The notes beneath the pieces were generated by a model that made no database searches, was not told the DNA's origin, and saw only the letters and a list, made by a program, of their open reading frames with translations. A stretch of DNA of 64,000 nt from contig CCNA01000001.1 in the NCBI GenBank assembly GCA_000824805.1, positions 1-64,000 of the forward strand, read 5' to 3'. The position numbers and the translations under genes are program-made. Of the stretch, positions 1 through 64,000 are shown piece after piece (positions within the stretch are counted from its first letter, which is position 1; every line of letters starts with the position of its first letter). This DNA is from Mesorhizobium sp. SOD10. Lineage in GTDB: Bacteria; Pseudomonadota; Alphaproteobacteria; Rhizobiales; Rhizobiaceae.

Positions 1-18
1 TTTCCGTCCGGAATTGCG
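1..18. repeat. Edge of a RIME-like intergenic repeat
   Basis: The first 18 bases are identical to 47208-47225, which lie inside a palindromic intergenic mosaic upstream of the aldehyde dehydrogenase gene. This is probably the end of a RIME-type element that continues to the left of the window. Confidence 0.5.
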
Positions 19-33
19 CCGCTACAAAAGCGC

Positions 34-486
34 TTAGAAAGCCTTGCCGATGCGCGCGTCGACCGAGTGGCGGTTGCCGCCGCGGATCACGAAAAAGGCG
101 AGGATCGCAGTCCAAAGCAGCGACTTTTCCGCGCCCGAAAAACCCTGGCCCATGGTCACCCAATGGAACCACACGGTGACCAGAAGCACGATCAGGCCGG
201 CGAAGGCGGCAGGGCGGGTGAAAAGGCCAAGCGCGATCAGGATGCCGCCTAAGAACTCGGTGCAGGCAAGCAGCGGCGACCAGAAGACGCCGGGATAGAA
301 GCCGAGCCCCTCGACCATTTCCGTGGCGCCGAACGGATTGACGATCTTTTGCGAGCCATGGATGGCCAGGAAGCCGCCGGCGACAGCGCGCAGCAGGGTT
401 TCGCCGGCATCATGCAATGCCGAATAGAGGCGGCCAAGCGCTGGAATGATCAGCTTTGCGCGGGGGGCGTGGGTGGTCGCGGACAT
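34..486 (-). CDS. DoxX family membrane protein
   Basis: This is a 150-residue small integral membrane protein with about four hydrophobic segments. The pattern of a first helix followed by a short loop (AVAGGFLAIHGSQKI), a Gly-Phe-Tyr-Pro segment, and later helices is typical of the DoxX family, whose members are linked to redox or thiol-stress functions at the inner membrane. The exact role is unknown. I start at position 486 because an AGGAG ribosome-binding site lies just upstream; an in-frame start 17 codons earlier lacks one. The gene is monocistronic as far as visible. A tandem GTTAAC palindrome lies about 55 bp upstream and may be its operator. Confidence 0.8.
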   Translation of the reverse strand: MSATTHAPRAKLIIPALGRLYSALHDAGETLLRAVAGGFLAIHGSQKIVNPFGATEMVEGLGFYPGVFWSPLLACTEFLGGILIALGLFTRPAAFAGLIVLLVTVWFHWVTMGQGFSGAEKSLLWTAILAFFVIRGGNRHSVDARIGKAF

Positions 487-540
487 CGTAGCTCCTGTTT
501 GTGGCAATACCCGCAGACGCCCGACGGTTCCGGGCAAGTC

Positions 541-560
541 AAGTTAACAAAAGTTAACTT
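541..560. promoter_or_regulatory. Tandem GTTAAC palindromes, candidate operator
   Basis: The octamer AAGTTAAC occurs twice with a 10-bp period, and the second copy extends into the perfect palindrome AAGTTAACTT. The site lies 55 bp upstream of the DoxX start, in a locally AT-rich patch. One-turn spacing suits a dimeric or cooperative repressor. The binding protein is unknown. Confidence 0.35.
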
Positions 561-598
561 TTGCGTTCATGTTTGTGGCGAAACGATGCGAAACGCAG

Positions 599-625
599 AA
601 AACCCCGCCGAAGCGGGGTTTTCCG
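599..625. terminator. Bidirectional hairpin terminator
   Basis: The arms AAAACCCCGC and GCGGGGTTTT flank a CGAA loop, giving a GC-rich stem bordered by A and T tracts. It lies about 200 bp past the stop of the minus-strand dehydrogenase gene (825-1826), whose transcript it probably ends. It also insulates the DoxX promoter. Confidence 0.7.
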
Positions 626-720
626 GGCAGCGTCCAGCCGAAACAGGGTCCAACGAGGCGGCCTGACCTGAGACGGTATCAAGGTGGGGTGAAGCAAGCA
701 CGCCCGCCCCCGCCCTGAAC

Positions 721-765
721 GTCCGGCGAACCGCGAGCCGGACGAAGCACCAAAGCGGCTCGCGG
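721..765. other. Two overlapping, mutually exclusive hairpins
   Basis: GTCCGGC (721-727) can pair with GCCGGAC (737-743), or CCGCGAGCCG (731-740) can pair with CGGCTCGCGG (756-765). The two stems share bases, so only one can form. They lie in the 338-bp gene-free stretch 487-824, just past the dehydrogenase stop. I see no other gene there. Confidence 0.4.
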
Positions 766-824
766 CGTGGGGTGCCGGATATGGGTGGCGTCAGGCGGGG
801 AAAAGGTTCAACAGCGCGGCAAAC

Positions 825-1826
825 TCAGGCCGAATAACGCTCGGCGAATTCCGAAATGCGCTGCACGACCGCCCTGGACGTGGTGATGCCGCGCGCCTTG
901 GCCTTCTCCGCGGCCTCGGCGCGGGAGCGGCCGGGAATATGCACGCCATAGCGCCGCCGCAGCCGGTCGAGCTGCTCCTTCATGCGCTGCTCGAAATCCG
1001 GGTCGAGCAGTTTTGGCTCGATGGCCAGAACGAAAAGGCCGGTGCCGGGGCTATCCGGCCCGCCGGTGAACCAGGGCGCGTCGAGCGACCAGTTGGCACC
1101 GGAAATGCCTGCGGCCAGCACCTCGACCATCAACGCGACATTGGCGCCGCGCTGGCCGCCGAAGGCAAGCATCGCGCCCTTCATGGCCGCCGCCGGGTCG
1201 GTCGTGGGATTGCCGCTGGCATCCAGCGCCCATCCTTCAGGTATCTTCCTGCCTTCCTCGGCCGCCTTGCGGATGTTGACGAAGGCAGTGGCGCTCGACG
1301 ATTGGTCGATGACCAGCGGCGGTCCGTCGGCGGCGGGCGAGGCGAAGGACATCGGATTGGTGCAATAGACCGGCTTGATCGACCCTGAGCCGGCCAGCAC
1401 CGCCGGCCCGTTGGTGGCGGCGAAGGAGACCAGCCCCTGTTCCGCCAGCCGGCCGGTGAAATAGCCGAGCGCGCCGCATGTATAGGCGTTCTTCTGCGAG
1501 AAGATCGAGACGCCGAACAGCTTCGCCGCCTTGACGAGGTCGTCGATCGTGCGGTCGAAGCCCGTATGGGCAAGCCCGCCGCGCGCGTCGGAGAGATAGA
1601 CGGCGAGCGCCGGCCGGGTGATTGCCGGCTCTGCATTGCCGTCGATGCGGCCGGCTTCGAGCGCCTCCAGATAATCGATGAAATGCGACAGCCCGACCGT
1701 CGACAGGCCTTCGGCCTCGGCGGCGATGATCGAGGCGGTCAGCGACTGCGCCGCCTCCTCATTAGCGCCGGCGCCGAGCGCCGCCATCCGGCATAGGCCT
1801 GTTGCCTGGTCGAGGGTGAGTTGCAT
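825..1826 (-). CDS. Ldh/malate-dehydrogenase-family NAD(P)-dependent oxidoreductase
   Basis: This 333-residue protein belongs to the sulfolactate/malate/ureidoglycolate dehydrogenase (Ldh_2) family, which is distinct from Rossmann lactate dehydrogenases. Family marks are the N-terminal helical segment (AEAEGLSTVGLSHF), the central GGLAHTGF and KNAYTCGALGYF regions, and the SFAATNGPAVLAGSGS and PWFTGGPDSPGTG segments. Members reduce 2-oxo acids or cyclic imines such as delta1-pyrroline-2-carboxylate and delta1-piperideine-2-carboxylate. It is the last gene of the minus-strand importer operon, 108 bp after the second permease. With a DDAH-like and an AruI-like gene nearby, a cyclic imine or guanidino 2-oxo acid is a reasonable substrate guess, but the substrate cannot be read from sequence. 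Confidence 0.75.
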   Translation of the reverse strand: MQLTLDQATGLCRMAALGAGANEEAAQSLTASIIAAEAEGLSTVGLSHFIDYLEALEAGRIDGNAEPAITRPALAVYLSDARGGLAHTGFDRTIDDLVKAAKLFGVSIFSQKNAYTCGALGYFTGRLAEQGLVSFAATNGPAVLAGSGSIKPVYCTNPMSFASPAADGPPLVIDQSSSATAFVNIRKAAEEGRKIPEGWALDASGNPTTDPAAAMKGAMLAFGGQRGANVALMVEVLAAGISGANWSLDAPWFTGGPDSPGTGLFVLAIEPKLLDPDFEQRMKEQLDRLRRRYGVHIPGRSRAEAAEKAKARGITTSRAVVQRISEFAERYSA

Positions 1827-1848
1827 GGTCGCTGTCCTAAGGGAGCAG

Positions 1849-1932
1849 GGGAGTAGGGGGAAATTGTGGAGCGAATAGCGGCTGGGGATGGAAATGTGAA
1901 TGCGGATCGTGGCTGAACACTCCCCTACTCCC
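1849..1932. other. Long-range inverted repeat in a gene gap
   Basis: GGGAGTAGGGG (1849-1859) is the exact reverse complement of CCCCTACTCCC (1922-1932). The arms span the gap between the permease and dehydrogenase genes with a 62-nt spacer. It could fold in the polycistronic mRNA and set a processing point. The function is inferred only. Confidence 0.3.
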
Positions 1933-1934
1933 TA

Positions 1935-2744
1935 CTACCCGATCTTGACCGGAATCCGCGCCTCGATCCGGCTGAAGACGAAGACCAGGATACCGGTGAT
2001 CGTCATATAGATCAGCGCCAGAAGCAGCAAAGGTTCATAGGTCAGGTAGGTGTCCTGGCGCACCTTGGAGGAGACGGCGAAGATGTCGATGACACTGATC
2101 GTCGCCACCAGCGGCGTCGATTTCAGCTGCAGCACCGTCTCGCCTGTCAGCGTCGGCAGCGCCCGGTAGAAGGCTTGCGGCAGCCAGATGCGGCGGAAGA
2201 TTTTCCAGCGACTCATGCCGAAGGCGCGGGCAGCCTCGAGTTGGCCTCTCGGCACACCGGCAAAGGCGCCGCGCATCACCTCGCCCTCATAGCCTGCGAA
2301 GGAAAAGGTCAGCGCCACCACGGCATAGGGCCAGGCCTGCCTGAGATACGGCCACAGCCAGGATTCGCGGATCCATGGATATTGCGGGAAGACCGAGCCG
2401 AGCCCGTAATAGAGCAGCCAGAGTTGCAACAGCAGCGGCGTTCCGCGGATGATGGTGCAGAAGGCTTTTGCCGGCGCCGAGAACCAGATCGGCCCGCTGG
2501 CCTGCGCGAGCCCGAGCGGCACGGCGAGCGCAAAGCCCAGCGCGCATGTGACGGCGAGGATCCAGAGCGTCCGCCATATGCCCATCAGGCCCATTTGCCA
2601 ATATTGCGGCAGCCATTCCCAGCGCATGAAAAAGGCTGCGCAGAGCACCAGCGCCAGCGCGATCAGGATGAGCACGATGCGGTGCGGTTTCAGCCAGATC
2701 GAGGCCCGAGCCGCCATGTTGATCGCGGTGGCTTCGGCCGACAT
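1935..2744 (-). CDS. Polar amino acid ABC transporter permease, HisM type
   Basis: This 269-residue inner-membrane permease has several hydrophobic helices and the conserved cytoplasmic EAA loop near residue 180 (GQLEAARAFGMSRWKIFRRIWLP) that docks the ATPase. Start 2744 overlaps the stop of the upstream permease by one base (TGATG), which implies translational coupling; an upstream in-frame extension of 74 codons is a non-coding shadow rich in Arg. It pairs with the permease at 2744-3454 to form the channel of a basic or polar amino acid importer. Length and loop fit the HisM/OccM subfamily. Confidence 0.88.
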   Translation of the reverse strand: MSAEATAINMAARASIWLKPHRIVLILIALALVLCAAFFMRWEWLPQYWQMGLMGIWRTLWILAVTCALGFALAVPLGLAQASGPIWFSAPAKAFCTIIRGTPLLLQLWLLYYGLGSVFPQYPWIRESWLWPYLRQAWPYAVVALTFSFAGYEGEVMRGAFAGVPRGQLEAARAFGMSRWKIFRRIWLPQAFYRALPTLTGETVLQLKSTPLVATISVIDIFAVSSKVRQDTYLTYEPLLLLALIYMTITGILVFVFSRIEARIPVKIG

Positions 2745-3454
2745 CAGCGCGCCTCCTTGACGGAGGGCATGCCGCGCCGCGACCAGACCTCGACGCGGCC
2801 GATGATCAGGTTGGAGAACAGCGTGAGCGCCAGATAAAGCGCGCCGGCGGCGAGATAGAAGAGCAGGTAGGCCTTGGTGACGCCGGCCGCCTGGCGCGTC
2901 GCCAGCGTCAGTTCGAAGAAGCCGACGACTGCAAGCAGCGCGGTGTCCTTGGTGGCGATCAGCCAAAGATTGGCCAGGCCGGGGATGGCGAAGGGCAGCA
3001 TGGCCGGCAGCGTGATGCGTCGCAGCATCAGGCCGGGCGGCATGCCGTAGGCACGGGCTGCCTCGATCTGGCCCTGCGGGATGGCGAGGATGGCGCCTCG
3101 GATGACTTCGGTCGAATAGGCGCCTTGGACGAAGCCCAGCACGAAAATGCCGGCCGCGAGCCCGCTGATGTCGACACGGCTGTAGCCCATTGCCGTCAGC
3201 ACCTGGTTGATGAGGTCGGTGCCGGCATAATAGAGCAGCAGGATCAGCACCAGTTCCGGCACCGCTCGCACGATGGTCGTATAGACCGCGAGCAGGTCGC
3301 GCGTCACCGGGCCGCCATAGAGCTTGCCGAAGGCGCCGGCGGTGCCGATCATGAGGCCGAGGCAGGTGGCGCCCACGGCGATCTCGATCGAATGCAGCAA
3401 GCCGACCAGCAGCGTGCCGCCCCAGCCGGGCGCCACGGGCGACAGGAGTTCCAT
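2744..3454 (-). CDS. Polar amino acid ABC transporter permease, HisQ type
   Basis: This 236-residue permease has an N-terminal periplasmic start, about five helices and the EAA motif (GQIEAARAYGMPPGLMLRRITLP). The segment TIVRAVPELVLILLLYY matches the RGTP/RAVPE region of HisQ/OccQ proteins. It follows the binding-protein gene after 148 bp that contain a strong hairpin, and is coupled to the next permease by a one-base overlap. It is probably for arginine, octopine/nopaline-like or related cationic compounds, given the family and neighbours. Confidence 0.88.
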   Translation of the reverse strand: MELLSPVAPGWGGTLLVGLLHSIEIAVGATCLGLMIGTAGAFGKLYGGPVTRDLLAVYTTIVRAVPELVLILLLYYAGTDLINQVLTAMGYSRVDISGLAAGIFVLGFVQGAYSTEVIRGAILAIPQGQIEAARAYGMPPGLMLRRITLPAMLPFAIPGLANLWLIATKDTALLAVVGFFELTLATRQAAGVTKAYLLFYLAAGALYLALTLFSNLIIGRVEVWSRRGMPSVKEAR

Positions 3455-3558
3455 GATGCCGGCCGCGGAGGCCGGAAGAAAGGCGTCGATCAGCTTCGCC
3501 CCCGGATAGCTGGCAAGCCGCCGATCATCGGGTCAGCGGCTGCATGCGTGGCAAGGTT

Positions 3559-3582
3559 GGGCATGGCGTTGGCGCCATGCCC
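3559..3582 (-). other. Stem-loop after a binding-protein gene
   Basis: Perfect 10-bp arms GGGCATGGCG and CGCCATGCCC enclose a TTGG loop. There is no T tract, so this looks like an RNA-stabilising or attenuating hairpin rather than a full terminator. It sits between the binding-protein gene and the first permease, where binding-protein mRNA is commonly made more abundant. Confidence 0.55.
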
Positions 3583-3602
3583 ACACTCATTCGCGAGAGG
3601 GC

Positions 3603-4400
3603 TCAGTTCGACTGCGTGGCGCCGCCATAGATGTCGAAGTCGAAATACTTCTTCGAGATCTCGTCATATTTGCCGTTGGCGCGGATCGCCTTGATGCCGG
3701 CGTTGAACTTTTCCTTGAGCGCGGTGTCTTCCTTGCGGATGCCGGCGCCGACGCCCGGTCCAAGCACCTCGTCGTCCGGGGCCACCATGCCCTTCAGGTC
3801 GCAGCAGGCCTTGCCTTGGTCGGTCTTGAGGAATTCGCCGAGCGCGATCGAATCGGCCTGCACCGCGTCGATGCGGCCGGCGGCCAGATCGTTGTTGGCT
3901 TCGTCCTGCGTCTGGTATTCCTTGATTTCCTGGGCGCCGGTGAAGTGCTTCTTCGCATAGACCGCATGCACCGTGGACACCTGGACGCCGATAACCTTGC
4001 CCTTGAGGTCGTCCGGCGTGGCGCCGAACTTCTGGTCCTTCGGCCCGATGATCGCGGTCGGGGTGTTATAGTACTTGTCCGAGAAGTCGATCGTCTTCTT
4101 GCGCTCGTCGGTGATCGACATCGAAGAGACGATGGCGTCGATCTTCTTGGTGGTCAGCGCCGGGATGATGCCATCCCAGGCAACCGGCGTGATGACGCAG
4201 TCGAGCTTCTCCTCGGCGCAGACGGCGTTGACGAAGTCGATCTCCCAGCCCACCCATTTGCCGGTGGCGTCGGGCGAGGTGAAGGGCGGATAGGGCTCGG
4301 CGGCGACGCCGATCTTCACCTGCTCGGCCTTGGCCACGCCACCCATCGCCGCGACGCCGAGAAGCAGCGCGGCGGCGAAGGTCTTGAGAACAGTCTTCAT
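3603..4400 (-). CDS. Periplasmic amino acid-binding protein (SBP_bac_3)
   Basis: This 265-residue protein has a Sec signal peptide with hydrophobic core FAAALLLGVAAMGGVAKA and probable cleavage at AKA-EQ near residue 25. The mature part follows the HisJ/ArgT/NocT fold: AAEPYPPFTSPDATGKWVGWEIDF, then ITPVAWDGIIPAL, then SMSITDERKKTIDFSDKYY, with the Arg and Asp positions used for the alpha-amino and carboxyl groups in this family. It should deliver ligand to the HisQM permease pair. The operon order is ATPase, binding protein, HisQ, HisM, dehydrogenase. The ligand is probably arginine or a related guanidino amino acid, inferred from the divergent catabolic genes. Confidence 0.88.
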   Translation of the reverse strand: MKTVLKTFAAALLLGVAAMGGVAKAEQVKIGVAAEPYPPFTSPDATGKWVGWEIDFVNAVCAEEKLDCVITPVAWDGIIPALTTKKIDAIVSSMSITDERKKTIDFSDKYYNTPTAIIGPKDQKFGATPDDLKGKVIGVQVSTVHAVYAKKHFTGAQEIKEYQTQDEANNDLAAGRIDAVQADSIALGEFLKTDQGKACCDLKGMVAPDDEVLGPGVGAGIRKEDTALKEKFNAGIKAIRANGKYDEISKKYFDFDIYGGATQSN

Positions 4401-4456
4401 TTCAGGACTCCCAGTTTGTTGTTGTTCCCGGTTTTCGCTCCGCTTGATGCCGGCTC

Positions 4457-5272
4457 CTAGCCGACATTGCGAAGGAATTGCTTGAGCCTTTCGGATTTAG
4501 GCGCGCCGAACAATTGTTCCGGCGGACCTTCCTCCTCGACCAACCCGTTGTAGAGATAAACGACATGCGTCGCGACCTCGCGGGCGAACTTCATTTCATG
4601 CGTCACCAGCACCATGGTGCGCCCCTCGCGCGCCAGGTCGCCGATCACCTTCAGCACCTCCCCGACCAGCTCGGGATCGAGCGCGGAGGTCGGCTCGTCG
4701 AACAGCATGACGCGCGGATTGATCGCCAGCGCCCGGGCGATCGCCGCGCGCTGCTGCTGCCCGCCGGACAGGAAGGCCGGATAGACATCGCGTTTCTCCG
4801 CCAGCCCTACGCGGGCAAGCAGCTTCTCGGCCTGGACAATCGCCTCGTCGCGCTTGACGCCCAGCACATGCACCGGAACCTCGATGACGTTCTCGATCAA
4901 GGTCATGTGGCTCCAGAGATTGAAATTCTGGAACACCATACCGAGCCTCGAGCGGATCCGCTCGATTTGCCTGCGGTCCGCCGGAACGGTGTGGCCGTGG
5001 CTGTCGGCCTTGAGCTTGATCTCCTCGCCATTGACGCGGATGATGCCGCTGGTCGGGTTTTCCAGGCAGTTGATGCAGCGCAGCAGCGTCGATTTGCCGG
5101 AGCCGGAGCCGCCGATGATGGCGACCACTTCGCCGTCGCGCGCCGACAGCGAAACGCCCTTCAGCACATGCAACTGGCCGAATTTCTTATGCAGGTTCTC
5201 GACATGGATGGCTTCGGCGGCGCTGCTTTGCGCCTTGCCGGATTGGACTGCGGCAGTATCCGCCACGCTCAC
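4457..5272 (-). CDS. Amino acid ABC transporter ATP-binding protein, HisP type
   Basis: This 271-residue ATPase has Walker A GGSGSGKST (about residues 54-62), the Q-loop in MVFQNFNLWSHMTLIENV, the signature LSGGQQQR, Walker B VMLFDEPTSALDPE and the switch His in LVTHEMKFA. The LWSHMT segment and the insertion with HTVPADRRQ are typical of HisP/OccP/NocP proteins. The first 20 residues are a non-conserved extension, so the true start may be slightly downstream. It is the first gene of the minus-strand operon and faces the DDAH-like gene across a 209-bp divergent control region. Confidence 0.9.
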   Translation of the reverse strand: MSVADTAAVQSGKAQSSAAEAIHVENLHKKFGQLHVLKGVSLSARDGEVVAIIGGSGSGKSTLLRCINCLENPTSGIIRVNGEEIKLKADSHGHTVPADRRQIERIRSRLGMVFQNFNLWSHMTLIENVIEVPVHVLGVKRDEAIVQAEKLLARVGLAEKRDVYPAFLSGGQQQRAAIARALAINPRVMLFDEPTSALDPELVGEVLKVIGDLAREGRTMVLVTHEMKFAREVATHVVYLYNGLVEEEGPPEQLFGAPKSERLKQFLRNVG

Positions 5273-5402
5273 CGGGCGACCTCTATACGGTCGAAGGCAG
5301 GTCGTCGAACGTCCATCCGGCTAATCAACATACGCTGTACTGCCCGCTCCAGACTTCAGCATGGACCCGACAGCGCGAGCCCGTCAATCCCGATCATTAC
5401 GG

Positions 5403-5427
5403 CACTTGCGGCGTTGTTGTGCAAGTG
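5403..5427. promoter_or_regulatory. Candidate operator in divergent control region
   Basis: CACTTGC and GCAAGTG form a perfect 7-bp inverted repeat with an 11-nt spacer, followed at once by TATAAAT. It lies between the divergent importer operon and the hydrolase-regulator-decarboxylase operon. The BetI-like regulator encoded at 6351 is the obvious candidate ligand-responsive binder, which is inference. Confidence 0.4.
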
Positions 5428-5481
5428 TATAAATAGCCTCTCATGAAATTTTTTCGATTTTTTTCAGCATAAAGGGCATCG

Positions 5482-6354
5482 ATGAGCGCTTTCGGATCAC
5501 AGTCCATGGCGGCGCCGCTGCGGCGTGTGCTGATGCGTTCGGCGGCCAACGCCATGCGCGATGCCGACAGGGCTGCCTGGCACTATGGCCCCGGGTTTAA
5601 CCCGGCGAAAGCAGCCGCGCAGCACGCGGCCCTTGCCGAGCTGGTGGCGGCTTCCGGTGCCGAGATCGAATGGATCGAGGACAAGGCCGACGGGCTTTCG
5701 GATTCGGTGTTCACGCATGACCCATCGCTGATGACCGACCGCGGCGCGCTGATCCTGTCCATGGGTAAGCCGTTGCGCGCCAAGGAGCCTTCGCTGCATG
5801 AAGAGACCTACAAAAGGCTGGGCATTCCGATCCTCGGCCGCGTCGAGGCGCCAGGCCAGGTCGAAGGCGGCGACTGTGTATGGCTGGATGCCCGGACGCT
5901 GGCGATCGGGCGCGGCGTGCGCACCAACCAGGAAGGCATCCAGCAGGTAGCCAACCTGCTGACGCCGCATGGCATTTCGGTCTACGGCTTCGACCTGCCG
6001 CTGTGGCAGGGCGAAGAGGCTTGCCTGCATCTGATGTCGGTGATCAGCCCGTTGGCCGACGACCTCGCGCTGGTCTATTCGCCGCTTCTGCCGGCGCCGT
6101 TCTACCAGATGCTGAAGGCGCGCGGCATCCGCCTGGTCGAAGGCGACGGCGAAGAGTTCGCCGCGTCGAACGGCCTTAGCCTGAACGTGCTGCCGACCAG
6201 CCCGTTGAAGGTCATTGCCGTGGCCGGCTTTCCCAAGACCAAAGCCGCGATGGAAGCCGCCGGCTGCATGGTCGAAATCTTCGAGGCGGACGCGCTCTGC
6301 ATCGCCTGCGAAGGCGGGCCGACATGCCTGACGCGGCCGATCCTGCGCCGATGA
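5482..6354 (+). CDS. Dimethylargininase/amidinotransferase-family hydrolase (DDAH-like)
   Basis: This 290-residue protein of the guanidino-group-modifying superfamily should hydrolyse the guanidine carbon of an arginine derivative to a ureido product, for example methylarginine to citrulline. Visible active-site elements are SDSVFTHDPS (about residues 73-82), EGGD (128-131), the catalytic His183 in ACLHLMSV, and nucleophile Cys282 in GGPTCLTRPI close to the C terminus. Length fits DDAH and related arginine-deiminase-like enzymes. It is first in a plus-strand operon with a TetR regulator that overlaps its stop (ATGA). The precise substrate is not determinable; arginine, dimethylarginine and related opines are candidates. 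Confidence 0.8.
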   Translation: MSAFGSQSMAAPLRRVLMRSAANAMRDADRAAWHYGPGFNPAKAAAQHAALAELVAASGAEIEWIEDKADGLSDSVFTHDPSLMTDRGALILSMGKPLRAKEPSLHEETYKRLGIPILGRVEAPGQVEGGDCVWLDARTLAIGRGVRTNQEGIQQVANLLTPHGISVYGFDLPLWQGEEACLHLMSVISPLADDLALVYSPLLPAPFYQMLKARGIRLVEGDGEEFAASNGLSLNVLPTSPLKVIAVAGFPKTKAAMEAAGCMVEIFEADALCIACEGGPTCLTRPILRR

Positions 6355-6992
6355 ATGCGCGCCGCAAGTTCCGCCGCGAGGGCGAGGAGCGGCGGCGGCA
6401 GGATCTGATCGACGCCACCCTGGACAGCGTGGCCGAACATGGCCTCGAGGGCGCCACCGTGCGCACCATCGCCTTGCGCGCCGGCGTCACCGCCGGGCTG
6501 ATCCGGCACTATTTCCCCGGCAAGGAAGATTTGCTGCAGGAAGCCTATGCGGCACTGATGGGCCGCATGACCGAGCAGGCGAAAGCGGCTTTGGTCATGG
6601 AAGATGCCTCGCCGCGCCAACGCCTTGCGGCTTTCGTCACCGCCAACCTCAACGCGCCGATCATCGACCAGCGGGTGTTCTCGCTCTGGGCGACCTTCAT
6701 CGGCCGCGCCGGCGCGGATCCGACGCTCGCCCGTGCGCACCGCGAAGGCTATCTCGGTTTTCGCAACGAGGTGGAAGCCGTCGTGGCCGAAGTTCTCGCC
6801 GCCGAACGGCGCAAGCCGGACGCGGCCGAGCTGCGCCACCATGCCATCGCCATTAACGCAATCATCGACGGGCTCTGGATCGAAGGCTGCCTGGCCGGCG
6901 AGATGTTCTCGCCTGGCGAATTGGCGGCGATCGGCATCAAAGCCATAGAGGCCGAGCTCGGCCTTGCGCCGGAACAGGGAGGAAATCAATGA
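6351..6992 (+). CDS. TetR/AcrR family regulator, BetI-like
   Basis: This 213-residue regulator has an N-terminal helix-turn-helix (GATVRTIALRAGVTAGLIRHYFPGKEDLLQEAY), followed by a helical ligand-binding domain. The IRHYFPGKEDLL segment and the C-terminal GLWIEGCL helix are BetI-like. I choose start 6351 because it forms an ATGA overlap with the upstream stop; an alternative ATG nine codons earlier would overlap more. The decarboxylase gene starts four bases before its stop, so all three genes are coupled. It probably controls this operon and perhaps the divergent importer through the inverted repeat at 5403. Confidence 0.85.
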   Translation: MNARRKFRREGEERRRQDLIDATLDSVAEHGLEGATVRTIALRAGVTAGLIRHYFPGKEDLLQEAYAALMGRMTEQAKAALVMEDASPRQRLAAFVTANLNAPIIDQRVFSLWATFIGRAGADPTLARAHREGYLGFRNEVEAVVAEVLAAERRKPDAAELRHHAIAINAIIDGLWIEGCLAGEMFSPGELAAIGIKAIEAELGLAPEQGGNQ

Positions 6993-8569
6993 CCACCGTT
7001 GGCGAAGCGCTGATCACGCTGCTCGAGGCGCATGGCGTCGACACCGTCTTCGGCATTCCGGGCGTCCACACGGTCGAGCTCTATCGCGGCCTGGCGCGCT
7101 CGAAGATCCGCCATGTCACGCCGCGCCACGAGCAAGGCGCCGGCTTCATGGCCGATGGCTATGCGCGCGCCGGCGGCCGTCCGGGCGTCGCTTTCGTGAT
7201 CACCGGACCGGGGCTGACCAATACCATCACCGCCATGGGCCAGGCGCGCGCCGATTCGGTGCCGATGCTGGTCATTTCCGGCGTCAATGCCACCGATACG
7301 CTGGGCAAGGGCCTCGGCTTCCTGCATGAACTCCCAGATCAGCGCGGCATGATGGAAAAGGTTGCGCTGTTTTCCGAGCGCATCACCGAGGCCGGGCAGT
7401 TGCCGGGCGCGCTCGCCCGCGCCTTCGCGCTGTTTTCGTCGGCGCGGCCGGGCCCGGTGCATATCGAGATTCCCACCGACGTCATGGTTAAGCCCGCCGA
7501 CGGCATCGCGGCAGCGCTGAGCAACGCCGCGCCGCCGTCGCCGACCGCCGCGGCGGTCGCCGAGGCGGCGACGTTGATCAAGGCCGCCAGCCGTCCGCTG
7601 ATTCTGTCGGGCGGCGGCGCCAGGAAAGCCGACGCGGCGCTGCGGCGCCTGGCCGAGATGCTTGGCGCGCCGGTCGTCGAGACCGCCAATGCGCGCGGCC
7701 TGCTGCATGGCCATCCGCTCTGCGTGCCGGCCAGTCCCAGTCTGAAGGCCGTGCGCGCGCTGATGGCGGAGGCCGATCTGGTGATCGCGGCCGGCACCGA
7801 ATTCGGACCGACCGACTATGACGGCTATGGCGACGGCGGCTTCGTGCTGCCCAAGAACCTGATCCGCATCGATATTGGGGCCGACCAGATCGCGCGCCGG
7901 CCGGTGACGGTCGGCATCCAGGCGGATTGCGCCGAGGGGATCGAGGTTTTGCTGTCGGCAATTGGGCCGGGTCATCCCGCCGCCAAGGACGGCGAAGCCC
8001 GCGCGGCCGCCGCACGGAACGCCGCGCTGGCCGAGCTGAGGCCCGAATACCTGGCGCAGGTTCGCGCGGTGGAGATGATCCGCGACGCGCTGCCGGGCGC
8101 CATCATCGTCGGCGATTCGACCCAACCGATCTATGCCGCCAACCTCTATTACGACCACGACCGTCCCGGCGGCTGGTTCAACGCCGCGACCGGCTTCGGC
8201 GCGCTGGGCTATGGTCCGCCGGCGGCGATCGGCGCGGCGCTCGCCGTTCCGCAAGCGCCGGTGGTGTGCCTCACCGGCGATGGTGGCTTCCAGTTCACCT
8301 TGCCGGAGATCGGCGCCGCGCTCGATGCCGGGGCGCCGGTGATCTTCGTCGTCTGGAACAATCGCGGCTATCGCGAGATCGAGACCTCGATGCTCGATGT
8401 CGGCGTCGAGCCGGTCGGCGTGTCGCCGGCGCCGCCGGATTTCTGCAAGCTCGCCGAGGCCTATGGCCTCGAGGCCGAGCGCTTGACCGGCGTCGGCGGT
8501 CTCACCGAGGCGCTGAAGCGCGCGCGGGCGGCGGCCAGGCCGCGCGTCATCGAAATCACCGTTGACTGA
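6989..8569 (+). CDS. ThDP-dependent 2-oxo acid decarboxylase, AruI-like
   Basis: This 526-residue thiamine diphosphate enzyme has the acetolactate-synthase domain order. Catalytic Glu48 lies in RHEQGAGFMADGYAR, a central FAD/ADP-like domain follows, and the C-terminal ThDP-binding motif GDGGFQFTLPEIG ends in NN about 27 residues later. The family marker FGIPGVHTVELYRGL and overall length match 5-guanidino-2-oxopentanoate decarboxylase (AruI) of the arginine transaminase pathway, which makes 4-guanidinobutyraldehyde. No aminotransferase or guanidinobutyraldehyde dehydrogenase gene is next to it. Start overlaps the regulator stop by four bases. Acetolactate synthase proper is less likely because no small subunit is adjacent and the context is guanidino metabolism. 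Confidence 0.78.
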   Translation: MTTVGEALITLLEAHGVDTVFGIPGVHTVELYRGLARSKIRHVTPRHEQGAGFMADGYARAGGRPGVAFVITGPGLTNTITAMGQARADSVPMLVISGVNATDTLGKGLGFLHELPDQRGMMEKVALFSERITEAGQLPGALARAFALFSSARPGPVHIEIPTDVMVKPADGIAAALSNAAPPSPTAAAVAEAATLIKAASRPLILSGGGARKADAALRRLAEMLGAPVVETANARGLLHGHPLCVPASPSLKAVRALMAEADLVIAAGTEFGPTDYDGYGDGGFVLPKNLIRIDIGADQIARRPVTVGIQADCAEGIEVLLSAIGPGHPAAKDGEARAAAARNAALAELRPEYLAQVRAVEMIRDALPGAIIVGDSTQPIYAANLYYDHDRPGGWFNAATGFGALGYGPPAAIGAALAVPQAPVVCLTGDGGFQFTLPEIGAALDAGAPVIFVVWNNRGYREIETSMLDVGVEPVGVSPAPPDFCKLAEAYGLEAERLTGVGGLTEALKRARAAARPRVIEITVD

Positions 8570-8595
8570 AAGCTGCTGCGACCGTTGCTCGGTCC

Positions 8596-8613
8596 CTGCC
8601 GGTACACCGGCAG
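8596..8613 (+). other. Short GC hairpin after the decarboxylase gene
   Basis: CTGCCGGT and ACCGGCAG are complementary around a two-base centre. It lies 27 bp past the stop codon. No T tract follows, so intrinsic termination is uncertain. Confidence 0.35.
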
Positions 8614-8772
8614 TTCGCGCCGCTCCGACGGGGGGCCGACGCATGCAAAGACGCTGCGCCAGCCATGTCGATATTTCAATTGAGTGACAGCGCGAAAGGC
8701 GCGACGATTCACAATCGGGGCGGCATAACCACAAGAAGCATAATCATAAAAAACGACAGGAGCGGTCTAAGT

Positions 8773-9480
8773 ATGACGGAAACGCTGAATGGCAGGCATG
8801 TCGTGGTGACGGGCGGCACTGGGGCGCTCGGCGGCGCGGTTGTCGGCAGGCTGCTTGAACAAGGCGCGATCTGCCACGTGCCCAACGCCCACGCGGCGGC
8901 CCCGCCGCATTTTCCTTTCGCGGCCCATGCCAGCGTGCATCTGGCGCATAATGTCGATCTGTCGGATTCGGCCAAGGTCGAAGCTTTCTACCATCAGGTG
9001 CCCGCGCTCTGGGCCTCGATCCACCTTGCCGGCGGCTTCACCATGGCGCCGGTCGAGAAGATCGAGTCGGCCTCCTTCGCCGAGATGATGGACACCAACG
9101 CCCGCACAGCCTTCCTGTGCAGCCGCGCCGCGGTGCGCTCGATGCTGGCGTCGGGCACCGCGGGGCGCATCGTCAACGTCAGCGCGCGCGCCGGGCTTGA
9201 TCCCAGGCGCGGCGCCGGAATGGTCGCCTATGCCGCGAGCAAGGCGGCGGTCGCGGCCATCACGGTGGCGATGGCCGAGGAGCTGAAGCACAAGGGCATC
9301 CTGGTCAATGCTGTAGCCCCCTCGACGCTCGACACGCCCGCCACCCGCGCCGACATGCCGGACGCCGATTTCACCAAATGGGTCAGCCTCGAAGCCGCCG
9401 CCGAAGCGATCGCCTATCTCGCCTCGCCCGCCAACCAGGCCATGAGCGGCACGCTGGTTCCGCTCTATGGGCGAGCCTGA
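8773..9480 (+). CDS. Short-chain dehydrogenase/reductase
   Basis: This 235-residue SDR has the nucleotide-binding TGGTGALGGAV motif near residues 14-24, an NTR/NAR-type segment (MDTNARTAF), catalytic Ser near NVSARAG and the Tyr-x-x-x-Lys pair in YAASKAAV. It acts in the cytosol on an unknown carbonyl or alcohol. Start 8773 is preceded by AGGAG about ten bases upstream; the in-frame extension of 36 codons upstream has no such site. It is separated by 200 bp from the decarboxylase operon and ends at a bidirectional terminator, so it is probably monocistronic. Confidence 0.8.
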   Translation: MTETLNGRHVVVTGGTGALGGAVVGRLLEQGAICHVPNAHAAAPPHFPFAAHASVHLAHNVDLSDSAKVEAFYHQVPALWASIHLAGGFTMAPVEKIESASFAEMMDTNARTAFLCSRAAVRSMLASGTAGRIVNVSARAGLDPRRGAGMVAYAASKAAVAAITVAMAEELKHKGILVNAVAPSTLDTPATRADMPDADFTKWVSLEAAAEAIAYLASPANQAMSGTLVPLYGRA

Positions 9481-9502
9481 CCTCATAGATCAAAGTGCAA
9501 TG

Positions 9503-9537
9503 AAAAAAACCCGCCGGATCGCTCCGGCGGGGTTTTT
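9503..9537. terminator. Bidirectional intrinsic terminator
   Basis: An A7 tract, the arms CCCGCCGG and CCGGCGGG with a six-base loop, and a T5 tract follow in order. It separates the convergent SDR gene and rpsA and can terminate both transcripts. Confidence 0.9.
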
Positions 9538-9558
9538 GCTTTCGGTAAAGGAAAGAGC

Positions 9559-11256
9559 TTAGTTGCCCTGCTTTTTCAGCGCCGCGCCCAGGATGTCGCC
9601 GAGCGACGCGCCGGAGTCGGTCGAGCCGTACTGGGCGACCGCTTCCTTCTCCTCGGCGATTTCCAGCGCCTTGATCGAGACCTGCAGCTTGCGGGTCTTC
9701 TTGTCGAAGGCGATGACGCGGGCATCGACCTTCTGGCCGACGGTGAAGCGCTCGGGGCGCTGCTCGTCGCGATCGCGCGAAAGGTCGGAGCGCTTGATGA
9801 AGGTCTCGAGGCCGCTGTCGACCAGCCGCACATCCAGACCGCCATCCTTCACGCCGATGACCTCGCAGGTGACGACGGCGTTCTTGCGCAGCTCGCCGCT
9901 GCTGGCCGCTTCGCCGACCGTGTCACGGGCCAGCTGCTTGATGCCGAGCGAGATGCGCTCCTTCTCGATGTCGACGTCGAGCACCTGCGCCTTGACCATG
10001 TCGCCGCGATTGTACTCTTCAATGACCTGCTCGCCCGGACGGGTCCAGTCGAGGTCGGAGAGGTGCACCATGCCGTCCACGTCGCCTTCCAGGCCGATGA
10101 ACAGGCCGAACTCGGTCTTGTTCTTGACCTCGCCCTCTACCTGGCTGCCGACCGGATGGTTGCGCGCGAAGGCCTCCCACGGGTTCTCCAGCGTCTGCTT
10201 GAGACCGAGCGAGATGCGGCGCTTGGCCGGATCGACCTCGAGCACGACCACGTCGACTTCCTGCGTCGTCGACAGGATCTTGCCGGGGTGCACGTTCTTC
10301 TTCGTCCACGACATTTCCGAAACGTGGATGAGGCCCTCGATGCCCGGCTCCAGCTCGACGAACGCGCCGTAGTCGGTGATGTTGGTGACGGTGCCCTTGA
10401 TCTTCTTGCCGATCGGGAACTTGGTGCCGATATCCGACCACGGATCCGACTCGAGCTGCTTCATGCCGAGCGAGATGCGGTGGGTTTCCTGGTTGATGCG
10501 GATGATCTGCACCTTGACCGTCTGGCCGATGTTGAGGATCTCGGTCGGATGGTTGACGCGGCGCCATGCCATGTCGGTGACATGCAGCAGGCCGTCGATG
10601 CCGCCGAGGTCGACGAACGCACCGTAATCGGTGATGTTCTTGACCACGCCTTCGACCACCTGGCCTTCCTCGAGGTTCTGCACGATCTCCGAACGCTGTT
10701 CGGCGCGGCTCTCCTCGAGCACGGTGCGGCGCGACACCACGATGTTGCCGCGGCGGCGATCCATCTTGAGGATCTCGAAAGGCTGCGGGTTGTGCATCAG
10801 CGGGGTGACGTCGCGGATCGGGCGGATATCGACCTGGCTGCGCGGCAGGAACGCCACGGCGCCGTCGAGGTCGACGGTGAAGCCGCCCTTGACCTGGTTG
10901 AAGATGACGCCTTCGACGCGCTCGCCCTTGGTGAACTTCTCTTCGAGACGCACCCAGCTCTCCTCGCGGCGAGCCTTCTCGCGCGACAGCATGGCTTCGC
11001 CAAGCGCGTTCTCGATGCGCTCGACATAGACCTCGACGGTGTCGCCGACCTTGAGGGAGGAGTCCTTGCCCTTGGCGCCGAATTCCTTCAGCGGCACGCG
11101 GCCTTCGACCTTGAGGCCGACATCGATGATGGCCATGTCCTTTTCGATCGCGGTGATCGTGCCCCGGACAACCTGGCCCTCGCCGGAATGGCCGGCGGTG
11201 AATGATTCTTCGAGCATGCTCGCGAAATCGTCGCGAGACGGATTAGCAGCTGACAT
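9559..11256 (-). CDS. rpsA: 30S ribosomal protein S1
   Basis: This 565-residue protein is built of six OB-fold S1 RNA-binding repeats. The best conserved ones are marked by GVVKNITDYGAFVDLGGIDGLLHVTDM and the near-identical next repeat GTVTNITDYGAFVELEPGIEGLIHVSEMSW. It binds mRNA and brings it to the 30S subunit. Length fits alphaproteobacterial S1. It lies downstream of cmk and aroA on the same strand, a conserved alphaproteobacterial order, and ends at the terminator at 9503-9537. The 193-bp gap before it may hold its own promoter. Confidence 0.97.
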   Translation of the reverse strand: MSAANPSRDDFASMLEESFTAGHSGEGQVVRGTITAIEKDMAIIDVGLKVEGRVPLKEFGAKGKDSSLKVGDTVEVYVERIENALGEAMLSREKARREESWVRLEEKFTKGERVEGVIFNQVKGGFTVDLDGAVAFLPRSQVDIRPIRDVTPLMHNPQPFEILKMDRRRGNIVVSRRTVLEESRAEQRSEIVQNLEEGQVVEGVVKNITDYGAFVDLGGIDGLLHVTDMAWRRVNHPTEILNIGQTVKVQIIRINQETHRISLGMKQLESDPWSDIGTKFPIGKKIKGTVTNITDYGAFVELEPGIEGLIHVSEMSWTKKNVHPGKILSTTQEVDVVVLEVDPAKRRISLGLKQTLENPWEAFARNHPVGSQVEGEVKNKTEFGLFIGLEGDVDGMVHLSDLDWTRPGEQVIEEYNRGDMVKAQVLDVDIEKERISLGIKQLARDTVGEAASSGELRKNAVVTCEVIGVKDGGLDVRLVDSGLETFIKRSDLSRDRDEQRPERFTVGQKVDARVIAFDKKTRKLQVSIKALEIAEEKEAVAQYGSTDSGASLGDILGAALKKQGN

Positions 11257-11449
11257 TGTTTCTCCTGGAATGCTCCGCGCTGGCGGAGCGGGCGCCGTGG
11301 GTTAGCGTTGCGTGAGCCTGCCGGCGTTCCGGGCTGAAGAGCCCTTGGCCGCTTTTCGAGCGGCAAGTCCGGCGCATGAAGAATGCTGGCAGGCTGGTTC
11401 GTGCCCGATATGGGTATTTTCGCCGCCTGAGGCAACCGAAAAAGCCCGA

Positions 11450-13575
<2,126 letters not shown>

Positions 13576-13688
13576 TCATCCCCTTGGCGCAAGCCTTTGA
13601 AAAGCGGGTTTTGAGGTCATGTCTTTTGGCTTTGACAGCGCGGAAAACTGCGGTTAAGGGGACCATTCTTTTTTTGACGAGGCCTGAC

Positions 13689-14081
13689 GTGGCAAAAGCT
13701 GAACTTGGCACCAAGCGTATCGACCCCGAAACGGGGCGGAAATTCTACGATCTGAACAAGGACCCGATCGTCTCGCCCTATACCGGCAAGAGCTATCCGC
13801 GTTCCTATTTCGAGGAAGGCAAGATTTCCGCCCTCGAGGAGGATGAGGATGTCGCCGACAAGGAAATCGACGCCGAGGAAGAAGAGGGCGCCGAACTCGT
13901 TTCGTTGGAAGATGCCGACGAGGAGACCAAGGGCGGCGGCGACGATCTTCCCGATCTCGGCGACGACGAGGACGTGGATCTCGGCGACGATGACGACGAC
14001 ACCTTCCTTGCCGACGAAGAGGAAGAGGACGACGACGTCTCCGATATGATCGGTGTCGGCGACGACGAGGACGAGGTCTGA
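13689..14081 (+). CDS. TIGR02300 family acidic protein
   Basis: This 130-residue protein of unknown function has a conserved N-terminal module, AKAELGTKRIDPETGRKFYDLNKDPIVSPYTGKSYPRSYF, of about 45 residues that resembles a small zinc-ribbon-like fold lacking cysteines. It is followed by an extremely acidic tail of Asp and Glu runs. Such proteins are widespread in alphaproteobacteria and often precede this tRNA-Ala region. The true start is a GTG at 13689, since the 39 upstream in-frame codons lie in the aroA promoter gap and are not conserved. It is divergent from aroA. The acidic tail suggests binding to a basic partner, which is speculation. Confidence 0.8.
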   Translation: MAKAELGTKRIDPETGRKFYDLNKDPIVSPYTGKSYPRSYFEEGKISALEEDEDVADKEIDAEEEEGAELVSLEDADEETKGGGDDLPDLGDDEDVDLGDDDDDTFLADEEEEDDDVSDMIGVGDDEDEV

Positions 14082-14182
14082 TTCTGATTGTTTGCCGGCC
14101 ATTTTCGCCTGTGACGAAAAAGCGGTCTTTCAAGGCTTGATCTTGACCGAAGGCGGCGCTAGAAGCCGCCAGCACTAAACGA

Positions 14183-14204
14183 CGGCGCGGTCCCAACCGC
14201 GCCG
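14183..14204. other. Strong hairpin upstream of tRNA-Ala
   Basis: CGGCGCGGT and ACCGCGCCG are perfect 9-bp arms around a four-base loop, ending 41 bp before the tRNA. There is no T tract. It may end the upstream transcript or mark tRNA precursor processing. Confidence 0.4.
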
Positions 14205-14245
14205 GATCTCTTCGCCGGAAACGGCGCCGGCTGACTGCCGGGAGT

Positions 14246-14321
<76 letters not shown>

Positions 14322-14484
14322 AACAGTCCTTCCTGCTCGAAGTTTTTTTCAGATGGCCGACGTCACCGCTTGGCTGCGGCGCCCGAGCCCCGCATGACGG
14401 GCCTGGAGGCGAAGGCATCTGGCGACCGGCATGGAGCCTGAGGGAACCCGGTCAAACGGTCCGCTCCTTGTCGTGCAGCTGCGG

Positions 14485-14985
14485 CTAACCGCGCTCGGCG
14501 CGGGTTCTCGCTGCCTTGCGCGCTGCCGCCGATCGTCCGGCGGCGCCTTTGGTCTGTGCGGCTTTCCTGGCCGCCGCCGACCGCTCCGCGGCAGTGCGGC
14601 CGGACGCGGCGCTTTTGGCCTGCCGTGACAGGGCCTCGTGGGAGGCGGTGCTTTTCGGCTCGCCCTCGAGCACCTTCGACACTGCCTTCGAGACTTTCGG
14701 CTGGCGCTTCGGCTTCCGTTCGCCCTGGCCCGCCTCGTAAGCGTATTTGGCGCTCTTGCGCGTGGTCTCCTTCACGTCGCCTTTCTTGGGGGGCGGCAGG
14801 TCGACGCCCGCGCGACGCGCCTCCGAAAGGCCGATGGCGATCGCCTGCTTGGTGGAGCGGGCGCCATGTTTGCCGCGGCGGATTTTGTCGATTTCCGCAT
14901 GAACGAATTCACCGGCCTGCGTGCTTGCCGACTTGCCCTCGCGCTTGTCCTTGCGCGCCTTTTCGATGGTTTTCTTGTCCGGCAT
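14485..14985 (-). CDS. DUF6496 protein with histone-H1-like tail
   Basis: This 166-residue cytosolic protein has an N-terminal DUF6496-type domain (EFVHAEIDKIRRGKHGARSTKQAIAIGLSEARRAGVDLPPPKKG). It is followed by a long Lys/Ala/Arg-rich low-complexity tail with repeated AAARKAA units, like bacterial histone-H1-like nucleoid proteins. DNA binding is a reasonable but untested guess. A good AAGGAG site precedes the start at 14985. It lies 48 bp behind a truncated PEBP gene on the same strand and past tRNA-Ala, a pattern consistent with past rearrangement here. Confidence 0.72.
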   Translation of the reverse strand: MPDKKTIEKARKDKREGKSASTQAGEFVHAEIDKIRRGKHGARSTKQAIAIGLSEARRAGVDLPPPKKGDVKETTRKSAKYAYEAGQGERKPKRQPKVSKAVSKVLEGEPKSTASHEALSRQAKSAASGRTAAERSAAARKAAQTKGAAGRSAAARKAARTRAERG

Positions 14986-15033
14986 TGTTTTCTCCTTATT
15001 CGAACGGGCATAAACGAACGCCGAGAGTCCGCT

Positions 15034-15246
15034 TCAGTCTCGCCCGGCGGCGATGTCATAGACGGCCCAATGGCGAAACATGCCGCGCGTCGCGTCGGAA
15101 TCCTCGACGACGAGCAGGAAGCTTCTGGTCCCGGCCGGCGCGTTCTTCCATTGCAGGGGAGGTGACAGATTGCCGCCGTTGCGGACATAGGGTTCGGGAA
15201 TGACCTGCCCGTTTTCAAAGGCTGGACTCTCACGCGTGAAAGCCAT
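15034..15246 (-). pseudogene. Truncated YbhB/YbcL (PEBP) family protein
   Basis: These 70 codons encode the N-terminal third of a Raf-kinase-inhibitor-like (PEBP) protein. Recognisable parts are SPAFENGQVIPEPYVRNGGNLSPPLQWKNAPAGTRSFLLVVEDSDA and HWAVYDIAAGRD, after which TGA stops the frame. Full members have about 150-180 residues and a later GHGxHHY-type active-site region. None of that follows in any frame; instead the DUF6496 gene begins 48 bp on. The 3-prime part was therefore lost by deletion or rearrangement. A short functional peptide is unlikely. Confidence 0.7.
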
Positions 15247-15606
15247 GGCTGGTACTCCGTGCCCTTATCGCATTCGTATCGAGGAAATTCACGAGCGATG
15301 GTTGCTCGGATCGGCAGAGCGCACTCGGATCAGTGGAGCGCAATCGCTGCTGGTTTTCTTGGCAACGCGAGGCATCGGCGGGAGTTCCAGTACCATGCCT
15401 CGCGATGGAGCCCCGAGGGATGCTCGCAAGTGGAGCCATCGTCCCTGGAAAACTGCCCGGACGGAGTGACGCCGGTCGCATCCGGCGAAAGATACCGGCA
15501 GGTCGGCATGAGAGCGTCGACGCGCAGCCGGTGGTCTCGAAGATTTCGCCGGTCGCATTTTCGGTATACTGAATCGAGAAGATGCCGGGACAACAGGAAC
15601 AACATC
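15247..15606. other. Gene-free stretch
   Basis: No reading frame in these 360 bases has protein-like composition; the frames present are shadows rich in Arg and Ser. A TATACT hexamer near 15563-15568 could be the -10 element for the small protein starting at 15607. Confidence 0.4.
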
Positions 15607-15732
15607 ATGCGCGTTCTGGTCCGGATTGCGGTGATTGTCGCGATATTGTTGGCGTTGCTCTATCTGGGATTGTGGTACTCGACCGGCGAACAGGGCTTTC
15701 TGCTGATCCCGGGCGGCACGCCGGCTCAATAG
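15607..15732 (+). CDS. Small single-pass membrane protein
   Basis: This 41-residue peptide has one strong hydrophobic helix (VLVRIAVIVAILLALLYLGLWY) followed by a short polar tail containing GEQGFLLIPGG. An AGGA lies about ten bases before the ATG. It resembles the many unnamed small inner-membrane proteins of rhizobia. No function is assigned. Support is the clean helix, the ribosome-binding site and a candidate -10 element upstream. Confidence 0.45.
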   Translation: MRVLVRIAVIVAILLALLYLGLWYSTGEQGFLLIPGGTPAQ

Positions 15733-15870
15733 ACAGAGTATCCGTCTCGGAAGAAGCGGATCGCGCAGACTGGACGTGGCCGGGAGACGGCACTTTGCGA
15801 TACGGGACCGCGCCCGAGGAAATCCCTATGCCGGCGGCGGCAACTAGGCTAAGGGCTTCCTGTCAGAGGG

Positions 15871-16434
15871 ATGCTCATGAATATTCCGGTTTTGGGTGGG
15901 AAACTGGCGCAGGCACGGGTTCGATCCGGACTACTTGCGCGACCAGGCAGTCTCTTGCCGATGTTTTGCATTGCGGCCGCGCTTGTCGCTTGCCAGTCCG
16001 CTCCCGAGGAGCCGCCTCCACCTCAACCTGCCCCGGCCGCTGTTGCTGCTCCCGCTCCGGCCTCGCCGAATTCGGCTGTGCTGGATCAGACGGTCGCGGT
16101 CGTCCCGCCCGGTAAGGGCGTTCCGGCGAGATACGCCGCATTCTCCGGCATATGGGCGGGGCAGCTCAACGGCATGTATGATGGCAAGCTCGCGGTCCTG
16201 ACCGTGTCTTCGGGCGGGCAGGTGACGGTGAGCTACGCATGGGGCGACCTGGCCGACAACAAGCCGGGTGTCGCGGACGGCTCCGGCAGGATCGTAGGCA
16301 ACACTTTGAAGCTCGGGCGCCTGCCGAACGGCGCGGACATCACCGCCACGATGCCCTCGCCGGGAACACTCAACGTCACCTACGCGCTTGCCGGCCAGAC
16401 CTATACCGGCTCGTTCGCCCGGGTCAGCCAGTAA
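15871..16434 (+). CDS. Putative lipoprotein of unknown function
   Basis: This 187-residue exported protein has a long N-terminal segment ending in a lipobox (AALVAC, Cys near residue 41), then a Pro/Ala-rich linker (PEEPPPPQPAPAAVAAPAPASP). A small C-terminal beta-rich domain of about 100 residues begins FSGIWAGQLNGMYDGKLAVLTVSSGGQVTVSYAWGD. Acylation and outer- or inner-membrane anchoring are predicted. The domain resembles small beta-sandwich modules that follow carbohydrate enzymes, but I do not recognise it. The start could also be the ATG at 15877. It is not clearly in an operon. Confidence 0.65.
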   Translation: MLMNIPVLGGKLAQARVRSGLLARPGSLLPMFCIAAALVACQSAPEEPPPPQPAPAAVAAPAPASPNSAVLDQTVAVVPPGKGVPARYAAFSGIWAGQLNGMYDGKLAVLTVSSGGQVTVSYAWGDLADNKPGVADGSGRIVGNTLKLGRLPNGADITATMPSPGTLNVTYALAGQTYTGSFARVSQ

Positions 16435-16447
16435 GCAACGCCGGCCG

Positions 16448-17575
16448 CTAGGATCCAAGCGGGTCGCGCGTGATCCGCACGCACATCGGCGTTCCGATTT
16501 CGATGGCATGGCCGGTGGCGGTCAGCCGGCCGCTTGCCTCATCGCGGGCGAAGATCGAGATGCGGTCGGCGTTCTGGTTGGCCGAAAACAGATGCCTGCC
16601 CGATGGCGTCAGCGCGAGGTTGCGCGGCGTCGCGCCGCCGCAAGGCGTGAAGTCGACCGGATCGAGCTTTCCCGACTGCTGATCGACAGCAAAAATGGCG
16701 ACGCTGTCATGGCCTCTGTTGGAGCCGTAGAGGAAGCGTCCGTCGGGCGAGATCTGGATGTCGGCGCAGTGATTGTGCGCGCGAGCCTCTCCGGGCACCG
16801 CCGGCTTGGTGTCGATGAGTTCAAGCCTGCCTGAAGACGGCTCAAGCGCCAGCGACACCACCGTCGAGTCCAGCTCGTTCATGACGAAGACGAAGCGGCC
16901 GTTCGGATGCAGCGCGACGTGACGCGGCCCGGCGCCGGGCGCCAGCGCCGACGAAGCGAGCTTCGCCAGCGTGCCGTCCGGCTCGATGCGGTAGGAGACC
17001 AATTGATCGATGCCGAGGTCGGCGACGATGGCGACGCCGCCCTGGATGGTTTCGGTGACGCTGTGCGCATGCGACCGCTCCTGCCGTTCGGCGTTGGGGC
17101 CTGTGCCGGAATGGGCGACGCTCGCCAGCGGCGCCGTCAGGCCGCCATCGGCCGCAAAGCCGAACACGGCGACCGCCTTGTCGGGCCCGCCGCTGCCCAT
17201 GCCGTAATTCGCGACCAGCAGCTTGCCGCCGTCGCGGGTGATCGTGTTGTGCGCGGTGATGCTGCCGAGCGAGGGCTGCTTGTTGATATAGTCGAGCGAA
17301 TTGGTGGCGCGCTCGAAGCGATAGGCCGTGACCGTTCCCTCGCGCCAGGCGAAGACTTCCGAATTGGCATAGATGCGCGTCCCGTCCGGCGTTACCGACA
17401 GGAAGGTCGGATTGTCGATTTCGTCGGTCTCGGCAAGTTTCTGCACTGCAAGCGTCGTCTCGTCGAAAGCATAGACGCCGAGGCCGACGCCGCGCGCGCC
17501 CTGGAAATAGGGCGCCTCGCGGTTGAGGCTGCCGACAAACACAAGACAGGCGCTTTCCATCGATCTTTCTCCCAT
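16448..17575 (-). CDS. Lactonase family seven-bladed beta-propeller protein
   Basis: This 375-residue protein resembles 6-phosphogluconolactonase of the YbhE/Pgl type (PF10282). Blade motifs include PTFLSVTPDGTRIYANSE, HSVTETIQGGVAIVADLGIDQLVSYRIEPDGTL, GPRHVALHPNGRFVFVMNELDSTV and CADIQISPDGRFLYGSNRGHDSV. Such enzymes hydrolyse sugar lactones in the cytosol or periplasm; no signal peptide is visible. It lies divergent from the MaoC/CoA-transferase operon, so it may serve a sugar or sugar-acid pathway rather than the pentose phosphate route. The start may be the ATG five codons later (17560). Confidence 0.82.
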   Translation of the reverse strand: MGERSMESACLVFVGSLNREAPYFQGARGVGLGVYAFDETTLAVQKLAETDEIDNPTFLSVTPDGTRIYANSEVFAWREGTVTAYRFERATNSLDYINKQPSLGSITAHNTITRDGGKLLVANYGMGSGGPDKAVAVFGFAADGGLTAPLASVAHSGTGPNAERQERSHAHSVTETIQGGVAIVADLGIDQLVSYRIEPDGTLAKLASSALAPGAGPRHVALHPNGRFVFVMNELDSTVVSLALEPSSGRLELIDTKPAVPGEARAHNHCADIQISPDGRFLYGSNRGHDSVAIFAVDQQSGKLDPVDFTPCGGATPRNLALTPSGRHLFSANQNADRISIFARDEASGRLTATGHAIEIGTPMCVRITRDPLGS

Positions 17576-17646
17576 GGCCGACGACCCTTCGGCCTGTGCG
17601 GCTTTCCAAAAATTTCGCCGATCATCGCTTGCAAGGCAATCCCATA

Positions 17647-17672
17647 TGTGAAAATATTATTCACAAAAGAAA
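17647..17672. promoter_or_regulatory. Candidate operator upstream of the MaoC/CoA-transferase operon
   Basis: TGTGAA and TTCACA form a perfect 6-bp inverted repeat with a 7-nt AT spacer (17647-17665). The overlapping 17-mer at 17656-17672 matches 15 of 17 positions at 27032-27048, beside the fuconolactonase-like gene. A shared regulator is possible. The site is about 95 bp before the MaoC start. Confidence 0.4.
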
Positions 17673-17764
17673 ATTGACGGGAGGAAAGCGATTATGCGTC
17701 TCGCCATCCGGAATCGCGCCCGGAACCGCTTTGCAGGCCGCGCCGGAAGCTTCCGGAGAGGATC

Positions 17765-18316
17765 ATGAGCGCATTCTCGCCGACCGTCGGTGTCGCCTCC
17801 ACACATCCGTCGGACATGCCTGAGGCGCATGCCGACATTCCCGTCTGGAATTCGGAAAACTGGTTCTACGAGGACTGGCAGGTCGGCCACAAAATCCGCT
17901 CGCTCCGCCGCACCATCTCCGAAGGCGAAAGCCATATGTTCAATGCGCTGGTGCTGGACATCCACCCTTACGTGCAGGACCAGATGTTCGCCGAGAAGGA
18001 AGGCATTTTCGGCCGGCGGCTGGTCGCCGGCGCCTTCGTGTTTTCGGCCGGGCTCGGCCTGGTCGCCACCAATTGCCTCAACGCCTTTTCCTATGGCTAC
18101 GACAAGTTGCGCTTCATCAAGCCGGTTTTCATCGGCGACACCATCTATTCGATCCGCACCAACCTCGACAAAAAGCCGCGCTACCAGGACATGGGCCTGA
18201 TCCGCGCCAGCTATGAAGTCTTCAAGGGTGAAGGAGAGCTGGTGCTCTACTGCGAGCACCTGCAGACGGTGAAATACAAGAACCCGGCCGATTTCGCCGG
18301 CAAGACAGAGAAGTGA
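17765..18316 (+). CDS. MaoC-like hot-dog protein, possibly catalytically altered
   Basis: This 183-residue MaoC-family protein is first in an eight-gene operon. The fold is indicated by the N-terminal [26 protein letters not shown] and the strand pair [21 protein letters not shown], nearly identical to the paralogue at 34845. In enoyl-CoA hydratases the motif GDxNPxHxD supplies catalytic Asp and His; here the aligned segment LDIHPYVQD keeps both Asp residues and Pro but has Val in place of His. It may therefore hydrate poorly or catalyse a different step. Its partner is the class III CoA-transferase four bases downstream. Confidence 0.75.
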
Positions 18317-18319
18317 ATC

Positions 18320-19480
18320 GTGGCCGCTGAAAACGATCTTCCGCTGACCGGCCTCGTCGTCATCGACATGAGCCAGTTCCTGTCGGGACCCTACTGCTCG
18401 CTGCGCCTGCTCGACCTCGGCGCGCGCGTCATCAAGATCGAGCGGCCCGACGGCGGCGACCTGTCGCGCCGGCTCTATCTCAGCGACACCGAGATCGGCG
18501 GCGACTCCACCATTTTCCACGCCATCAACCGCGGCAAGGAGAGCCTCGCCGTCGACCTCAAGAACGAGGCCGATCTCGCCATGCTGCGCGCGCTCATCGC
18601 CAAGGCCGACGTGCTCATCCAGAACTTCAGGCCGGGCGTCATCGAGCGGCTCGGCCTCGATTATGAGCATGTCAGCACGATCAACCCCCGCCTGGTCTAT
18701 GCCTCGATCAGCGGTTATGGCGAGGACGGTCCCTGGGTGAAGCGTCCGGGGCAGGACCTGCTCGCCCAGGCTCGTTCCGGCGTCATGTGGTTGAACGGCG
18801 ACGAGGAGCAGGGGCCGGTGCCATTCGGGCTGGCGATAGCCGACATGCTGGCGGGCGCCGCCTGCGCCCAAGGCATCCTCGCCAAGCTGGTGCGGCGCGG
18901 CATCACGGGCGAGGGCGGCCATGTCGAAACCAGCCTGCTGGAAGCGCTGATCGATTTCCAGTTCGAGGTGCTGACCACGCATCTCAATGACGGTCGACGC
19001 CTGCCGAAGCGCTCGTCCTTCCGCAGCGCGCATGCCTATCTCTCGGCGCCTTACGGCGTCTATCCGGCGAAGGACGGCCATCTGGCGATCGCTATGACGC
19101 CGATCCCGAAGATTGCCGATCTGCTTGAATTGCCTGAGCTCGACCCGTTCCGCGACAAGCCGGCGACCTGGTTCACCGCGCGCGACGAGATCAAGGCGAT
19201 CATCGCCAGGCGCATCGCGGAAAAGACCATCGACGAGTGGCTGGCCATCCTCGAGCCCGCCGACGTCTGGTGCGCCAAGGTGCTGAACTGGCCGGAGCTG
19301 ATGGAGAGCGACGGCTTCAAGACGCTCGACATGCTGCAGACCGTGACGCGTGAGGACAATGTCTCGATCCTCACCACGCGTTCGCCGCTGCGCGTCGACG
19401 GCGCGCGCGCCAAGGTGGATCGCGCCGCCCCGCGCATCGGCGAGCACAGCGACAAGATTCGCGCGGAGTTCGGCTTGTGA
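18320..19480 (+). CDS. Class III (CaiB/BaiF) CoA-transferase
   Basis: This 386-residue enzyme moves CoA between carboxylic acids. Features are the N-terminal VIDMSQFLSGPYCSLRLLDLGARVIKIERP, the QNFRPGVIERLGLDYE segment and the probable nucleophile Asp175 in FGLAIADMLAGA, where the aspartyl-CoA anhydride forms in this family. The start codon is GTG. It follows a MaoC-like gene and overlaps the next gene by four bases (GTGA), so the cluster probably activates a carboxylate taken up by the importer downstream. The substrate is unknown; mesaconate-, itaconate- or hydroxyacid-type pathways use the same enzyme pair. Confidence 0.88.
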   Translation: MAAENDLPLTGLVVIDMSQFLSGPYCSLRLLDLGARVIKIERPDGGDLSRRLYLSDTEIGGDSTIFHAINRGKESLAVDLKNEADLAMLRALIAKADVLIQNFRPGVIERLGLDYEHVSTINPRLVYASISGYGEDGPWVKRPGQDLLAQARSGVMWLNGDEEQGPVPFGLAIADMLAGAACAQGILAKLVRRGITGEGGHVETSLLEALIDFQFEVLTTHLNDGRRLPKRSSFRSAHAYLSAPYGVYPAKDGHLAIAMTPIPKIADLLELPELDPFRDKPATWFTARDEIKAIIARRIAEKTIDEWLAILEPADVWCAKVLNWPELMESDGFKTLDMLQTVTREDNVSILTTRSPLRVDGARAKVDRAAPRIGEHSDKIRAEFGL

Positions 19481-20628
19481 GCGGCGTTTCCTTGAAAGGC
19501 ATGACCTGGAGCCATCCACGCGGCTACGACCCGATGGTGGCGTGCTCGGCGATTTGGAAGGAAAGGACCGGCGTTTCGATCGAATGGGAAAAGCGCTCGC
19601 TGCAGGACTTCGAGTCCTTCCCGGTGGAAGAGCTTGCCCGCGCCTATGATTTGATCGTCATCGACCACCCGCATGTCGGCCAGATCACCGCCGAGAGATG
19701 CCTGGCGCCGCTCGATGTGCCGGGACGCGAGGCGGAACGAGAGGCGCTGGCCAAGGGAAGCGTCGGCAAATCCTATCCGAGCTACACATGGCAGGGCCGG
19801 CAATGGGGTTTCCCGATCGACGCCGCGACCCAGGTGCAGGCCTGGCGGCCGGATCTGATCGACGCCGCGCCGGCGATCTGGACCGAAGTGCTGGCGCTTG
19901 CCGAGCAGGGCCGCGTGCTCCTGCCGCTCCGGCCGCCGCATTCGCTGATGTGCTTCTACACTTTGGCCGCCGATCTCGGCCGGCCATGCACGGTCGACGG
20001 TTCGGCCGACCTTGTCGACGGCGAGACCGGCGAAACCGCCTTCGAGATGCTGCGCGAGATCGCGGCACTTGTCGATCCGGCATGCCTGACGATGGATCCG
20101 ATTGCCGTCTTCGAGAAGATGGCCGAGCCCGGCTCGCGCATCGCCTGCGCGCCGCTGATCTATGGCTATGTTCCCTATGCGGTGTCGGGCTTCCGGCCGC
20201 ACCGCCTTGCTTTTGCCGACATGCCGGTCGCCGGCGGCAATGGCCCGGTCGGCTCGGCTCTTGGCGGAACCGGCATTGCCGTTTCGGCCTTTTCCGCTGC
20301 GTGCGAGGCGGCGATCGACTTCGCCTACTGGATCGCCAGCGGCGACGTGCAGCGCGGGCCTTACGCCGCTGCCGGCGGCCAGCCCGGCCATGCCGCGGCC
20401 TGGGAGGATGACGCCGTCAACGCCGCGACCGGCGACTTCTATCGCGCCACGCGCGCGACGCTTGAAGGCGCCTGGGTCCGCCCGCGCCATGACGGCTACA
20501 TGGCGTTCCAGCAGCAGGCCTCCGATCGCATCAACGAGGGCCTTGCCGGCAGGCAGGACGCCCGCCGCGTCGTCGCCGATATCAATCGCCTGTTCCGGGA
20601 GAGTTTCGCGTCGGCCACCGCCGGCTAG
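19477..20628 (+). CDS. Solute-binding-protein-like protein without signal peptide
   Basis: This 383-residue protein has the fold signature of extracellular solute-binding family 1 (LKGMTWSHPRGYDPMVACSAIWKERTGVSIEWEKRSLQDFE, later QWGFPIDAATQVQAWRPDLID), yet begins directly with that domain. There is no hydrophobic export signal and no in-frame upstream extension, because the GTG start overlaps the CoA-transferase stop by four bases. It is thus expected in the cytosol, where it might bind a substrate or CoA-pathway intermediate, act as an enzyme, or be a decayed importer subunit. The real binding protein is the next gene. Confidence 0.7.
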   Translation: MSGVSLKGMTWSHPRGYDPMVACSAIWKERTGVSIEWEKRSLQDFESFPVEELARAYDLIVIDHPHVGQITAERCLAPLDVPGREAEREALAKGSVGKSYPSYTWQGRQWGFPIDAATQVQAWRPDLIDAAPAIWTEVLALAEQGRVLLPLRPPHSLMCFYTLAADLGRPCTVDGSADLVDGETGETAFEMLREIAALVDPACLTMDPIAVFEKMAEPGSRIACAPLIYGYVPYAVSGFRPHRLAFADMPVAGGNGPVGSALGGTGIAVSAFSAACEAAIDFAYWIASGDVQRGPYAAAGGQPGHAAAWEDDAVNAATGDFYRATRATLEGAWVRPRHDGYMAFQQQASDRINEGLAGRQDARRVVADINRLFRESFASATAG

Positions 20629-20653
20629 TTCCATTGCACCAAGGGAGGAAAAA

Positions 20654-21838
20654 ATGACCAGCTTGATACGCGGCCTGCTCGCCGCAACCGCTATAGCCTC
20701 GATACCCTTCGCCGCTCATGCCGCCGATGTGAAGTCGGTGATTGACGGCCTGCCCGCCGATCTCAAGGCGCAATATGACGGGGCGCCGCAGAAGGTGCTG
20801 CCCTCGGCCTGGGACAATTTCAGGCCGCCGCCCAAGCCATGGAAGTGGTGCCACTCGGAGAGCTATCAGGGCAATCCGTGGCGCGTGTCGGTCACCAAGG
20901 AGCTGAAGCGGCTGGTCGACGGCCTCATCGCCGACGGCACGGTGTCGAGCTTCGAAGTGTCGGATTCGAACAACGACCCGAGCCAGCAGATCAATCAGAT
21001 CCGCGCCTTCATCGACAAGAAGTGCTCGATCATCACCTCGATCCCGGGATCGGCGACGGCGCTTGACGACGCCGTGGATGCCGCTGCCAAGGCGGGCATT
21101 CCCTTCGTCACCGCGGCCGGCTCCGTCACCAGCCCCAACGCCATCAATGTCGATTCCAACTATTCCCGCTGGGGCTATGACATGATGATGGCGATCGGCA
21201 AGGCAAAGCCTGACGCCAGCGTGCTGGTCGTCGAAGGCATCGCCGGACATCCGATCGTGGTCCAGGAGAAGCAGGGCGCCGACAAGGCGCTGGCCGAGAA
21301 CAAGGGCCTGAAGGTCGCGCGCACCGTCAACGGCAACTGGACGGCCAACGTCACCAAGACGGTCGTGCTGCAGGCGATCGCCACCAATCCGGCGCCGATC
21401 GACGCGGTGTGGACGACCGGCAGCGAAAGCCGCGTCGTCGCCGAGGCCTTCGCCGAAGCCGGCCGCCCGGCGCCGCTGATCACCGGCTCGATCACCGGCG
21501 ATGCGCTCGGCTACTGGAAAGCCAATCCCGACAAATACCGTTTCGAGGGCCACGCCGTGCTGCCTGGCTGGACGGCGCAGACGCTGTTTCGCGTCGGCGA
21601 GCGCATGCTCGACGGCCAGAAGCCGAAGCTCAACACGCTGCTGATCCCGATCCCGCCGGTGCATGCCGCGGAGCTCGACAAGTGGTACAAGGACTGCATG
21701 ACGCCGGACGCCGTTTCGGTGTTCCCGGTGCCGCCGACCGACCCGATGCCCGAGGACGTGCTCGACGCCTATTTCACCAATCCCGCGCCGACCAAGGGCT
21801 GGGATTATTCCAAGGTGCCGGACGCCTGCGCCAAGTGA
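20654..21838 (+). CDS. Ribose-type ABC transporter periplasmic binding protein
   Basis: This 394-residue protein has a Sec signal peptide (LLAATAIASIPFAAHA, cleavage near AHA-AD, residue 24) and a periplasmic-binding-protein type I fold. Recognisable parts are SDSNNDPSQQINQIRAFIDKKCSIITSIPGSATALDDAVDAAAKAGIPFVT and VWTTGSESRVVAEAFAEAGRP. It is longer than RbsB (about 290) and has an extended N-terminal region and C terminus. The start at 20654 follows GGGAGGA; longer in-frame extension upstream is a shadow. It feeds the split ATPase and two permeases downstream. The ligand is unknown; context suggests a compound that ends as a CoA ester. Confidence 0.85.
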   Translation: MTSLIRGLLAATAIASIPFAAHAADVKSVIDGLPADLKAQYDGAPQKVLPSAWDNFRPPPKPWKWCHSESYQGNPWRVSVTKELKRLVDGLIADGTVSSFEVSDSNNDPSQQINQIRAFIDKKCSIITSIPGSATALDDAVDAAAKAGIPFVTAAGSVTSPNAINVDSNYSRWGYDMMMAIGKAKPDASVLVVEGIAGHPIVVQEKQGADKALAENKGLKVARTVNGNWTANVTKTVVLQAIATNPAPIDAVWTTGSESRVVAEAFAEAGRPAPLITGSITGDALGYWKANPDKYRFEGHAVLPGWTAQTLFRVGERMLDGQKPKLNTLLIPIPPVHAAELDKWYKDCMTPDAVSVFPVPPTDPMPEDVLDAYFTNPAPTKGWDYSKVPDACAK

Positions 21839-21848
21839 TGTTTTGCGA

Positions 21849-21874
21849 AGCCGGTTCTCAGTGAAGAGCCGGCT
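21849..21874 (+). other. Stem-loop between binding-protein and ATPase genes
   Basis: AGCCGGTTCT and AGAGCCGGCT pair over ten positions (one G-T) around a six-base loop, 10 bp after the binding-protein stop and 20 bp before the ATPase start. There is no T tract. It probably protects or attenuates the binding-protein mRNA. Confidence 0.5.
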
Positions 21875-21893
21875 CTCCGTTCCGGGAAGAAAA

Positions 21894-22631
21894 ATGCTCG
21901 AAGTCCAAGGCGTTTCCAAACGCTACGGCGAAACCGTCGCGCTGGCCGAGGCGTCGATCGCCTTCCGTGCCGGCACGATCCATACGATCCTGGGCGAGAA
22001 CGGCTCAGGCAAGAGCACGCTGGTGAAGCTGTTGTCCGGCATCGTCCAGCCGGATGGCGGCGCGATCCTGCTCGACGGCAAGGCGTTTTCCGGCACGCAG
22101 CCCGCCGCCTTCCAGGCTGCCGGCTTCGCCACCGTTTTCCAGGAGGTGCTGGTCGCGCCCGACCGTTCGGTGACCGACAACATTCTGCTTGGCCTCGACA
22201 GCCTGTGGCGACGAGGCGTGCCGCGCGGCGAGCGCCGCGCCCGGGCGCAGGCGGCACTCGGCCGATTCGCGGTGACGCCGATCGATCTTGACCGGCCATG
22301 CGGCGAGCTGCCGCTTGCCGCGCGCCAGCTGGTTGTGCTCGCCCGCGCCGTCATCCGCAACCCGCGTGTCCTGATCCTCGACGAGGTGACGGCCGCGCTC
22401 GACTTCGCCGACCGCGAGTCGGTCTTCGCGCTGATGCGCGCCATGGCCGGCGCCGGCACGCTGATCCTGTTCATCACGCACCACATGGACGAGGTGATGG
22501 CATTGTCCGACCGCATATCGATCCTGCGTGGCGGCCGCGTGGTGAAGACCGAGGAGCGCGGCGCCTCGACCCCGGCCGAGCTTTTGGCGGCGATGGCGCC
22601 GCAAACGGCCGCGGAGCTGGCGCATGGCTGA
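21894..22631 (+). CDS. Ribose-type importer ATPase, N-terminal half as separate gene
   Basis: This 245-residue protein corresponds to the first nucleotide-binding domain of RbsA/MglA-type double ATPases. Walker A is GENGSGKST (about 34-42) and Walker B is LILDEVTAALD with the catalytic Glu kept. The signature is degenerate (CGELPLAARQ where LSxAEQQ is usual) and the switch is ITHHMDE. It ends after one domain and overlaps the next gene by eight bases, which encodes the second domain. Start 21894 (MLEVQGVSKRYG) matches the domain edge; a 17-codon upstream extension runs through the hairpin. Confidence 0.85.
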   Translation: MLEVQGVSKRYGETVALAEASIAFRAGTIHTILGENGSGKSTLVKLLSGIVQPDGGAILLDGKAFSGTQPAAFQAAGFATVFQEVLVAPDRSVTDNILLGLDSLWRRGVPRGERRARAQAALGRFAVTPIDLDRPCGELPLAARQLVVLARAVIRNPRVLILDEVTAALDFADRESVFALMRAMAGAGTLILFITHHMDEVMALSDRISILRGGRVVKTEERGASTPAELLAAMAPQTAAELAHG

Positions 22632-23361
22632 GGCAAATTCTCTTCGTGTGCGTGAGCTTGTCATCGCGCCCGCTGTCGATCCGATCAGCCAGGCCATCGC
22701 GCCGGGCGAGATCGTCGGTCTTGCTGGCCTCGACGGCCACGGCCAGGAACGCTTTCTGCGCGCGCTGGCCGGAATCGAGCGGCCGGTCGCGGGCGAGATC
22801 GCCGTCGACGGCAAGGCAGGATCGATCACCAGCTTCCGCAAGGCCGTCGCAGCCGGCATCGCCTATCTGCCGCGCGATCGCCGTTCGACCGGCATTTTCC
22901 CGACCCAGTCGGTGCTCGACAATTTTGCGATTTCCACGGTGTCGAACGACCGCCGCTTCGGCCTTCTCTCCTTCGCGGCACGGCGCCGGCGCTACGAGGC
23001 TTACAAACAAAGGCTCAGCATCGTTGCACCCAGGCCCGATGCAGCCATTACAACGCTGTCCGGTGGCAACCAGCAGAAAGTGCTGCTCGCACGGGCCCTC
23101 GCGCTGGAGCCGAACTTCCTCCTGCTCAACGATCCGACGCGCGGAGTCGACGTGGCGACCCGGCACGTGCTCTACGACGTCTTCCGCGGTCTTGCCGCCG
23201 AGGGCGTGGCACTGGTGATCCTGTCCAGCGAGATCGAGGAGATATTGCTTCTCTGCCAGCGTGTGCTGGTGTTCCGCGAGCAGCGCGTGTCGGCCGAGTT
23301 CTCGGGCCCGGAAATGACCACCGATGCGGTGATCGCCGCCATGTTCGGACGCGCTGCATGA
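22624..23361 (+). CDS. Ribose-type importer ATPase, C-terminal half as separate gene
   Basis: This 245-residue protein corresponds to the second domain of RbsA-type ATPases, here a free polypeptide. It starts with a family-typical IAPGEIVGLAGLDGHGQERFLRALAG, in which the P-loop is degenerate (no Lys-Ser/Thr). It keeps YLPRDRRSTGIFP and the signature LSGGNQQKVLLARAL, but Walker B reads LLLNDPTRGVD, so the usual Asp-Glu pair is replaced by Asn-Asp. This half is likely non-hydrolytic and the pair must act as a heterodimer with the preceding gene. The stop overlaps the permease start by four bases. Confidence 0.85.
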   Translation: MAEANSLRVRELVIAPAVDPISQAIAPGEIVGLAGLDGHGQERFLRALAGIERPVAGEIAVDGKAGSITSFRKAVAAGIAYLPRDRRSTGIFPTQSVLDNFAISTVSNDRRFGLLSFAARRRRYEAYKQRLSIVAPRPDAAITTLSGGNQQKVLLARALALEPNFLLLNDPTRGVDVATRHVLYDVFRGLAAEGVALVILSSEIEEILLLCQRVLVFREQRVSAEFSGPEMTTDAVIAAMFGRAA

Positions 23362-24299
23362 GCCCGGTCCTTCGCAAACTCCGTGGCGCCGGCTTTGCCG
23401 TGGTGATGCTCGCCGTCCTGCTCGTGCTCAACGTCGCGCTCAATCCGGCGCGCTTTCAGCCGTCGTCCTGGGGCACGCTGCTCGGCCTTGCTGCACCTCT
23501 GATCGGCGCGGCCGTGGCCTCGGCGCCGGTCATCCTGGCGGGTCGCGGCGGCATCGATATCTCCGTCGGCCCGCTGATGGGTTTCGTCAACGCCCTGGTC
23601 ATCCAGGTGCTGTTCCTCAATCTCGGCATTTCGTCGCCGTGGATCATCGTTCCGGCCGCGCTGCTGGTCGGGGCGGGGGTCGGCGCCGCGAACGGCGTTC
23701 TCGCCACGATCGTCCGCATCCAGCCGATCGTTGCGACGCTCGGCACCTATCTCATTCTCACCGGCATCACGCTCACCATCCTGCCGGCGCCGATCGGTCC
23801 GGCGCCGGACTGGCTGAAGGCGATGGCGGGGCCGTTCTCGATCGTGCCGCTGGCGCTGATCGGCCTCTGCTGGCTGCTCGTTCGCCGAACGCCCTATCAC
23901 GACCTGCTGATGGCTGTCGGCAGCGACGACCGCGCCGCCTACACCGCCGGCGTGCCGGTGACCAAGGTGCGGCTCGTCGCCTATGTCCTGACCGGGATCT
24001 TCGCCGCCGCCGCGGGGCTGATGCTCACCTCGCTGATCGGCTCGGCCGACCCCAATATCGGCCCGACCTACACGCTGATTGCGATTGCCGCCGTGGCGCT
24101 TGGCGGCGTCAGCCTCGCCGGCGGGCGCGGCGGGCTCGGCGGCGCCGCGATCGGTGCGGTCGATATCTTCCTGCTGCAGAGCCTGCTCACCACCTTCAAC
24201 GTCTCGACCTATGTGCTGCAGATCGCCTATGGCCTGATCCTGGTCGTCGCCGTGGTGCTGACGGCGGTGCAGGAACGGCTGTCGAGGCGGAAAGGCTGA
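23358..24299 (+). CDS. Ribose-type ABC transporter permease 1
   Basis: This 313-residue RbsC-family permease has about nine hydrophobic helices. Family marks are GRGGIDISVGPLMGFVNAL (the usual G-GIDLSVGS motif), GAANGVLATIVRIQPIVATLGT and VALGGVSLAGGRGGLGGAAIGA. It starts inside the ATPase stop (ATGA overlap). With the following gene it forms a heterodimeric channel, unlike RbsC, which is usually a homodimer. Confidence 0.9.
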   Translation: MSPVLRKLRGAGFAVVMLAVLLVLNVALNPARFQPSSWGTLLGLAAPLIGAAVASAPVILAGRGGIDISVGPLMGFVNALVIQVLFLNLGISSPWIIVPAALLVGAGVGAANGVLATIVRIQPIVATLGTYLILTGITLTILPAPIGPAPDWLKAMAGPFSIVPLALIGLCWLLVRRTPYHDLLMAVGSDDRAAYTAGVPVTKVRLVAYVLTGIFAAAAGLMLTSLIGSADPNIGPTYTLIAIAAVALGGVSLAGGRGGLGGAAIGAVDIFLLQSLLTTFNVSTYVLQIAYGLILVVAVVLTAVQERLSRRKG

Positions 24300-24304
24300 C
24301 CGGG

Positions 24305-25270
24305 ATGCCAAGCAACTGGTTCCAGTCCACCAACGCCCGCATCTCCGGCGCCTTCATGATGGCGCTGCTGCTTCAGGTCATCGGCACGCTGCTTATTCCC
24401 GGCTATTCGGCGCCCTTCGCCATCCGCGCGCTGCTGGTCATCGCCTCGCTGCTGGCGGTGGCCTCGATCGGCCAGACGCTGGTCGTCATTCTCGGCGGCA
24501 TCGATCTCTCCATTCCCTTCATCATCGGCTTTGCCAATGTCGTGGCGGCGCAGCTTTATGGCCAGGGCTGGAACTTCGCCCTGGTCTGCCTTCTCGTCGG
24601 CGTCCTTGCCATCGCGATCGGCGCGCTCAACGGCCTGATCTCGCGCGGTCTGAACATCCACCCGCTGATCGTCACGCTCGGCATCGGCATGATCGTCCAG
24701 GGCGCCGTGCTGTTGTGGACCGGGGGCTTCCCCTCCGGCTCAGCGCCCGAGGCGGTCTCCAGCTTCGTCTCGATCGGCGGCTCGGTGGGCCCGTTGCCGG
24801 TGCCCTTGCTGGTGCCATGCCTCGTGGTGCTGACGGCGCTGATCGTGCTGGTGCTCGCCCGCACGCCCTATGGGCGCCGCCTCTATGCGGTCGGCAGCAA
24901 TCCGGAGGCAGCGCCCCTGGCGCTGATCGATCCGCTGCGCATGTGGATCGTCACCTATGCGGCAAGCGCCTTCTTCGCGGCTGTCGCCGGCGTGCTGTTG
25001 CTCGGCTTCACCGGCTCGGCCTATGGCGATGTCGGCCAGCCCTATCTCTTCCAGACGATCGCCGCCGTCGTGGTCGGCGGCGCAGCACTAGTCGGCGGCC
25101 GCGGCAGCTATCTCGGCACCATCGCTGGGGTCCTGGTGCTGACTGAAATCAACACGCTGCTGATCGGCCTCGGCTTTCGGCCGTCGACCGTGCAGGCCGC
25201 GCTCGGCCTGGTGATCCTGTTGCTGGTCTCGCTCTACGGCCGCGAGCGCCACGTTCGGGCGACGATCTAG
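24305..25270 (+). CDS. Ribose-type ABC transporter permease 2
   Basis: This 321-residue RbsC-family permease is the last gene of the operon. It shows ILGGIDLSIPFIIGFANVV, GALNGLISRGLNIHPLIVTLGIGMIVQG and GGAALVGGRGSYLGTIAGVLVLTEINTLLIGLGF. The start at 24305 lies five bases after the stop of permease 1; the region upstream in this frame is an Arg-rich shadow. Two different permeases with two ATPase halves make a fully asymmetric four-part core. Confidence 0.9.
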   Translation: MPSNWFQSTNARISGAFMMALLLQVIGTLLIPGYSAPFAIRALLVIASLLAVASIGQTLVVILGGIDLSIPFIIGFANVVAAQLYGQGWNFALVCLLVGVLAIAIGALNGLISRGLNIHPLIVTLGIGMIVQGAVLLWTGGFPSGSAPEAVSSFVSIGGSVGPLPVPLLVPCLVVLTALIVLVLARTPYGRRLYAVGSNPEAAPLALIDPLRMWIVTYAASAFFAAVAGVLLLGFTGSAYGDVGQPYLFQTIAAVVVGGAALVGGRGSYLGTIAGVLVLTEINTLLIGLGFRPSTVQAALGLVILLLVSLYGRERHVRATI

Positions 25271-25369
25271 GATCGAGCTGCTAGCTGTTCAATCCTCGCC
25301 CCGGTAATGTCGCACTCGCGCGGCCCCGAGGACGACACCTTGCGTTACAGAGGTTCCAGCTAACTCTGA

Positions 25370-25686
<317 letters not shown>

Positions 25687-25687
<1 letters not shown>

Positions 25688-26121
25688 TGCTCTATCTCGA
25701 CACGTCGCTGATCGTCGCGGCGCTGACCAATGAAGCGATGACGCCGCGTGTGCAGGCTTGGCTGGCGGAACAGGACCCGGTGCAGTTTCTCATTAGCGAC
25801 TGGACAGTCACCGAGATGTCGTCCGCCATGGCAATCAAGCTACGCACCGGACAAATCAGCCTTGAACAGCGTGCCTCGGTGCTCGCCATGTTCAATAGGC
25901 TGGTCGCCGAGAGCTTTACTGTCCTGGGCGTGACGGGTGGGCAGTTCCGGGCGGCAGCGAAGTTTGCCGATCGGCACGATCTCGGGCTTCGTGCGGGGGA
26001 TGCGCTGCATCTCGCCATCGCATCGGAGCACGGCGCCACGATATATACGCTTGATCAGCGGCTCGCCGACGCGGGACCGGAACTCGGTGTCCCGGCACAA
26101 ATGCTCGCTGACAGCGACTAG
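25687..26121 (+). CDS. PIN-domain ribonuclease toxin, VapC family
   Basis: This 144-residue PIN domain has acidic metal-binding residues Asp5 (MLYLDTS), Glu43 (VTEMSS), Asp105 (GDALHLA) and Asp123 (TLDQRL), all present. Such toxins cut tRNA or rRNA when freed from the antitoxin. Translation is coupled to the Phd-type antitoxin. The Phd-type antitoxin with a VapC-type toxin is a common hybrid pairing. The module sits between two catabolic operons. Confidence 0.9.
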
Positions 26122-26144
26122 TTTGCAGGCGAGTTCCTTATAAG

Positions 26145-26984
26145 CTATCCAAGTCGCCATAGCCTGCGCGCATTGCCCGAGAGGAGCCGGCTCCGCTCCG
26201 ACTCGCTTGTTCCAGCCAGCAGCGCATGCGTCGCGGCAATCCAGGTCGTCAGCCCGCCGCCCAGCGTGCAGACCGGCCAGTCGCTGCCCCAGATCACCCG
26301 GTCCCATCCGAAGCTGCTGATCGTGTGCTCGACATAGGGCCGGAGCGTCTCGACCGTCCAGGTTGCCGGATCGGCATAGGCGACGACGCCGGAGATCTTG
26401 CCGACGACGTTGGGCCGCTTGGCGATCGCTTCCATATGCTCGCGCCAGGGATGCTCGGCATTACCCTTGATGTCGGGCACGCCGCAATGGTCGAGGACGA
26501 ACTGGACATCGGGCGCGAGATCGGCAAGCGCCATCGCCTTCGGGATCTGATGCGGCAGCACCACCAGATCGAAGGTCAAGCCGGTGCCGGCCAGCCGCTT
26601 GAGGTTCTGGCGAAACAGCGCCCCTTCAGACAAGTCGTCTGGCACGACATGCAGCACGCGGCGGAAACCCTTGATGAACGGGTCGGCCTTGACCGTTTCC
26701 AGATAGGCCTCGAAACCAGCCTCCTCCGGCCGGCAGGCGGCGATCGCTCCGCGAAGCAGGCTCCCGGCCCGGCGGGCGATCGACTTCACATAAGCGGTCT
26801 CGGCGGCGATGTCGGCCGGGTCGACGTCGACCTCCATATGCAGGACGCCTTCGATGCCTGAGCGCCGCGCATCGGCGGCATATTCCTCATAGGAGAAATC
26901 ACGGTTCAGCGCCGGCACACCGGCCAGCCACGGATAGCGAAGCGCGCTCTGGTCGATGAGATGCAGATGCGTATCGATGATCAT
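26145..26984 (-). CDS. Amidohydrolase-family sugar lactonase, L-fuconolactonase-like
   Basis: This 279-residue TIM-barrel hydrolase of the amidohydrolase_2 group has the metal motif DTHLHL (His6, His8), a mid-chain FKGFRRVLH-type segment (FIKGFRRVLHVV), LDHCGVPDI and the C-terminal WGSDWPV Asp. These match L-fuconolactonase/L-rhamnono-lactonase proteins that open 1,5- or 1,4-lactones of 6-deoxy sugars. Together with the L-fuconate dehydratase at 36107 it supplies the lactone step of the non-phosphorylating fucose route. It is on the strand opposite to the importer and lies downstream of the IclR gene. Confidence 0.82.
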   Translation of the reverse strand: MIIDTHLHLIDQSALRYPWLAGVPALNRDFSYEEYAADARRSGIEGVLHMEVDVDPADIAAETAYVKSIARRAGSLLRGAIAACRPEEAGFEAYLETVKADPFIKGFRRVLHVVPDDLSEGALFRQNLKRLAGTGLTFDLVVLPHQIPKAMALADLAPDVQFVLDHCGVPDIKGNAEHPWREHMEAIAKRPNVVGKISGVVAYADPATWTVETLRPYVEHTISSFGWDRVIWGSDWPVCTLGGGLTTWIAATHALLAGTSESERSRLLSGNARRLWRLG

Positions 26985-27031
26985 GGTGGCCTGTCCTCCG
27001 TGGGCTCCGGCACTATCCCGCCGAAAAATCC

Positions 27032-27048
27032 ATTATTCAAATAAGAAA
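27032..27048. promoter_or_regulatory. AT-rich motif shared with 17656-17672
   Basis: This 17-mer lies between the IclR stop and the lactonase start and differs at only two positions from 17656-17672. It also contains TTATT-CA-AATAA as an inverted repeat. It may be an operator for the lactonase gene. Confidence 0.35.
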
Positions 27049-27837
27049 TTATAACGATTGCTGCACGTCGGATCCGGCAAGCTGCGAGAGCCTGGCCGCG
27101 GCGCCTTGCAGATGCCGAATCGTCAGCGTGATGTCCGGCGCCGCGGGGGCGTTGACGAGCGTGATGTAGGGGATGGTCAGCGCTGCGATGGCTCTGCCGT
27201 CCGGGCCTAGCACCGGCGTCGAAAGATTGTAGACGCCGGCGGTCTGCAGCGACGCCATCATCTCGTAACCGCGGTCGCGCACTTGGTCGAGGCGGGCGAA
27301 GAACTCCGGCGTCAGATTGAGCTGTTCGGTGCTCTGCAGGTGCTCGGCGATCATCATCTTGCGCTCTTCCGGGGAGCGAAAGGCGAGCAGCACATGGCCG
27401 GAGCCGGTGTCGAAAAGGCTAATATGGGAGCCGACGCGGATCGAGATGCCCCAGTAGCGCGGCGCTTCCTGCTGCGCGATGACCACGGCGGCGCCGCGGT
27501 CGAACACGACCAATTGATTGGCCTGCCATGAGGTTTCGGCGAGCTCGCGCATGATCGGCGTCGCGTAGGACACCAGCCGCCGCACCGGCGCATGCAATTG
27601 CGCCAGCCCGAAAAGCTTGAGCGTCAGCGAATAGCGGTCGCCGTCGATCTTGGTGACATAGCCGCGCCTCACCAGGCGGTCGAGCATGCGGTAGAACTCA
27701 TTCGGGCTGCGGTCGAGCCGCTTGGCAATCTCCGCCTGCGTCAGTCCACCGTCTACGCTGGACAGCAGCTCGAGAATGTCCAGCCCCTTGTCCAGCGCCG
27801 GCGCGCGGTAGCGGTCCCCATCTTCTTCCTCGGCCAC
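27049..27837 (-). CDS. IclR family transcriptional regulator
   Basis: This 262-residue regulator has an N-terminal winged helix (ALDKGLDILELLSSVDGGLTQAEIAKRLDRSPNEFYRMLDRLVRRGYV) and a C-terminal ligand-binding IclR domain. The latter includes LAETSWQANQLVVFDRGAAVVIAQQEAP, HISLFDTGSGHVLLAF and LSTPVLGPDGRAIAALTIPYI. It lies divergent from the CUT1 sugar importer and upstream of the lactonase, so it is the likely controller of the fucose-type cluster. Palindromes in the 165-bp divergent gap are candidate targets. Confidence 0.92.
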   Translation of the reverse strand: MAEEEDGDRYRAPALDKGLDILELLSSVDGGLTQAEIAKRLDRSPNEFYRMLDRLVRRGYVTKIDGDRYSLTLKLFGLAQLHAPVRRLVSYATPIMRELAETSWQANQLVVFDRGAAVVIAQQEAPRYWGISIRVGSHISLFDTGSGHVLLAFRSPEERKMMIAEHLQSTEQLNLTPEFFARLDQVRDRGYEMMASLQTAGVYNLSTPVLGPDGRAIAALTIPYITLVNAPAAPDITLTIRHLQGAAARLSQLAGSDVQQSL

Positions 27838-27861
27838 GAGCCCCTCCAGTGAATTTCGATC

Positions 27862-27940
27862 TGCATATATGCATGAACTTCACTCGGCTGGAAGCATAAT
27901 CGCCTTGACCCGGCAATGAAAATGCTATTTGCATATGAAT
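27862..27940. promoter_or_regulatory. Divergent control region with GCATAT palindromes
   Basis: TGCATATATGCA (27862-27873) is a perfect 12-bp palindrome, and TTTGCATATGAAT at about 27928-27940 repeats its GCATAT core. Both lie between the IclR gene and the importer binding-protein gene. IclR-type proteins often bind such paired sites; the assignment is inferred. Confidence 0.45.
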
Positions 27941-28002
27941 GAAACTTAAGCGCTCGGTCGCGCGCTCGGCGGGTCGTCGCTGCGAGTCCATGGGAGGAGA
28001 AC

Positions 28003-29319
28003 ATGACGAGACTGGTTTTACGCATTTCCGCCGGCCTGGCTGGCCTGCTGCTGAGCGGCACCGCGTTTTCGGCCGATCTGCCTGGCAAATTTCCGGGCGT
28101 GACGATTGACGTGAAGCTGATCGGGGGTCAGCAATATGAAAAGCTCTACGAGCGCATCCCCGAATGGGAGAAGGCGACCGGGGCCAAGGTCAACATCCTG
28201 ACCAAGAAGAACGGCTTCGACATCGACAAGGAACTGAAGTCCGACATCGCATCGGGCAGCACCAACTGGTGCGTCGGCTGGAACCATTCGTCCTTCGCGC
28301 CGCAATATACGAGCCTTTACACCGATCTCAGCAAGCTCTTGCCGAAGGAAGAGATCGACGCGTTCGTGCCCTCGACGATCAAGGCGGCAACCATCGACGG
28401 CAAGCTCGAGATGCTGCCGCGCGCGCAGTTCGACGTCTCAGCGCTCTACTACCAGAAGAGCCTCTACGAGAACGCCGACAACAAGACCAAGTTCAAGGCC
28501 AAATACGGCTATGACCTTGCGCCGCCGGACACCTGGAAGGAAGTGACCGACCAGGCCGAGTTCTTCGCCAACCCGCCGAATTTCTACGGCACGCAATTCG
28601 CCGGCAAGGAAGAGGCGATCAACGGCCGCTTCTACGAGATGGTGGTCGCCGAGGGCGGCGAATATCTCGACAAGGACGGCAAGCCCGTCTTCAACTCCGA
28701 GGCTGGCATCCGGGCGCTCGACTGGTTCGTCAACCTCTACAAGGCCAAGGCCGTGCCGGCCGGCACCACCAACTACCTGTGGGACGATCTTGGCCAGGGC
28801 TTTGCCTCCGGCACCGTGGCGATCAACCTCGATTGGCCGGGCTGGGCCGGGTTCTTCAACGACCCGAAGTCCTCGAAGGTCGCCGGCAATGTCGGCGTGA
28901 AGGTCGCGCCCAAGGGCTCCTCCGGCAAACGCACCGGCTGGTCGGGCTTTCACGGCTTCTCGGTGACCGAGAACTGCCCGAACAAGGAAGCGGCGGCCTC
29001 GCTCGTCTGGTGGCTGACCAACGAGGACAGCCAGAAGCTGGAAGCCGCCGCCGGCCCGCTGCCGACCCGCACCGCGGTCTGGGACTGGGACCTGAAGCAG
29101 GCCGAGAACGATCCTTACAAAAAGGAGGTTCTGGCCGCCTTCCAGGAGGAAGCCAAGCACGCCTTCGCCGTGCCGCAGACGCCTGAGTGGATCGAGATCT
29201 CGAACGCCGTCTACCCCGAGCTGCAAGCGGCGATCCTCGGCGACAAGACGTCCAAGCAGGCGCTCGATGACGCCGCCGCCAAGGCGACGCAGATCCTCCA
29301 GGACGCCGGCAAGCTCTGA
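28003..29319 (+). CDS. CUT1 sugar ABC transporter binding protein
   Basis: This 438-residue periplasmic protein has a signal peptide (RISAGLAGLLLSGTAFSA, cleavage near residue 23). The mature domain is a family 1 solute-binding protein: IDVKLIGGQQYEKLYERIPEWEKATGAKVNILTKKNGFDIDKELKSDIASG and FASGTVAINLDWPGWAGFF. It begins a plus-strand operon that encodes importer and catabolic enzymes for a 6-deoxy sugar, so L-fucose or a similar sugar is the likely ligand. A GGGAGGAG site precedes the start. Confidence 0.88.
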   Translation: MTRLVLRISAGLAGLLLSGTAFSADLPGKFPGVTIDVKLIGGQQYEKLYERIPEWEKATGAKVNILTKKNGFDIDKELKSDIASGSTNWCVGWNHSSFAPQYTSLYTDLSKLLPKEEIDAFVPSTIKAATIDGKLEMLPRAQFDVSALYYQKSLYENADNKTKFKAKYGYDLAPPDTWKEVTDQAEFFANPPNFYGTQFAGKEEAINGRFYEMVVAEGGEYLDKDGKPVFNSEAGIRALDWFVNLYKAKAVPAGTTNYLWDDLGQGFASGTVAINLDWPGWAGFFNDPKSSKVAGNVGVKVAPKGSSGKRTGWSGFHGFSVTENCPNKEAAASLVWWLTNEDSQKLEAAAGPLPTRTAVWDWDLKQAENDPYKKEVLAAFQEEAKHAFAVPQTPEWIEISNAVYPELQAAILGDKTSKQALDDAAAKATQILQDAGKL

Positions 29320-29335
29320 CGATAGCTCTCAACGC

Positions 29336-29364
29336 CGCCTCCCCCGTCGCGAATGGGGGAGGCG
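29336..29364 (+). other. Stem-loop after binding-protein gene
   Basis: CGCCTCCCCC and GGGGGAGGCG form a perfect 10-bp stem with a nine-base loop, 16 bp past the stop codon. There is no T tract. It probably raises binding-protein mRNA over the permease mRNA. The core resembles the CTCCCC/GGGGAG palindromes at 43498. Confidence 0.5.
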
Positions 29365-29446
29365 ACTTGCCGCTACGGGCCTTCCGTTTCGGCCGGGACC
29401 TTGCCCATGGCGGCCCGAATTGAATGCAAAACCTCACAGGATCCCG

Positions 29447-30343
29447 ATGAAGGGCTTCAAGCCATCCGCGCCATTCCTGCTGCTGCTCCCGGCGATTATC
29501 GTGCTGGCGGCGGTCGTGGTGCTGCCGTTGGTCCTGTCGCTCTATTCCAGCTTCACGCCCTTCCGCCTGACGCGGCCGGAGTCCTTCTTCGTCTTCGTCG
29601 GCTTCAGGAATTATCTGTCGATCCTGTCCAATGCCGATTTCTGGTGGGCTTTCGGCCGCACCGTTCTGTTGCTCACCATCGCGCTCAACCTCGAAATGCT
29701 GCTCGGCCTCGGCCTGGCCATGCTGGTCGAGAAAGCGACGCGCGGCCAGCGCATCCTGCGCACGCTGATGATGTTCCCGATGATGTTCTCGCCGATCCTC
29801 GTCGGCTTCCAGTTCAAGTTCATGTTCAACGACAATATCGGCCTGGTGAACAACGCGCTGCAGTCGTTGGGCATCACTGAGGACGCCATCCCATGGCTGA
29901 TCGAAGGTCATCTCGCCTTCATCGCCATCGCGATCGCGGAGATCTGGTCGTCGACCTCAATCTTCGCCATCCTGATCCTGGCCGGCCTGCTCGCCATGCC
30001 CAAGGAGCCGATCGAGGCCGCGCGCGTCGACGGCTGCACGCCCTGGCAGACCTTCCGCTATGTCACCTGGCCCTTCCTCATGCCCTTCGCCTATATCGCC
30101 ATGACGATCCGCTCGCTCGACGTCGCGCGCGCCTATGACATCGTCAAGATCATGACTGACGGCGGACCTGCCGGCCGCACGGAGCTGTTGTGGACGCTGG
30201 TCGGACGCACCGCCTACAGCGACGCCCGCATGGGGCTCGCCAACGCGATGGCCTATTTCTCGATACTGCTGTCGATCGCCTTCACCGTCTATTTCTACAA
30301 CAAGCTCGCCGCGGCGCGCGCGCAGATCGGCGCGGAGTGGTGA
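29447..30343 (+). CDS. CUT1 sugar ABC transporter permease 1 (MalF type)
   Basis: This 298-residue permease has about six helices and the EAA loop IEAARVDGCTPWQTFRYVTWPFLMP that contacts the ATPase. Start 29447 (MKGFKPSAPFLLLLPAI) was chosen because the first helix follows at once; the long upstream extension covers the hairpin and is Arg/Pro-rich. It pairs with the next gene. Confidence 0.9.
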   Translation: MKGFKPSAPFLLLLPAIIVLAAVVVLPLVLSLYSSFTPFRLTRPESFFVFVGFRNYLSILSNADFWWAFGRTVLLLTIALNLEMLLGLGLAMLVEKATRGQRILRTLMMFPMMFSPILVGFQFKFMFNDNIGLVNNALQSLGITEDAIPWLIEGHLAFIAIAIAEIWSSTSIFAILILAGLLAMPKEPIEAARVDGCTPWQTFRYVTWPFLMPFAYIAMTIRSLDVARAYDIVKIMTDGGPAGRTELLWTLVGRTAYSDARMGLANAMAYFSILLSIAFTVYFYNKLAAARAQIGAEW

Positions 30344-30345
30344 GA

Positions 30346-31212
30346 ATGGACGAGAACGCCTCCGCCCGCCTCGCGCGCCGCGCGCTGACAGTCGCGCATC
30401 GTGTCGGCCTCTTCCTCGCCATGCTGGTCATCTGCCTGCCAGGCATCTGGATCGTGCTGTCGTCGCTCAGGCCCACGGTCGAGATCATGGCCAAGCCGCC
30501 GGTCTGGATCCCGCAGCAGCTCTCCTTCGACGCTTATGTTGCGATGTTCAGCGGCATCGGCAAAGGCGGCATCCCGGTGCTCGACTATTTCCGCAACTCG
30601 CTGATCATCTCGATCACCTCGACCGTGATCGCGGTGGCGATCGGCATGGCCGGCGGCTACGCCTTCGCGCGCTACCGATTCCGCGGCAAGTCAGGCATGT
30701 TCCTCGGCCTGATGCTGACGCGCACCGTGCCCGGCATCGCGCTGTCGCTGCCCTTGTTCTTCCTCTATGTGCGGCTGGGCATTATCGACACCCATATCGG
30801 CATGATCCTGGCCTATGTCGCGCTCAACGTGCCCTTCACCATTTGGCTGATCGACGGCTTCTTCCGCCAGGTGCCGAAGGACCTTGCCGAGGCCGCGCAG
30901 ATCGACGGCTGCACGCGCTGGCAGGCCTTTTGGCAGGTCGAATTCCCGCTGGCGCGTCCCGGCGTCGCCTCGGCCGCGATCTTCGCCTTCCTCACCTGCT
31001 GGAACGAGTTCGCGCTGGCGTCGCAGCTTACCCGTTCCGTCAGTTCCAAGACGCTGCCCGTCGGACTGCTCGACTATACGGCCGAGTTCACCATCGACTG
31101 GCGCGGCATGTGCGCGCTGGCCGTGGTGATGATCATCCCGGCGCTGACCCTCACTTACGTCGTCCAGAAACACCTCGTCGGCGGCCTCACCTCCGGCGCC
31201 GTGAAAGGTTGA
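30346..31212 (+). CDS. CUT1 sugar ABC transporter permease 2 (MalG type)
   Basis: This 288-residue permease begins two bases after the previous stop. It has the G-type pattern: GIWIVLSSLRPTVEIMAKPP after helix 1, NSLIISITSTVIAVAIGMAGGYAFARYRF and the EAA loop AEAAQIDGCTRWQAFWQVEFPLARPG. It ends GGLTSGAVKG, typical of MalG-family C termini. It forms the channel with the preceding permease. Confidence 0.92.
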   Translation: MDENASARLARRALTVAHRVGLFLAMLVICLPGIWIVLSSLRPTVEIMAKPPVWIPQQLSFDAYVAMFSGIGKGGIPVLDYFRNSLIISITSTVIAVAIGMAGGYAFARYRFRGKSGMFLGLMLTRTVPGIALSLPLFFLYVRLGIIDTHIGMILAYVALNVPFTIWLIDGFFRQVPKDLAEAAQIDGCTRWQAFWQVEFPLARPGVASAAIFAFLTCWNEFALASQLTRSVSSKTLPVGLLDYTAEFTIDWRGMCALAVVMIIPALTLTYVVQKHLVGGLTSGAVKG

Positions 31213-31217
31213 ACTGC

Positions 31218-32315
31218 ATGGCAACGGTTTCGCTGAACAAGCTCACCAAGCGCTACGGCAATATCGAGATCGTGCACGGCATCGATCTCGAGATCGCCGA
31301 CCGCGAGTTCATCGCCTTGGTCGGCCCGTCGGGCTGCGGCAAGTCGACGACGTTGCGCATGATCGCCGGCCTCGAGGATATCAGTGGCGGCGCGATCGAT
31401 ATCGGCGGCCGCGTGGTCAACGACCTGCCGCCGCGCTCACGCAACATCTCCATGGTGTTCCAGTCCTACGCGCTCTACCCGCATATGACGGTGCGCGAGA
31501 ATCTCGGCTTCTCGCTCAAGATCGCGGGAGCGACCAAGGACGACATGGACCGGCGCGTCGCCGAGGCTTCCGCCATCCTCGGCCTCGACGAACTGCTGGA
31601 ACGCCGTCCCTCGCAGCTTTCCGGCGGCCAGCGCCAGCGCGTCGCCATGGGCCGTGCCATCGTGCGCGACCCGGACGTCTTCCTGTTCGACGAGCCGCTC
31701 TCTAACCTGGACGCCAAGCTGCGCACGCAGATGCGCACCGAGATCAAGAAGCTGCACGCCAAGGTGAAGTCGACGGTCATCTACGTCACCCACGACCAGG
31801 TCGAGGCGATGACGCTGGCCGACCGCATCGTCATCATGCGCTCAGGCCACATCGAGCAGGTCGGCACGCCGGACGAGGTGTTCAGCCGTCCCGCCACCCG
31901 CTTCGTCGCCGGCTTCATCGGCTCGCCGCCGATGAATCTGCATGAGGCGACGGTGAGCGACGGCAAGCTTATGTTTGGCGGCGGCGACAGCCTGCCTCTG
32001 CCCGGACAATTCAAGTCGAAGACGGCGGCCGGCGACAAGGTCGTATTCGGCATCCGCCCGGATGATTTCTATCCCACGGGCCACGGGCTAAGCTCCGGCA
32101 GCGAGACAGAAGTCCACCGCGTCGATCTGCCGGTCAGCATCACCGAGCCGCTCGGCAACGAAACGCTGGTCTTCGCCGAGTTCAACGGCACCGACTGGGT
32201 GTCGCGCATGCTCAATCCGAAGCCGCTGAAAGCCGGCGACAGGATCGGCATGAGCTTCGACCTGAGCCGCGCGCATCTGTTCTCCGCCGAAACCGGCAAG
32301 TCGCTGAGGAGCTGA
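31218..32315 (+). CDS. CUT1 sugar ABC transporter ATPase (UgpC/MsmK type)
   Basis: This 365-residue ATPase has Walker A GPSGCGKST (36-44), Q-loop FQSYALYPHMTVRENL, signature LSGGQRQRVAMGRAIV, Walker B VFLFDEPLSNLD and switch YVTHDQVEAMTLAD. A C-terminal TOBE-type regulatory domain of about 120 residues follows (FGIRPDDFYPTG). It begins five bases after the permease gene and one base separates it from the next enzyme gene, so importer and enzymes form one transcript. Confidence 0.93.
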   Translation: MATVSLNKLTKRYGNIEIVHGIDLEIADREFIALVGPSGCGKSTTLRMIAGLEDISGGAIDIGGRVVNDLPPRSRNISMVFQSYALYPHMTVRENLGFSLKIAGATKDDMDRRVAEASAILGLDELLERRPSQLSGGQRQRVAMGRAIVRDPDVFLFDEPLSNLDAKLRTQMRTEIKKLHAKVKSTVIYVTHDQVEAMTLADRIVIMRSGHIEQVGTPDEVFSRPATRFVAGFIGSPPMNLHEATVSDGKLMFGGGDSLPLPGQFKSKTAAGDKVVFGIRPDDFYPTGHGLSSGSETEVHRVDLPVSITEPLGNETLVFAEFNGTDWVSRMLNPKPLKAGDRIGMSFDLSRAHLFSAETGKSLRS

Positions 32316-32316
32316 C

Positions 32317-33429
32317 ATGGCGAAAATCGAGAAGATCGAACTGCGCATGGTTGACCTCGTGCCGAAGGTCAAGCGCACGGACGCCATCCAGAGTTTCGTC
32401 AGCCAGGAGACGCCGATCGTCACCGTCACCGATTCCGACGGCGCATCGGGCACCGGCTACAGCTACACGATCGGCACCGGCGGTTCCTCGGTGATGCGGC
32501 TTCTGGCCGACCATCTCGCGCCGCGCCTGATCGGTTGCGACCCCGACCAGATCGAGGCGATTTGGCACGAGCTCGAATTCGCTACCCACGCCACCACCAT
32601 CGGCGCCATCACGGCGATCGCGCTGGCCGCGATCGACACCGCCCTTTGGGATCTGCGGGCGAGGAAACAGAACCTGCCGCTCTGGAAGCTCGCCGGCGGC
32701 GCAAAGGACCGTTGTCCGCTCTACACGACAGAGGGCGGCTGGCTGCATATCGAGACGGCCGCACTTGTCGACGACGCGCTGGAAGCGAAGGCCAAGGGCT
32801 TTACCGGCTCGAAGGTCAAGATCGGCAAACCGCATGGATCGGAGGATTTTTCGCGGCTGTCGGCGGTGCGCAAGGCGGTCGGCGACGGCTATGAGATAAT
32901 GACCGACTGCAACCAGGGTTTTTCCGTCGACGAAGCGATCCGACGCGCCGAGCGGCTGCGCGATCTCGATCTCGCCTGGATCGAGGAACCGCTGCCGGCC
33001 GACGACATCGACGGCCATGTGCGGCTGTCGAACTCGACCGCGACGCCGATCGCGGTCGGCGAGTCGCTCTATTCGATAAGGCATTTTCGCGAGTACATGC
33101 AGAAAGGCGGCTGCAACATCGTCCAGGTCGATGTCGGCCGCATCGGCGGCATCACGCCCTGGCTGAAAGTCGCCCATGCGGCGGAAGCCTTCGACATGCC
33201 GGTCTGTCCGCATTTCCTGATGGAGTTGCATGTCAGCTTGGTCTGCGCCATCCAGAACGGCAAATATGTCGAATATATTCCGCAGCTCGACGAGTTGACG
33301 GGTGACAAAATGCGCATCGAGAATGGTCATGCGCTGGCGCCCAGCGAGCCGGGCATCGGCATCGACTGGGACTGGGACGCGGTCAAGGCGAGAAGCATCG
33401 CCGAGTTCACCACGGCGATCGTGAAATAG
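32317..33429 (+). CDS. Enolase-superfamily sugar-acid dehydratase/racemase (MR/MLE family)
   Basis: This 370-residue mandelate-racemase-type enzyme has its catalytic elements in order. Lys166-x-Lys168 is in GSKVKIGKP; metal ligands Asp197 (MTDCNQG), Glu223 (WIEEPL) and Glu249 (GES) follow; Asp272 and His299 (CPHF) form the second dyad. It abstracts the proton alpha to a sugar-acid carboxylate. Because a clear L-fuconate dehydratase lies further down, this one may act on another acid such as L-galactonate, L-arabinonate or D-altronate-like, or be an epimerase. Single-base spacing to the ATPase gene marks co-transcription. Confidence 0.85.
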   Translation: MAKIEKIELRMVDLVPKVKRTDAIQSFVSQETPIVTVTDSDGASGTGYSYTIGTGGSSVMRLLADHLAPRLIGCDPDQIEAIWHELEFATHATTIGAITAIALAAIDTALWDLRARKQNLPLWKLAGGAKDRCPLYTTEGGWLHIETAALVDDALEAKAKGFTGSKVKIGKPHGSEDFSRLSAVRKAVGDGYEIMTDCNQGFSVDEAIRRAERLRDLDLAWIEEPLPADDIDGHVRLSNSTATPIAVGESLYSIRHFREYMQKGGCNIVQVDVGRIGGITPWLKVAHAAEAFDMPVCPHFLMELHVSLVCAIQNGKYVEYIPQLDELTGDKMRIENGHALAPSEPGIGIDWDWDAVKARSIAEFTTAIVK

Positions 33430-33437
33430 GGAGGCGA

Positions 33438-33770
33438 ATGATGCAGCGCATGGGAATGGTGCTGGGCCTGAAGCCCGAGAAGGTCGAGGAATATGTCCGC
33501 CTCCACGCCGCCGTCTGGCCGGACGTGCTGACCATGATCTCGGCCTGCAACATCAAGAACTATTCAATCTACCTGAAGCGGCCGGAGAACCTCCTGTTCT
33601 CCTATTTCGAATATCACGGCACAGACTTCGCCGCCGACATGGCCAAGATGGCCGCCGACCCGAAGACGCAGGAATGGTGGTCGGTCTGCATGCCCTGCCA
33701 GGAGCCGCTGGAAACGCGCAAGGAAGGCGAGTGGTGGGCAACGATGGACGAGGTCTTCCACCATGACTGA
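33438..33770 (+). CDS. L-rhamnose/fucose mutarotase family protein
   Basis: This 110-residue RhaM-family (PF05336) protein interconverts alpha and beta anomers of 6-deoxy sugars. It shows MGMVLGLKPEKVEEYVRLHAAVWPDVLTMI with the conserved His in LHAAVWP, then NYSIYLKRPENLLFSYFEY, and a Trp pair (QEWWSVCMP). Length is typical. It overlaps the oxidoreductase gene by eight bases. Its presence supports a 6-deoxyhexose, rather than a pentose, as the sugar handled by the operon. Confidence 0.9.
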   Translation: MMQRMGMVLGLKPEKVEEYVRLHAAVWPDVLTMISACNIKNYSIYLKRPENLLFSYFEYHGTDFAADMAKMAADPKTQEWWSVCMPCQEPLETRKEGEWWATMDEVFHHD

Positions 33771-34836
33771 CGTCTTCGATCAGGCATCGCTGGCGCAGTC
33801 CTGGCCGAAGCCCTCGAAGCCGCGCCCGATCGTCACCTTCGGCGCCGGCTCGATCGTCGGCGACGCGCACTTTCCCGCTTACAGCAAGGCCGGGTTCCCG
33901 ATTTCCGGCCTCTACGATCCGGATCAGGCCAAGGCGCAAAAGCTCGCCGGCAAATGGGGCGTGACGGCGTTCGGCTCGGTAGAGGAGGCGGCAGCCGTCA
34001 AGGACGCAATCTTCGATCTGGCGACGCCGCCGGGCCGTCATGCCGAGGTGCTGAAGGGGCTGCCCGATGGCGCCGTAGCGCTGATCCAGAAGCCGATGGG
34101 TAACTATCTCGGCGAGGCAACGGAAATCCTGGAAATCTGCCGCGCCAAGCAACTTAAGGCGGCGGTCAATTTCCAGCTTCGCTTCGCGCCGATGATGCTG
34201 GCGCTGAAGGATGCCATCGCCAAGGGCTGGCTGGGCGAGGTCGTGGATTTCGACGCGCTTCTGGCGCTCGACACGCCCTGGCAGCTCTGGGAATTCCTGC
34301 TCAAGGCGCCGCGCGTCGAGATCGCCATGCATTCGATCCATTATCTCGACCTGATCCGCCAGCTTCTCGGCAATCCGCTTGGGGTGCATGCCAAGACGCT
34401 TGGCCATCCCAACCACCAGGTCGCGCAGACCCGCACCAGCGCCATCCTCGACTATGGCGACACGGTGCGATGCGCGCTCTCGATCAACCACGACCATAAA
34501 TTCGGGCGCCGCCACCAGGCCTGCGAGTTCCGCATCTGCGGCACCGAGGGCGCGGCCTATGTCAAGCTCGGCCTTAACCTCGACTATCCGCGCGGCGAGC
34601 CGGATACTCTGGAAATCTATCCGAAAGGCGGGTCGGAATGGGTCACCGTCCCGCTGGCCGGCGAATGGTTCCCCGATGCCTTTGTCGGCCGCATGGCCAA
34701 TGTCCAGCGCTTCGCGTCCGGCGAGGACGCCGAGCTGGTGAGCTCCGTCGAGGACGCCTGGCACACCATGGCCCTGGTCGAGGCCGCCTATAAATCGAGC
34801 GCCGCGCCGGCAACGCCGCTGGCCGCAAAGCCGTAA
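33763..34836 (+). CDS. Gfo/Idh/MocA-family oxidoreductase
   Basis: This 357-residue NAD(P)-dependent sugar dehydrogenase has a Rossmann start ([29 protein letters not shown]). The segment [13 protein letters not shown] replaces the usual EKP with QKP but keeps the catalytic Lys, and a C-terminal Gfo/Idh domain follows ([41 protein letters not shown]). It may oxidise the sugar at C1 in the first pathway step, giving the lactone for the fuconolactonase-like enzyme. This is inference from context; a dedicated aldose dehydrogenase is otherwise not visible except the SDR downstream. Confidence 0.85.
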
Positions 34837-34844
34837 GGCGGGAC

Positions 34845-35291
34845 ATGGAACAGACTACCTACTTCGAAGACTATGAAATCGGCTCGTCGCGCCTTACCAG
34901 CGGCCGCACCATCACCGAGACGGACTTCGTCGTCCATGCCGGCCATACCGGCGATTTCTTCCCGCATCACATGGATGCCGAGTTCATGAAGACCACGCCC
35001 TTCGGCCAGCGCATCGCGCATGGCACGCTGGTTTTCTCGGTCGGTGTCGGCCTGACGGCGAGCGTCATCAACCCGGTCGCCTTCTCCTATGGGTATGACC
35101 GGCTGCGCTTCATCAAGCCGGTCTTCATTGGCGACACGATCCGCACGCGCACCACCATCGCGGCCAAGGAAGACGATCCGAAACGGCCAAACGCCGGACG
35201 CGTCATCGAACGCGTCGAGGTTTTGAACCAGCGTGACGAGGTCGTGCTGGCGGCGGATCACATTTACATCGTCGAGCGACGGCCCGGCTAA
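34845..35291 (+). CDS. MaoC-family dehydratase
   Basis: This 148-residue hot-dog protein has the hydratase motif in [14 protein letters not shown]. Asp and His of the catalytic pair are kept, while the usual Asn is Phe. The strand [21 protein letters not shown] is almost identical to that in the larger MaoC gene at 17765, so the two are paralogues. MaoC enzymes act on acyl thioesters, which is unexpected in a fucose route that ends in pyruvate and lactate. It may process a side product or mark a different end pathway. Confidence 0.82.
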
Positions 35292-35309
35292 AAGACGGAG
35301 ACAAGGAAC

Positions 35310-36041
35310 ATGGCTGACATCACAGGCAACGTCGTGGTCGTCACGGCGGCCGCGCAGGGCATCGGACGGGCAAGCGCGCTGGCTTTCGCCAAGGCCGGCG
35401 CCATTGTGCACGCCACCGACATCAACGAGATGGCCCTTGCCGAAGTTGGCAAGACACCCGGCATCACGACGCGCAAGCTTGATGTGCTGGACGACGAGGC
35501 GGTGAAATCCACCTTCGCCGAGATCGGCCGCGTCGACGTGCTGTTCAACTGCGCCGGCTTCGTCCATGCCGGCTCGATCCTGGAGATGAAGGACGAGGAT
35601 CTCGACTTTGCCTTCAACCTCAATGTGCGCGCCATGATCCGCACCATCCGCGCCGTGTTGCCCGGCATGCTGGAGCGCAGCGACGGATCGATCATCAACA
35701 TGGCCTCCGTCGCCGGCGCCCCGAAGGGCGTGCCGAACCGCTTCGCCTATGGCATGACCAAGGCGGCCGTGGTCGGTCTGACCAAGTCGATTGCCGCCGA
35801 TTATGTCGCCAAGGGAATACGCTGCAACGCCATCTGCCCGGGCACTGTCGAGAGCCCCTCGCTTCAGGGTCGCATGCAGGCGCAGGGCGACTATGAGGCG
35901 GCGCGCGCGGCTTTCATCGCCCGCCAGCCGATGGGCAGGATCGGCACGCCGGAAGAGATCGCCGACCTCGCCGTCTATCTCGCAGGCGCGACTTATACGA
36001 CCGGGCAGGCCTATAATATCGACGGCGGCTGGTCGATCTGA
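35310..36041 (+). CDS. SDR, probable 2-keto-3-deoxy-L-fuconate dehydrogenase
   Basis: This 243-residue short-chain dehydrogenase has AAAQGIGRASALAFAKAG with TDIN next (Asp favours NAD), NCAGFVHAG, MASVAGAPKGVPNRFAYGMTKAAV with catalytic Ser, Tyr and Lys, and the C-terminal GTPEEIADLAVYLAGATYTTGQAYNIDGGWSI. The closest known group by pattern includes the DHRS6-like 2-keto-3-deoxy-L-fuconate dehydrogenase. That enzyme follows L-fuconate dehydratase in the non-phosphorylating fucose route. L-fucose 1-dehydrogenase is the alternative. It lies directly before the dehydratase gene. Confidence 0.82.
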   Translation: MADITGNVVVVTAAAQGIGRASALAFAKAGAIVHATDINEMALAEVGKTPGITTRKLDVLDDEAVKSTFAEIGRVDVLFNCAGFVHAGSILEMKDEDLDFAFNLNVRAMIRTIRAVLPGMLERSDGSIINMASVAGAPKGVPNRFAYGMTKAAVVGLTKSIAADYVAKGIRCNAICPGTVESPSLQGRMQAQGDYEAARAAFIARQPMGRIGTPEEIADLAVYLAGATYTTGQAYNIDGGWSI

Positions 36042-36106
36042 GGCTGTTCCGGTAGGCAGTCGAGCGGCGGCGACCCAATGACGAGGCGGGCCAGTACGAG
36101 GCAGCA

Positions 36107-37384
36107 ATGACGAAAATCACGGACCTCAGAACCTTCGACCTGCGCTTCCCGACATCGCAAAGCCTCGACGGCTCCGACGCGATGAATCCCGACCCGGACT
36201 ATTCGGCCGCCTATGTCATCCTCGACACCGATGTTGCGTCGCTGAAGGGCCATGGGCTCACCTTCACCATCGGCCGCGGCAACGAGATATGCTGCGCGGC
36301 GATAGAGGCGCTGCGCCATCTCGTCGTCGGGCTTGATCTCGACTGGGTGAAGGAGGACCCCGGCCGCTTCTGGCATCATATGACGGGCGACAGCCAGCTG
36401 CGCTGGATCGGCCCTGACAAGGGCGCCATGCATTTCGCGGTCGGCGCGGTGGTCAACGCGGTGTGGGACCTGTGGGCCAAGGAAGCCGGCAAGCCGGTCT
36501 GGCGCCTGGTCGCCGAGATGAGCCCGGAAGAGATCGTGCGCATCGTCGACTTCCGCTACCTCACCGACGCGATCACACCGGCCGAAGCGCTGGCGATCCT
36601 GAAGAAGGCCGAGGCCGGTAAGGCCGAACGCATCGCCACGCTCGAGCGCGAAGGCTATGCCTGCTACACCACCTCGGCCGGCTGGCTCGGCTATCCCGAC
36701 GACAAGCTCCGGCGTCTCTGCCAGGAAGCGGTTGACGATGGGTTCAACCACATCAAGCTGAAAGTCGGCCGCGACCGCGCCGACGACATCCGTCGCTTAC
36801 GGATCGCCCGCGAGGTCATCGGTCCCGACCGCTACCTGATGATCGACGCCAACCAGGTCTGGGAGGTCGACCAGGCGATCGACTGGCTGAAGGACCTTGC
36901 CTTCGCCAAGCCCTTCTTCATCGAGGAGCCGACCAGCCCCGACGATGTCGCCGGCCACGCCAGGATCCGCAAGGCTGTCGCGCCGATCAAGGTCGCGACC
37001 GGCGAGATGTGCCAGAACCGCATCATGTTCAAGCAGTTCATCGTCGGCGGCGCGATCGACGTGGTGCAGATCGATTCCTGCCGCATGGGCGGTCTCAACG
37101 AAGTGCTGGCGGTGCTTCTGATCGCCGCCAAATTCGGCCTGCCGGTCTGGCCGCATGCCGGCGGCGTGGGCTTGTGCGAATATGTCCAGCATCTGTCGAT
37201 GATCGACTATGTCGCTGTGTCGGGCAGCAAGGACGGTCGGGTGATCGAATATGTCGACCACCTGCACGAGCATTTCCTGGAACCCTGCGTGATCCGCGAT
37301 GCCGCCTATATGCCGCCCCAGGCGCCCGGCTTCTCGATCGAGATGAAGGCGCAGTCGATCGAGAATTACCTGCACCGGCCCTGA
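36107..37384 (+). CDS. L-fuconate dehydratase
   Basis: This 425-residue enolase-superfamily enzyme converts L-fuconate to 2-keto-3-deoxy-L-fuconate. It has Lys217-Leu-Lys219 in NHIKLKVG, metal ligands Asp247 (MIDANQ), Glu273 (FIEEP) and Glu300 (ATGE), and the Asp323-His350 dyad (VQIDSCR, WPHAGGVG). The N-terminal DLRFPTSQSLDGSDAMNPDPDYSAAYVIL and overall length are diagnostic of FucD proteins from Xanthomonas-type pathways. It is the last enzyme gene of the operon. The pathway would still need a 2,4-diketo-3-deoxy-fuconate hydrolase, which I do not see in the window. Confidence 0.93.
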   Translation: MTKITDLRTFDLRFPTSQSLDGSDAMNPDPDYSAAYVILDTDVASLKGHGLTFTIGRGNEICCAAIEALRHLVVGLDLDWVKEDPGRFWHHMTGDSQLRWIGPDKGAMHFAVGAVVNAVWDLWAKEAGKPVWRLVAEMSPEEIVRIVDFRYLTDAITPAEALAILKKAEAGKAERIATLEREGYACYTTSAGWLGYPDDKLRRLCQEAVDDGFNHIKLKVGRDRADDIRRLRIAREVIGPDRYLMIDANQVWEVDQAIDWLKDLAFAKPFFIEEPTSPDDVAGHARIRKAVAPIKVATGEMCQNRIMFKQFIVGGAIDVVQIDSCRMGGLNEVLAVLLIAAKFGLPVWPHAGGVGLCEYVQHLSMIDYVAVSGSKDGRVIEYVDHLHEHFLEPCVIRDAAYMPPQAPGFSIEMKAQSIENYLHRP

Positions 37385-37452
37385 AAGCTGTCGCTGCAAA
37401 CCGGACCGCGGCCCGCGGTGCCGCACCGCCGCGAATCGGCTATGCCTGTCGC

Positions 37453-38112
37453 ATGCAGGAGACTTCCCTCTACGAGCCGGTGAAGCGGTTCCTCGAGAGC
37501 ATGGATTTCGCCGTCAAGGGCGAGATCGGGGGCTGCGATGTGGTTGGCGTGCGCGCCGGCGAGCCGCCGGTTGTCGTTATCTGCGAGCTGAAGCTGCAGT
37601 TCAACCTCGAGCTCGTCCTGCAAGCCGTCGACCGCGCGTCCGCATGCGACGAGGTCTGGCTGGCTGCTCTGATGTCCGCGCGCGGCAAGGGCCGCGAGCA
37701 CGACCGCCGTTTTCGCGCGCTCTGCCGCCGTCTCGGCTTCGGCCTGTTGGGCGTCGGCAAGAAGGGCGAGGTGGAGCTGCTGCTCAGTCCAGCCGCCTTG
37801 CCGCCGCGCCGTGATCCCAGGCGGCGCTCGCGCCTGGTCGAAGAGCATCACCGCCGCAAAGGCGATCCGTCCATCGGCGGCAGCACGCACAAGAAGCCGA
37901 TCATGACCGCCTACCGGCAGGAAGCGCTGGCCTGCGCCGCCGCCATGGCCGACGGTCCGAAGCGGCCGCGCGATCTCAAGGCCCTTTCGCCGCGCGCGGC
38001 GAGCATCTTGCAGCATAATTATTACGGCTGGTTCGCTCGGGCCGAGCGCGGCATCTACGCGCTGACCGAAGCCGGCCTCGCAGCGATTGGGCCGCTTCCG
38101 GCAGCGCTATAA
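37453..38112 (+). CDS. DUF2161 family PD-(D/E)XK-like putative phosphodiesterase
   Basis: This 219-residue cytosolic protein has the start MQETSLYEPVKRFLESMDFAVKGEIGGCDVVGV followed by VVICELKLQFN. That gives an Asp...Glu-x-Lys pattern like restriction-endonuclease folds. The C-terminal half has a helical segment ending NYYGWFARAERGIYALTEAGLAAI, which resembles a winged helix. Function is unknown; DUF2161 proteins are common single genes in alphaproteobacteria. It follows the dehydratase gene by 68 bp but is probably unrelated. The 280 bp after it hold no gene that I can see. Confidence 0.78.
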   Translation: MQETSLYEPVKRFLESMDFAVKGEIGGCDVVGVRAGEPPVVVICELKLQFNLELVLQAVDRASACDEVWLAALMSARGKGREHDRRFRALCRRLGFGLLGVGKKGEVELLLSPAALPPRRDPRRRSRLVEEHHRRKGDPSIGGSTHKKPIMTAYRQEALACAAAMADGPKRPRDLKALSPRAASILQHNYYGWFARAERGIYALTEAGLAAIGPLPAAL

Positions 38113-38392
38113 GCCATCGCGCCCGCGGAATCCTCACCGGCTTACCACACAGCGCCGGTTACCACTCGGCGACCTAACCGTCCTTGTGGCGCCAGACCGG
38201 TCGCGCCAGCGATGACAAGAATGTCTCGCAATATATCAATGACTTCCGCATTGTCTAAGCCTGCCGGCTGCGCAGGGAATCGACATGTCGCTGACGGCGG
38301 CGATGCGAATCCGGCGCCCAGACGAATCGAATTTCCGCGAGTTCCGCCGCGTCACAGCGCTCACCCCCGCTGCCCGGCGCGGACAATCGCGA

Positions 38393-39340
38393 TCAGAATC
38401 GCTCGCGGTAGTCGCGCGGGTTGGTGCCGAGCACCCGTAGGAAGCCGCGCCGCATCGTTTCCTCCGAGCCGAAGCCGCAGCGCCGCGCTGTTTGGCTGAC
38501 CGTTTGCCCCCGCTCCAGCATCCGCCGCGCCGCTTCGATGCGGATCTCCTCGACGGCACGGGCGGGTGTCCGCCCCGTCGCTTCCTGGTAGCGCCGTGAG
38601 AAACTGCGCCGGCTCATATTGGCGTGCTCGGCCAACTGTTCCAGCGAAAGGTCGCCGCTCAGATTGTCCAGGATCCAGCCATGCAGCCGGTCGAAGCGCC
38701 CGTCGCCCTCTTGCAGCTTGAGGGTCTGGCTGAACTGCGCCTGGCCGCCGGGACGTTTCAAGAAGACGACCAGCTCGCGCGCCACGGCGAGCGCCATGCG
38801 CCGGCCAAGGTCGGCCTCGACGAAAGACAGCGCAAGGTCGATGCCCGCCGTCACGCCGGCGGAGGTCCACACATTGCCGTCGCGAATGAAAATCGGGTCG
38901 GGTTCGAGCCTAACCGCCGGAAAACGCCGGGCGAACTCCTCGCAACGGCCCCAGTGGGTAACCGCGCGGCGACCGTCGAGCAGGCCTGCCTGCGCCAGCA
39001 GCATGGCGCCGCTGCAGACGGAGGCGGTTCGAGTGGCATCGCGCGAGCGGCCGATGATCCACTGGACCAGCTCGGGATCCTCGCAGGCCGCATTGACGCC
39101 CCAGCCGCCCGGCACGATCAGCGTGTCGATCTCGCTCGCCTGCGCCGGCAGCGCCGCTGCCTCCAGCACCAGGCCGGACGATGTCCTGATCCGCGGCGAG
39201 GCGGCGACGACGATGACCTCATAGGCGGCCGCTTCGCCGGCCTGCATCCTGAAGTCATTGGCACTGGCGAAAACCTGCAGAGGTCCGCTGACATCGAGGA
39301 GCTGGATGTCGGGATAGGCGAGGATTTCGATTCGGCGCAT
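38393..39340 (-). CDS. GlxA-family AraC/DJ-1 transcriptional regulator
   Basis: This 315-residue protein combines an N-terminal DJ-1/PfpI-like sensor domain (IEILAYPDIQLLDVSGPLQVFASAN, TLIVPGGWGVN, SVCSGAMLLAQAGLLDGRRAVTHW) with a C-terminal AraC helix-turn-helix pair. The latter includes LSLEQLAEHANMSRRSFSRRYQEATG and SQTARRCGFGSEETMRRGFLRVLGTNPRDYRERF. Start 39340 was chosen at the domain edge; the long upstream in-frame extension lies over the neighbouring gene. It is divergent from a DJ-1-type isonitrile-hydratase-like gene with an 87-bp gap, a common regulator-enzyme pairing. Confidence 0.92.
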   Translation of the reverse strand: MRRIEILAYPDIQLLDVSGPLQVFASANDFRMQAGEAAAYEVIVVAASPRIRTSSGLVLEAAALPAQASEIDTLIVPGGWGVNAACEDPELVQWIIGRSRDATRTASVCSGAMLLAQAGLLDGRRAVTHWGRCEEFARRFPAVRLEPDPIFIRDGNVWTSAGVTAGIDLALSFVEADLGRRMALAVARELVVFLKRPGGQAQFSQTLKLQEGDGRFDRLHGWILDNLSGDLSLEQLAEHANMSRRSFSRRYQEATGRTPARAVEEIRIEAARRMLERGQTVSQTARRCGFGSEETMRRGFLRVLGTNPRDYRERF

Positions 39341-39427
39341 GGCTTTGGCCTGAAACGAGGGGTGAATGGCAATCGTGCCAAAGCATGATGCCTTAGATTG
39401 CCGGATGTCAATCTCAAGGAGATTTCC

Positions 39428-40132
39428 ATGAGCCTTCGTTTCGGCATTCTCGTATTCCCCAACGTCCAGCAGCTCGACCTCACCGGGCCTTACGAGGTCA
39501 TGGCGACCGTCAAAGGCGCGGAGGTGGAACTGATCTGGAAGGATCCCAATCCGGTGACGTCCTCGACGCGCCTTTCTCTCACGCCGACCGCGACCTTCGA
39601 CGACTGCCCGCCTCTCGACGTGCTGTGCATTCCGGGTGGTGGCGGCGTCAACGCGCTGCTCGAGGACAAGGCCGTTCTCGACTTCGTCTGGGAGCGCGCC
39701 GCGCAGGCGCGCTACATCACCTCGGTCTGCAGCGGCGCCCTGGTGCTTGGCGCGGCCGGGCTGCTCAAGGGCAAGCGCGCCACCACCCATTGGTATGCGC
39801 ATGATTTTCTTGAGGAGTTCGGCGCGATCCCTATCGATGCACGGATCGTCGAGGACGGCAAGCTGATCACCGCCGGCGGCGTCACCTCCGGCATCGATTT
39901 CGGTTTGGCACTGGTCGCAAGGCTGCTCGGCCAGGCCGAAGCGGAAATCGTGCAGCTCTCGCTCGAATATGCGCCGGCGCCTCCTTTCCGGTCAGGCACG
40001 CCCGCCGAAGCTTCGCCAGCCGTCCTGGCGGAGGCGAAGGAGCGGCTTTCGGGTTCGCGGCGGGCCCGCGAGGAAATGTTCGCGCGCTGGCGCCACGAGC
40101 GTGCGGCCGTACCGGCGCGCATCCGCGCCTGA
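39428..40132 (+). CDS. DJ-1/PfpI-family protein, isonitrile-hydratase-like
   Basis: This 234-residue protein has the DJ-1 fold with Asp17 (QLDLTGPYEV) and nucleophile Cys101 in SVCSGALVLGAAGLLKGKRATTHW. These are the positions used by isocyanide hydratase of Pseudomonas, which turns isonitriles into N-formamides. The TTHW and SGIDFGLALVARLLGQAEAE segments also fit. An AGGAG precedes the start at 39428. The partner GlxA-type regulator is divergent. A general amidase or stress role is the alternative. Confidence 0.8.
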   Translation: MSLRFGILVFPNVQQLDLTGPYEVMATVKGAEVELIWKDPNPVTSSTRLSLTPTATFDDCPPLDVLCIPGGGGVNALLEDKAVLDFVWERAAQARYITSVCSGALVLGAAGLLKGKRATTHWYAHDFLEEFGAIPIDARIVEDGKLITAGGVTSGIDFGLALVARLLGQAEAEIVQLSLEYAPAPPFRSGTPAEASPAVLAEAKERLSGSRRAREEMFARWRHERAAVPARIRA

Positions 40133-40215
40133 AACGCCGGGCTGGATGGCGCATATCCGCGCTGTTCAGCCAGCCCATTTCGGCTGTTGACTCACCTTTC
40201 CGCCTGTGCAGAGAT

Positions 40216-40234
40216 TGGTTGGACCATTGAACCA
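40216..40234. promoter_or_regulatory. FadR-type GntR operator candidate
   Basis: TGGTTGGACCA (40216-40226) fits the FadR-subfamily pattern TNGTNNNACNA exactly. An overlapping second repeat is TGGTT...AACCA (40216-40234). It lies 26 bp before the GntR gene start, so autoregulation of the regulator-PLP enzyme operon is likely. Confidence 0.6.
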
Positions 40235-40251
40235 CTTTAGGCTCGGCCGGC

Positions 40252-40983
40252 GTGACCGATTTCCTGCCCCCCATCCAGACGACAGCCCGCGACGACGCGG
40301 TGCTGAAGGCTTTGGCGGGATTCGTGCGGCAGGAGGCTCTTGGCCCAGGCGAAAAACTGCCGACCGAACGCATCCTCGCCGAACGTCTCAAGGTCAGCCG
40401 CAACACGGTGCGCGAGGCCCTGACCCGCTGGGAGGGCCTCGGCCTCGTTGAACGGCGGCAGGGCTCGGGCACCTATCTCAAGGCCGTAGTCTCGCCCGAC
40501 ATGCTGCACATGCCGCTGACACTCTCCGGCGGCAACGATTTCGCCGGCCTGATGCGGACGCTGGAGATCCGCAGGGCGCTGGAGGCGGAAGCCGCCGCCC
40601 TTTGCGCCATCCGCGCCGGCAAGGCCGAGATCGCCGAGATCGAGCGCAAGCTCGACATCATGGAAGATGCTTTCAAGACCCGCGCCGGCATGTCCTCGGA
40701 AGAGGACTGGGAATTCCATCAGGCGGTCTATCGCGCCTCCGGCAATCCGCTGTTCGAGCAGATCATCAGCGCCATGCATGAGCTCTTCCATCGCTTCTGG
40801 GAGCATCCGCTCGGCGTGCGCGACTTCGGCCATGCCAGCTTCCCCTATCACCGCACCATCTTCGACCGCATCGCCGCGCATGACCCGGAAGGCGCCCGCG
40901 CCGAAGCGCTGAAGCTCATCGCCACCGTCGAGGACGATCTGAAGCGCGGCGCCGCCAACCTCAAGCTTTTGGACCGCAGATGA
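40252..40983 (+). CDS. GntR family regulator, FadR/FCD subgroup
   Basis: This 243-residue regulator has an N-terminal winged helix (LGPGEKLPTERILAERLKVSRNTVREALTRWEGLGLVERRQGSGTYL) and a C-terminal all-helical FCD ligand domain. The FCD metal-type residues appear in DWEFHQAVYRASGN and PYHRTIFDRIAAHD. The start is GTG with no obvious ribosome-binding site. Its stop overlaps the next start (ATGA). It probably controls its own operon and perhaps the aldehyde dehydrogenase at 47381, which carries a similar operator. Confidence 0.9.
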   Translation: MTDFLPPIQTTARDDAVLKALAGFVRQEALGPGEKLPTERILAERLKVSRNTVREALTRWEGLGLVERRQGSGTYLKAVVSPDMLHMPLTLSGGNDFAGLMRTLEIRRALEAEAAALCAIRAGKAEIAEIERKLDIMEDAFKTRAGMSSEEDWEFHQAVYRASGNPLFEQIISAMHELFHRFWEHPLGVRDFGHASFPYHRTIFDRIAAHDPEGARAEALKLIATVEDDLKRGAANLKLLDRR

Positions 40984-42182
40984 ACGAGCAGCCCAACACT
41001 TTCGATCCGGCCTCTTTGGCCAGCGATTATCTCGGCGAGGCGGCGACGCTTCTGGCGCATGACGATCCGTTCCCGGGCGGCGCGGTGGTGCCGCCGATCT
41101 ACCAGACGTCACTCTTCACCTTCGCCAATTATGCCGACATGGCCGACACCTTTGCCGGCCGGAGAAAGCAGCCGATCTACTCGCGTGGCGACAATCCGAC
41201 GGTGATGGAGTTCGAGGCGCGCGTGGCGGCGCTCGAAGGTGCTGAAGCTGCGCGCGGCTTCTCGAGCGGCATGGCTGCGATCAGCGCGACCGTGCTCGCC
41301 TTCGTCGGCGCCGGCGAGCGCATGGTTGCCGTGCGCAATTGCTATGGCGACGCCTATCGGCTGTTCGAGCGGCTGTTCCCGCGCCTTCACATCAAGGTCG
41401 ACTATGTCGACGGCTCCGATCCCGAAGCGGTTGCGGCGGCCCTTCCCGGCGCCAAGCTGCTCTACCTCGAAAGCCCGACCTCGATGATGTTCGAGCTGCA
41501 GGATCTGGAGCATCTGACACGGCTGACGAAGGAGCAGGGCATCGTCACCACCATCGACAATTCCTGGGCCACCCCCGTCTTCCAGAAGCCGATCTCGCAT
41601 GGCGTCGACCTGGTGCTGCATTCGGCCTCGAAATATCTGAGCGGCCACAGCGACACCGTTGCCGGCGTGGTGGCGGGCTCGGCCGCCCACATCAAGCACA
41701 TCAACGAGCAGACCTATTCGCAGCTTGGCGGCAAGCTGTCGCCCTTCGAAGGCTGGCTGCTGTTGCGCGGCCTGCGCACGCTCCCGCTGCGCCTTCCGCA
41801 TCACATGAAGAGCGGGCTCGTCCTGGCCGAGCGGCTGAAGGCCCACGGCCAGGTCGAGCGGGTCAACCATCCCGCCTACTCCAACCATCCCGGCAAGAAG
41901 ACCTTAGCCGGCTATGCCGGCCTGTTCTCCTTCGAGGTCACGGAAGATGTCGACATCCCGGCCTTCATCGATGCGCTGAAATTCTTCCGCATCGGCGTCA
42001 GCTGGGGCGGCCATGAAAGCCTGGTCGTGCCGGCAAAAGCTTCGCTCGAGCAGACGCCGGGCATCAATTCGATGGCGCGCTTCGGCGTCAGCCCCCGAAC
42101 CATCCGCTTCAATGTCGGATTGGAAAATGTCGAGGACCTCTGGGCCGACATCGCCCAGGCCTTCGATAGGTCAAAAAAATAA
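40980..42182 (+). CDS. Cys/Met-metabolism PLP-dependent enzyme (gamma family)
   Basis: This 400-residue enzyme resembles cystathionine gamma-synthase/lyase and methionine gamma-lyase. The PLP lysine is Lys218 in LHSASKYLSGHSD. Other marks are PIYQTSLFTFANY, PIYSRGDNPTVMEFEARVAALEGAEAARGFSSGMAAI, YLESPTSMMFELQDL and DNSWATPVFQKP. Because it is translationally coupled to a GntR regulator and followed by a sugar-type importer, a catabolic beta- or gamma-elimination on an imported amino compound seems more likely than methionine synthesis. The substrate is unknown. Confidence 0.85.
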   Translation: MNEQPNTFDPASLASDYLGEAATLLAHDDPFPGGAVVPPIYQTSLFTFANYADMADTFAGRRKQPIYSRGDNPTVMEFEARVAALEGAEAARGFSSGMAAISATVLAFVGAGERMVAVRNCYGDAYRLFERLFPRLHIKVDYVDGSDPEAVAAALPGAKLLYLESPTSMMFELQDLEHLTRLTKEQGIVTTIDNSWATPVFQKPISHGVDLVLHSASKYLSGHSDTVAGVVAGSAAHIKHINEQTYSQLGGKLSPFEGWLLLRGLRTLPLRLPHHMKSGLVLAERLKAHGQVERVNHPAYSNHPGKKTLAGYAGLFSFEVTEDVDIPAFIDALKFFRIGVSWGGHESLVVPAKASLEQTPGINSMARFGVSPRTIRFNVGLENVEDLWADIAQAFDRSKK

Positions 42183-42207
42183 ACGGATCAAAATGGGAGT
42201 CCTGAAG

Positions 42208-43485
42208 ATGAAAAAACTGACCTTCATGTTTGCCGCCGTCGCCGGCCTGGCGATTTCCGCCAGCGGCGCGCTGGCCGACACCACCATCAAGCTGGTCGAA
42301 GTCATCACCAGCCCGCCGCGCACCGAATTCCTGAAGAAGCAGATCGCCGAATTCGAAAGCGCCAATCCGGGCATCAAGGTCGAGGTGGTTTCGCTGCCCT
42401 GGGGCCAGGCCTTCGAAAAATTTCTGACTATGGTGCAGGCCGGCGACACGCCCGATGTGGTCGAAATGCCGGAACGCTGGATGGGCCTCTACGCCAATAA
42501 CGGCCAGCTCGAGGACCTCGGCCCCTATATGGCCAAGTGGCCCGACGCCAAGACGCTGGGTGACCGCGCCAAGCAGTTCGGCTCGACCGTCAACAACACG
42601 CAGTTCATGATCCCTTACGGCTATTATGTGAACGCGCTGTTCTGGAACAAGAAACTGTTCAAGGAAGCCGGCCTCGATCGGCCGCCGGAAAACCTCGACG
42701 AGTTCGTCTCCTTCTCCAAGAAGATCTCCGCCATCCCCGGTAAATACGGCTACTGCCTGCGCGGCGGCCCGGGCGCCTTCAACGGCATGCACATGTTCAT
42801 GAACATCGCCGACGGCAAAGGCGGCTATTTCACCGACGACGGTGTCTCGACCATCAATGACGAGGGCTCGGTGAAGGGTCTGCAGATGCTGGCCGACATG
42901 TACAAGAACGGCCTGGCGCCGAAAGATTCCGTGAGCTGGGGCTTCAACGAGACGGTGACCGGCTTCTATTCCGGCACCTGCGCCATGCTCAACCAGGATC
43001 CGGACGCGCTGCTTGGCATTGCCGACAAGATGAGTGCCGACGACTTCGCCGTCGCGCCGCTTCCTGTGGGGCCGAGCGGCAAGTCCTATCCGACGCTGGG
43101 CTATGCCGGCTGGGCGATGTTCGCCAACTCCCAGCACAAGGACGAAGCATGGAAGCTGATGTCGACGCTTTTGTCGCCCAAGGACAATCTGGAATGGGCG
43201 AAGGAAGTAGGCGTGGTCCCGATCCACAACGGCGCCGATCAGGACGCCCACTTCAAGACCGAGCAGTTCAAGGGCTGGTTCACCGAGCTTAACGACAGTT
43301 CCAAATATGAAATGGTAACGCCGCCGACGCATCTGGAGAACCTCGGCAACTTCGTCGACCAGGTGGCGATCAAGAACTTCCAGGAGGTGCTGCTCGGCCA
43401 GAAGCAGGCCAAGGAAGTGGCCGACGAATGGGCCAAGTTCCTGACCAAGGAGCAGCAGGACTGGCTGGCGAAAAACAAGAAGTAG
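42208..43485 (+). CDS. CUT1-type ABC transporter binding protein
   Basis: This 425-residue periplasmic protein has a signal peptide (KKLTFMFAAVAGLAISASGALA, cleavage near residue 23). A family 1 solute-binding domain follows: IKLVEVITSPPRTEFLKKQIAEFESANPGIKVEVVSLPWGQAFEKFLTMVQAGDTPDVVEMPERW. I start at 42208 because GGGAG lies eight bases upstream; an ATG five codons earlier is possible. It is only 25 bp after the PLP enzyme gene, so the two are probably co-expressed. Confidence 0.88.
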   Translation: MKKLTFMFAAVAGLAISASGALADTTIKLVEVITSPPRTEFLKKQIAEFESANPGIKVEVVSLPWGQAFEKFLTMVQAGDTPDVVEMPERWMGLYANNGQLEDLGPYMAKWPDAKTLGDRAKQFGSTVNNTQFMIPYGYYVNALFWNKKLFKEAGLDRPPENLDEFVSFSKKISAIPGKYGYCLRGGPGAFNGMHMFMNIADGKGGYFTDDGVSTINDEGSVKGLQMLADMYKNGLAPKDSVSWGFNETVTGFYSGTCAMLNQDPDALLGIADKMSADDFAVAPLPVGPSGKSYPTLGYAGWAMFANSQHKDEAWKLMSTLLSPKDNLEWAKEVGVVPIHNGADQDAHFKTEQFKGWFTELNDSSKYEMVTPPTHLENLGNFVDQVAIKNFQEVLLGQKQAKEVADEWAKFLTKEQQDWLAKNKK

Positions 43486-43497
43486 GCGCAGGCCCTT

Positions 43498-43718
43498 CCT
43501 TCTCCCCGTTCACGGGGAGAAGGTGGCACGCGATGCATGTCGCCCAAAAGTGCGAAGCGGTTTTGGGGTAACGACATGCACAAAAATGCCCGGATGAGGG
43601 GCGGCGCCGAGTTCGGATAGGCTGGCTCCGCCCCTCATTTGCCTGCCCTCCTTCGCAGCTGCTGCACCGCTGCTACGGAGGGCGAACCGGCATCCTCTCC
43701 CCGTGAATGGGAGAAGGA
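43498..43718. repeat. Mosaic of palindromic intergenic elements (RIME/BIME-like)
   Basis: Several palindromes are packed in the gap between binding protein and permease. CCTTCTCCCCGT pairs with ACGGGGAGAAGG (43498-43523). TGCATGTCG pairs with CGACATGCA (43534-43580), with CCAAAA/TTTTGG inside. ATGAGGGGCGG pairs with CCGCCCCTCAT (43594-43638). A final CTCTCCCC/GGGAGAAGG unit lies near 43695-43717. This is the layout of rhizobial intergenic mosaic elements, and it may stabilise or attenuate the mRNA. Confidence 0.7.
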
Positions 43719-43767
43719 CGCTGTTGCCGTCCCGGGCATCCACCCATCACCCGTAGAGCCAAAACTT

Positions 43768-44691
43768 ATGACCTACGCCGTGTCCGAAATCCGATCCGCC
43801 GCCCGGCCGCGCAGGAAGCGGCTGAGCAAGGCCGCGATCGAGCCGTGGCTCTATCTTTCGCCGGCCATCGTCCTTCTGGTCCTCGTGCTTCTGGTGCCGC
43901 TGATCATCGGCATCAGCTATTCCTTCCGCAAATTCTCGGCCTTCAAATCGGAATATGTCGGCCTCGCGCAATATCAGGCGATGCTCTCCGATCAGGTGCT
44001 CGGCCAGGCGCTGATCAACACGCTCTGGTGGACGGTCGCCAGCCTGTTCTTCCAGTTCTTCCTTGGACTGGGCTTCGCGCTGCTGCTCGACAAGCCGTTC
44101 TACGGCCGCAGGATCGTGCAGGCGGTGGTGTTCCTGCCCTGGGCGGTGCCGTCTTTTCTTTCCGGCCTCACCTGGGCCTGGCTGTTCAACCCGATCATCG
44201 GTCCGCTGCCGCACTGGCTCTTCGCGCTCGGGCTGAAGGCCGAGCCGACCAATGTGCTCTCCGATCCCGCCACCGCCATGTGGGGGCCGATCGTCGCCAA
44301 CATCTGGTTCGGCATTCCCTTCTTCGCCATCACGCTGCTGGCGGCGCTGAAGTCGATCCCGTCCGAACTCCATGAGGCGGCGGCAATCGACGGCGCCTCA
44401 CCCTGGCAGCGCTTCACCAAAGTGACGCTTCCCTTCCTGGCGCCGACCATCGTCATCACCGTCATGCTGCGCACCATCTGGATCGCCACTTTCGCCGACC
44501 TGATTTTCGTCATGACCGAGGGCGGACCGGCCGGCTCGACCAGCACGGTGCCGGTCTACATCTATGTCAGCGCCTTCAAGTCGCTCGACAAGGGCTACGC
44601 TTCGGCGGTGGCGGTGCTGCTTCTGGTGCTGCTGATCGCCTACGCCATCGGCCTGATCGCCATCCGCCGCACGCTGGTGAGGCACGTCTGA
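43768..44691 (+). CDS. CUT1-type ABC transporter permease 1
   Basis: This 307-residue MalF-type permease starts with a basic cytosolic segment, then WLYLSPAIVLLVLVLLVPLIIGISYSF, and has the EAA loop HEAAAIDGASPWQRFTKVTLPFLAP. Start 43768 is favoured because the upstream in-frame codons lie within palindromic repeats. It overlaps the next gene by one base. Confidence 0.9.
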   Translation: MTYAVSEIRSAARPRRKRLSKAAIEPWLYLSPAIVLLVLVLLVPLIIGISYSFRKFSAFKSEYVGLAQYQAMLSDQVLGQALINTLWWTVASLFFQFFLGLGFALLLDKPFYGRRIVQAVVFLPWAVPSFLSGLTWAWLFNPIIGPLPHWLFALGLKAEPTNVLSDPATAMWGPIVANIWFGIPFFAITLLAALKSIPSELHEAAAIDGASPWQRFTKVTLPFLAPTIVITVMLRTIWIATFADLIFVMTEGGPAGSTSTVPVYIYVSAFKSLDKGYASAVAVLLLVLLIAYAIGLIAIRRTLVRHV

Positions 44692-45539
44692 TGATCGCCG
44701 GTCGCTCCACCTCCTCGCGTATCTTCGGCGGCATCGGCCTCTATGCAGCCATCGCGGCCTACGTGATCTTCGCGCTGTTCCCGATCTTCTGGACGCTGAA
44801 GATCTCGGTGACGCCCGAGCGCCTGCTCTATTCCGAAGGCATCACCTTCTGGCCGTCCGAGATGACGCTCAAGAACTTCGACACCGTGCTCGAAGCCTCC
44901 GATTTCCCGCGTTATTTTCTCAACAGTGTCATCGTCTCGGTGTCGACCGCCGCGTTTGTCACCGTCATCGCCACGCTGGCCGGCTATGCCATGTCGCGCT
45001 TCACCTTCCGCGGCAAGGCGACTTTGGCGATCCTGCTGCTGCTCACCCAGACCTTCCCGCTGGTCATGGTCATTCCGCCGATCTACCGCATCATGGGCGA
45101 TCTGGGTCTCACCAACAGCCTGATCGGCCTGATCATCATCTACACGGCCTTCAACACCGCCTTCGCCACTTTCCTCATGCAGTCCTTCTTCGACGGCATC
45201 CCGAAGGACCTGGAGGAAGCGGCGATGATCGACGGCTGCACCCGCGCTCAGGCGATGCGCCGGGTGATCGTGCCGCTGACCTTGCCCGGTATGGGCGCGA
45301 CGCTCGGCTTCGTCTTCACCGCCGCCTGGAGCGAATTGCTGTTTGCGCTGATGCTGATCTCCAGCGACGAGCAGAAGACCTTCGCCGTCGGCCTGCTCAC
45401 CTTCATCGGCAAGTTCGCCGTCGACTGGGGGCAGATGATGGCGGCGTCCATCCTGGCGCTCATCCCGGTCTGCGTCTTTTTCGCCTTCCTGCAACGCTAT
45501 CTTGTCACCGGCCTCACCGCCGGCGCGGTCAAAGGATAA
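44691..45539 (+). CDS. CUT1-type ABC transporter permease 2
   Basis: This 282-residue MalG-type permease has YVIFALFPIFWTLKISVTP, NSVIVSVSTAAFVTVIATLAGYAMSRFTFRGKA, the EAA loop LEEAAMIDGCTRAQAMRRVIVPLTLPG, and the C-terminal GLTAGAVKG. It is translationally coupled to permease 1 and followed after three bases by the ATPase gene. Confidence 0.92.
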   Translation: MIAGRSTSSRIFGGIGLYAAIAAYVIFALFPIFWTLKISVTPERLLYSEGITFWPSEMTLKNFDTVLEASDFPRYFLNSVIVSVSTAAFVTVIATLAGYAMSRFTFRGKATLAILLLLTQTFPLVMVIPPIYRIMGDLGLTNSLIGLIIIYTAFNTAFATFLMQSFFDGIPKDLEEAAMIDGCTRAQAMRRVIVPLTLPGMGATLGFVFTAAWSELLFALMLISSDEQKTFAVGLLTFIGKFAVDWGQMMAASILALIPVCVFFAFLQRYLVTGLTAGAVKG

Positions 45540-45542
45540 ACG

Positions 45543-46610
<1,068 letters not shown>

Positions 46611-46678
46611 ACGTCGATGCAGGTCGGAAGACCGTAGGCTAGAATCGTTTCCGTTGATTCGCCTCGACAGGAAACGGC

Positions 46679-47164
46679 ATGAGCAAGGCCCTCGGCACAT
46701 TCGCACTGATCACCGTTCTGAGTGCCCTGCTGATGGCGCTGTCATTGGCCGTGGCGAAGCACGGCTATCCTTACGGCGCGTTCGGCGTGAAGCGCCTCGA
46801 CGGCATTGCCGACGCCGGCTCCTTCCTTGCGATTGCCGCCGTCTATTTCTTCGGCGCGATGCTGATGATGATCCTGCCGATCCGCGCCGCCGGCATCGTG
46901 CTGACCCATGCCGCCGACGCGATCTTCTGGGCGACGATCATGCTGTTCGCAACGATTGCCGGCTCGCTGCTCGCCAGATGGGCCTTCGGCCAGCATGAGG
47001 TGCTTTGGGCGCTCTTCAACTGGCGTTTCTTGTTCGTGGCAGTGATCGTGGCCGCGCACCTCGCCATGAACGAGCTCCGCCGCAACATCCTGCTCAGAAG
47101 CCTGTTCTTCGTCGCCTTCGGTGCGGTGACGCTCGCCTGCCTGTTCTGGTCGTTCTCGACCTGA
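46679..47164 (+). CDS. Four-helix membrane protein of unknown function
   Basis: This 161-residue protein has four to five hydrophobic segments: LGTFALITVLSALLMALSLAV, AGSFLAIAAVYFFGAMLMMIL, ADAIFWATIMLFATIAGSLLA, LFNWRFLFVAVIVAAHLAM and LFFVAFGAVTLACLFWSF. I do not recognise a family. It stands alone, 68 bp after the importer ATPase gene and followed by a repeat-rich gap. The clean start and composition support a real gene. Confidence 0.65.
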   Translation: MSKALGTFALITVLSALLMALSLAVAKHGYPYGAFGVKRLDGIADAGSFLAIAAVYFFGAMLMMILPIRAAGIVLTHAADAIFWATIMLFATIAGSLLARWAFGQHEVLWALFNWRFLFVAVIVAAHLAMNELRRNILLRSLFFVAFGAVTLACLFWSFST

Positions 47165-47170
47165 CGTGAT

Positions 47171-47280
47171 GCGGCTTCAGAGCAAGTCTAGGAAAATGTG
47201 AGCGGTTTTCCGTCCGGAATTGCGTCAAACAAGGGGCTAGAGCGGTTCGCCGTTTCCCTGAACAGTGAACGCTCTAGGTT
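47171..47280. repeat. RIME-like palindromic intergenic element
   Basis: A first module contains GGAAAATGTGAGCGGTTTTCC, and a second pairs CTAGAGCGTTCACTG-like arms (about 47237-47277, CTAGAGCG with CGCTCTAG). The segment 47208-47225 is identical to the first 18 bases of the window. It is an intergenic mosaic element typical of rhizobia. Confidence 0.6.
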
Positions 47281-47323
47281 TAAGATCGCGGGTAGACCTC
47301 CTGCGGGACAATGACTATACCAT

Positions 47324-47334
47324 TTGTCTGACAA
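47324..47334. promoter_or_regulatory. FadR-type operator upstream of aldehyde dehydrogenase
   Basis: TTGTCTGACAA is a perfect palindrome around T and fits TNGTNNNACNA, the FadR-subfamily GntR consensus. It lies 46 bp before the start codon. The regulator at 40252 is the nearest candidate binder. Confidence 0.5.
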
Positions 47335-47380
47335 TTGACCCGGCCGAAGGCCGCCGCGACCAAAACCCAAGGAAAACAAG

Positions 47381-48820
47381 ATGACCGTGCTGCGCAAGAA
47401 TCTGATCGATGGCGAGTGGCTTGGCGAAGCCGGCTCGCGCAACATCAATCCCTCGAACACCAACGATGTCGTCGGCGAATACGCTTCGGCCGGGCCGGAG
47501 GAGGCAAAGCAGGCCATCGCGGCCGCCAAGGCCGCTTTTCCGGCCTGGTCGCGCTCCGGCCCGCTGGCCCGCCACGCCGTGCTGAAGAAGACCTCTGACG
47601 AGATCATGGCGCGCAAGGACGAGATCGGCCGGTCGCTTGCGCGTGAAGAAGGCAAGACCTTGGCCGAGGGCATTGGCGAGACGATCCGTGCGGCGCAGAT
47701 CTTCGATTTCTTCGCCGGCGAGACGCTGCGTCTGTCGGGCGAGATGGTGCCGAGCGTCAGGCCGGGCGTCGGAGTCGAGATGACCCGCGAAGGCGTCGGC
47801 GTGGTTGGCATCATCACGCCGTGGAATTTCCCCATCGCCATTCCCGCCTGGAAGATCGCCCCGGCGCTGGCTTACGGCAACACGATCGTCTTCAAGCCGG
47901 CCGAGCTGGTGCCCGAAAGCGCCTGGACCATCGTCGATATCCTGCACCGCGCCGGCCTGCCCAAAGGCGTGCTCAACCTTGTCATGGGCAAGGGCTCGGT
48001 GGTCGGCCAGGCGATGCTCGACAGCCCCGACATCAACGCCATCTCCTTCACCGGCTCCGTCGGCACCGGCAAGCGCGTCGCCGCGGCGAGCGTCGAGCAT
48101 ATGCGCAAGTTCCAGCTGGAGATGGGCGGCAAGAACCCGCTCGTCGTGCTCGACGACGCCGATCTCGCGGTGGCCGTCGATTGCGCCATCAACGGCGCCT
48201 ACTTCTCGACCGGACAGCGCTGCACGGCCTCCTCGCGCCTGATCGTCACCGAACGCATCCACGACCGTTTCGTCGATGCGGTGAAAGAGAGGCTCGACAA
48301 GCTCGTCATCGGCGACGCGCTCGATGCCAAGACCCAGATCGGCCCGGTCGTCGACCAGACGCAGCTCAAGCAGGACGAGGACTATATCGCCATCGGCCGC
48401 CAGGAAGGCGCCGAGCTCGCCTTCGGCGGTGAGCGGCTGGAGCGCGAGACGCCTGGATTTTACCTGCGGCCGGCGCTGTTCCTCGGTGCCACCAACGAAA
48501 TGCGCATCTCGCGCGAAGAGATCTTCGGGCCGGTCGCCAACGTCATCCGCGTCAAGGACTATGACGAGGCGCTCGCTGTCGCCAACGACACGCCGTTCGG
48601 CCTCACCTCCGGCATCTGCTCCACCAGCCTCAAGCATGCGACGCATTTCAAGCGCAATTCCGAAGCCGGCATGGTGATGGTCAACCTGCCGACCGCGGGC
48701 GTCGATTTCCACGTGCCGTTCGGTGGCCGCAAGGGCTCTAGCTACGGTCCGCGCGAGCAGGGCCGTTACGCGATGGAGTTCTACACCACGGTGAAGACCG
48801 CCTATACATTCGCCGGCTGA
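47381..48820 (+). CDS. NAD(P)-dependent aldehyde dehydrogenase, 2-oxoglutarate-semialdehyde-type
   Basis: This 479-residue ALDH has catalytic Cys281 in STGQRCTASS, Glu247 in LEMGGKN, Asn149 in TPWNFPIAIPAWK and Lys172 for the cofactor. The sequence runs PGVGVEMTREGVGVVGIITPWNF and ends FGGRKGSSYGPREQGRYAMEFYTTVKTAY, most like alpha-ketoglutaric-semialdehyde dehydrogenases of sugar-acid degradation; succinate-semialdehyde dehydrogenase is the alternative. It is followed by a DUF1349 gene 20 bp downstream, so the two are probably an operon. Confidence 0.85.
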   Translation: MTVLRKNLIDGEWLGEAGSRNINPSNTNDVVGEYASAGPEEAKQAIAAAKAAFPAWSRSGPLARHAVLKKTSDEIMARKDEIGRSLAREEGKTLAEGIGETIRAAQIFDFFAGETLRLSGEMVPSVRPGVGVEMTREGVGVVGIITPWNFPIAIPAWKIAPALAYGNTIVFKPAELVPESAWTIVDILHRAGLPKGVLNLVMGKGSVVGQAMLDSPDINAISFTGSVGTGKRVAAASVEHMRKFQLEMGGKNPLVVLDDADLAVAVDCAINGAYFSTGQRCTASSRLIVTERIHDRFVDAVKERLDKLVIGDALDAKTQIGPVVDQTQLKQDEDYIAIGRQEGAELAFGGERLERETPGFYLRPALFLGATNEMRISREEIFGPVANVIRVKDYDEALAVANDTPFGLTSGICSTSLKHATHFKRNSEAGMVMVNLPTAGVDFHVPFGGRKGSSYGPREQGRYAMEFYTTVKTAYTFAG

Positions 48821-48840
48821 TCCGATTCGGGAGGAGATCG

Positions 48841-49416
48841 ATGAGCATGGCCGACATGACATGGCTCAACCCGCCGCCGCACCACACGGTCGGCGACGGC
48901 ACGCTCACCGTCCGAACCGGCAAGGACACCGACTTCTGGCGCGAGACCTTCTATGGCTTCTGGCGCGACAACGGGCATTTCCTCTACCATTCCGTCGAAG
49001 GTGACTTCAGTGCGGAGGTCACCGTCAAGGGCGATTACAGGGTGCTCTACGATCAGGCTGGCCTGATGCTGCGCCTCAGCGAAACGCACTGGATCAAGGC
49101 CGGCATCGAATACACCGACGGGCTGGCTTACTTCTCCGTCGTGGTCACCAACGACACCTCCGACTGGTCGCTGGTCGCCATAGCCGCCGGCAAGGACGGC
49201 GTCAGGATCCGCCTGACCCGCCACGCCGAGGCGATCCGCATCCAATATCTGGACGCCTCGGATGGCCATTGGAAGCCGGTGCGGCTGGCCTATTTCCCGA
49301 TCTCGAAAAAGGTCGATGTCGGCATGATGTGCTGCTCGCCGCAGCGCGAAGGTTTCGAGGCGACCTTTTCCGGCTTCACCATCGGGCCGCCGATTTCAAG
49401 GGACCTGCACGACTGA
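48841..49416 (+). CDS. DUF1349 domain protein
   Basis: This 191-residue protein has a concanavalin-like beta-sandwich (DUF1349): GTLTVRTGKDTDFWRETFYGFWRDNGHFLYHSVEGDFSAEVTVKGDYRVLYDQAGLMLRLSETHWIKAGIEYTDG. No signal peptide is seen, so it is cytosolic. Some relatives bind carbohydrates, but no function is proven for the bacterial family. It is linked to the aldehyde dehydrogenase by a short gap. The start could also be the ATG at 48847. Confidence 0.85.
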   Translation: MSMADMTWLNPPPHHTVGDGTLTVRTGKDTDFWRETFYGFWRDNGHFLYHSVEGDFSAEVTVKGDYRVLYDQAGLMLRLSETHWIKAGIEYTDGLAYFSVVVTNDTSDWSLVAIAAGKDGVRIRLTRHAEAIRIQYLDASDGHWKPVRLAYFPISKKVDVGMMCCSPQREGFEATFSGFTIGPPISRDLHD

Positions 49417-49421
49417 CGCTG

Positions 49422-50149
49422 CTAGCTCTCCATCCGGTGCTGGAAGAACTGCAGGAACAATTCGCGCTCGGTGGTGATGTCGAGCTTTTCATAGATGCGG
49501 CGGCGGTGGTTCTTCACCGTGCCGACGGTGATACCGAGCCGCTCGGCGATATTGGCGGTCGGATGGCCGGCGAGGATCAGCTCCACCAGCTCGCGCTCGC
49601 GCGATGAAAGCTCCGGCCACAGGCTTTCCGGAATTCTGGGCTTTTGCTGCGGCGAGGCGCCGGGGCCGCTCGGCGTCGAGGTGCGCAAAAAGTCTGAGCC
49701 GCGTGCCTTGATGTCCAGCGCATGCAGCGCCTCGAACACCGGCAGCCGCTCGGTCAGCAGCGCGATCTCGCTGTCCTTGAACGACACGGTCGAGCGGTCG
49801 AGGAAGATGCCGAGGCACCAGTCGCCGCCATCCGCCAGCATGATGCCGACCTCGTCGCAGATTCCGACTGCGCCAGGAAGCCGGCTATGTACTGGCCGCG
49901 CTTGGCCTCCTCGTCGGCCAGACCTTTCAGCGGCATGACGCCGAGCCGGCGCTGGCTGCGCCACGAGGCATAAAAGGGGTCGAAGACGTAGTAATTGTCG
50001 AGATAGCGCCGCACCATCTCGTCGGACAAGCGCCGGTGCTTGACGAATTCCGGCGTCCTGGTCGCCGAATAACGCGTCACCGTCACCAGGTCATGCGCGA
50101 TGTCCGCGCCGATCAAGTCAATCAGGCAGTCGACATGCCTCTCCGTGCC
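49422..50149 (-). pseudogene. LuxR-family regulator, frameshifted and 5-prime truncated
   Basis: The C-terminal part reads normally: GICDEVGIMLADGGDWCLGIFLDRS, then a LuxR helix-turn-helix (SSRERELVELILAGHPTANIAERLGITVGTVKNHRRRIYEKLDI). The N-terminal part (VDCLIDLIGADIAHDLVTVTRYSATRTPEFVKHRRLSDEMVRRYLDNYYVFDPFYASW) lies in another frame. One extra C in the CC pair at 49864-49865 would rejoin both, so this is a one-base deletion or a sequencing error. The 5-prime end runs without a proper start into a ProW remnant at about 50150, which supports real decay. Confidence 0.75.
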
Positions 50150-50159
50150 GGCGGCGCCG

Positions 50160-50429
50160 ATGCAGACCTTGCTGCAGGCCAAGCTGCCGCTGGCTTTGCC
50201 GGTCGTCATGCTCGGTCTCAACCAGACCATCATGGCGGCGCTGTCGATGCTGGCCATCGCCGCCCTTGTCGGCACGCGCGATCTTGGCCAGGCGGTCTAT
50301 GTCGCGCTCGGCAAGGCCGATGCCGGCATGGGCCTCATCGCCGGCCTGTCGATCGCCTTCCTGGCGATCCTCGCCGACCGGCTCATCCAGGCCGCTGTCG
50401 CGCGATCGGCGGCTGCTGCCTCGCTCTGA
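50160..50429 (+). pseudogene. Remnant of glycine betaine/proline ABC permease (ProW-like)
   Basis: These 89 codons match only the last part of ProW-type permeases: QAKLPLALPVVMLGLNQTIMAALSMLAIAALVGTRDLGQAVYVALGKADAGMGLIAGLSIAFLAILADRLIQ. Full proteins have about 280 or more residues, and the first two thirds are absent. The fragment begins where the truncated LuxR gene ends, so a deletion or inversion joined the two. A functional peptide is unlikely. Confidence 0.7.
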
Positions 50430-51713
50430 TCAGACCGGTGCCGGCATGCGGCCATTGGCAGGTCTTTCGTCCTCGGCTGGAACGGCCGTCCTGCGGCGCC
50501 GGAAAGCCGGCAGCGGGGTCAGCGTGAACAGGCCGTAATAGACGATGAAGGACGCCATGAAGTAGGGGCCGAGCATCTCGACCTCGAAGAAGGAGCGGAT
50601 CAACATCAGTCCGATAGCACCGGCGAGCACCACCGAATCGGCGTTCCACTCGCCGAACACCACTTTCGATACGTGCCCGTAGAATGAGCGCAGGATGACC
50701 AGCGCCAACAGGGTCACGCCGATGAAGCCGATTTCGACCAGCGTCTCGACATAGGTGTTGTGGAAGTGAAAGCCGGAGCGGGTCGAGATGTAGAATTCAG
50801 CCCACAGCCGTTCCGGATCGGCAAAGCCCTGCACCCAATAGGCGGCGTAGCCGTAGCCGAGCAGCGGGTGCTGCTGCGCCGCCTCCCAGCCCTGCTCCCA
50901 GAGATAGGTGCGGCCGGTGAGCGTCGAATCCTTGCCGAAGATGCCGAGCACGACATCCAGCAGGCCGAGATTGAGCGCCGCCACGACGCCCGTCACCAGC
51001 GCGCCGGCGCCGACGATGAACAGCACGCGGCGATAGCGCAGCGACAGCACCTTGGTCATGGTGAGCAGCATCACGATGCCGATCACCGCAGGCAGCGAGG
51101 CCACCGACGTCGCCGAATGGGCGATGGCCAGCATGTAGACCGACAGAAGCATGATCGGCGCGGTCCAGAGAAAGCCCAGCCAGTTCCGCCGGTAGAAGAC
51201 CAGGAAGGCAAGGCAGAAGAAGATGCCGAGCGAGGAGAAGAAGCCGATCTGGTTCTTGGAGCCGAAGGCGCCGACGAAATTGACCGTGCCGTCGATCGTG
51301 TCGAGCGCGTAGGCGCCGACTTTCAGGGAATAGAGCAGAACGACGAAGATTCCGATCAGCGAGCCCACCACCAGCGTGCGCACGCTGATGGTTCGCGCTG
51401 CGACATAGGCGCAGACGATATGCGAGGCATATTGCACGGCCGCCCGCGCGCTGATGCCCGCCGCCTGGGACCAGAACACCGAGAACAACACATAAGTCGC
51501 AAGCAGTATGGGCAGCCAGGCGCCGGACAGTTTCCAGGTGAAGCGCCGGTAATCGACGAAGAGCAGCGGCAGCCAGACGGCGTAGTAGGCCAGGATCAGG
51601 ATCTGGCCGAAATTGGGCGAGTAGGCGAAAGCGATCATGGAAACCGCGACGGCGAAGGCGCCGTAGGTCTCGTTGCGGTTTGGATCGATCAGGATGGATT
51701 TGGGAATCTTCAT
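50430..51713 (-). CDS. O-antigen ligase/polymerase family protein, ExoQ-like
   Basis: This 427-residue inner-membrane protein has ten or more helices and the large periplasmic loop of Wzy/WaaL-family polymerases: GIFGKDSTLTGRTYLWEQGWEAAQQHPLLGYGY, followed by SGFHFHNTYVETLVEIGFIG. Length and motifs match ExoQ, which polymerises succinoglycan repeat units at the inner-membrane outer face. It is the last of a minus-strand run of exo-like genes. A stop-to-stop contact with the ProW remnant lies at 50429/50430. Confidence 0.85.
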   Translation of the reverse strand: MKIPKSILIDPNRNETYGAFAVAVSMIAFAYSPNFGQILILAYYAVWLPLLFVDYRRFTWKLSGAWLPILLATYVLFSVFWSQAAGISARAAVQYASHIVCAYVAARTISVRTLVVGSLIGIFVVLLYSLKVGAYALDTIDGTVNFVGAFGSKNQIGFFSSLGIFFCLAFLVFYRRNWLGFLWTAPIMLLSVYMLAIAHSATSVASLPAVIGIVMLLTMTKVLSLRYRRVLFIVGAGALVTGVVAALNLGLLDVVLGIFGKDSTLTGRTYLWEQGWEAAQQHPLLGYGYAAYWVQGFADPERLWAEFYISTRSGFHFHNTYVETLVEIGFIGVTLLALVILRSFYGHVSKVVFGEWNADSVVLAGAIGLMLIRSFFEVEMLGPYFMASFIVYYGLFTLTPLPAFRRRRTAVPAEDERPANGRMPAPV

Positions 51714-51755
51714 GCCGGATTTTGTCCGTTCAGCCCTTTTTCAGTGTGCGCCGGA

Positions 51756-52847
51756 CTAAGCCACAGCTCGCGCGCGCTGCATCTGCCGCTGCAGGAAGCG
51801 CCGCACCGGCTCGTCATAGACGCGCGTGGCGACGTCGGCGATGACGACAACCGAGACCGCCATCACGATGCCGAACCAGGGATGGTGCGCGAACGGATCG
51901 ATCGAGAAGGCCTTGCCGGCTCCGGCGATGATCATCAGCATCGGCGTGTGGATGATGTAGATCGGATAGGAAATCCGCCCGAGCCAGCCATAGAAGCCGG
52001 ACAGAAGCGGCGCGGTCGGCGCCACCGCGCCGGTCATCACCATGATCGGGAAGACGATGACGATCGCGGCGAGGTCGTAGGCGACGCGCGCGCCGCCGCT
52101 AGGTGCGATGGCGAAGACGGCAAGGGTGAGCAGGATCGCGCCCTCCACCCAGAGCCCGCGCCGCAGGAAGCCGAGGCCGCCCTGCCAGCGCGCGATCGAC
52201 CGGCAGAGCAGCACGCCGAGGAAGAAGGAGAATGTCACGCGCGGCAGGCCGCTGAGGATGGTGTTGCCGGTCATGCCGAAATCCAGCGTGCCGGCGAGGA
52301 TTGAGGCGACGACGAGCAGCACCAGGCTGACGGCGACGATCCCCGTCAGCACGCGCCGCGACAGAAGCACGAAGACCGCGACATAGGCGAAGTTGACGAT
52401 GAGCTCGAAAAACAGCGACCACGAGGCCGGATTGAGCGGAAAAATCGTGTGATAGGCATCGCTGACCAGCGGGACGAAGAGCATACCGGTCGTCAGCTGC
52501 ATGCCGATCTCGGACAACGGCATGTATTCGGCCGGCATCAGCCTGTTCTTGACCAGAAGGTAGAAGAAGCCGAGCAGCGTGCCGGCGAGGTAGAGCGGAT
52601 AGAGCCGGATCAGGCGGATCGCCACGAAGGAGCCGAAGCCCATGCCGTTCTCGATCTTGCGGTCATAGGCATGCGCGATGACGAAGCCGCTGAGCAGGAA
52701 GAACAGATCGACCGCAAGATAGCTCGACGGCAGCACCTTGCCGTCGGCCAGGAACGGCGAGAAGTGGTAGAGCATGACGCTGATCGCTGCCACGCCGCGG
52801 ATGGCGTCGAGATTGAGATACACATGACGCGGGGCTGCGGGCTGCAT
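51756..52847 (-). CDS. Acyltransferase 3 family membrane protein, ExoZ/OafA-like
   Basis: This 363-residue protein has about ten helices and the family start YLNLDAIRGVAAISVMLYHFSPF with the catalytic-type His, then SSYLAVDLFFLLSGFVIAHAYDRKI. It should O-acylate sugars, probably acetylating the exopolysaccharide. It lies between the ExoQ-like and ExoF-like genes, the order seen in exo loci where exoZ is near exoQ. ExoH-like succinylation is possible. Confidence 0.85.
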   Translation of the reverse strand: MQPAAPRHVYLNLDAIRGVAAISVMLYHFSPFLADGKVLPSSYLAVDLFFLLSGFVIAHAYDRKIENGMGFGSFVAIRLIRLYPLYLAGTLLGFFYLLVKNRLMPAEYMPLSEIGMQLTTGMLFVPLVSDAYHTIFPLNPASWSLFFELIVNFAYVAVFVLLSRRVLTGIVAVSLVLLVVASILAGTLDFGMTGNTILSGLPRVTFSFFLGVLLCRSIARWQGGLGFLRRGLWVEGAILLTLAVFAIAPSGGARVAYDLAAIVIVFPIMVMTGAVAPTAPLLSGFYGWLGRISYPIYIIHTPMLMIIAGAGKAFSIDPFAHHPWFGIVMAVSVVVIADVATRVYDEPVRRFLQRQMQRARAVA

Positions 52848-52893
52848 GTTGTGCCTTCAAGCGGTCCAAACAGATAGCCCGGCCGCGCCTGGA

Positions 52894-52998
52894 GCATGAT
52901 GCCGAAAAGTGTGAAGCGGGTTTTCGGATGACATCATGCTCTATCTCTTTGAGTTAGAGCCGGATGATTTCAGGTAATCGACCTGAAATCATCCGGCT
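52894..52998. repeat. RIME-like double palindrome
   Basis: GCATGATG pairs with CATCATGC (52894-52939) and encloses CCGAAAA/TTTTCGG. A second perfect 18-bp stem with a five-base loop runs 52958-52998 (arms start AGCCGGATGATTT). This matches the two-module plan of rhizobial intergenic mosaic elements and lies in the 225-bp gap after the ExoF-like gene. Confidence 0.75.
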
Positions 52999-53072
52999 CG
53001 ACGCGAACGAGCCTGGCTTGTCCCTTCCGCCTCCGTTCCCAAGTTTGCGTTGAACAAGCCCGGGCGGCGGCG

Positions 53073-54377
53073 CTACTGGCTGGCCGTCGGTGCCAGCTTG
53101 ACCTTGATCACATCGCCCGGCAGGACCGGTGTGTCTTCCTTGGCCTCGACTTCGCTTGTCTTGCCGTTGGCCACACGCACGAGCGAATAGAGCAGGGCAG
53201 GCTCCTGGTCGCCGGTCATGCTGGCCGCCGTCGCGGGGTCCGACGCCTGCGCGATCAGCCCCTTCTGCATGCCGGCCTTCAATGTCGCCTCGTTCAGGTC
53301 GGCCTCAGCCTGCTGACGGTTGGCGGTAAGGGTGGAGTTGAGCGAGTTCCGCGCGTCGATGGCGTCCTGCTCGGCCTTGCTGATCGACTGCTTGGCGGTG
53401 AGGATGGCCGTCTCATAGTCGAGGATTTTGCCCTGCAGGTCGGTGACCGACTGCTGCGAGGAGAGCAGCCGCGCATTGGCGACCAGGCCTTTCTGCGCCA
53501 GCGGACCGATGCTCTCGGCTTGCTTCTCGGCCAGGTCGACCTGCTTCTGCTGGTTGGTGATCTTCTTCTGCAACGATTCGATTTCCGCCTGAAGCACGCC
53601 CTTCAAATCGTCGAGCGCATCGAGCTTCAGCTTCAGCGATTTCTGGTCGGAGACCAGGATCGCCATTTCGTCGGCGACGATGGGCGGCAGTCTCGGATCG
53701 CCCTCGATCTCCTTCGGCACCTCGAAACTCGTCTTCCCGGCAAGGTCGGCATCGATCCTAGCCCGCTTGACGAGCAGGCGGATACGCTGGTCGTCATAGA
53801 TGTCATAGCTGCCTTTGGCGGTGACCAGATCCTTGCCGAGCTGGGGACCGTAGTCGGCATTGCGCCTTATGCCGCCGGCAATGCTGATTGCTTTGAGCAC
53901 GGTCAGATCGGGCACGAAGGGAAACTGGCCGGGGTTCTGAACCTCGCCCGAAATGTAGAACGGCCGGAACTGCGCCATCTCGACGGAGGCTTCCGGCTTG
54001 TCGGGAAGCGCCAGCTTACGCTGCAGCGCGAGCCCGATCGCCGAAGCGACTTCCGCCGTCGTCTTGCCGGCGGCCTGCATGTCGCCGACGAACGGCACCG
54101 AGAGCGTCCCGCCCGGGCCGATCGAATACTCGCCGTTGATGGCCGACCAGTCGCGGAACGTGCCGTCGACCGTCTGCCATTCGGCGACGCGGATGTTGAG
54201 CTTGTCCAGAGGACCAAGCTGATAATCGCCGGCGGCAGCCAATTGCGGCATGGCCAGCGACGCCGCAAGCAAGAAGCCCGCGACGCGGGCTGGTGTCCGG
54301 GATACGAGACTGCAGGCGAGAGACAGTCCGAAGAGGTTTTTTGTCAAATGAACGTTTCCGATTCGCTTTGGCCCCAT
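53073..54377 (-). CDS. Polysaccharide export protein, ExoF-like
   Basis: This 434-residue exported protein has a signal region (FLLAASLAMPQLAAAGDY), a Wza-type polysaccharide export domain (LGPLDKLNIRVAEW, GGTLSVPFVGDMQAAGKTTAEVASAI), and a SLBB-like part (FYISGEVQNPGQFPFVPDLTVLKAISIAGGIRRNA). A long periplasmic coiled coil follows at about residues 235-370 (LKLKLDALDDLKGVLQAEIESLQKKITNQQKQVDLAEKQAE). It should form an outer-membrane/periplasm export duct. I start at 54377; other starts nearer the signal peptide are possible. It is downstream of the ExoY-like gene. Confidence 0.88.
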   Translation of the reverse strand: MGPKRIGNVHLTKNLFGLSLACSLVSRTPARVAGFLLAASLAMPQLAAAGDYQLGPLDKLNIRVAEWQTVDGTFRDWSAINGEYSIGPGGTLSVPFVGDMQAAGKTTAEVASAIGLALQRKLALPDKPEASVEMAQFRPFYISGEVQNPGQFPFVPDLTVLKAISIAGGIRRNADYGPQLGKDLVTAKGSYDIYDDQRIRLLVKRARIDADLAGKTSFEVPKEIEGDPRLPPIVADEMAILVSDQKSLKLKLDALDDLKGVLQAEIESLQKKITNQQKQVDLAEKQAESIGPLAQKGLVANARLLSSQQSVTDLQGKILDYETAILTAKQSISKAEQDAIDARNSLNSTLTANRQQAEADLNEATLKAGMQKGLIAQASDPATAASMTGDQEPALLYSLVRVANGKTSEVEAKEDTPVLPGDVIKVKLAPTASQ

Positions 54378-54436
54378 CCGCCCGATGAGATCATTTTCGG
54401 ATGCCTGCCCCGAGTTCGGCGGGGCAGGCCCGTCGG

Positions 54437-55114
54437 TCAATAGCTGCCGCGCGACATCCACACGGCAGGAACCGTCTTGAAGATGATGCGAATGTCTTCG
54501 AACAACGACCAGTTCTCGACATAGTGACGATCGAAGGCGACGCGCGTGTCGTAGGATACGTCGTTGCGGCCGCTCACCTGCCACAGCCCGGTGAGACCCG
54601 GGCGCGACTTCAGGTAATAGACCGCGGCGCTGCCGTAGATTTCCAATTCGTCGCGCACGACCGGGCGCGGGCCGACAAGGCTCATGTCGCCCTGCAGGAT
54701 GTTGAGGATTTGCGGCAGCTCGTCGAGGCTGAGCTTGCGAAGCACCGCGCCGACGCGGGTGACGCGCGGATCGTTCTTCAGCTTGCGCGTCGCGATCCAC
54801 TCGGCGTTGGCTTCCGGATTGGCCGCCAGATAGGCGGCGAGCACGCGCTCGCCGTCCGGAACCATGGTGCGGAATTTGAGGCAGGAGAAAATCCTGCCGC
54901 CGCGGCCGATCCGCTTATGGCCATAAAAGATCGGACCGTTGTCCGAAAGCTTGACCAGCAGGGCCACCATCAGGAAAAGCGGGCTGAGCAGAACCAGCCC
55001 TGCCAAGGAACCGACGATGTCGAAGCTGCGTTTGATTAGACCGCCGATGGGGGGTGGAAAATCAACGCCGACCTGCGCAAAACCCGCATTAGCCGACTTG
55101 GCGACGTCCCTCAT
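54437..55114 (-). CDS. exoY: Undecaprenyl-phosphate sugar phosphotransferase, ExoY-like
   Basis: This 225-residue polyprenyl-phosphate glycosyl-1-phosphate transferase has one N-terminal membrane hairpin ([26 protein letters not shown]). The catalytic domain includes [57 protein letters not shown] and [19 protein letters not shown]. It transfers galactose- or glucose-1-phosphate to the lipid carrier, the first committed step of exopolysaccharide synthesis. Length and motifs match ExoY. It heads the minus-strand exo run, with a long AT-rich control region upstream. Confidence 0.92.
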
Positions 55115-55721
55115 GCAGAAGCTCCATACGTTGAACGGATGGTTTACGGCAAGATATCAAAAAAATGCTGCAGCGCAACACACAATTTCCCATACCGGTG
55201 AAACGTTCACGTCATGAATTGACTAAATAATAAACCTGACCTGCCCAAATTTTCACCTTTGTGGCACGTTTATGACAAGGTGGCAGAAAGCCAGGAAAAT
55301 CTAGTCTGCCTTTTGGGCCATTTTTGGACAGTTCATTCTTTGCTGCAGCAGAAACACGGTTGCACGCCGCCGAAAGCACTCGCCAAGGTAAGTTATTCAG
55401 ATAAAATACTAATTAAAGTGGCTGGTTTTACTGAAGCGAAAGACGGGCCATTGAAATAGCTGTCGGGGCCATAGTGTGCGACGCACCATGGCAGAGTCGA
55501 TCTCGTAAAATCCTTGGAAACCATACCTGTCGGGCCTTGCTCCAATCGGCCTGCCTTAATAGAGTCGCAAATTGTTCCTGTCATTGTCGGCATGGGTAAG
55601 GAAGGCCGGAAGCAACCGGCCGGATTGGGCAGCCAGAAAGAGTTCTTTGGCGCAACGGGGAGTTACGCGGGTGGGTAAGTCGCAGCTTCTGCATGCTCGT
55701 CTCGGTTGAAGGCCGGCGAAC
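55115..55721. promoter_or_regulatory. AT-rich divergent control region of the exo genes
   Basis: These 607 bp between exoY-like and exoX-like genes are markedly richer in A+T than their neighbours and contain no convincing gene. A 66-codon frame at 55259 lacks a ribosome-binding site and protein-like pattern. Low GC and length suggest several regulator sites, as expected for exopolysaccharide control, but I could define no specific operator. Confidence 0.5.
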
Positions 55722-55994
55722 ATGTCTCTGCCAAAATTCATCATCGGCATGATGTTCGCGCTCGCGATCGTCATCGGCTGGTCCTATTTCGATGGTGCGT
55801 CGGCGGGCACCATCCTCTTACGTGCTATCGTCTGCGCCGTGATCATCCAGGCAGGCTATTTCCTTCTGGTCTTCGCCATGATCGGCAGAGCCACACCGAC
55901 ATCGGCAGGCAAGGTCCGTGAAGCCGACCGCGGCACGATCCTCGACAAGGTCGCCGAAAGCGAAAAGCTAAGCGCCAGGCGCAGCCTCCGTTGA
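55722..55994 (+). CDS. exoX: Exopolysaccharide production repressor, ExoX/SyrA-like
   Basis: This 90-residue small membrane protein has two helices: KFIIGMMFALAIVIGWSYF and TILLRAIVCAVIIQAGYFLLVFAMIG. The arrangement, length and the ICAVIIQAGYF segment match the ExoX/PsiA/SyrA family, which limits exopolysaccharide production post-translationally, probably through ExoY. It is divergent from the exoY-like gene, as in other rhizobia. Its 3-prime end overlaps the convergent lasso exporter gene by 27 bp. Confidence 0.8.
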   Translation: MSLPKFIIGMMFALAIVIGWSYFDGASAGTILLRAIVCAVIIQAGYFLLVFAMIGRATPTSAGKVREADRGTILDKVAESEKLSARRSLR

Positions 55995-57875
55995 TCGCTC
56001 GACCGACGCCGGGACCAGTCCGACCTCGACCGCGGACGTGGTTTCGCGCTCGGCCTGCTCGCCCGACAGCATCCTCGCAAGATGGCTGCCGGCTCGTGCT
56101 TTCAGCCGCCGATATTGTCCGACCTCCACGATGCGCCCATTCTCGATGGCCACGACCCAGTCGGCGAAGGCAATCATCGATGGCCGGTGCGCGATGGTCA
56201 GAATCGTCATTTGGCCGCGCAGCGCCTCGATCGATTGCGCGATCAGCGACTGGTTCTGCCAGTCGAGCGCGCTCGTCGCCTCGTCGAGGATAAGCAGCGA
56301 GGGCTTGCGCAGCAGCGCCCGCGCCAGGGCGATGCGCTGCCGCTCGCCGCCGGAGAGCCGCACACCGCGGTCGCCCACCACCGTCTCGAGCCGCAATGCC
56401 AGCCGCTCGACAAAATCCGCCGCATGGGCGTTGCGCAGTGCCGCCCAGAGCTCGTCGTCGCTCGCCTCAGGCGCGGCAAGCCGCAGATTGGCGGCGATCG
56501 TGTCGTGCAGCAGGAACACGTCCTGCGGCACATAGGCGACCTGATCGCGCCAAGCCCTGCGGTTCTGGGCGGTGATCTCCACGCCGTCGGCCAGGATCCG
56601 GCCGCTGGTTGGTTCGAGCAGGCCGAGCAGCATGTCGGCGATCGTGCTCTTGCCGGAGCCGGAAGGGCCGATCAGCGCCGTCACCTTGCCGGCCGGCAGG
56701 CCGAAGCTGATATCGCTGACCACCGGTTTCCCGTCGCCTTCGCCATAGGCGAAAGAAACATCGCGGATGTTGAGGCCCGTATCGAGCGTGAGTTTCGCGC
56801 CCTGTTCGCCCGCGTTCTCTTCCGGCTCGCGCTCGGCGTCGAAACGGGCCTGAAGGCTTTGCATCGAAGCACAGGCCGGCAGGTTGATCAGCACCTGCTG
56901 CGTCTGAAGCTGCATGTCCATGAAGCGCGGCGCCACGCGCATGAAGACCAGGAGCAGCACGACGATCTCGGCAAGCGACAAATGGAAGCCGACCAGCGCT
57001 ATGTAGATGAAGAGGCTGAGCCCGATCACGCTGGTAACCTGGAACAGCGCGGTGCCGAGCGAGGAGTTGCGGACGAAGGCGATGTTGTCGGCCTTCATCC
57101 TGTCCAGCGTCGCGCCGAGCTGGGCAAAATAGCCCGCCTCGACATTCAGGCTTTTGGCCACCTTGATGCCGCCGAGAAACTCGGAGACCGTGCGGTACTG
57201 CTCCTGGCGATTGCCGGTCAGTGTGCGGCCATAGGCACTGGCGCGCGCCCTGAACGGTCGCAGGGCGATCAGCAGCACCAGGCCGATGAAAATGGCGAAA
57301 CATGTCATCACCGGCGAGATGAAGAGCGAGACCACGAGATAGCCGGTGAGAAGCAGCGTCGCCTGGGTGAGCATGAGCAGCGAGAAGGCCGCCACCTGCA
57401 CCCGGTCGACATCGCCGTTCAGCGCGTGGTCGAGATCGGAGCTGCGGATGCGGGTGAAGACGCCCCATCGCGCCTTGCCGACGCTCTCGAACAGGTTCAT
57501 GCGGACGCGGTTGACGAAGTCGTAGAGCAGCCGCGCCATGTAGACGGACTTGAAGCGGTTGAAAATCGCTTGCAGCGCCACCAGCGCGACGAGCAGCGTG
57601 AGCACGGTGGCAAGCGACAGCGTTCCGCCGGGCACCAGCCAACGCAGAGCCTCCGGCACCCGCACCGCATAATCCTGCTCGGCCTTGCCGATCAGGCGCA
57701 GCAGCGGCACCAGCAGCAGGATCGAGATGCCTTCGGTGAGACTCCCCAGGATCAGGAAAGCAAGCGCCGTCGCCGTGCGTCGCCCGCCGACATGCGCCAT
57801 CATGGTGCCGAACCCGGCGACATCCCGGAAAAACGACAAGCGAAGCTTGGAGGACCAGCCCATGCCTTGGCTCAC
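55968..57875 (-). CDS. Lasso-peptide ABC exporter (D protein)
   Basis: This 635-residue fused exporter has about six N-terminal helices and a C-terminal ATPase. The ATPase carries Walker A GPSGSGKST (around residue 400), Q-loop YVPQDVFLLHDTIAANLRLA, signature LSGGERQRIALARALL, Walker B LLILDEATSALD and switch TIAHR. As last gene of the A-B1-B2-C-K-D order, it should pump the mature lasso peptide out and give the producer immunity. Start 57875 overlaps the kinase stop by four bases; MGWSSK four codons later is an alternative. The C-terminal 9 codons overlap the convergent exoX-like gene. Confidence 0.88.
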   Translation of the reverse strand: MSQGMGWSSKLRLSFFRDVAGFGTMMAHVGGRRTATALAFLILGSLTEGISILLLVPLLRLIGKAEQDYAVRVPEALRWLVPGGTLSLATVLTLLVALVALQAIFNRFKSVYMARLLYDFVNRVRMNLFESVGKARWGVFTRIRSSDLDHALNGDVDRVQVAAFSLLMLTQATLLLTGYLVVSLFISPVMTCFAIFIGLVLLIALRPFRARASAYGRTLTGNRQEQYRTVSEFLGGIKVAKSLNVEAGYFAQLGATLDRMKADNIAFVRNSSLGTALFQVTSVIGLSLFIYIALVGFHLSLAEIVVLLLVFMRVAPRFMDMQLQTQQVLINLPACASMQSLQARFDAEREPEENAGEQGAKLTLDTGLNIRDVSFAYGEGDGKPVVSDISFGLPAGKVTALIGPSGSGKSTIADMLLGLLEPTSGRILADGVEITAQNRRAWRDQVAYVPQDVFLLHDTIAANLRLAAPEASDDELWAALRNAHAADFVERLALRLETVVGDRGVRLSGGERQRIALARALLRKPSLLILDEATSALDWQNQSLIAQSIEALRGQMTILTIAHRPSMIAFADWVVAIENGRIVEVGQYRRLKARAGSHLARMLSGEQAERETTSAVEVGLVPASVERSTEAAPGA

Positions 57876-58852
57876 CTTGTCCCGCCCGCCAGGTCGGTTT
57901 CGATCGCGGCGACCGCCTCATCGATCCGGGCAAGCCCGGCCGGCACCTCGAGGCGGCTGACGCCCACCCGTCCGGCGACCTGTGCGCATTGGCCGAGATG
58001 CACCGAGGCGGAATCACCCGGCAGTGCCTGCCGGCCGAACCGCGTGACATAGGAGAATTTGATGATCGCCGGCAGCGCGGCGGCCCCGGCCAGCGGCGAA
58101 ATCGCCGCCCGCCCGCCGCGCTCAAGCACATAAATGCGCGATACCGGCAGTGCTTCACCGGCAAATGCGTCGTGCAGTCGGTGCTGCGCCTTGTCGATTT
58201 GCGGATGCACCTGCGGACGCACCTCCGCCTGGTGGAGGCGAATGGCACCCGCCGCGTCCGCGGCGAGCTTGAGCTGCGGAAATCCGGGCAGGATCATCGG
58301 CCGGCCCGGGTCGGACAAGTCCAGTGCCACGACATCGTCGGTGAGCAGCCGATGGCCGGCGCGGATCATCGCGCCAGCCGTCGTCGACTTGCCGGCGCCC
58401 TTGTCGCCCATGAAGATCACGCTCTTGCCGCCGACGGCAATGGCGCTGGCATGCAGCACGAGCAGCCCGCGCTGGTGAAGAGCGAGCGCCATCACCGGCC
58501 CGAGCAGCGGAAAGGCAAGCAGCGGATCGTCGATCCCCGGCGCCGGATCGACGTCGATTCGCTTGCCGCCGCTGATCATGAACGTGCCGACCGTCTGCCA
58601 TGAGAGATATTGGCGCGTCGGCTCAAAGCGGAACGCCGTGGCGCCCGGCGATGCGCCGTCTGGAATATCGACCGGCCCGACCGCGATCTCCAGGTCCGGC
58701 GTCGCCGGCGCCGTCGGTTCCAGTTCCGGTAAGCTCACTTCCGAGCGCACGATCAGCCCGTAGGCCTTGTAGAAATGACGGATCCGTCCGCCCGGCGCCG
58801 GCGTCTCGGTGGCGGATTGGGGCCGCGCAAGGGAAGCGATCGGAAGGTTCAT
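57872..58852 (-). CDS. HPr-kinase-like lasso peptide kinase (K protein)
   Basis: This 326-residue protein has an HprK-type core: His134 in LVLHASAIAVGGKSVIFMGDKGAGKSTTAGAM with P-loop GDKGAGKS (about 149-156), and the acidic pair Asp172-Asp173 in LLTDDVVALD. It lacks the N-terminal domain of true HPr kinases. Homologues in lasso clusters (PadeK of paeninodin) phosphorylate the C-terminal Ser of the precursor, and the precursor here does end in Ser. I start at 58852 by the four-base overlap with the cyclase gene; the in-frame extension upstream lies within the cyclase gene and is Arg-rich. Confidence 0.85.
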   Translation of the reverse strand: MNLPIASLARPQSATETPAPGGRIRHFYKAYGLIVRSEVSLPELEPTAPATPDLEIAVGPVDIPDGASPGATAFRFEPTRQYLSWQTVGTFMISGGKRIDVDPAPGIDDPLLAFPLLGPVMALALHQRGLLVLHASAIAVGGKSVIFMGDKGAGKSTTAGAMIRAGHRLLTDDVVALDLSDPGRPMILPGFPQLKLAADAAGAIRLHQAEVRPQVHPQIDKAQHRLHDAFAGEALPVSRIYVLERGGRAAISPLAGAAALPAIIKFSYVTRFGRQALPGDSASVHLGQCAQVAGRVGVSRLEVPAGLARIDEAVAAIETDLAGGTR

Positions 58853-60762
58853 GCCGGGCTTCCTTGGACTTGCCGCAGCCACAGCGACAGCGACACCGAG
58901 CGCCAGACATGCTGGACGTCCGGCAGCGTCGCCTGCTCGGGCTGGCTGAGCAGGCGCGCATAGACCGCGTTCACTTCGGGCAAGTTGACATAGGGCGCGA
59001 TCCGCTCGCTGTCCGAAATCAGCAGCCTGTCCAGAAGCTCGCGATGGTTGCCGAGCATGCCTTTGACCAGATTGGCGGTGAAATCGATCTTGTCTCGCCG
59101 CCACTGCACCGCCGGCGGCAGGACGCCTTGCATGGCCCGGCGCAGCACATGGCGGCCGAAGCCGTCCCTGAGCTTTTCCTCGCCGGGCAGCGCCAGGCAG
59201 AATTCGACGAGCGGCTTGTCCCAGAACGGATAGCGGGGCTCGACGCCGAAACTAGCGGCGGCCTTGTCGAGCACCTCAAAGGCGTGCGGCACCAGCCCGT
59301 TGGACAAAAGCCAGCGATGCGTCAGCGCTTCGCTGGCGGTAACGGCTGCTGGCATGTAGCCGCTGCGGTGGAAACGCTCGGCAAGATCGGTGCGCCTGGC
59401 AAGCTCCGGGTTGACCAGGCCCGCCCAGGCGGCGCGTGCCGCTGGCGCCGGCCTGCCCCGAACCTTGCCGACAAAACGTCTGGCCATCGACCTCATCCTG
59501 GCGATCCGCCAGGCCGGCCCGTAGATGGTCAAGAACTTGAAGTAGAGGGAGAGCATCCCCTCGCCATAGGTGTCGGCGGCGCTGCGCAATTCGCGCCACA
59601 GCTCCAGCCACCTGCCAGCATTGGCGAGTTCGTGAAGGTGCCCATGGCCCTGCGAGACGACCTCGTCGCCGCCATGCCCGTCGAGAAGCACTTTGACGCC
59701 CTTGGCGCCGGCGGTGCGGTAAAGGTCGCGCGTCAGTGACAGGCCGGGCGCCAGGAACGTGCCTTCCTGCTCCTCCAGCATGCGCTCGAATTCGGCGAAA
59801 GGCGCGTAGTTGCCGACCGCGATCAGCGTGGCGTCGAGCGGATTGTCGGCGACGACCGCATCGATGAACGGCTTCTCGTCCATGGACGAGCCCTTATCGA
59901 ACACCAACGAGAAGGTCTTGAGCTTCGGGTTGCGTTTCGCCGCCGCCCTGAGGCCCGCGAGACAGGCGATCGAGGAGGAATCGAGCCCGCCGCTCAGCAT
60001 GGCGCCCACGGCCGGCGTGCCGCGCATGCGGTTCTCCACCGATTGCGCGAAGAGATGCCTGAATTCCTCGGCCGCGTCCGATCGCGGCGGCCGCTGCGAC
60101 GGCTCGATCTGCCAGTAGCGCCGCAGCATTACCTGGCGGTCCGCGACCATCATGCTGTGCCGTGCCGGTAGGCGGAAGATCTCGGCATAGGGCGTGGCCT
60201 GCGGATCGTCCGGCAGGCCGGCGAGGAAACCGGAGATCTGGTGTTCGCTGAGCCGCCTGCCGACGCCGTCCAGCGCCAGGATCGGGCCGATCTCCGAGGC
60301 GAACGCAAAGCGCCTGCCGGTCGAATGATAGTAGAAAGGTTTGACGCCGAAATGATCGCGCGCGCAAAACAGCGCCTGCCTCTCGCCATCCCATATCGCG
60401 AAGGCGAAATCGCCCTGCAGATAGGTCGGGCAGGCCTCGCCCCATTTGAGGTAGGCTCGCATGATGAGCACCGCGTCGGCCATCGCCCGATCGCGCAGGC
60501 CGAGCCGCGCCAGAAGCTCGTCGCGATTGTCCAGCCGGCAGTCGGCGGTGATGGCGAGCTTGCCGCCGGCCATCGTCAGCGGACCGGGGCCGTCCTCACC
60601 GGTCGTGTCGAGCCAGGCGTGGCCGAGCGCCACGCTGCCCTCCGTCCACCAGGAACTGCCGTCGCGGGCGCGGTGGCGCATGCGCGAAAGCATCTCCTGG
60701 ACATCGCCGGCCCCGGCGGGCCGGCCATTGTCGCCATGCACGATTCCGGCGACGCCGCTCAT
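58849..60762 (-). CDS. Lasso macrolactam synthetase (C protein, asparagine synthase B-like)
   Basis: This 637-residue protein has an N-terminal class II amidotransferase-like domain whose Cys2 is replaced by Ser (MSGVAGIVHGD), so it cannot take ammonia from glutamine. An ATP-pyrophosphatase domain follows, with SGGLDSSSIACLAG around residue 250 and HGGDEVVSQGHG later. Lasso C proteins activate the ring Asp or Glu side chain by adenylation and close it onto the new N-terminal amine. It starts three bases after the B2 stop. Operon position and the Cys loss set it apart from housekeeping AsnB. Confidence 0.9.
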   Translation of the reverse strand: MSGVAGIVHGDNGRPAGAGDVQEMLSRMRHRARDGSSWWTEGSVALGHAWLDTTGEDGPGPLTMAGGKLAITADCRLDNRDELLARLGLRDRAMADAVLIMRAYLKWGEACPTYLQGDFAFAIWDGERQALFCARDHFGVKPFYYHSTGRRFAFASEIGPILALDGVGRRLSEHQISGFLAGLPDDPQATPYAEIFRLPARHSMMVADRQVMLRRYWQIEPSQRPPRSDAAEEFRHLFAQSVENRMRGTPAVGAMLSGGLDSSSIACLAGLRAAAKRNPKLKTFSLVFDKGSSMDEKPFIDAVVADNPLDATLIAVGNYAPFAEFERMLEEQEGTFLAPGLSLTRDLYRTAGAKGVKVLLDGHGGDEVVSQGHGHLHELANAGRWLELWRELRSAADTYGEGMLSLYFKFLTIYGPAWRIARMRSMARRFVGKVRGRPAPAARAAWAGLVNPELARRTDLAERFHRSGYMPAAVTASEALTHRWLLSNGLVPHAFEVLDKAAASFGVEPRYPFWDKPLVEFCLALPGEEKLRDGFGRHVLRRAMQGVLPPAVQWRRDKIDFTANLVKGMLGNHRELLDRLLISDSERIAPYVNLPEVNAVYARLLSQPEQATLPDVQHVWRSVSLSLWLRQVQGSPA

Positions 60763-60765
60763 CGC

Positions 60766-61182
60766 TCACGATCCATGATCGACCAGATGGGCAAATCCAT
60801 TGATCGAGCCGCCGAGCACGATGTGGTTGCCGCTCATCAGCCAGGCATGCGCCTTGAGCTCGCTGCCCGTTCCTTTTTCGATGCCGATGCTGATCTTCGA
60901 GGCATTGCCCTGGCGGGCGAGCAGATACTGCCCGGCCAGCGCCTGGGTGAGGCAAGTGGCGCCCGGCACGAGCCGCGCCGCGGCGGCAACGCCCCAGGCA
61001 ACCCGCCGCAGGTCGCCGATGCCGGCGTCACGCCTGGCATCCAGTCGTGTGACCATGCCGCGGACGCGATTGTAGGAGGACAGCGTCAGCGCAAGCCGCA
61101 CCGCGCCCACCACTATCAGGCAGCGCGCCAGAAACAGTATCTCGCGGCCGCTCAGCGAGCGGAGCCTAGACCAGTTCCTCAC
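60766..61182 (-). CDS. Lasso leader peptidase (B2, transglutaminase-like)
   Basis: This 138-residue protein of the PF13471 type has the probable catalytic Cys77 in PGATCLTQALAGQYLLARQG and His112 in KAHAWLMSG. I see no Asp at the usual spacing after the His, so the third catalytic residue is unclear. It should cut the leader from the precursor just before core Gly1. A GTG start at 61182 is preferred (17-nt overlap with B1) since the helix RLRSLSGREILFLARCLIVV begins soon after; upstream in-frame codons lie in B1. It works with the separate B1 protein. Confidence 0.85.
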   Translation of the reverse strand: MRNWSRLRSLSGREILFLARCLIVVGAVRLALTLSSYNRVRGMVTRLDARRDAGIGDLRRVAWGVAAAARLVPGATCLTQALAGQYLLARQGNASKISIGIEKGTGSELKAHAWLMSGNHIVLGGSINGFAHLVDHGS

Positions 61183-61465
61183 GGTGGAGCCTCGCAAGCC
61201 CTGCTTCAGTGAGCCCCTTGAGCAAGCCCTCGACATCGGCCTTGCAGCGCTCGGCATCTACATTGTAGCGCGCGAGCACGGCGCTGCGGATATCGAGGAT
61301 CGATCGCGGCTCCTGAATCTGCTCCCAGATGAACGCGCCGACGCCGTTCAGGCTGTAATAGACGTTGGATTTGAGGTGAAGCAGCGCCAGTCCGGCGCCG
61401 AATTCACATGCGACCGCCTCGCCGGTCGCGACCACGCGGTCATGGTCCGAGGGGTTCCAGTCCAT
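61166..61465 (-). CDS. Lasso RRE protein (B1, PqqD-like)
   Basis: This 99-residue PqqD-fold protein is a RiPP recognition element: VVATGEAVACEFGAGLALLHLKSNVYYSLNGVGAFIWEQIQEPRSILDIRSAVLARYNVDAERCKADVEGLLKGLTEAGLA. RRE proteins bind the leader peptide through a beta-strand and hand it to the peptidase and cyclase. The leader found at 61622 has the motif that such proteins read. Strong hairpins separate it from the precursor gene, which would favour more precursor than enzyme. Confidence 0.9.
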   Translation of the reverse strand: MDWNPSDHDRVVATGEAVACEFGAGLALLHLKSNVYYSLNGVGAFIWEQIQEPRSILDIRSAVLARYNVDAERCKADVEGLLKGLTEAGLARLHREELV

Positions 61466-61541
61466 CCTAAAACCTCGTTGCTGGCCACCGCGCCCTTGGG
61501 CCTTTTCGCCGTGGATCGGTTGCCGGCGATCCTCGGCAGGA

Positions 61542-61612
61542 AGCCGGGGGACAAAGCCCCCCGGCTCACCTGATGGAGAGCATCCGGAGCCCCAACCTAG
61601 ACACCCGGATGC
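61542..61612 (-). other. Double hairpin between lasso precursor and B1
   Basis: Stem 1 pairs AGCCGGGGG (61542-61550) with CCCCCGGCT (61558-61566), loop 7 nt. Stem 2 pairs GCATCCGG (61580-61587) with CCGGATGC (61605-61612), loop 17 nt. Both lie just after the precursor stop. They can act as leaky terminator or 3-prime stabiliser so that precursor mRNA exceeds the enzyme mRNA. Confidence 0.65.
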
Positions 61613-61621
61613 CTGTAAGCT

Positions 61622-61774
61622 TTAAGAGAAAGTCAGCTCGCCGACCGGCGTGTGCGCGGGAAAGCTCGCGTCAAGCGCCGTCGTGCCAGCACCGCCCTGC
61701 GTGATGGATTCAATCGAACCGTGAACCGTCAGGCTGGGGGTCTCGTACTCATGCTTTTCAACATTCTGTTCCAT
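61622..61774 (-). CDS. Lasso peptide precursor (A)
   Basis: This is a 50-residue precursor, short enough to be skipped by normal gene callers. Leader residues 1-26 contain Tyr10, Pro13, Leu15, Gly19 and Thr25, giving the complete YxxPxLxxxGxxxxxT motif read by B1 proteins, with Thr at position -2. The predicted core is residues 27-50: GGAGTTALD, then a 15-residue tail starting ASFPAH and ending LTFS. Gly1 to Asp9 would give a nine-residue macrolactam ring. The C-terminal Ser fits the kinase in the operon. GGAGAG lies six bases before the ATG. I saw no second precursor. The core has no Cys, so a class II lasso is expected. Confidence 0.92.
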   Translation of the reverse strand: MEQNVEKHEYETPSLTVHGSIESITQGGAGTTALDASFPAHTPVGELTFS

Positions 61775-61817
61775 TCTACTCTCCAATTAAGGACTGGAAG
61801 CGGCTGCAGAATGCCGC

Positions 61818-61835
61818 CAGCATATGGCTATGCTG
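61818..61835. promoter_or_regulatory. Candidate operator upstream of lasso precursor
   Basis: CAGCATA and TATGCTG form a perfect 7-bp inverted repeat around TGGC, 44-61 bp upstream of the precursor start. The position suits an operator overlapping the promoter. The regulator is unknown and no regulator gene is seen in the cluster. Confidence 0.45.
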
Positions 61836-62118
61836 CAATGCGATTGCTGCACGGCAACATCTATGAGTCAAGCCTGATTTACCGAGCATTAATCAATTCT
61901 CGGTTGCGCTCGCCTTCGTTAATGATCAAGCCCTGGACGCCATTATCGTGAACCTCGCCCGCCCCAGGATTCAACCGCAGGTCTTTGCCGTTTACATAAG
62001 AAGTTGATTTATTTGTGGTAATTTTCGCGACGCGGAATCCGTTTCGCTGATGCGAAGAAATTGCTGCAAAAAAATGCCCACTTTTCGGCCACGACCGGGT
62101 GTCCCTGCGTTGTCTTTA

Positions 62119-62144
62119 AAAGTGATCAAACGTTTAGCCACTTT
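62119..62144. promoter_or_regulatory. Inverted repeat upstream of nucleotidyltransferase gene
   Basis: AAAGTG and CACTTT pair with a 14-nt spacer, 131 bp before the preferred start. The whole 500-bp gap 61775-62274 is AT-rich and holds only these two repeats and presumed promoters as far as I can see. Confidence 0.35.
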
Positions 62145-62274
62145 AGCGCTTGGGTTGCAGCGATGAAACGGCTCCAGCCGGGCTGCGGGGCAATCGCGTT
62201 AATTTTCCCGGTGCTTTTCTTCGCAGTTGCGGTATAAACCGCCCGGGCGGTATTTTGCGGAGAACGACATCGGC

Positions 62275-63525
62275 ATGGCGGTGCAGGATGGCTCGTACGA
62301 AAGGTTGCGCGCCGCCGGCTGCGCCGACGAAGTCGCCTATGTGCAGGCCTGCCTGAGGCTGTTTTTCGCGCCGCGAGCCAACATTACGGACGGCCGGGCC
62401 GATGTCCCAGCGCCGACGGTCTCGGCGGCGACTCCAATCACGGTGACCCCAATCTCAGCGACCCCAATCTCAGCGACAAAGGTCGCCGACATCGCCAGGC
62501 TGAACAAGGTCGCCGTGTTCCTGCTCAAGGCGCTCAAGCATGCTCCCGCAGGTGCCGCGCCCGCGGAATTGCCTGGATGGCTCGATGGCTATCGTCGGCG
62601 CACGATGTCGATGAACGCCGCCTGCATCGGCGACTCGATAGCCATCGATCGCGCGCTGCGCGAGAGGCAGGTCGATTTCGTCTTCCTCAAGGGGCCGCTC
62701 CAGCAGCATCTGCTCTATGGCGACCATTTCATGAAGCCTTCCGGCGATGTCGACATACTGGTTTCGCCGGCGCGCTTTGGCCAAGCGCGCGAGGCGTTGC
62801 GGGCGATCGGCTACGAGGTCGCCGGCAAATCCCGCTCCGTCTGGTGGGTTCGCTTCCTTGGCGAGCAGCACATGGTTCGCGAAGATGGCGCGAGGACTTC
62901 GACGGTCGACCTCCATCACCGGCTGCAGCAGCCGGGATCGCCGAGCCCGCGCGACGTCGACGGCTTCCTGCGCCGCAAGCGCGAAGTCGAGGTGGCCGGA
63001 GCCGTCATGCCGGTGATCTCGGCGGCCGACACGCTGCTTTTGTCCTCGATCAGCGTCGCCAAGGCCTTTTTCAACCGCGAGCCCTGCGCCGGCTATGTCT
63101 GCGACGTCAGGGCCAGCGCCAGCCGCCTGAACGAAGCGGAGCAGCAGAGGGTGCTGGATCACGCCGCCCAACAGGGCCTGGCGGACACGCTGCTCCTCGG
63201 CCTGCGCGCGGCCGACGTGCTGCTCGGCGCCACAGGCACCCTGCTTTCGGATCGCGCCACCCGCATTCTGGCCCGCATCGGGAATGCCGATCTCTTCCAC
63301 ATGGTCATGGCGCCGTGGCTCGCGTCGCTCCGCTGGCCGCAGCGCCGCCATGTGCTTTGGGAACTCTGCGGCCGCGAGCCGGTCCGTTACCTTGCTGAAG
63401 CCGGCTGGGCGGCCTCCGCCGACCTCAGCCGGCGCATCTTCGAGCGCCCGGCCACGGTCCAGCCGCCGCCGAGCGAAATGATCAAAATCGTGGGCGGGGC
63501 GGCCAATCATGCAAGCGAAAGGTAA
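62275..63525 (+). CDS. NTP_transf_5-type nucleotidyltransferase family protein, RiPP-associated
   Basis: This 416-residue protein of the uncharacterised nucleotidyltransferase family has FVFLKGPLQQHLLYGDHFMKPSGDVDILVSPARFGQAREALRAIGYEV. The central Asp-x-Asp (DVDIL) is the metal site, with STVDLHHRL providing a third acidic residue. Members accompany lasso and other RiPP clusters and in a kinase-containing cluster may add a group to the phosphate. A TTG start at 62227 is possible; I prefer the ATG at 62275. An internal run of 15-bp repeats (62430-62474) adds an ITVTP-ISATP-ISAT linker. Confidence 0.75.
   Translation: MAVQDGSYERLRAAGCADEVAYVQACLRLFFAPRANITDGRADVPAPTVSAATPITVTPISATPISATKVADIARLNKVAVFLLKALKHAPAGAAPAELPGWLDGYRRRTMSMNAACIGDSIAIDRALRERQVDFVFLKGPLQQHLLYGDHFMKPSGDVDILVSPARFGQAREALRAIGYEVAGKSRSVWWVRFLGEQHMVREDGARTSTVDLHHRLQQPGSPSPRDVDGFLRRKREVEVAGAVMPVISAADTLLLSSISVAKAFFNREPCAGYVCDVRASASRLNEAEQQRVLDHAAQQGLADTLLLGLRAADVLLGATGTLLSDRATRILARIGNADLFHMVMAPWLASLRWPQRRHVLWELCGREPVRYLAEAGWAASADLSRRIFERPATVQPPPSEMIKIVGGAANHASER
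62430..62474 (+). repeat. 15-bp tandem repeat, three units
   Basis: GACTCCAATCACGGT is followed by two identical GACCCCAATCTCAGC units in frame within the nucleotidyltransferase gene. They encode a flexible Thr/Pro/Ile/Ser linker between the N-terminal helix and the catalytic domain. Copy number may vary between strains. Confidence 0.8.
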
Positions 63526-63529
63526 GTCC

Positions 63530-64000
63530 ATGCCCTTGACGACGCCCATCACGACCCCCGTGACGGCCTTGGGGGTCTGCGTCATCATCGCCGCGCGCAA
63601 TGCGGCACGCACCATTCCCGGCGCCATCGCTTCGGCGCTGCGCGAGGCCGAAGTGGCTGAGGTGATCGTGGTCGACGACGCCTCCACCGACGACACCCGG
63701 GATGTGGCCTTGGCCGCAGACGACGGCAGCGGCCGGCTTGCCGTCATCCGCTTCGACGTCAATCGCGGTCCGTCCGCAGCGCGCAACGCTGCCATCCAGG
63801 CCTCCGGATCGCCCTTCATCAGCATTCTCGATGCCGACGATTTCTTCCTCGAAGGCCGTTTTCGCCGGCTTTTCGCCAGCGCCGACTGGGATTTCGCCGC
63901 CGACAACATCATGCTGATCCGCGACGATGCCGCGACCGACCTCGCCAAAGTCGCCGCGCCGCCTTTCGCGGCTGATCCGGAATTTCTCGACTTCGAGCGC
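63530..64000 (+). CDS. Family 2 glycosyltransferase (partial, runs off window)
   Basis: At least 157 residues are present of a GT-A type glycosyltransferase. VCVIIAARNAARTIPGAIASAL opens the domain, VIVVDDASTDDT binds the nucleotide, NRGPSAARNAAIQASGSPFISILDADDFF holds the DxD metal motif. It starts five bases after the nucleotidyltransferase stop (an earlier in-frame ATG at 63509 overlaps it), so the two are co-transcribed. It may belong to lasso tailoring or to exopolysaccharide synthesis. The stop codon lies outside the window. Confidence 0.88.
   Translation, partial: MPLTTPITTPVTALGVCVIIAARNAARTIPGAIASALREAEVAEVIVVDDASTDDTRDVALAADDGSGRLAVIRFDVNRGPSAARNAAIQASGSPFISILDADDFFLEGRFRRLFASADWDFAADNIMLIRDDAATDLAKVAAPPFAADPEFLDFER

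Follow-up and report, generated by a model that had tools for sequence, protein, structure and literature searches.

A 50-residue open reading frame of Mesorhizobium sp. SOD10 probably encodes (probability about 0.75) the precursor of a class II lasso peptide that is made by the gene cluster A-B1-B2-C-K-D and tailored by a nucleotidyltransferase (NT); with lower confidence, the product may act together with exopolysaccharide (EPS) at the cell surface. The analysis covered a stretch of 64,000 nucleotides of this genome (the window), in which the lasso block sits inside an exo-type EPS locus. The genes, their motifs and conservation, the recurring EPS setting and the joint loss of NT with the lasso genes were observed directly, while every enzymatic step of the pathway is proposed from homology. 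To meet a lasso peptide is in itself unsurprising; the interest lies in its integration with the EPS genes and in the constraint on it across the genus, because with these the function of such lasso peptides, still an open question, can be tested in rhizobia that are easy to work with. Mesorhizobium thus offers a setting for answering the role of phosphorylated paeninodin-type lassos, with a copy in most sampled species, adjoining EPS genes, named carriers and related genomes that have lost the lasso.

The precursor and its biosynthetic cluster

A preliminary description had placed a 50-residue lasso precursor at 61622–61774, with no strand stated. The frame is present on the minus strand, where it starts with an ATG at 61774; the plus-strand reading of the same positions does not translate into a precursor. 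The product consists of a 26-residue leader, MEQNVEKHEYETPSLTVHGSIESITQ, and a 24-residue core, GGAGTTALDASFPAHTPVGELTFS. In the translation, leader residues Tyr10, Pro13, Leu15, Gly19 and Thr25 (position −2) and core residues Gly1-Gly2 and Asp9 stand where they had been described, and recalculation returned the masses given earlier, 2285.096 Da for the core minus water and 2365.063 Da with one phosphate. The ribosome-binding site claimed for the gene is GGAGAG, 4 nt ahead of the ATG. An upstream TTG (61786) was rejected as the start, since GGAGAG falls between it and the ATG and the codons ahead of the ATG differ among loci.

The pattern Y..P.L...G.{5}T.[GASCV].{5,7}[DE] had one match in the six frames of the window and none in 200 first-order Markov windows. 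A Pfam search assigned the precursor itself to no family, and the NCBIfam models NF033528 'lasso_cyano' (33.1 bits, a narrow pass over the cut-off of 33) and NF033521 (22.8 against 19 bits) both recognised it. The core is free of Cys in all 24 of its variants, as befits class II. Together with the full biosynthetic cluster next to gene A, this supports the original reading as a lasso precursor, with a class II product and a Gly1–Asp9 ring as the prediction.

The own genome holds a single match to the precursor. Matches at E up to 0.1 occur in 107 of 146 Mesorhizobium genomes, and 103 carry a full-length precursor of 72–100% identity. The comparison set joined the window with 65 loci from named records (L031–L095, of which 62 are titled Mesorhizobium), 66 in total; carriers include the named strains M. 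ciceri WSM1271 (L085) and M. loti DSM 2626 (L070). All 66 precursors are 50 residues long, with 10 distinct leaders and 24 distinct cores. Leader residues Y10, P13, L15, G19 and T25 and core residues G1, D9, F12, P13, A14, T16, P17, T22, F23 and S24 are invariant in all 66, despite synonymous codon changes. The proposed plug His15 fared less well: it is found in 65 of the 66 precursors, but most more distant relatives have Gly, Ser or Asn instead.

Pooled dN/dS values were 0.088 for the precursor, 0.021 for the leader and 0.168 for the core (ring 0.272, tail 0.121), figures that are descriptive because the pairs are non-independent and the core has just 24 codons. The cluster enzymes gave 0.212 (B1), 0.216 (B2), 0.183 (cyclase), 0.245 (kinase) and 0.176 (exporter), and the neighbours 0.178 (NT), 0.122 (GT2), 0.090 (sugar transferase) and 0.186 (Wza). 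These values come from 1572 of 2145 pairs (cyclase dS 0.1–0.8); after coverage and stop filters, 19 of 66 sequences were left for B2 and 58 of 66 for D. Judged by these ratios, the core is under purifying selection, with a constraint about equal to that on its own cyclase.

The preliminary description knew of no named lasso peptide with this core. As a named product the core is indeed new, and no described Mesorhizobium lasso peptide was found in the literature covered (titles and abstract openings, with subscription papers largely outside that scope). As a sequence it is not, given the 72–100% identical precursors across the genus and a clearly similar core, annotated 'paeninodin family', on a Priestia plasmid. 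Among four plasmid-borne relatives of the precursor, two are annotated 'hypothetical protein' and one 'paeninodin family lasso peptide'; for the fourth the precursor gene is absent from the gene table, which is incomplete.

Features of the lasso block and its surroundings in the window (positions from the first letter of the window)
Feature	Position	Strand	Evidence or remark
Wzy/ExoQ-like polymerase, O-antigen ligase family	50430..51713	minus	PF04932
EPS-locus acyltransferase	51756..52847	minus	PF01757
Outer-membrane polysaccharide exporter, Wza/ExoF-like	53073..54365	minus	PF02563, SLBB; start inferred
Initiating sugar transferase, ExoY-like, Bac_transf	54437..55114	minus	PF02397, 3.1e-64
D, ABC exporter	55968..57875	minus	PF00005/PF00664; NF045513 is the best NCBIfam match, below cut-off
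K, HprK-like kinase	57872..58852	minus	PF07475, 6.3e-08, just under cut-off; start inferred
C, lasso cyclase, asparagine-synthetase-like	58849..60762	minus	NF033535, 777 against 525 bits
B2, leader peptidase, transglutaminase-like	60766..61257	minus	PF13471, 6.4e-21; NF033537, 64.4 against 33 bits
B1, PqqD-like leader-binding protein (RRE)	61166..61465	minus	PF05402, 4.8e-19
Two conserved RNA hairpins, A–B1 gap	61538..61612 (about 61612–61580 and 61571–61538)	minus	alignment
A, lasso precursor gene	61622..61774	minus	leader 61774–61697, core 61696–61625, stop 61624–61622
Ribosome-binding site GGAGAG	61779..61784	minus	found in 62/67 loci, within the last 14 nt upstream of the start
Conserved block, CTTGACT (−35-like) and TGCAGC repeat	61785..61908	minus	16 aligned loci
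NT, PF14907 nucleotidyltransferase	62275..63525	plus	divergent from A; shares inheritance and loss with the lasso block
GT2 glycosyltransferase	63509..64000	plus	runs beyond the window; remains with the EPS locus upon lasso loss

The six cluster genes follow each other in the order A-B1-B2-C-K-D on the minus strand, with NT divergent from A; the precursor pattern, the RRE of B1, the B2 peptidase and the cyclase are all there. The Cys and His motifs of B2 are kept in all 19 sequences (of 66) that passed the length filter. The kinase scored 32.8 with PF07475 against a cut-off of 33.3, and solved HPr kinases match its motif stretch weakly (1ko7, E 5.9e-05). It has the lasso-kinase motif H-(14)-G..G.GKS-(15)-DD (H-G-G-G-K-S-D-D), taken from the accessible part of PMC10368454, with exact spacing in 65 of 66 loci; the exception, L062, has an insertion between the His and the P-loop. 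The C-terminal Ser, the acceptor expected in kinase-tailored lassos, is invariant in the 66 precursors. A phosphate on the product, put forward earlier as the 2365.063 Da form, is plausible because the cluster kinase carries this published motif.

In NT, GD-x-D is invariant across a 25-row alignment. Its predicted structure (mean pLDDT 79) had weak best matches in Foldseek to antibiotic nucleotidyltransferases and FKRP (rank 1 at E 1.2e-03, none at or below 1e-03), and by sequence it matched no solved structure at E up to 0.1. These fold matches would fit nucleotidyl or sugar/polyol-phosphate transfer alike.

The proposed pathway is as follows. B1 would bind the YxxPxL leader, and the HprK-like kinase would place one phosphate, or possibly several, on the precursor at its invariant C-terminal residue, Ser24. 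B2 is expected to cleave after Gln26, with Thr at −2, and C to close the Gly1–Asp9 ring around the tail. NT may then add a sugar or nucleotidyl group onto the Ser phosphate, D would export the finished product, and the product would act at the cell surface with EPS, either attached to the polymer or modulating its length, its retention or the properties of the matrix. That Ser24 accepts the phosphate and NT extends it is suggested by analogy. According to the accessible text of PMC9266682, the paeninodin kinase targets the C-terminal Ser of its precursor, SyanK and ThcoK attach multiple phosphates, and the nucleotidyltransferase homolog PsmN reportedly decorates the phospho-Ser with hexoses. 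However, BsfK, a lasso kinase that is more distantly related, has Ser3 as its target (PMC10368454, accessible part), so the Ser24 site stays provisional here.

Two noncoding elements accompany gene A. The conserved block upstream, with its −35-like motif and repeat, is likely the promoter/operator of A. In the A–B1 gap, two hairpins were aligned in 22 of 33 representative loci (the search pattern for this gap did not match L161). They comprise 18 pairs with 91% of cells paired, a figure that leans towards structure because less well aligning loci, L054, L055 and L060 among them, were left out. Changes on both sides were seen in 30 cells against a shuffled mean of 13.7, and the covariation score was 0.375 against 0.06–0.20 when the structure was slid; the number of pairs with a both-side change was 7, no more than in shuffles (6.8; 307/500). 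Rfam, searched at E up to 0.1, gave no matching family. One possible role of the hairpins is to adjust how much precursor is made relative to the enzymes; they could also be a transcript stabiliser or partial terminator.

Exopolysaccharide setting, inheritance and loss

The locus around the lasso block has the family models of a succinoglycan-like exo locus: sugar transferase, Wza, Wzy and ExoK. Beyond NT and GT2 follow the ExoK glycanase (equivalog NF052392, 424 against 350 bits), a UDP-glucose dehydrogenase, further glycosyltransferases and a flippase. Apart from ExoK, the exo names (ExoY, ExoF, ExoQ) are our assumption by analogy and do not come from a model above cut-off. A regulator gene of the LuxR type (GerE; 49422–49964, minus strand) adjoins the Wzy-like gene at the border of the EPS locus.

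This arrangement is stable. A-B1-B2-C-K-D is complete in 65 of 65 loci, and sugar transferase with Wza, like NT with GT2, is found in 64 of 65; in the exceptions, L034 and L066, the missing neighbours fall at contig ends. The cyclase maps to roughly 238–280 kb of contig C1 in 14 genomes, which suggests that the lasso block has a shared chromosomal place and vertical inheritance in Mesorhizobium.

Cyclase orthologs (at least 69% identity) were found in 103 of 146 genus genomes, and two further genomes have only a 33–34% relative. In L153 (G051) and L154 (G077) the cyclase gene is in pieces, with an inverted segment in G077, and the rest of the cluster is there; this may be decay in progress or an assembly error. 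A second type of lasso cluster, with a cyclase of 30–34% identity, was seen in L158 (G037), L159 (G040), L160 (G143) and G086, and had no matches to EPS genes nearby. NT orthologs occur in 104 genomes, namely the 103 cyclase carriers and G122, a fragmentary genome (79% complete) that lacks a cyclase ortholog.

Close Wza orthologs (at least 63%) were present in 128 of 146 genomes, counted as 140 matches minus nine at 46–52% and three with E of about 1e-64 to 1e-67. As 25 of these 128 have no lasso cyclase ortholog, the lasso is unnecessary for the persistence of the EPS locus and is an add-on to it, not a requirement. We examined nine lasso-less EPS loci, seven from the 25 genomes with Wza of at least 63% and two from the nine at 46–52%. 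Matches to GT2, sugar transferase, Wza and Wzy were kept in all nine, and NT, A, B1, B2, C, K and D were missing from all nine, bar scars in two: NT codons 1–27 in G054 and exporter residues 540–615 in G082. One of the nine, L152, has a distant (30%) ABC-transporter match elsewhere in its stretch. Thus NT is inherited and lost with the lasso genes and belongs to the lasso module despite lying on the other strand, which rules it out as a member of the EPS set; GT2, retained in the lasso-less loci, does belong to the latter.

A tree was made from sugar transferase, Wza and GT2, with L034 dropped and topology alone considered; L060 and L157, and likewise L096 and L139, are the same genomes and were each counted once. 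Seven of the nine lasso-less loci are interspersed with carriers at several points of the tree, a pattern consistent with repeated loss. L149 and L152 group outside the Mesorhizobium carriers. One carrier (L060) is nested in a lasso-less group, which could mean regain.

What the peptide may do

Gene setting and selection are the evidence on which we tentatively propose, at less than even odds, a role of the peptide in EPS. Action at the surface with EPS, rather than as a strain-versus-strain antibiotic, is the most likely reading; the linkage between lasso and EPS could nevertheless be passive. That the open reading frame is a chance one would have a negligible probability. It is short and without a Pfam family, but full-length matches in 103 of 146 genomes and a complete biosynthetic cluster speak against chance, which is ruled out by this conservation, a whole-gene dN/dS of about 0.09 and the zero pattern matches in 200 Markov windows.

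Many described lasso peptides are antimicrobial. This general background favours an ordinary narrow-spectrum antimicrobial lasso whose cluster landed beside EPS genes by chance and stayed there; the ABC exporter could then confer self-protection, and the loss of the lasso block while the EPS genes stay would also be explained. However, arms-race peptides usually diversify, whereas this core is under purifying selection as far as dN/dS tells, with 24 variants in 66 loci. The flanks are moreover the same down to about 43% cyclase identity, and NT is lost together with the lasso, so we consider such an antimicrobial rather unlikely. We think it unlikelier still that the peptide serves as a signal that is secreted, perceived by the producing cells or by others nearby, and adjusts EPS production. 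The conserved promoter block, the tight sequence conservation, the EPS neighbourhood and the LuxR-type (GerE) regulator gene beside the Wzy gene (49422–49964) would all suit a signal, but no receptor or two-component system was seen among the scanned proteins, which extended from the Wzy gene to the far-side EPS genes.

A stronger form of the preferred reading, action at the surface with EPS, would make the lasso a built-in part of the EPS, with a phospho-sugar or nucleotidyl-phosphate handle on the Ser that attaches to, primes or caps chains. We regard this as improbable, and equally doubtful is its corollary that the peptide leaves the cell with the EPS machinery. If it were true, a lasso peptide would be a surface-matrix component instead of an antibiotic. 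More generally, a place of the peptide in the EPS matrix would give lasso peptides a function beyond antibiosis and signalling and would add a peptide component to the EPS of the legume–rhizobium symbiosis.

Relatives and known lasso systems

Outside the genus, cyclase relatives were found in three of 394 genomes sampled in the family (E up to 1e-100), in five of 397 in the order (E up to 1e-60, 33–44% identity) and, besides the own genome, in one of 385 in the class (32%). The alphaproteobacterial genomes G331, G315, G609 and G643 (cyclase 43–54%) share the gene order of the window, with Wza, sugar transferase, D-K-C-B2-B1-A and a divergent NT. In G849, Wza, K-C-B2-B1-A and NT are retained, with no sugar-transferase match. 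The EPS setting thus recurs where the cyclase is at least 39% identical and the flanks are readable (the contig of G211 is too short). On a Paracoccus plasmid (cyclase 35%), NT, GT2, a glycosylhydrolase 16, an O-antigen ligase and a sugar transferase surround A-B1-B2-C-K-D, with no Wza match.

In L142, L143, L158, L159 and L160 (cyclase 30–34%), no sugar transferase, Wza, Wzy, GT2 or GH16 was matched in the fetched stretch by tblastn with the window proteins, a control that diverged polysaccharide genes would escape; L141 is too short to judge. EPS proximity as a trait of every lasso cluster is therefore unsupported, as these five distant alphaproteobacterial clusters are without EPS matches. 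The contrast with the EPS-linked clusters is blurred by a UDP-sugar dehydrogenase match at 42% in L158 and by a cluster on a Sulfitobacter plasmid (cyclase 29%) that has annotated glycosyltransferase and polysaccharide genes in its vicinity. Eleven cyanobacterial or other loci (L097–L107) had no sugar-transferase, Wza or GT2 match in their fetched flanks (tblastn with the window proteins, E up to 1e-3), a search that diverged polysaccharide genes would likewise escape.

The core pattern D-x-x-F-P-x-x-T-P-x-x-[DE]-[LV]-T-F-S is mostly kept, whole or in part, in more distant relatives, among them other alphaproteobacteria, cyanobacteria, a Pyrinomonadaceae MAG and the Priestia peptide annotated as paeninodin family. 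Several cyanobacterial relatives share this pattern. Precursor and cyclase score above the cut-offs of NF033528 'lasso_cyano' and NF033535, respectively. The Priestia plasmid core has DAAFPTHTPKGDLTFES where the Mesorhizobium peptide has DASFPAHTPVGELTFS.

Kinase-tailored Cys-free lassos, and paeninodins at capsule loci of Bacilli (PMC13381572, accessible part), are already known. New here is a Gram-negative branch in an exo locus, present in most of a genus, under purifying selection by its dN/dS and with a co-inherited NT. As far as the accessible text of PMC13381572 and PMC9266682 describes them, paeninodins resemble the Mesorhizobium system in the C-terminal Ser, the HprK-like kinase, separate B1 and B2 and the ABC exporter, and NTP transferases are typical tailoring enzymes of the family. 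According to the same portion of PMC13381572 (2026), paeninodins are often near capsule loci in Bacilli, with their role stated as unknown and a biofilm idea as untested. They differ in the leader, which has a nearly invariant Trp (WxxP) where Tyr10 (YxxP) stands in all 66 precursors here, and in the host: that text calls them restricted to Bacillota, whereas the present branch is alphaproteobacterial, with 62 of the 65 nearest named loci titled Mesorhizobium. Paeninodins are also patchy, in 344 of 9173 Bacilli genomes with at least 102 gain/loss events (PMC13381572), while the Mesorhizobium branch is genus-wide and largely vertical.

SyanA/SyanK of Sphingobium yanoikuyae, likened here by description, is another proteobacterial kinase-tailored lasso with a C-terminal Ser, and its description in the accessible text of PMC9266682 mentions no EPS setting. 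Pseudomycoidin (PsmK and PsmN; same source) likewise combines a kinase with a nucleotidyltransferase, but its host is a Bacillus, and the NT described here is divergently transcribed and its activity predicted.

The Priestia paeninodin-family cluster (L108:1423–2538) has galU and a gene for polysaccharide biosynthesis close by, in agreement with the part of PMC13381572 available. On the Sulfitobacter indolifex plasmid, two precursor-like open reading frames on opposite strands (L109:9001–9144 and L109:6685–6831) lie near one cluster, and both are absent from the gene table, which is incomplete. Three precursor-like frames were seen at L141:3324–3835 (G755), and two at L101:8104–9251 of the Pyrinomonadaceae MAG.
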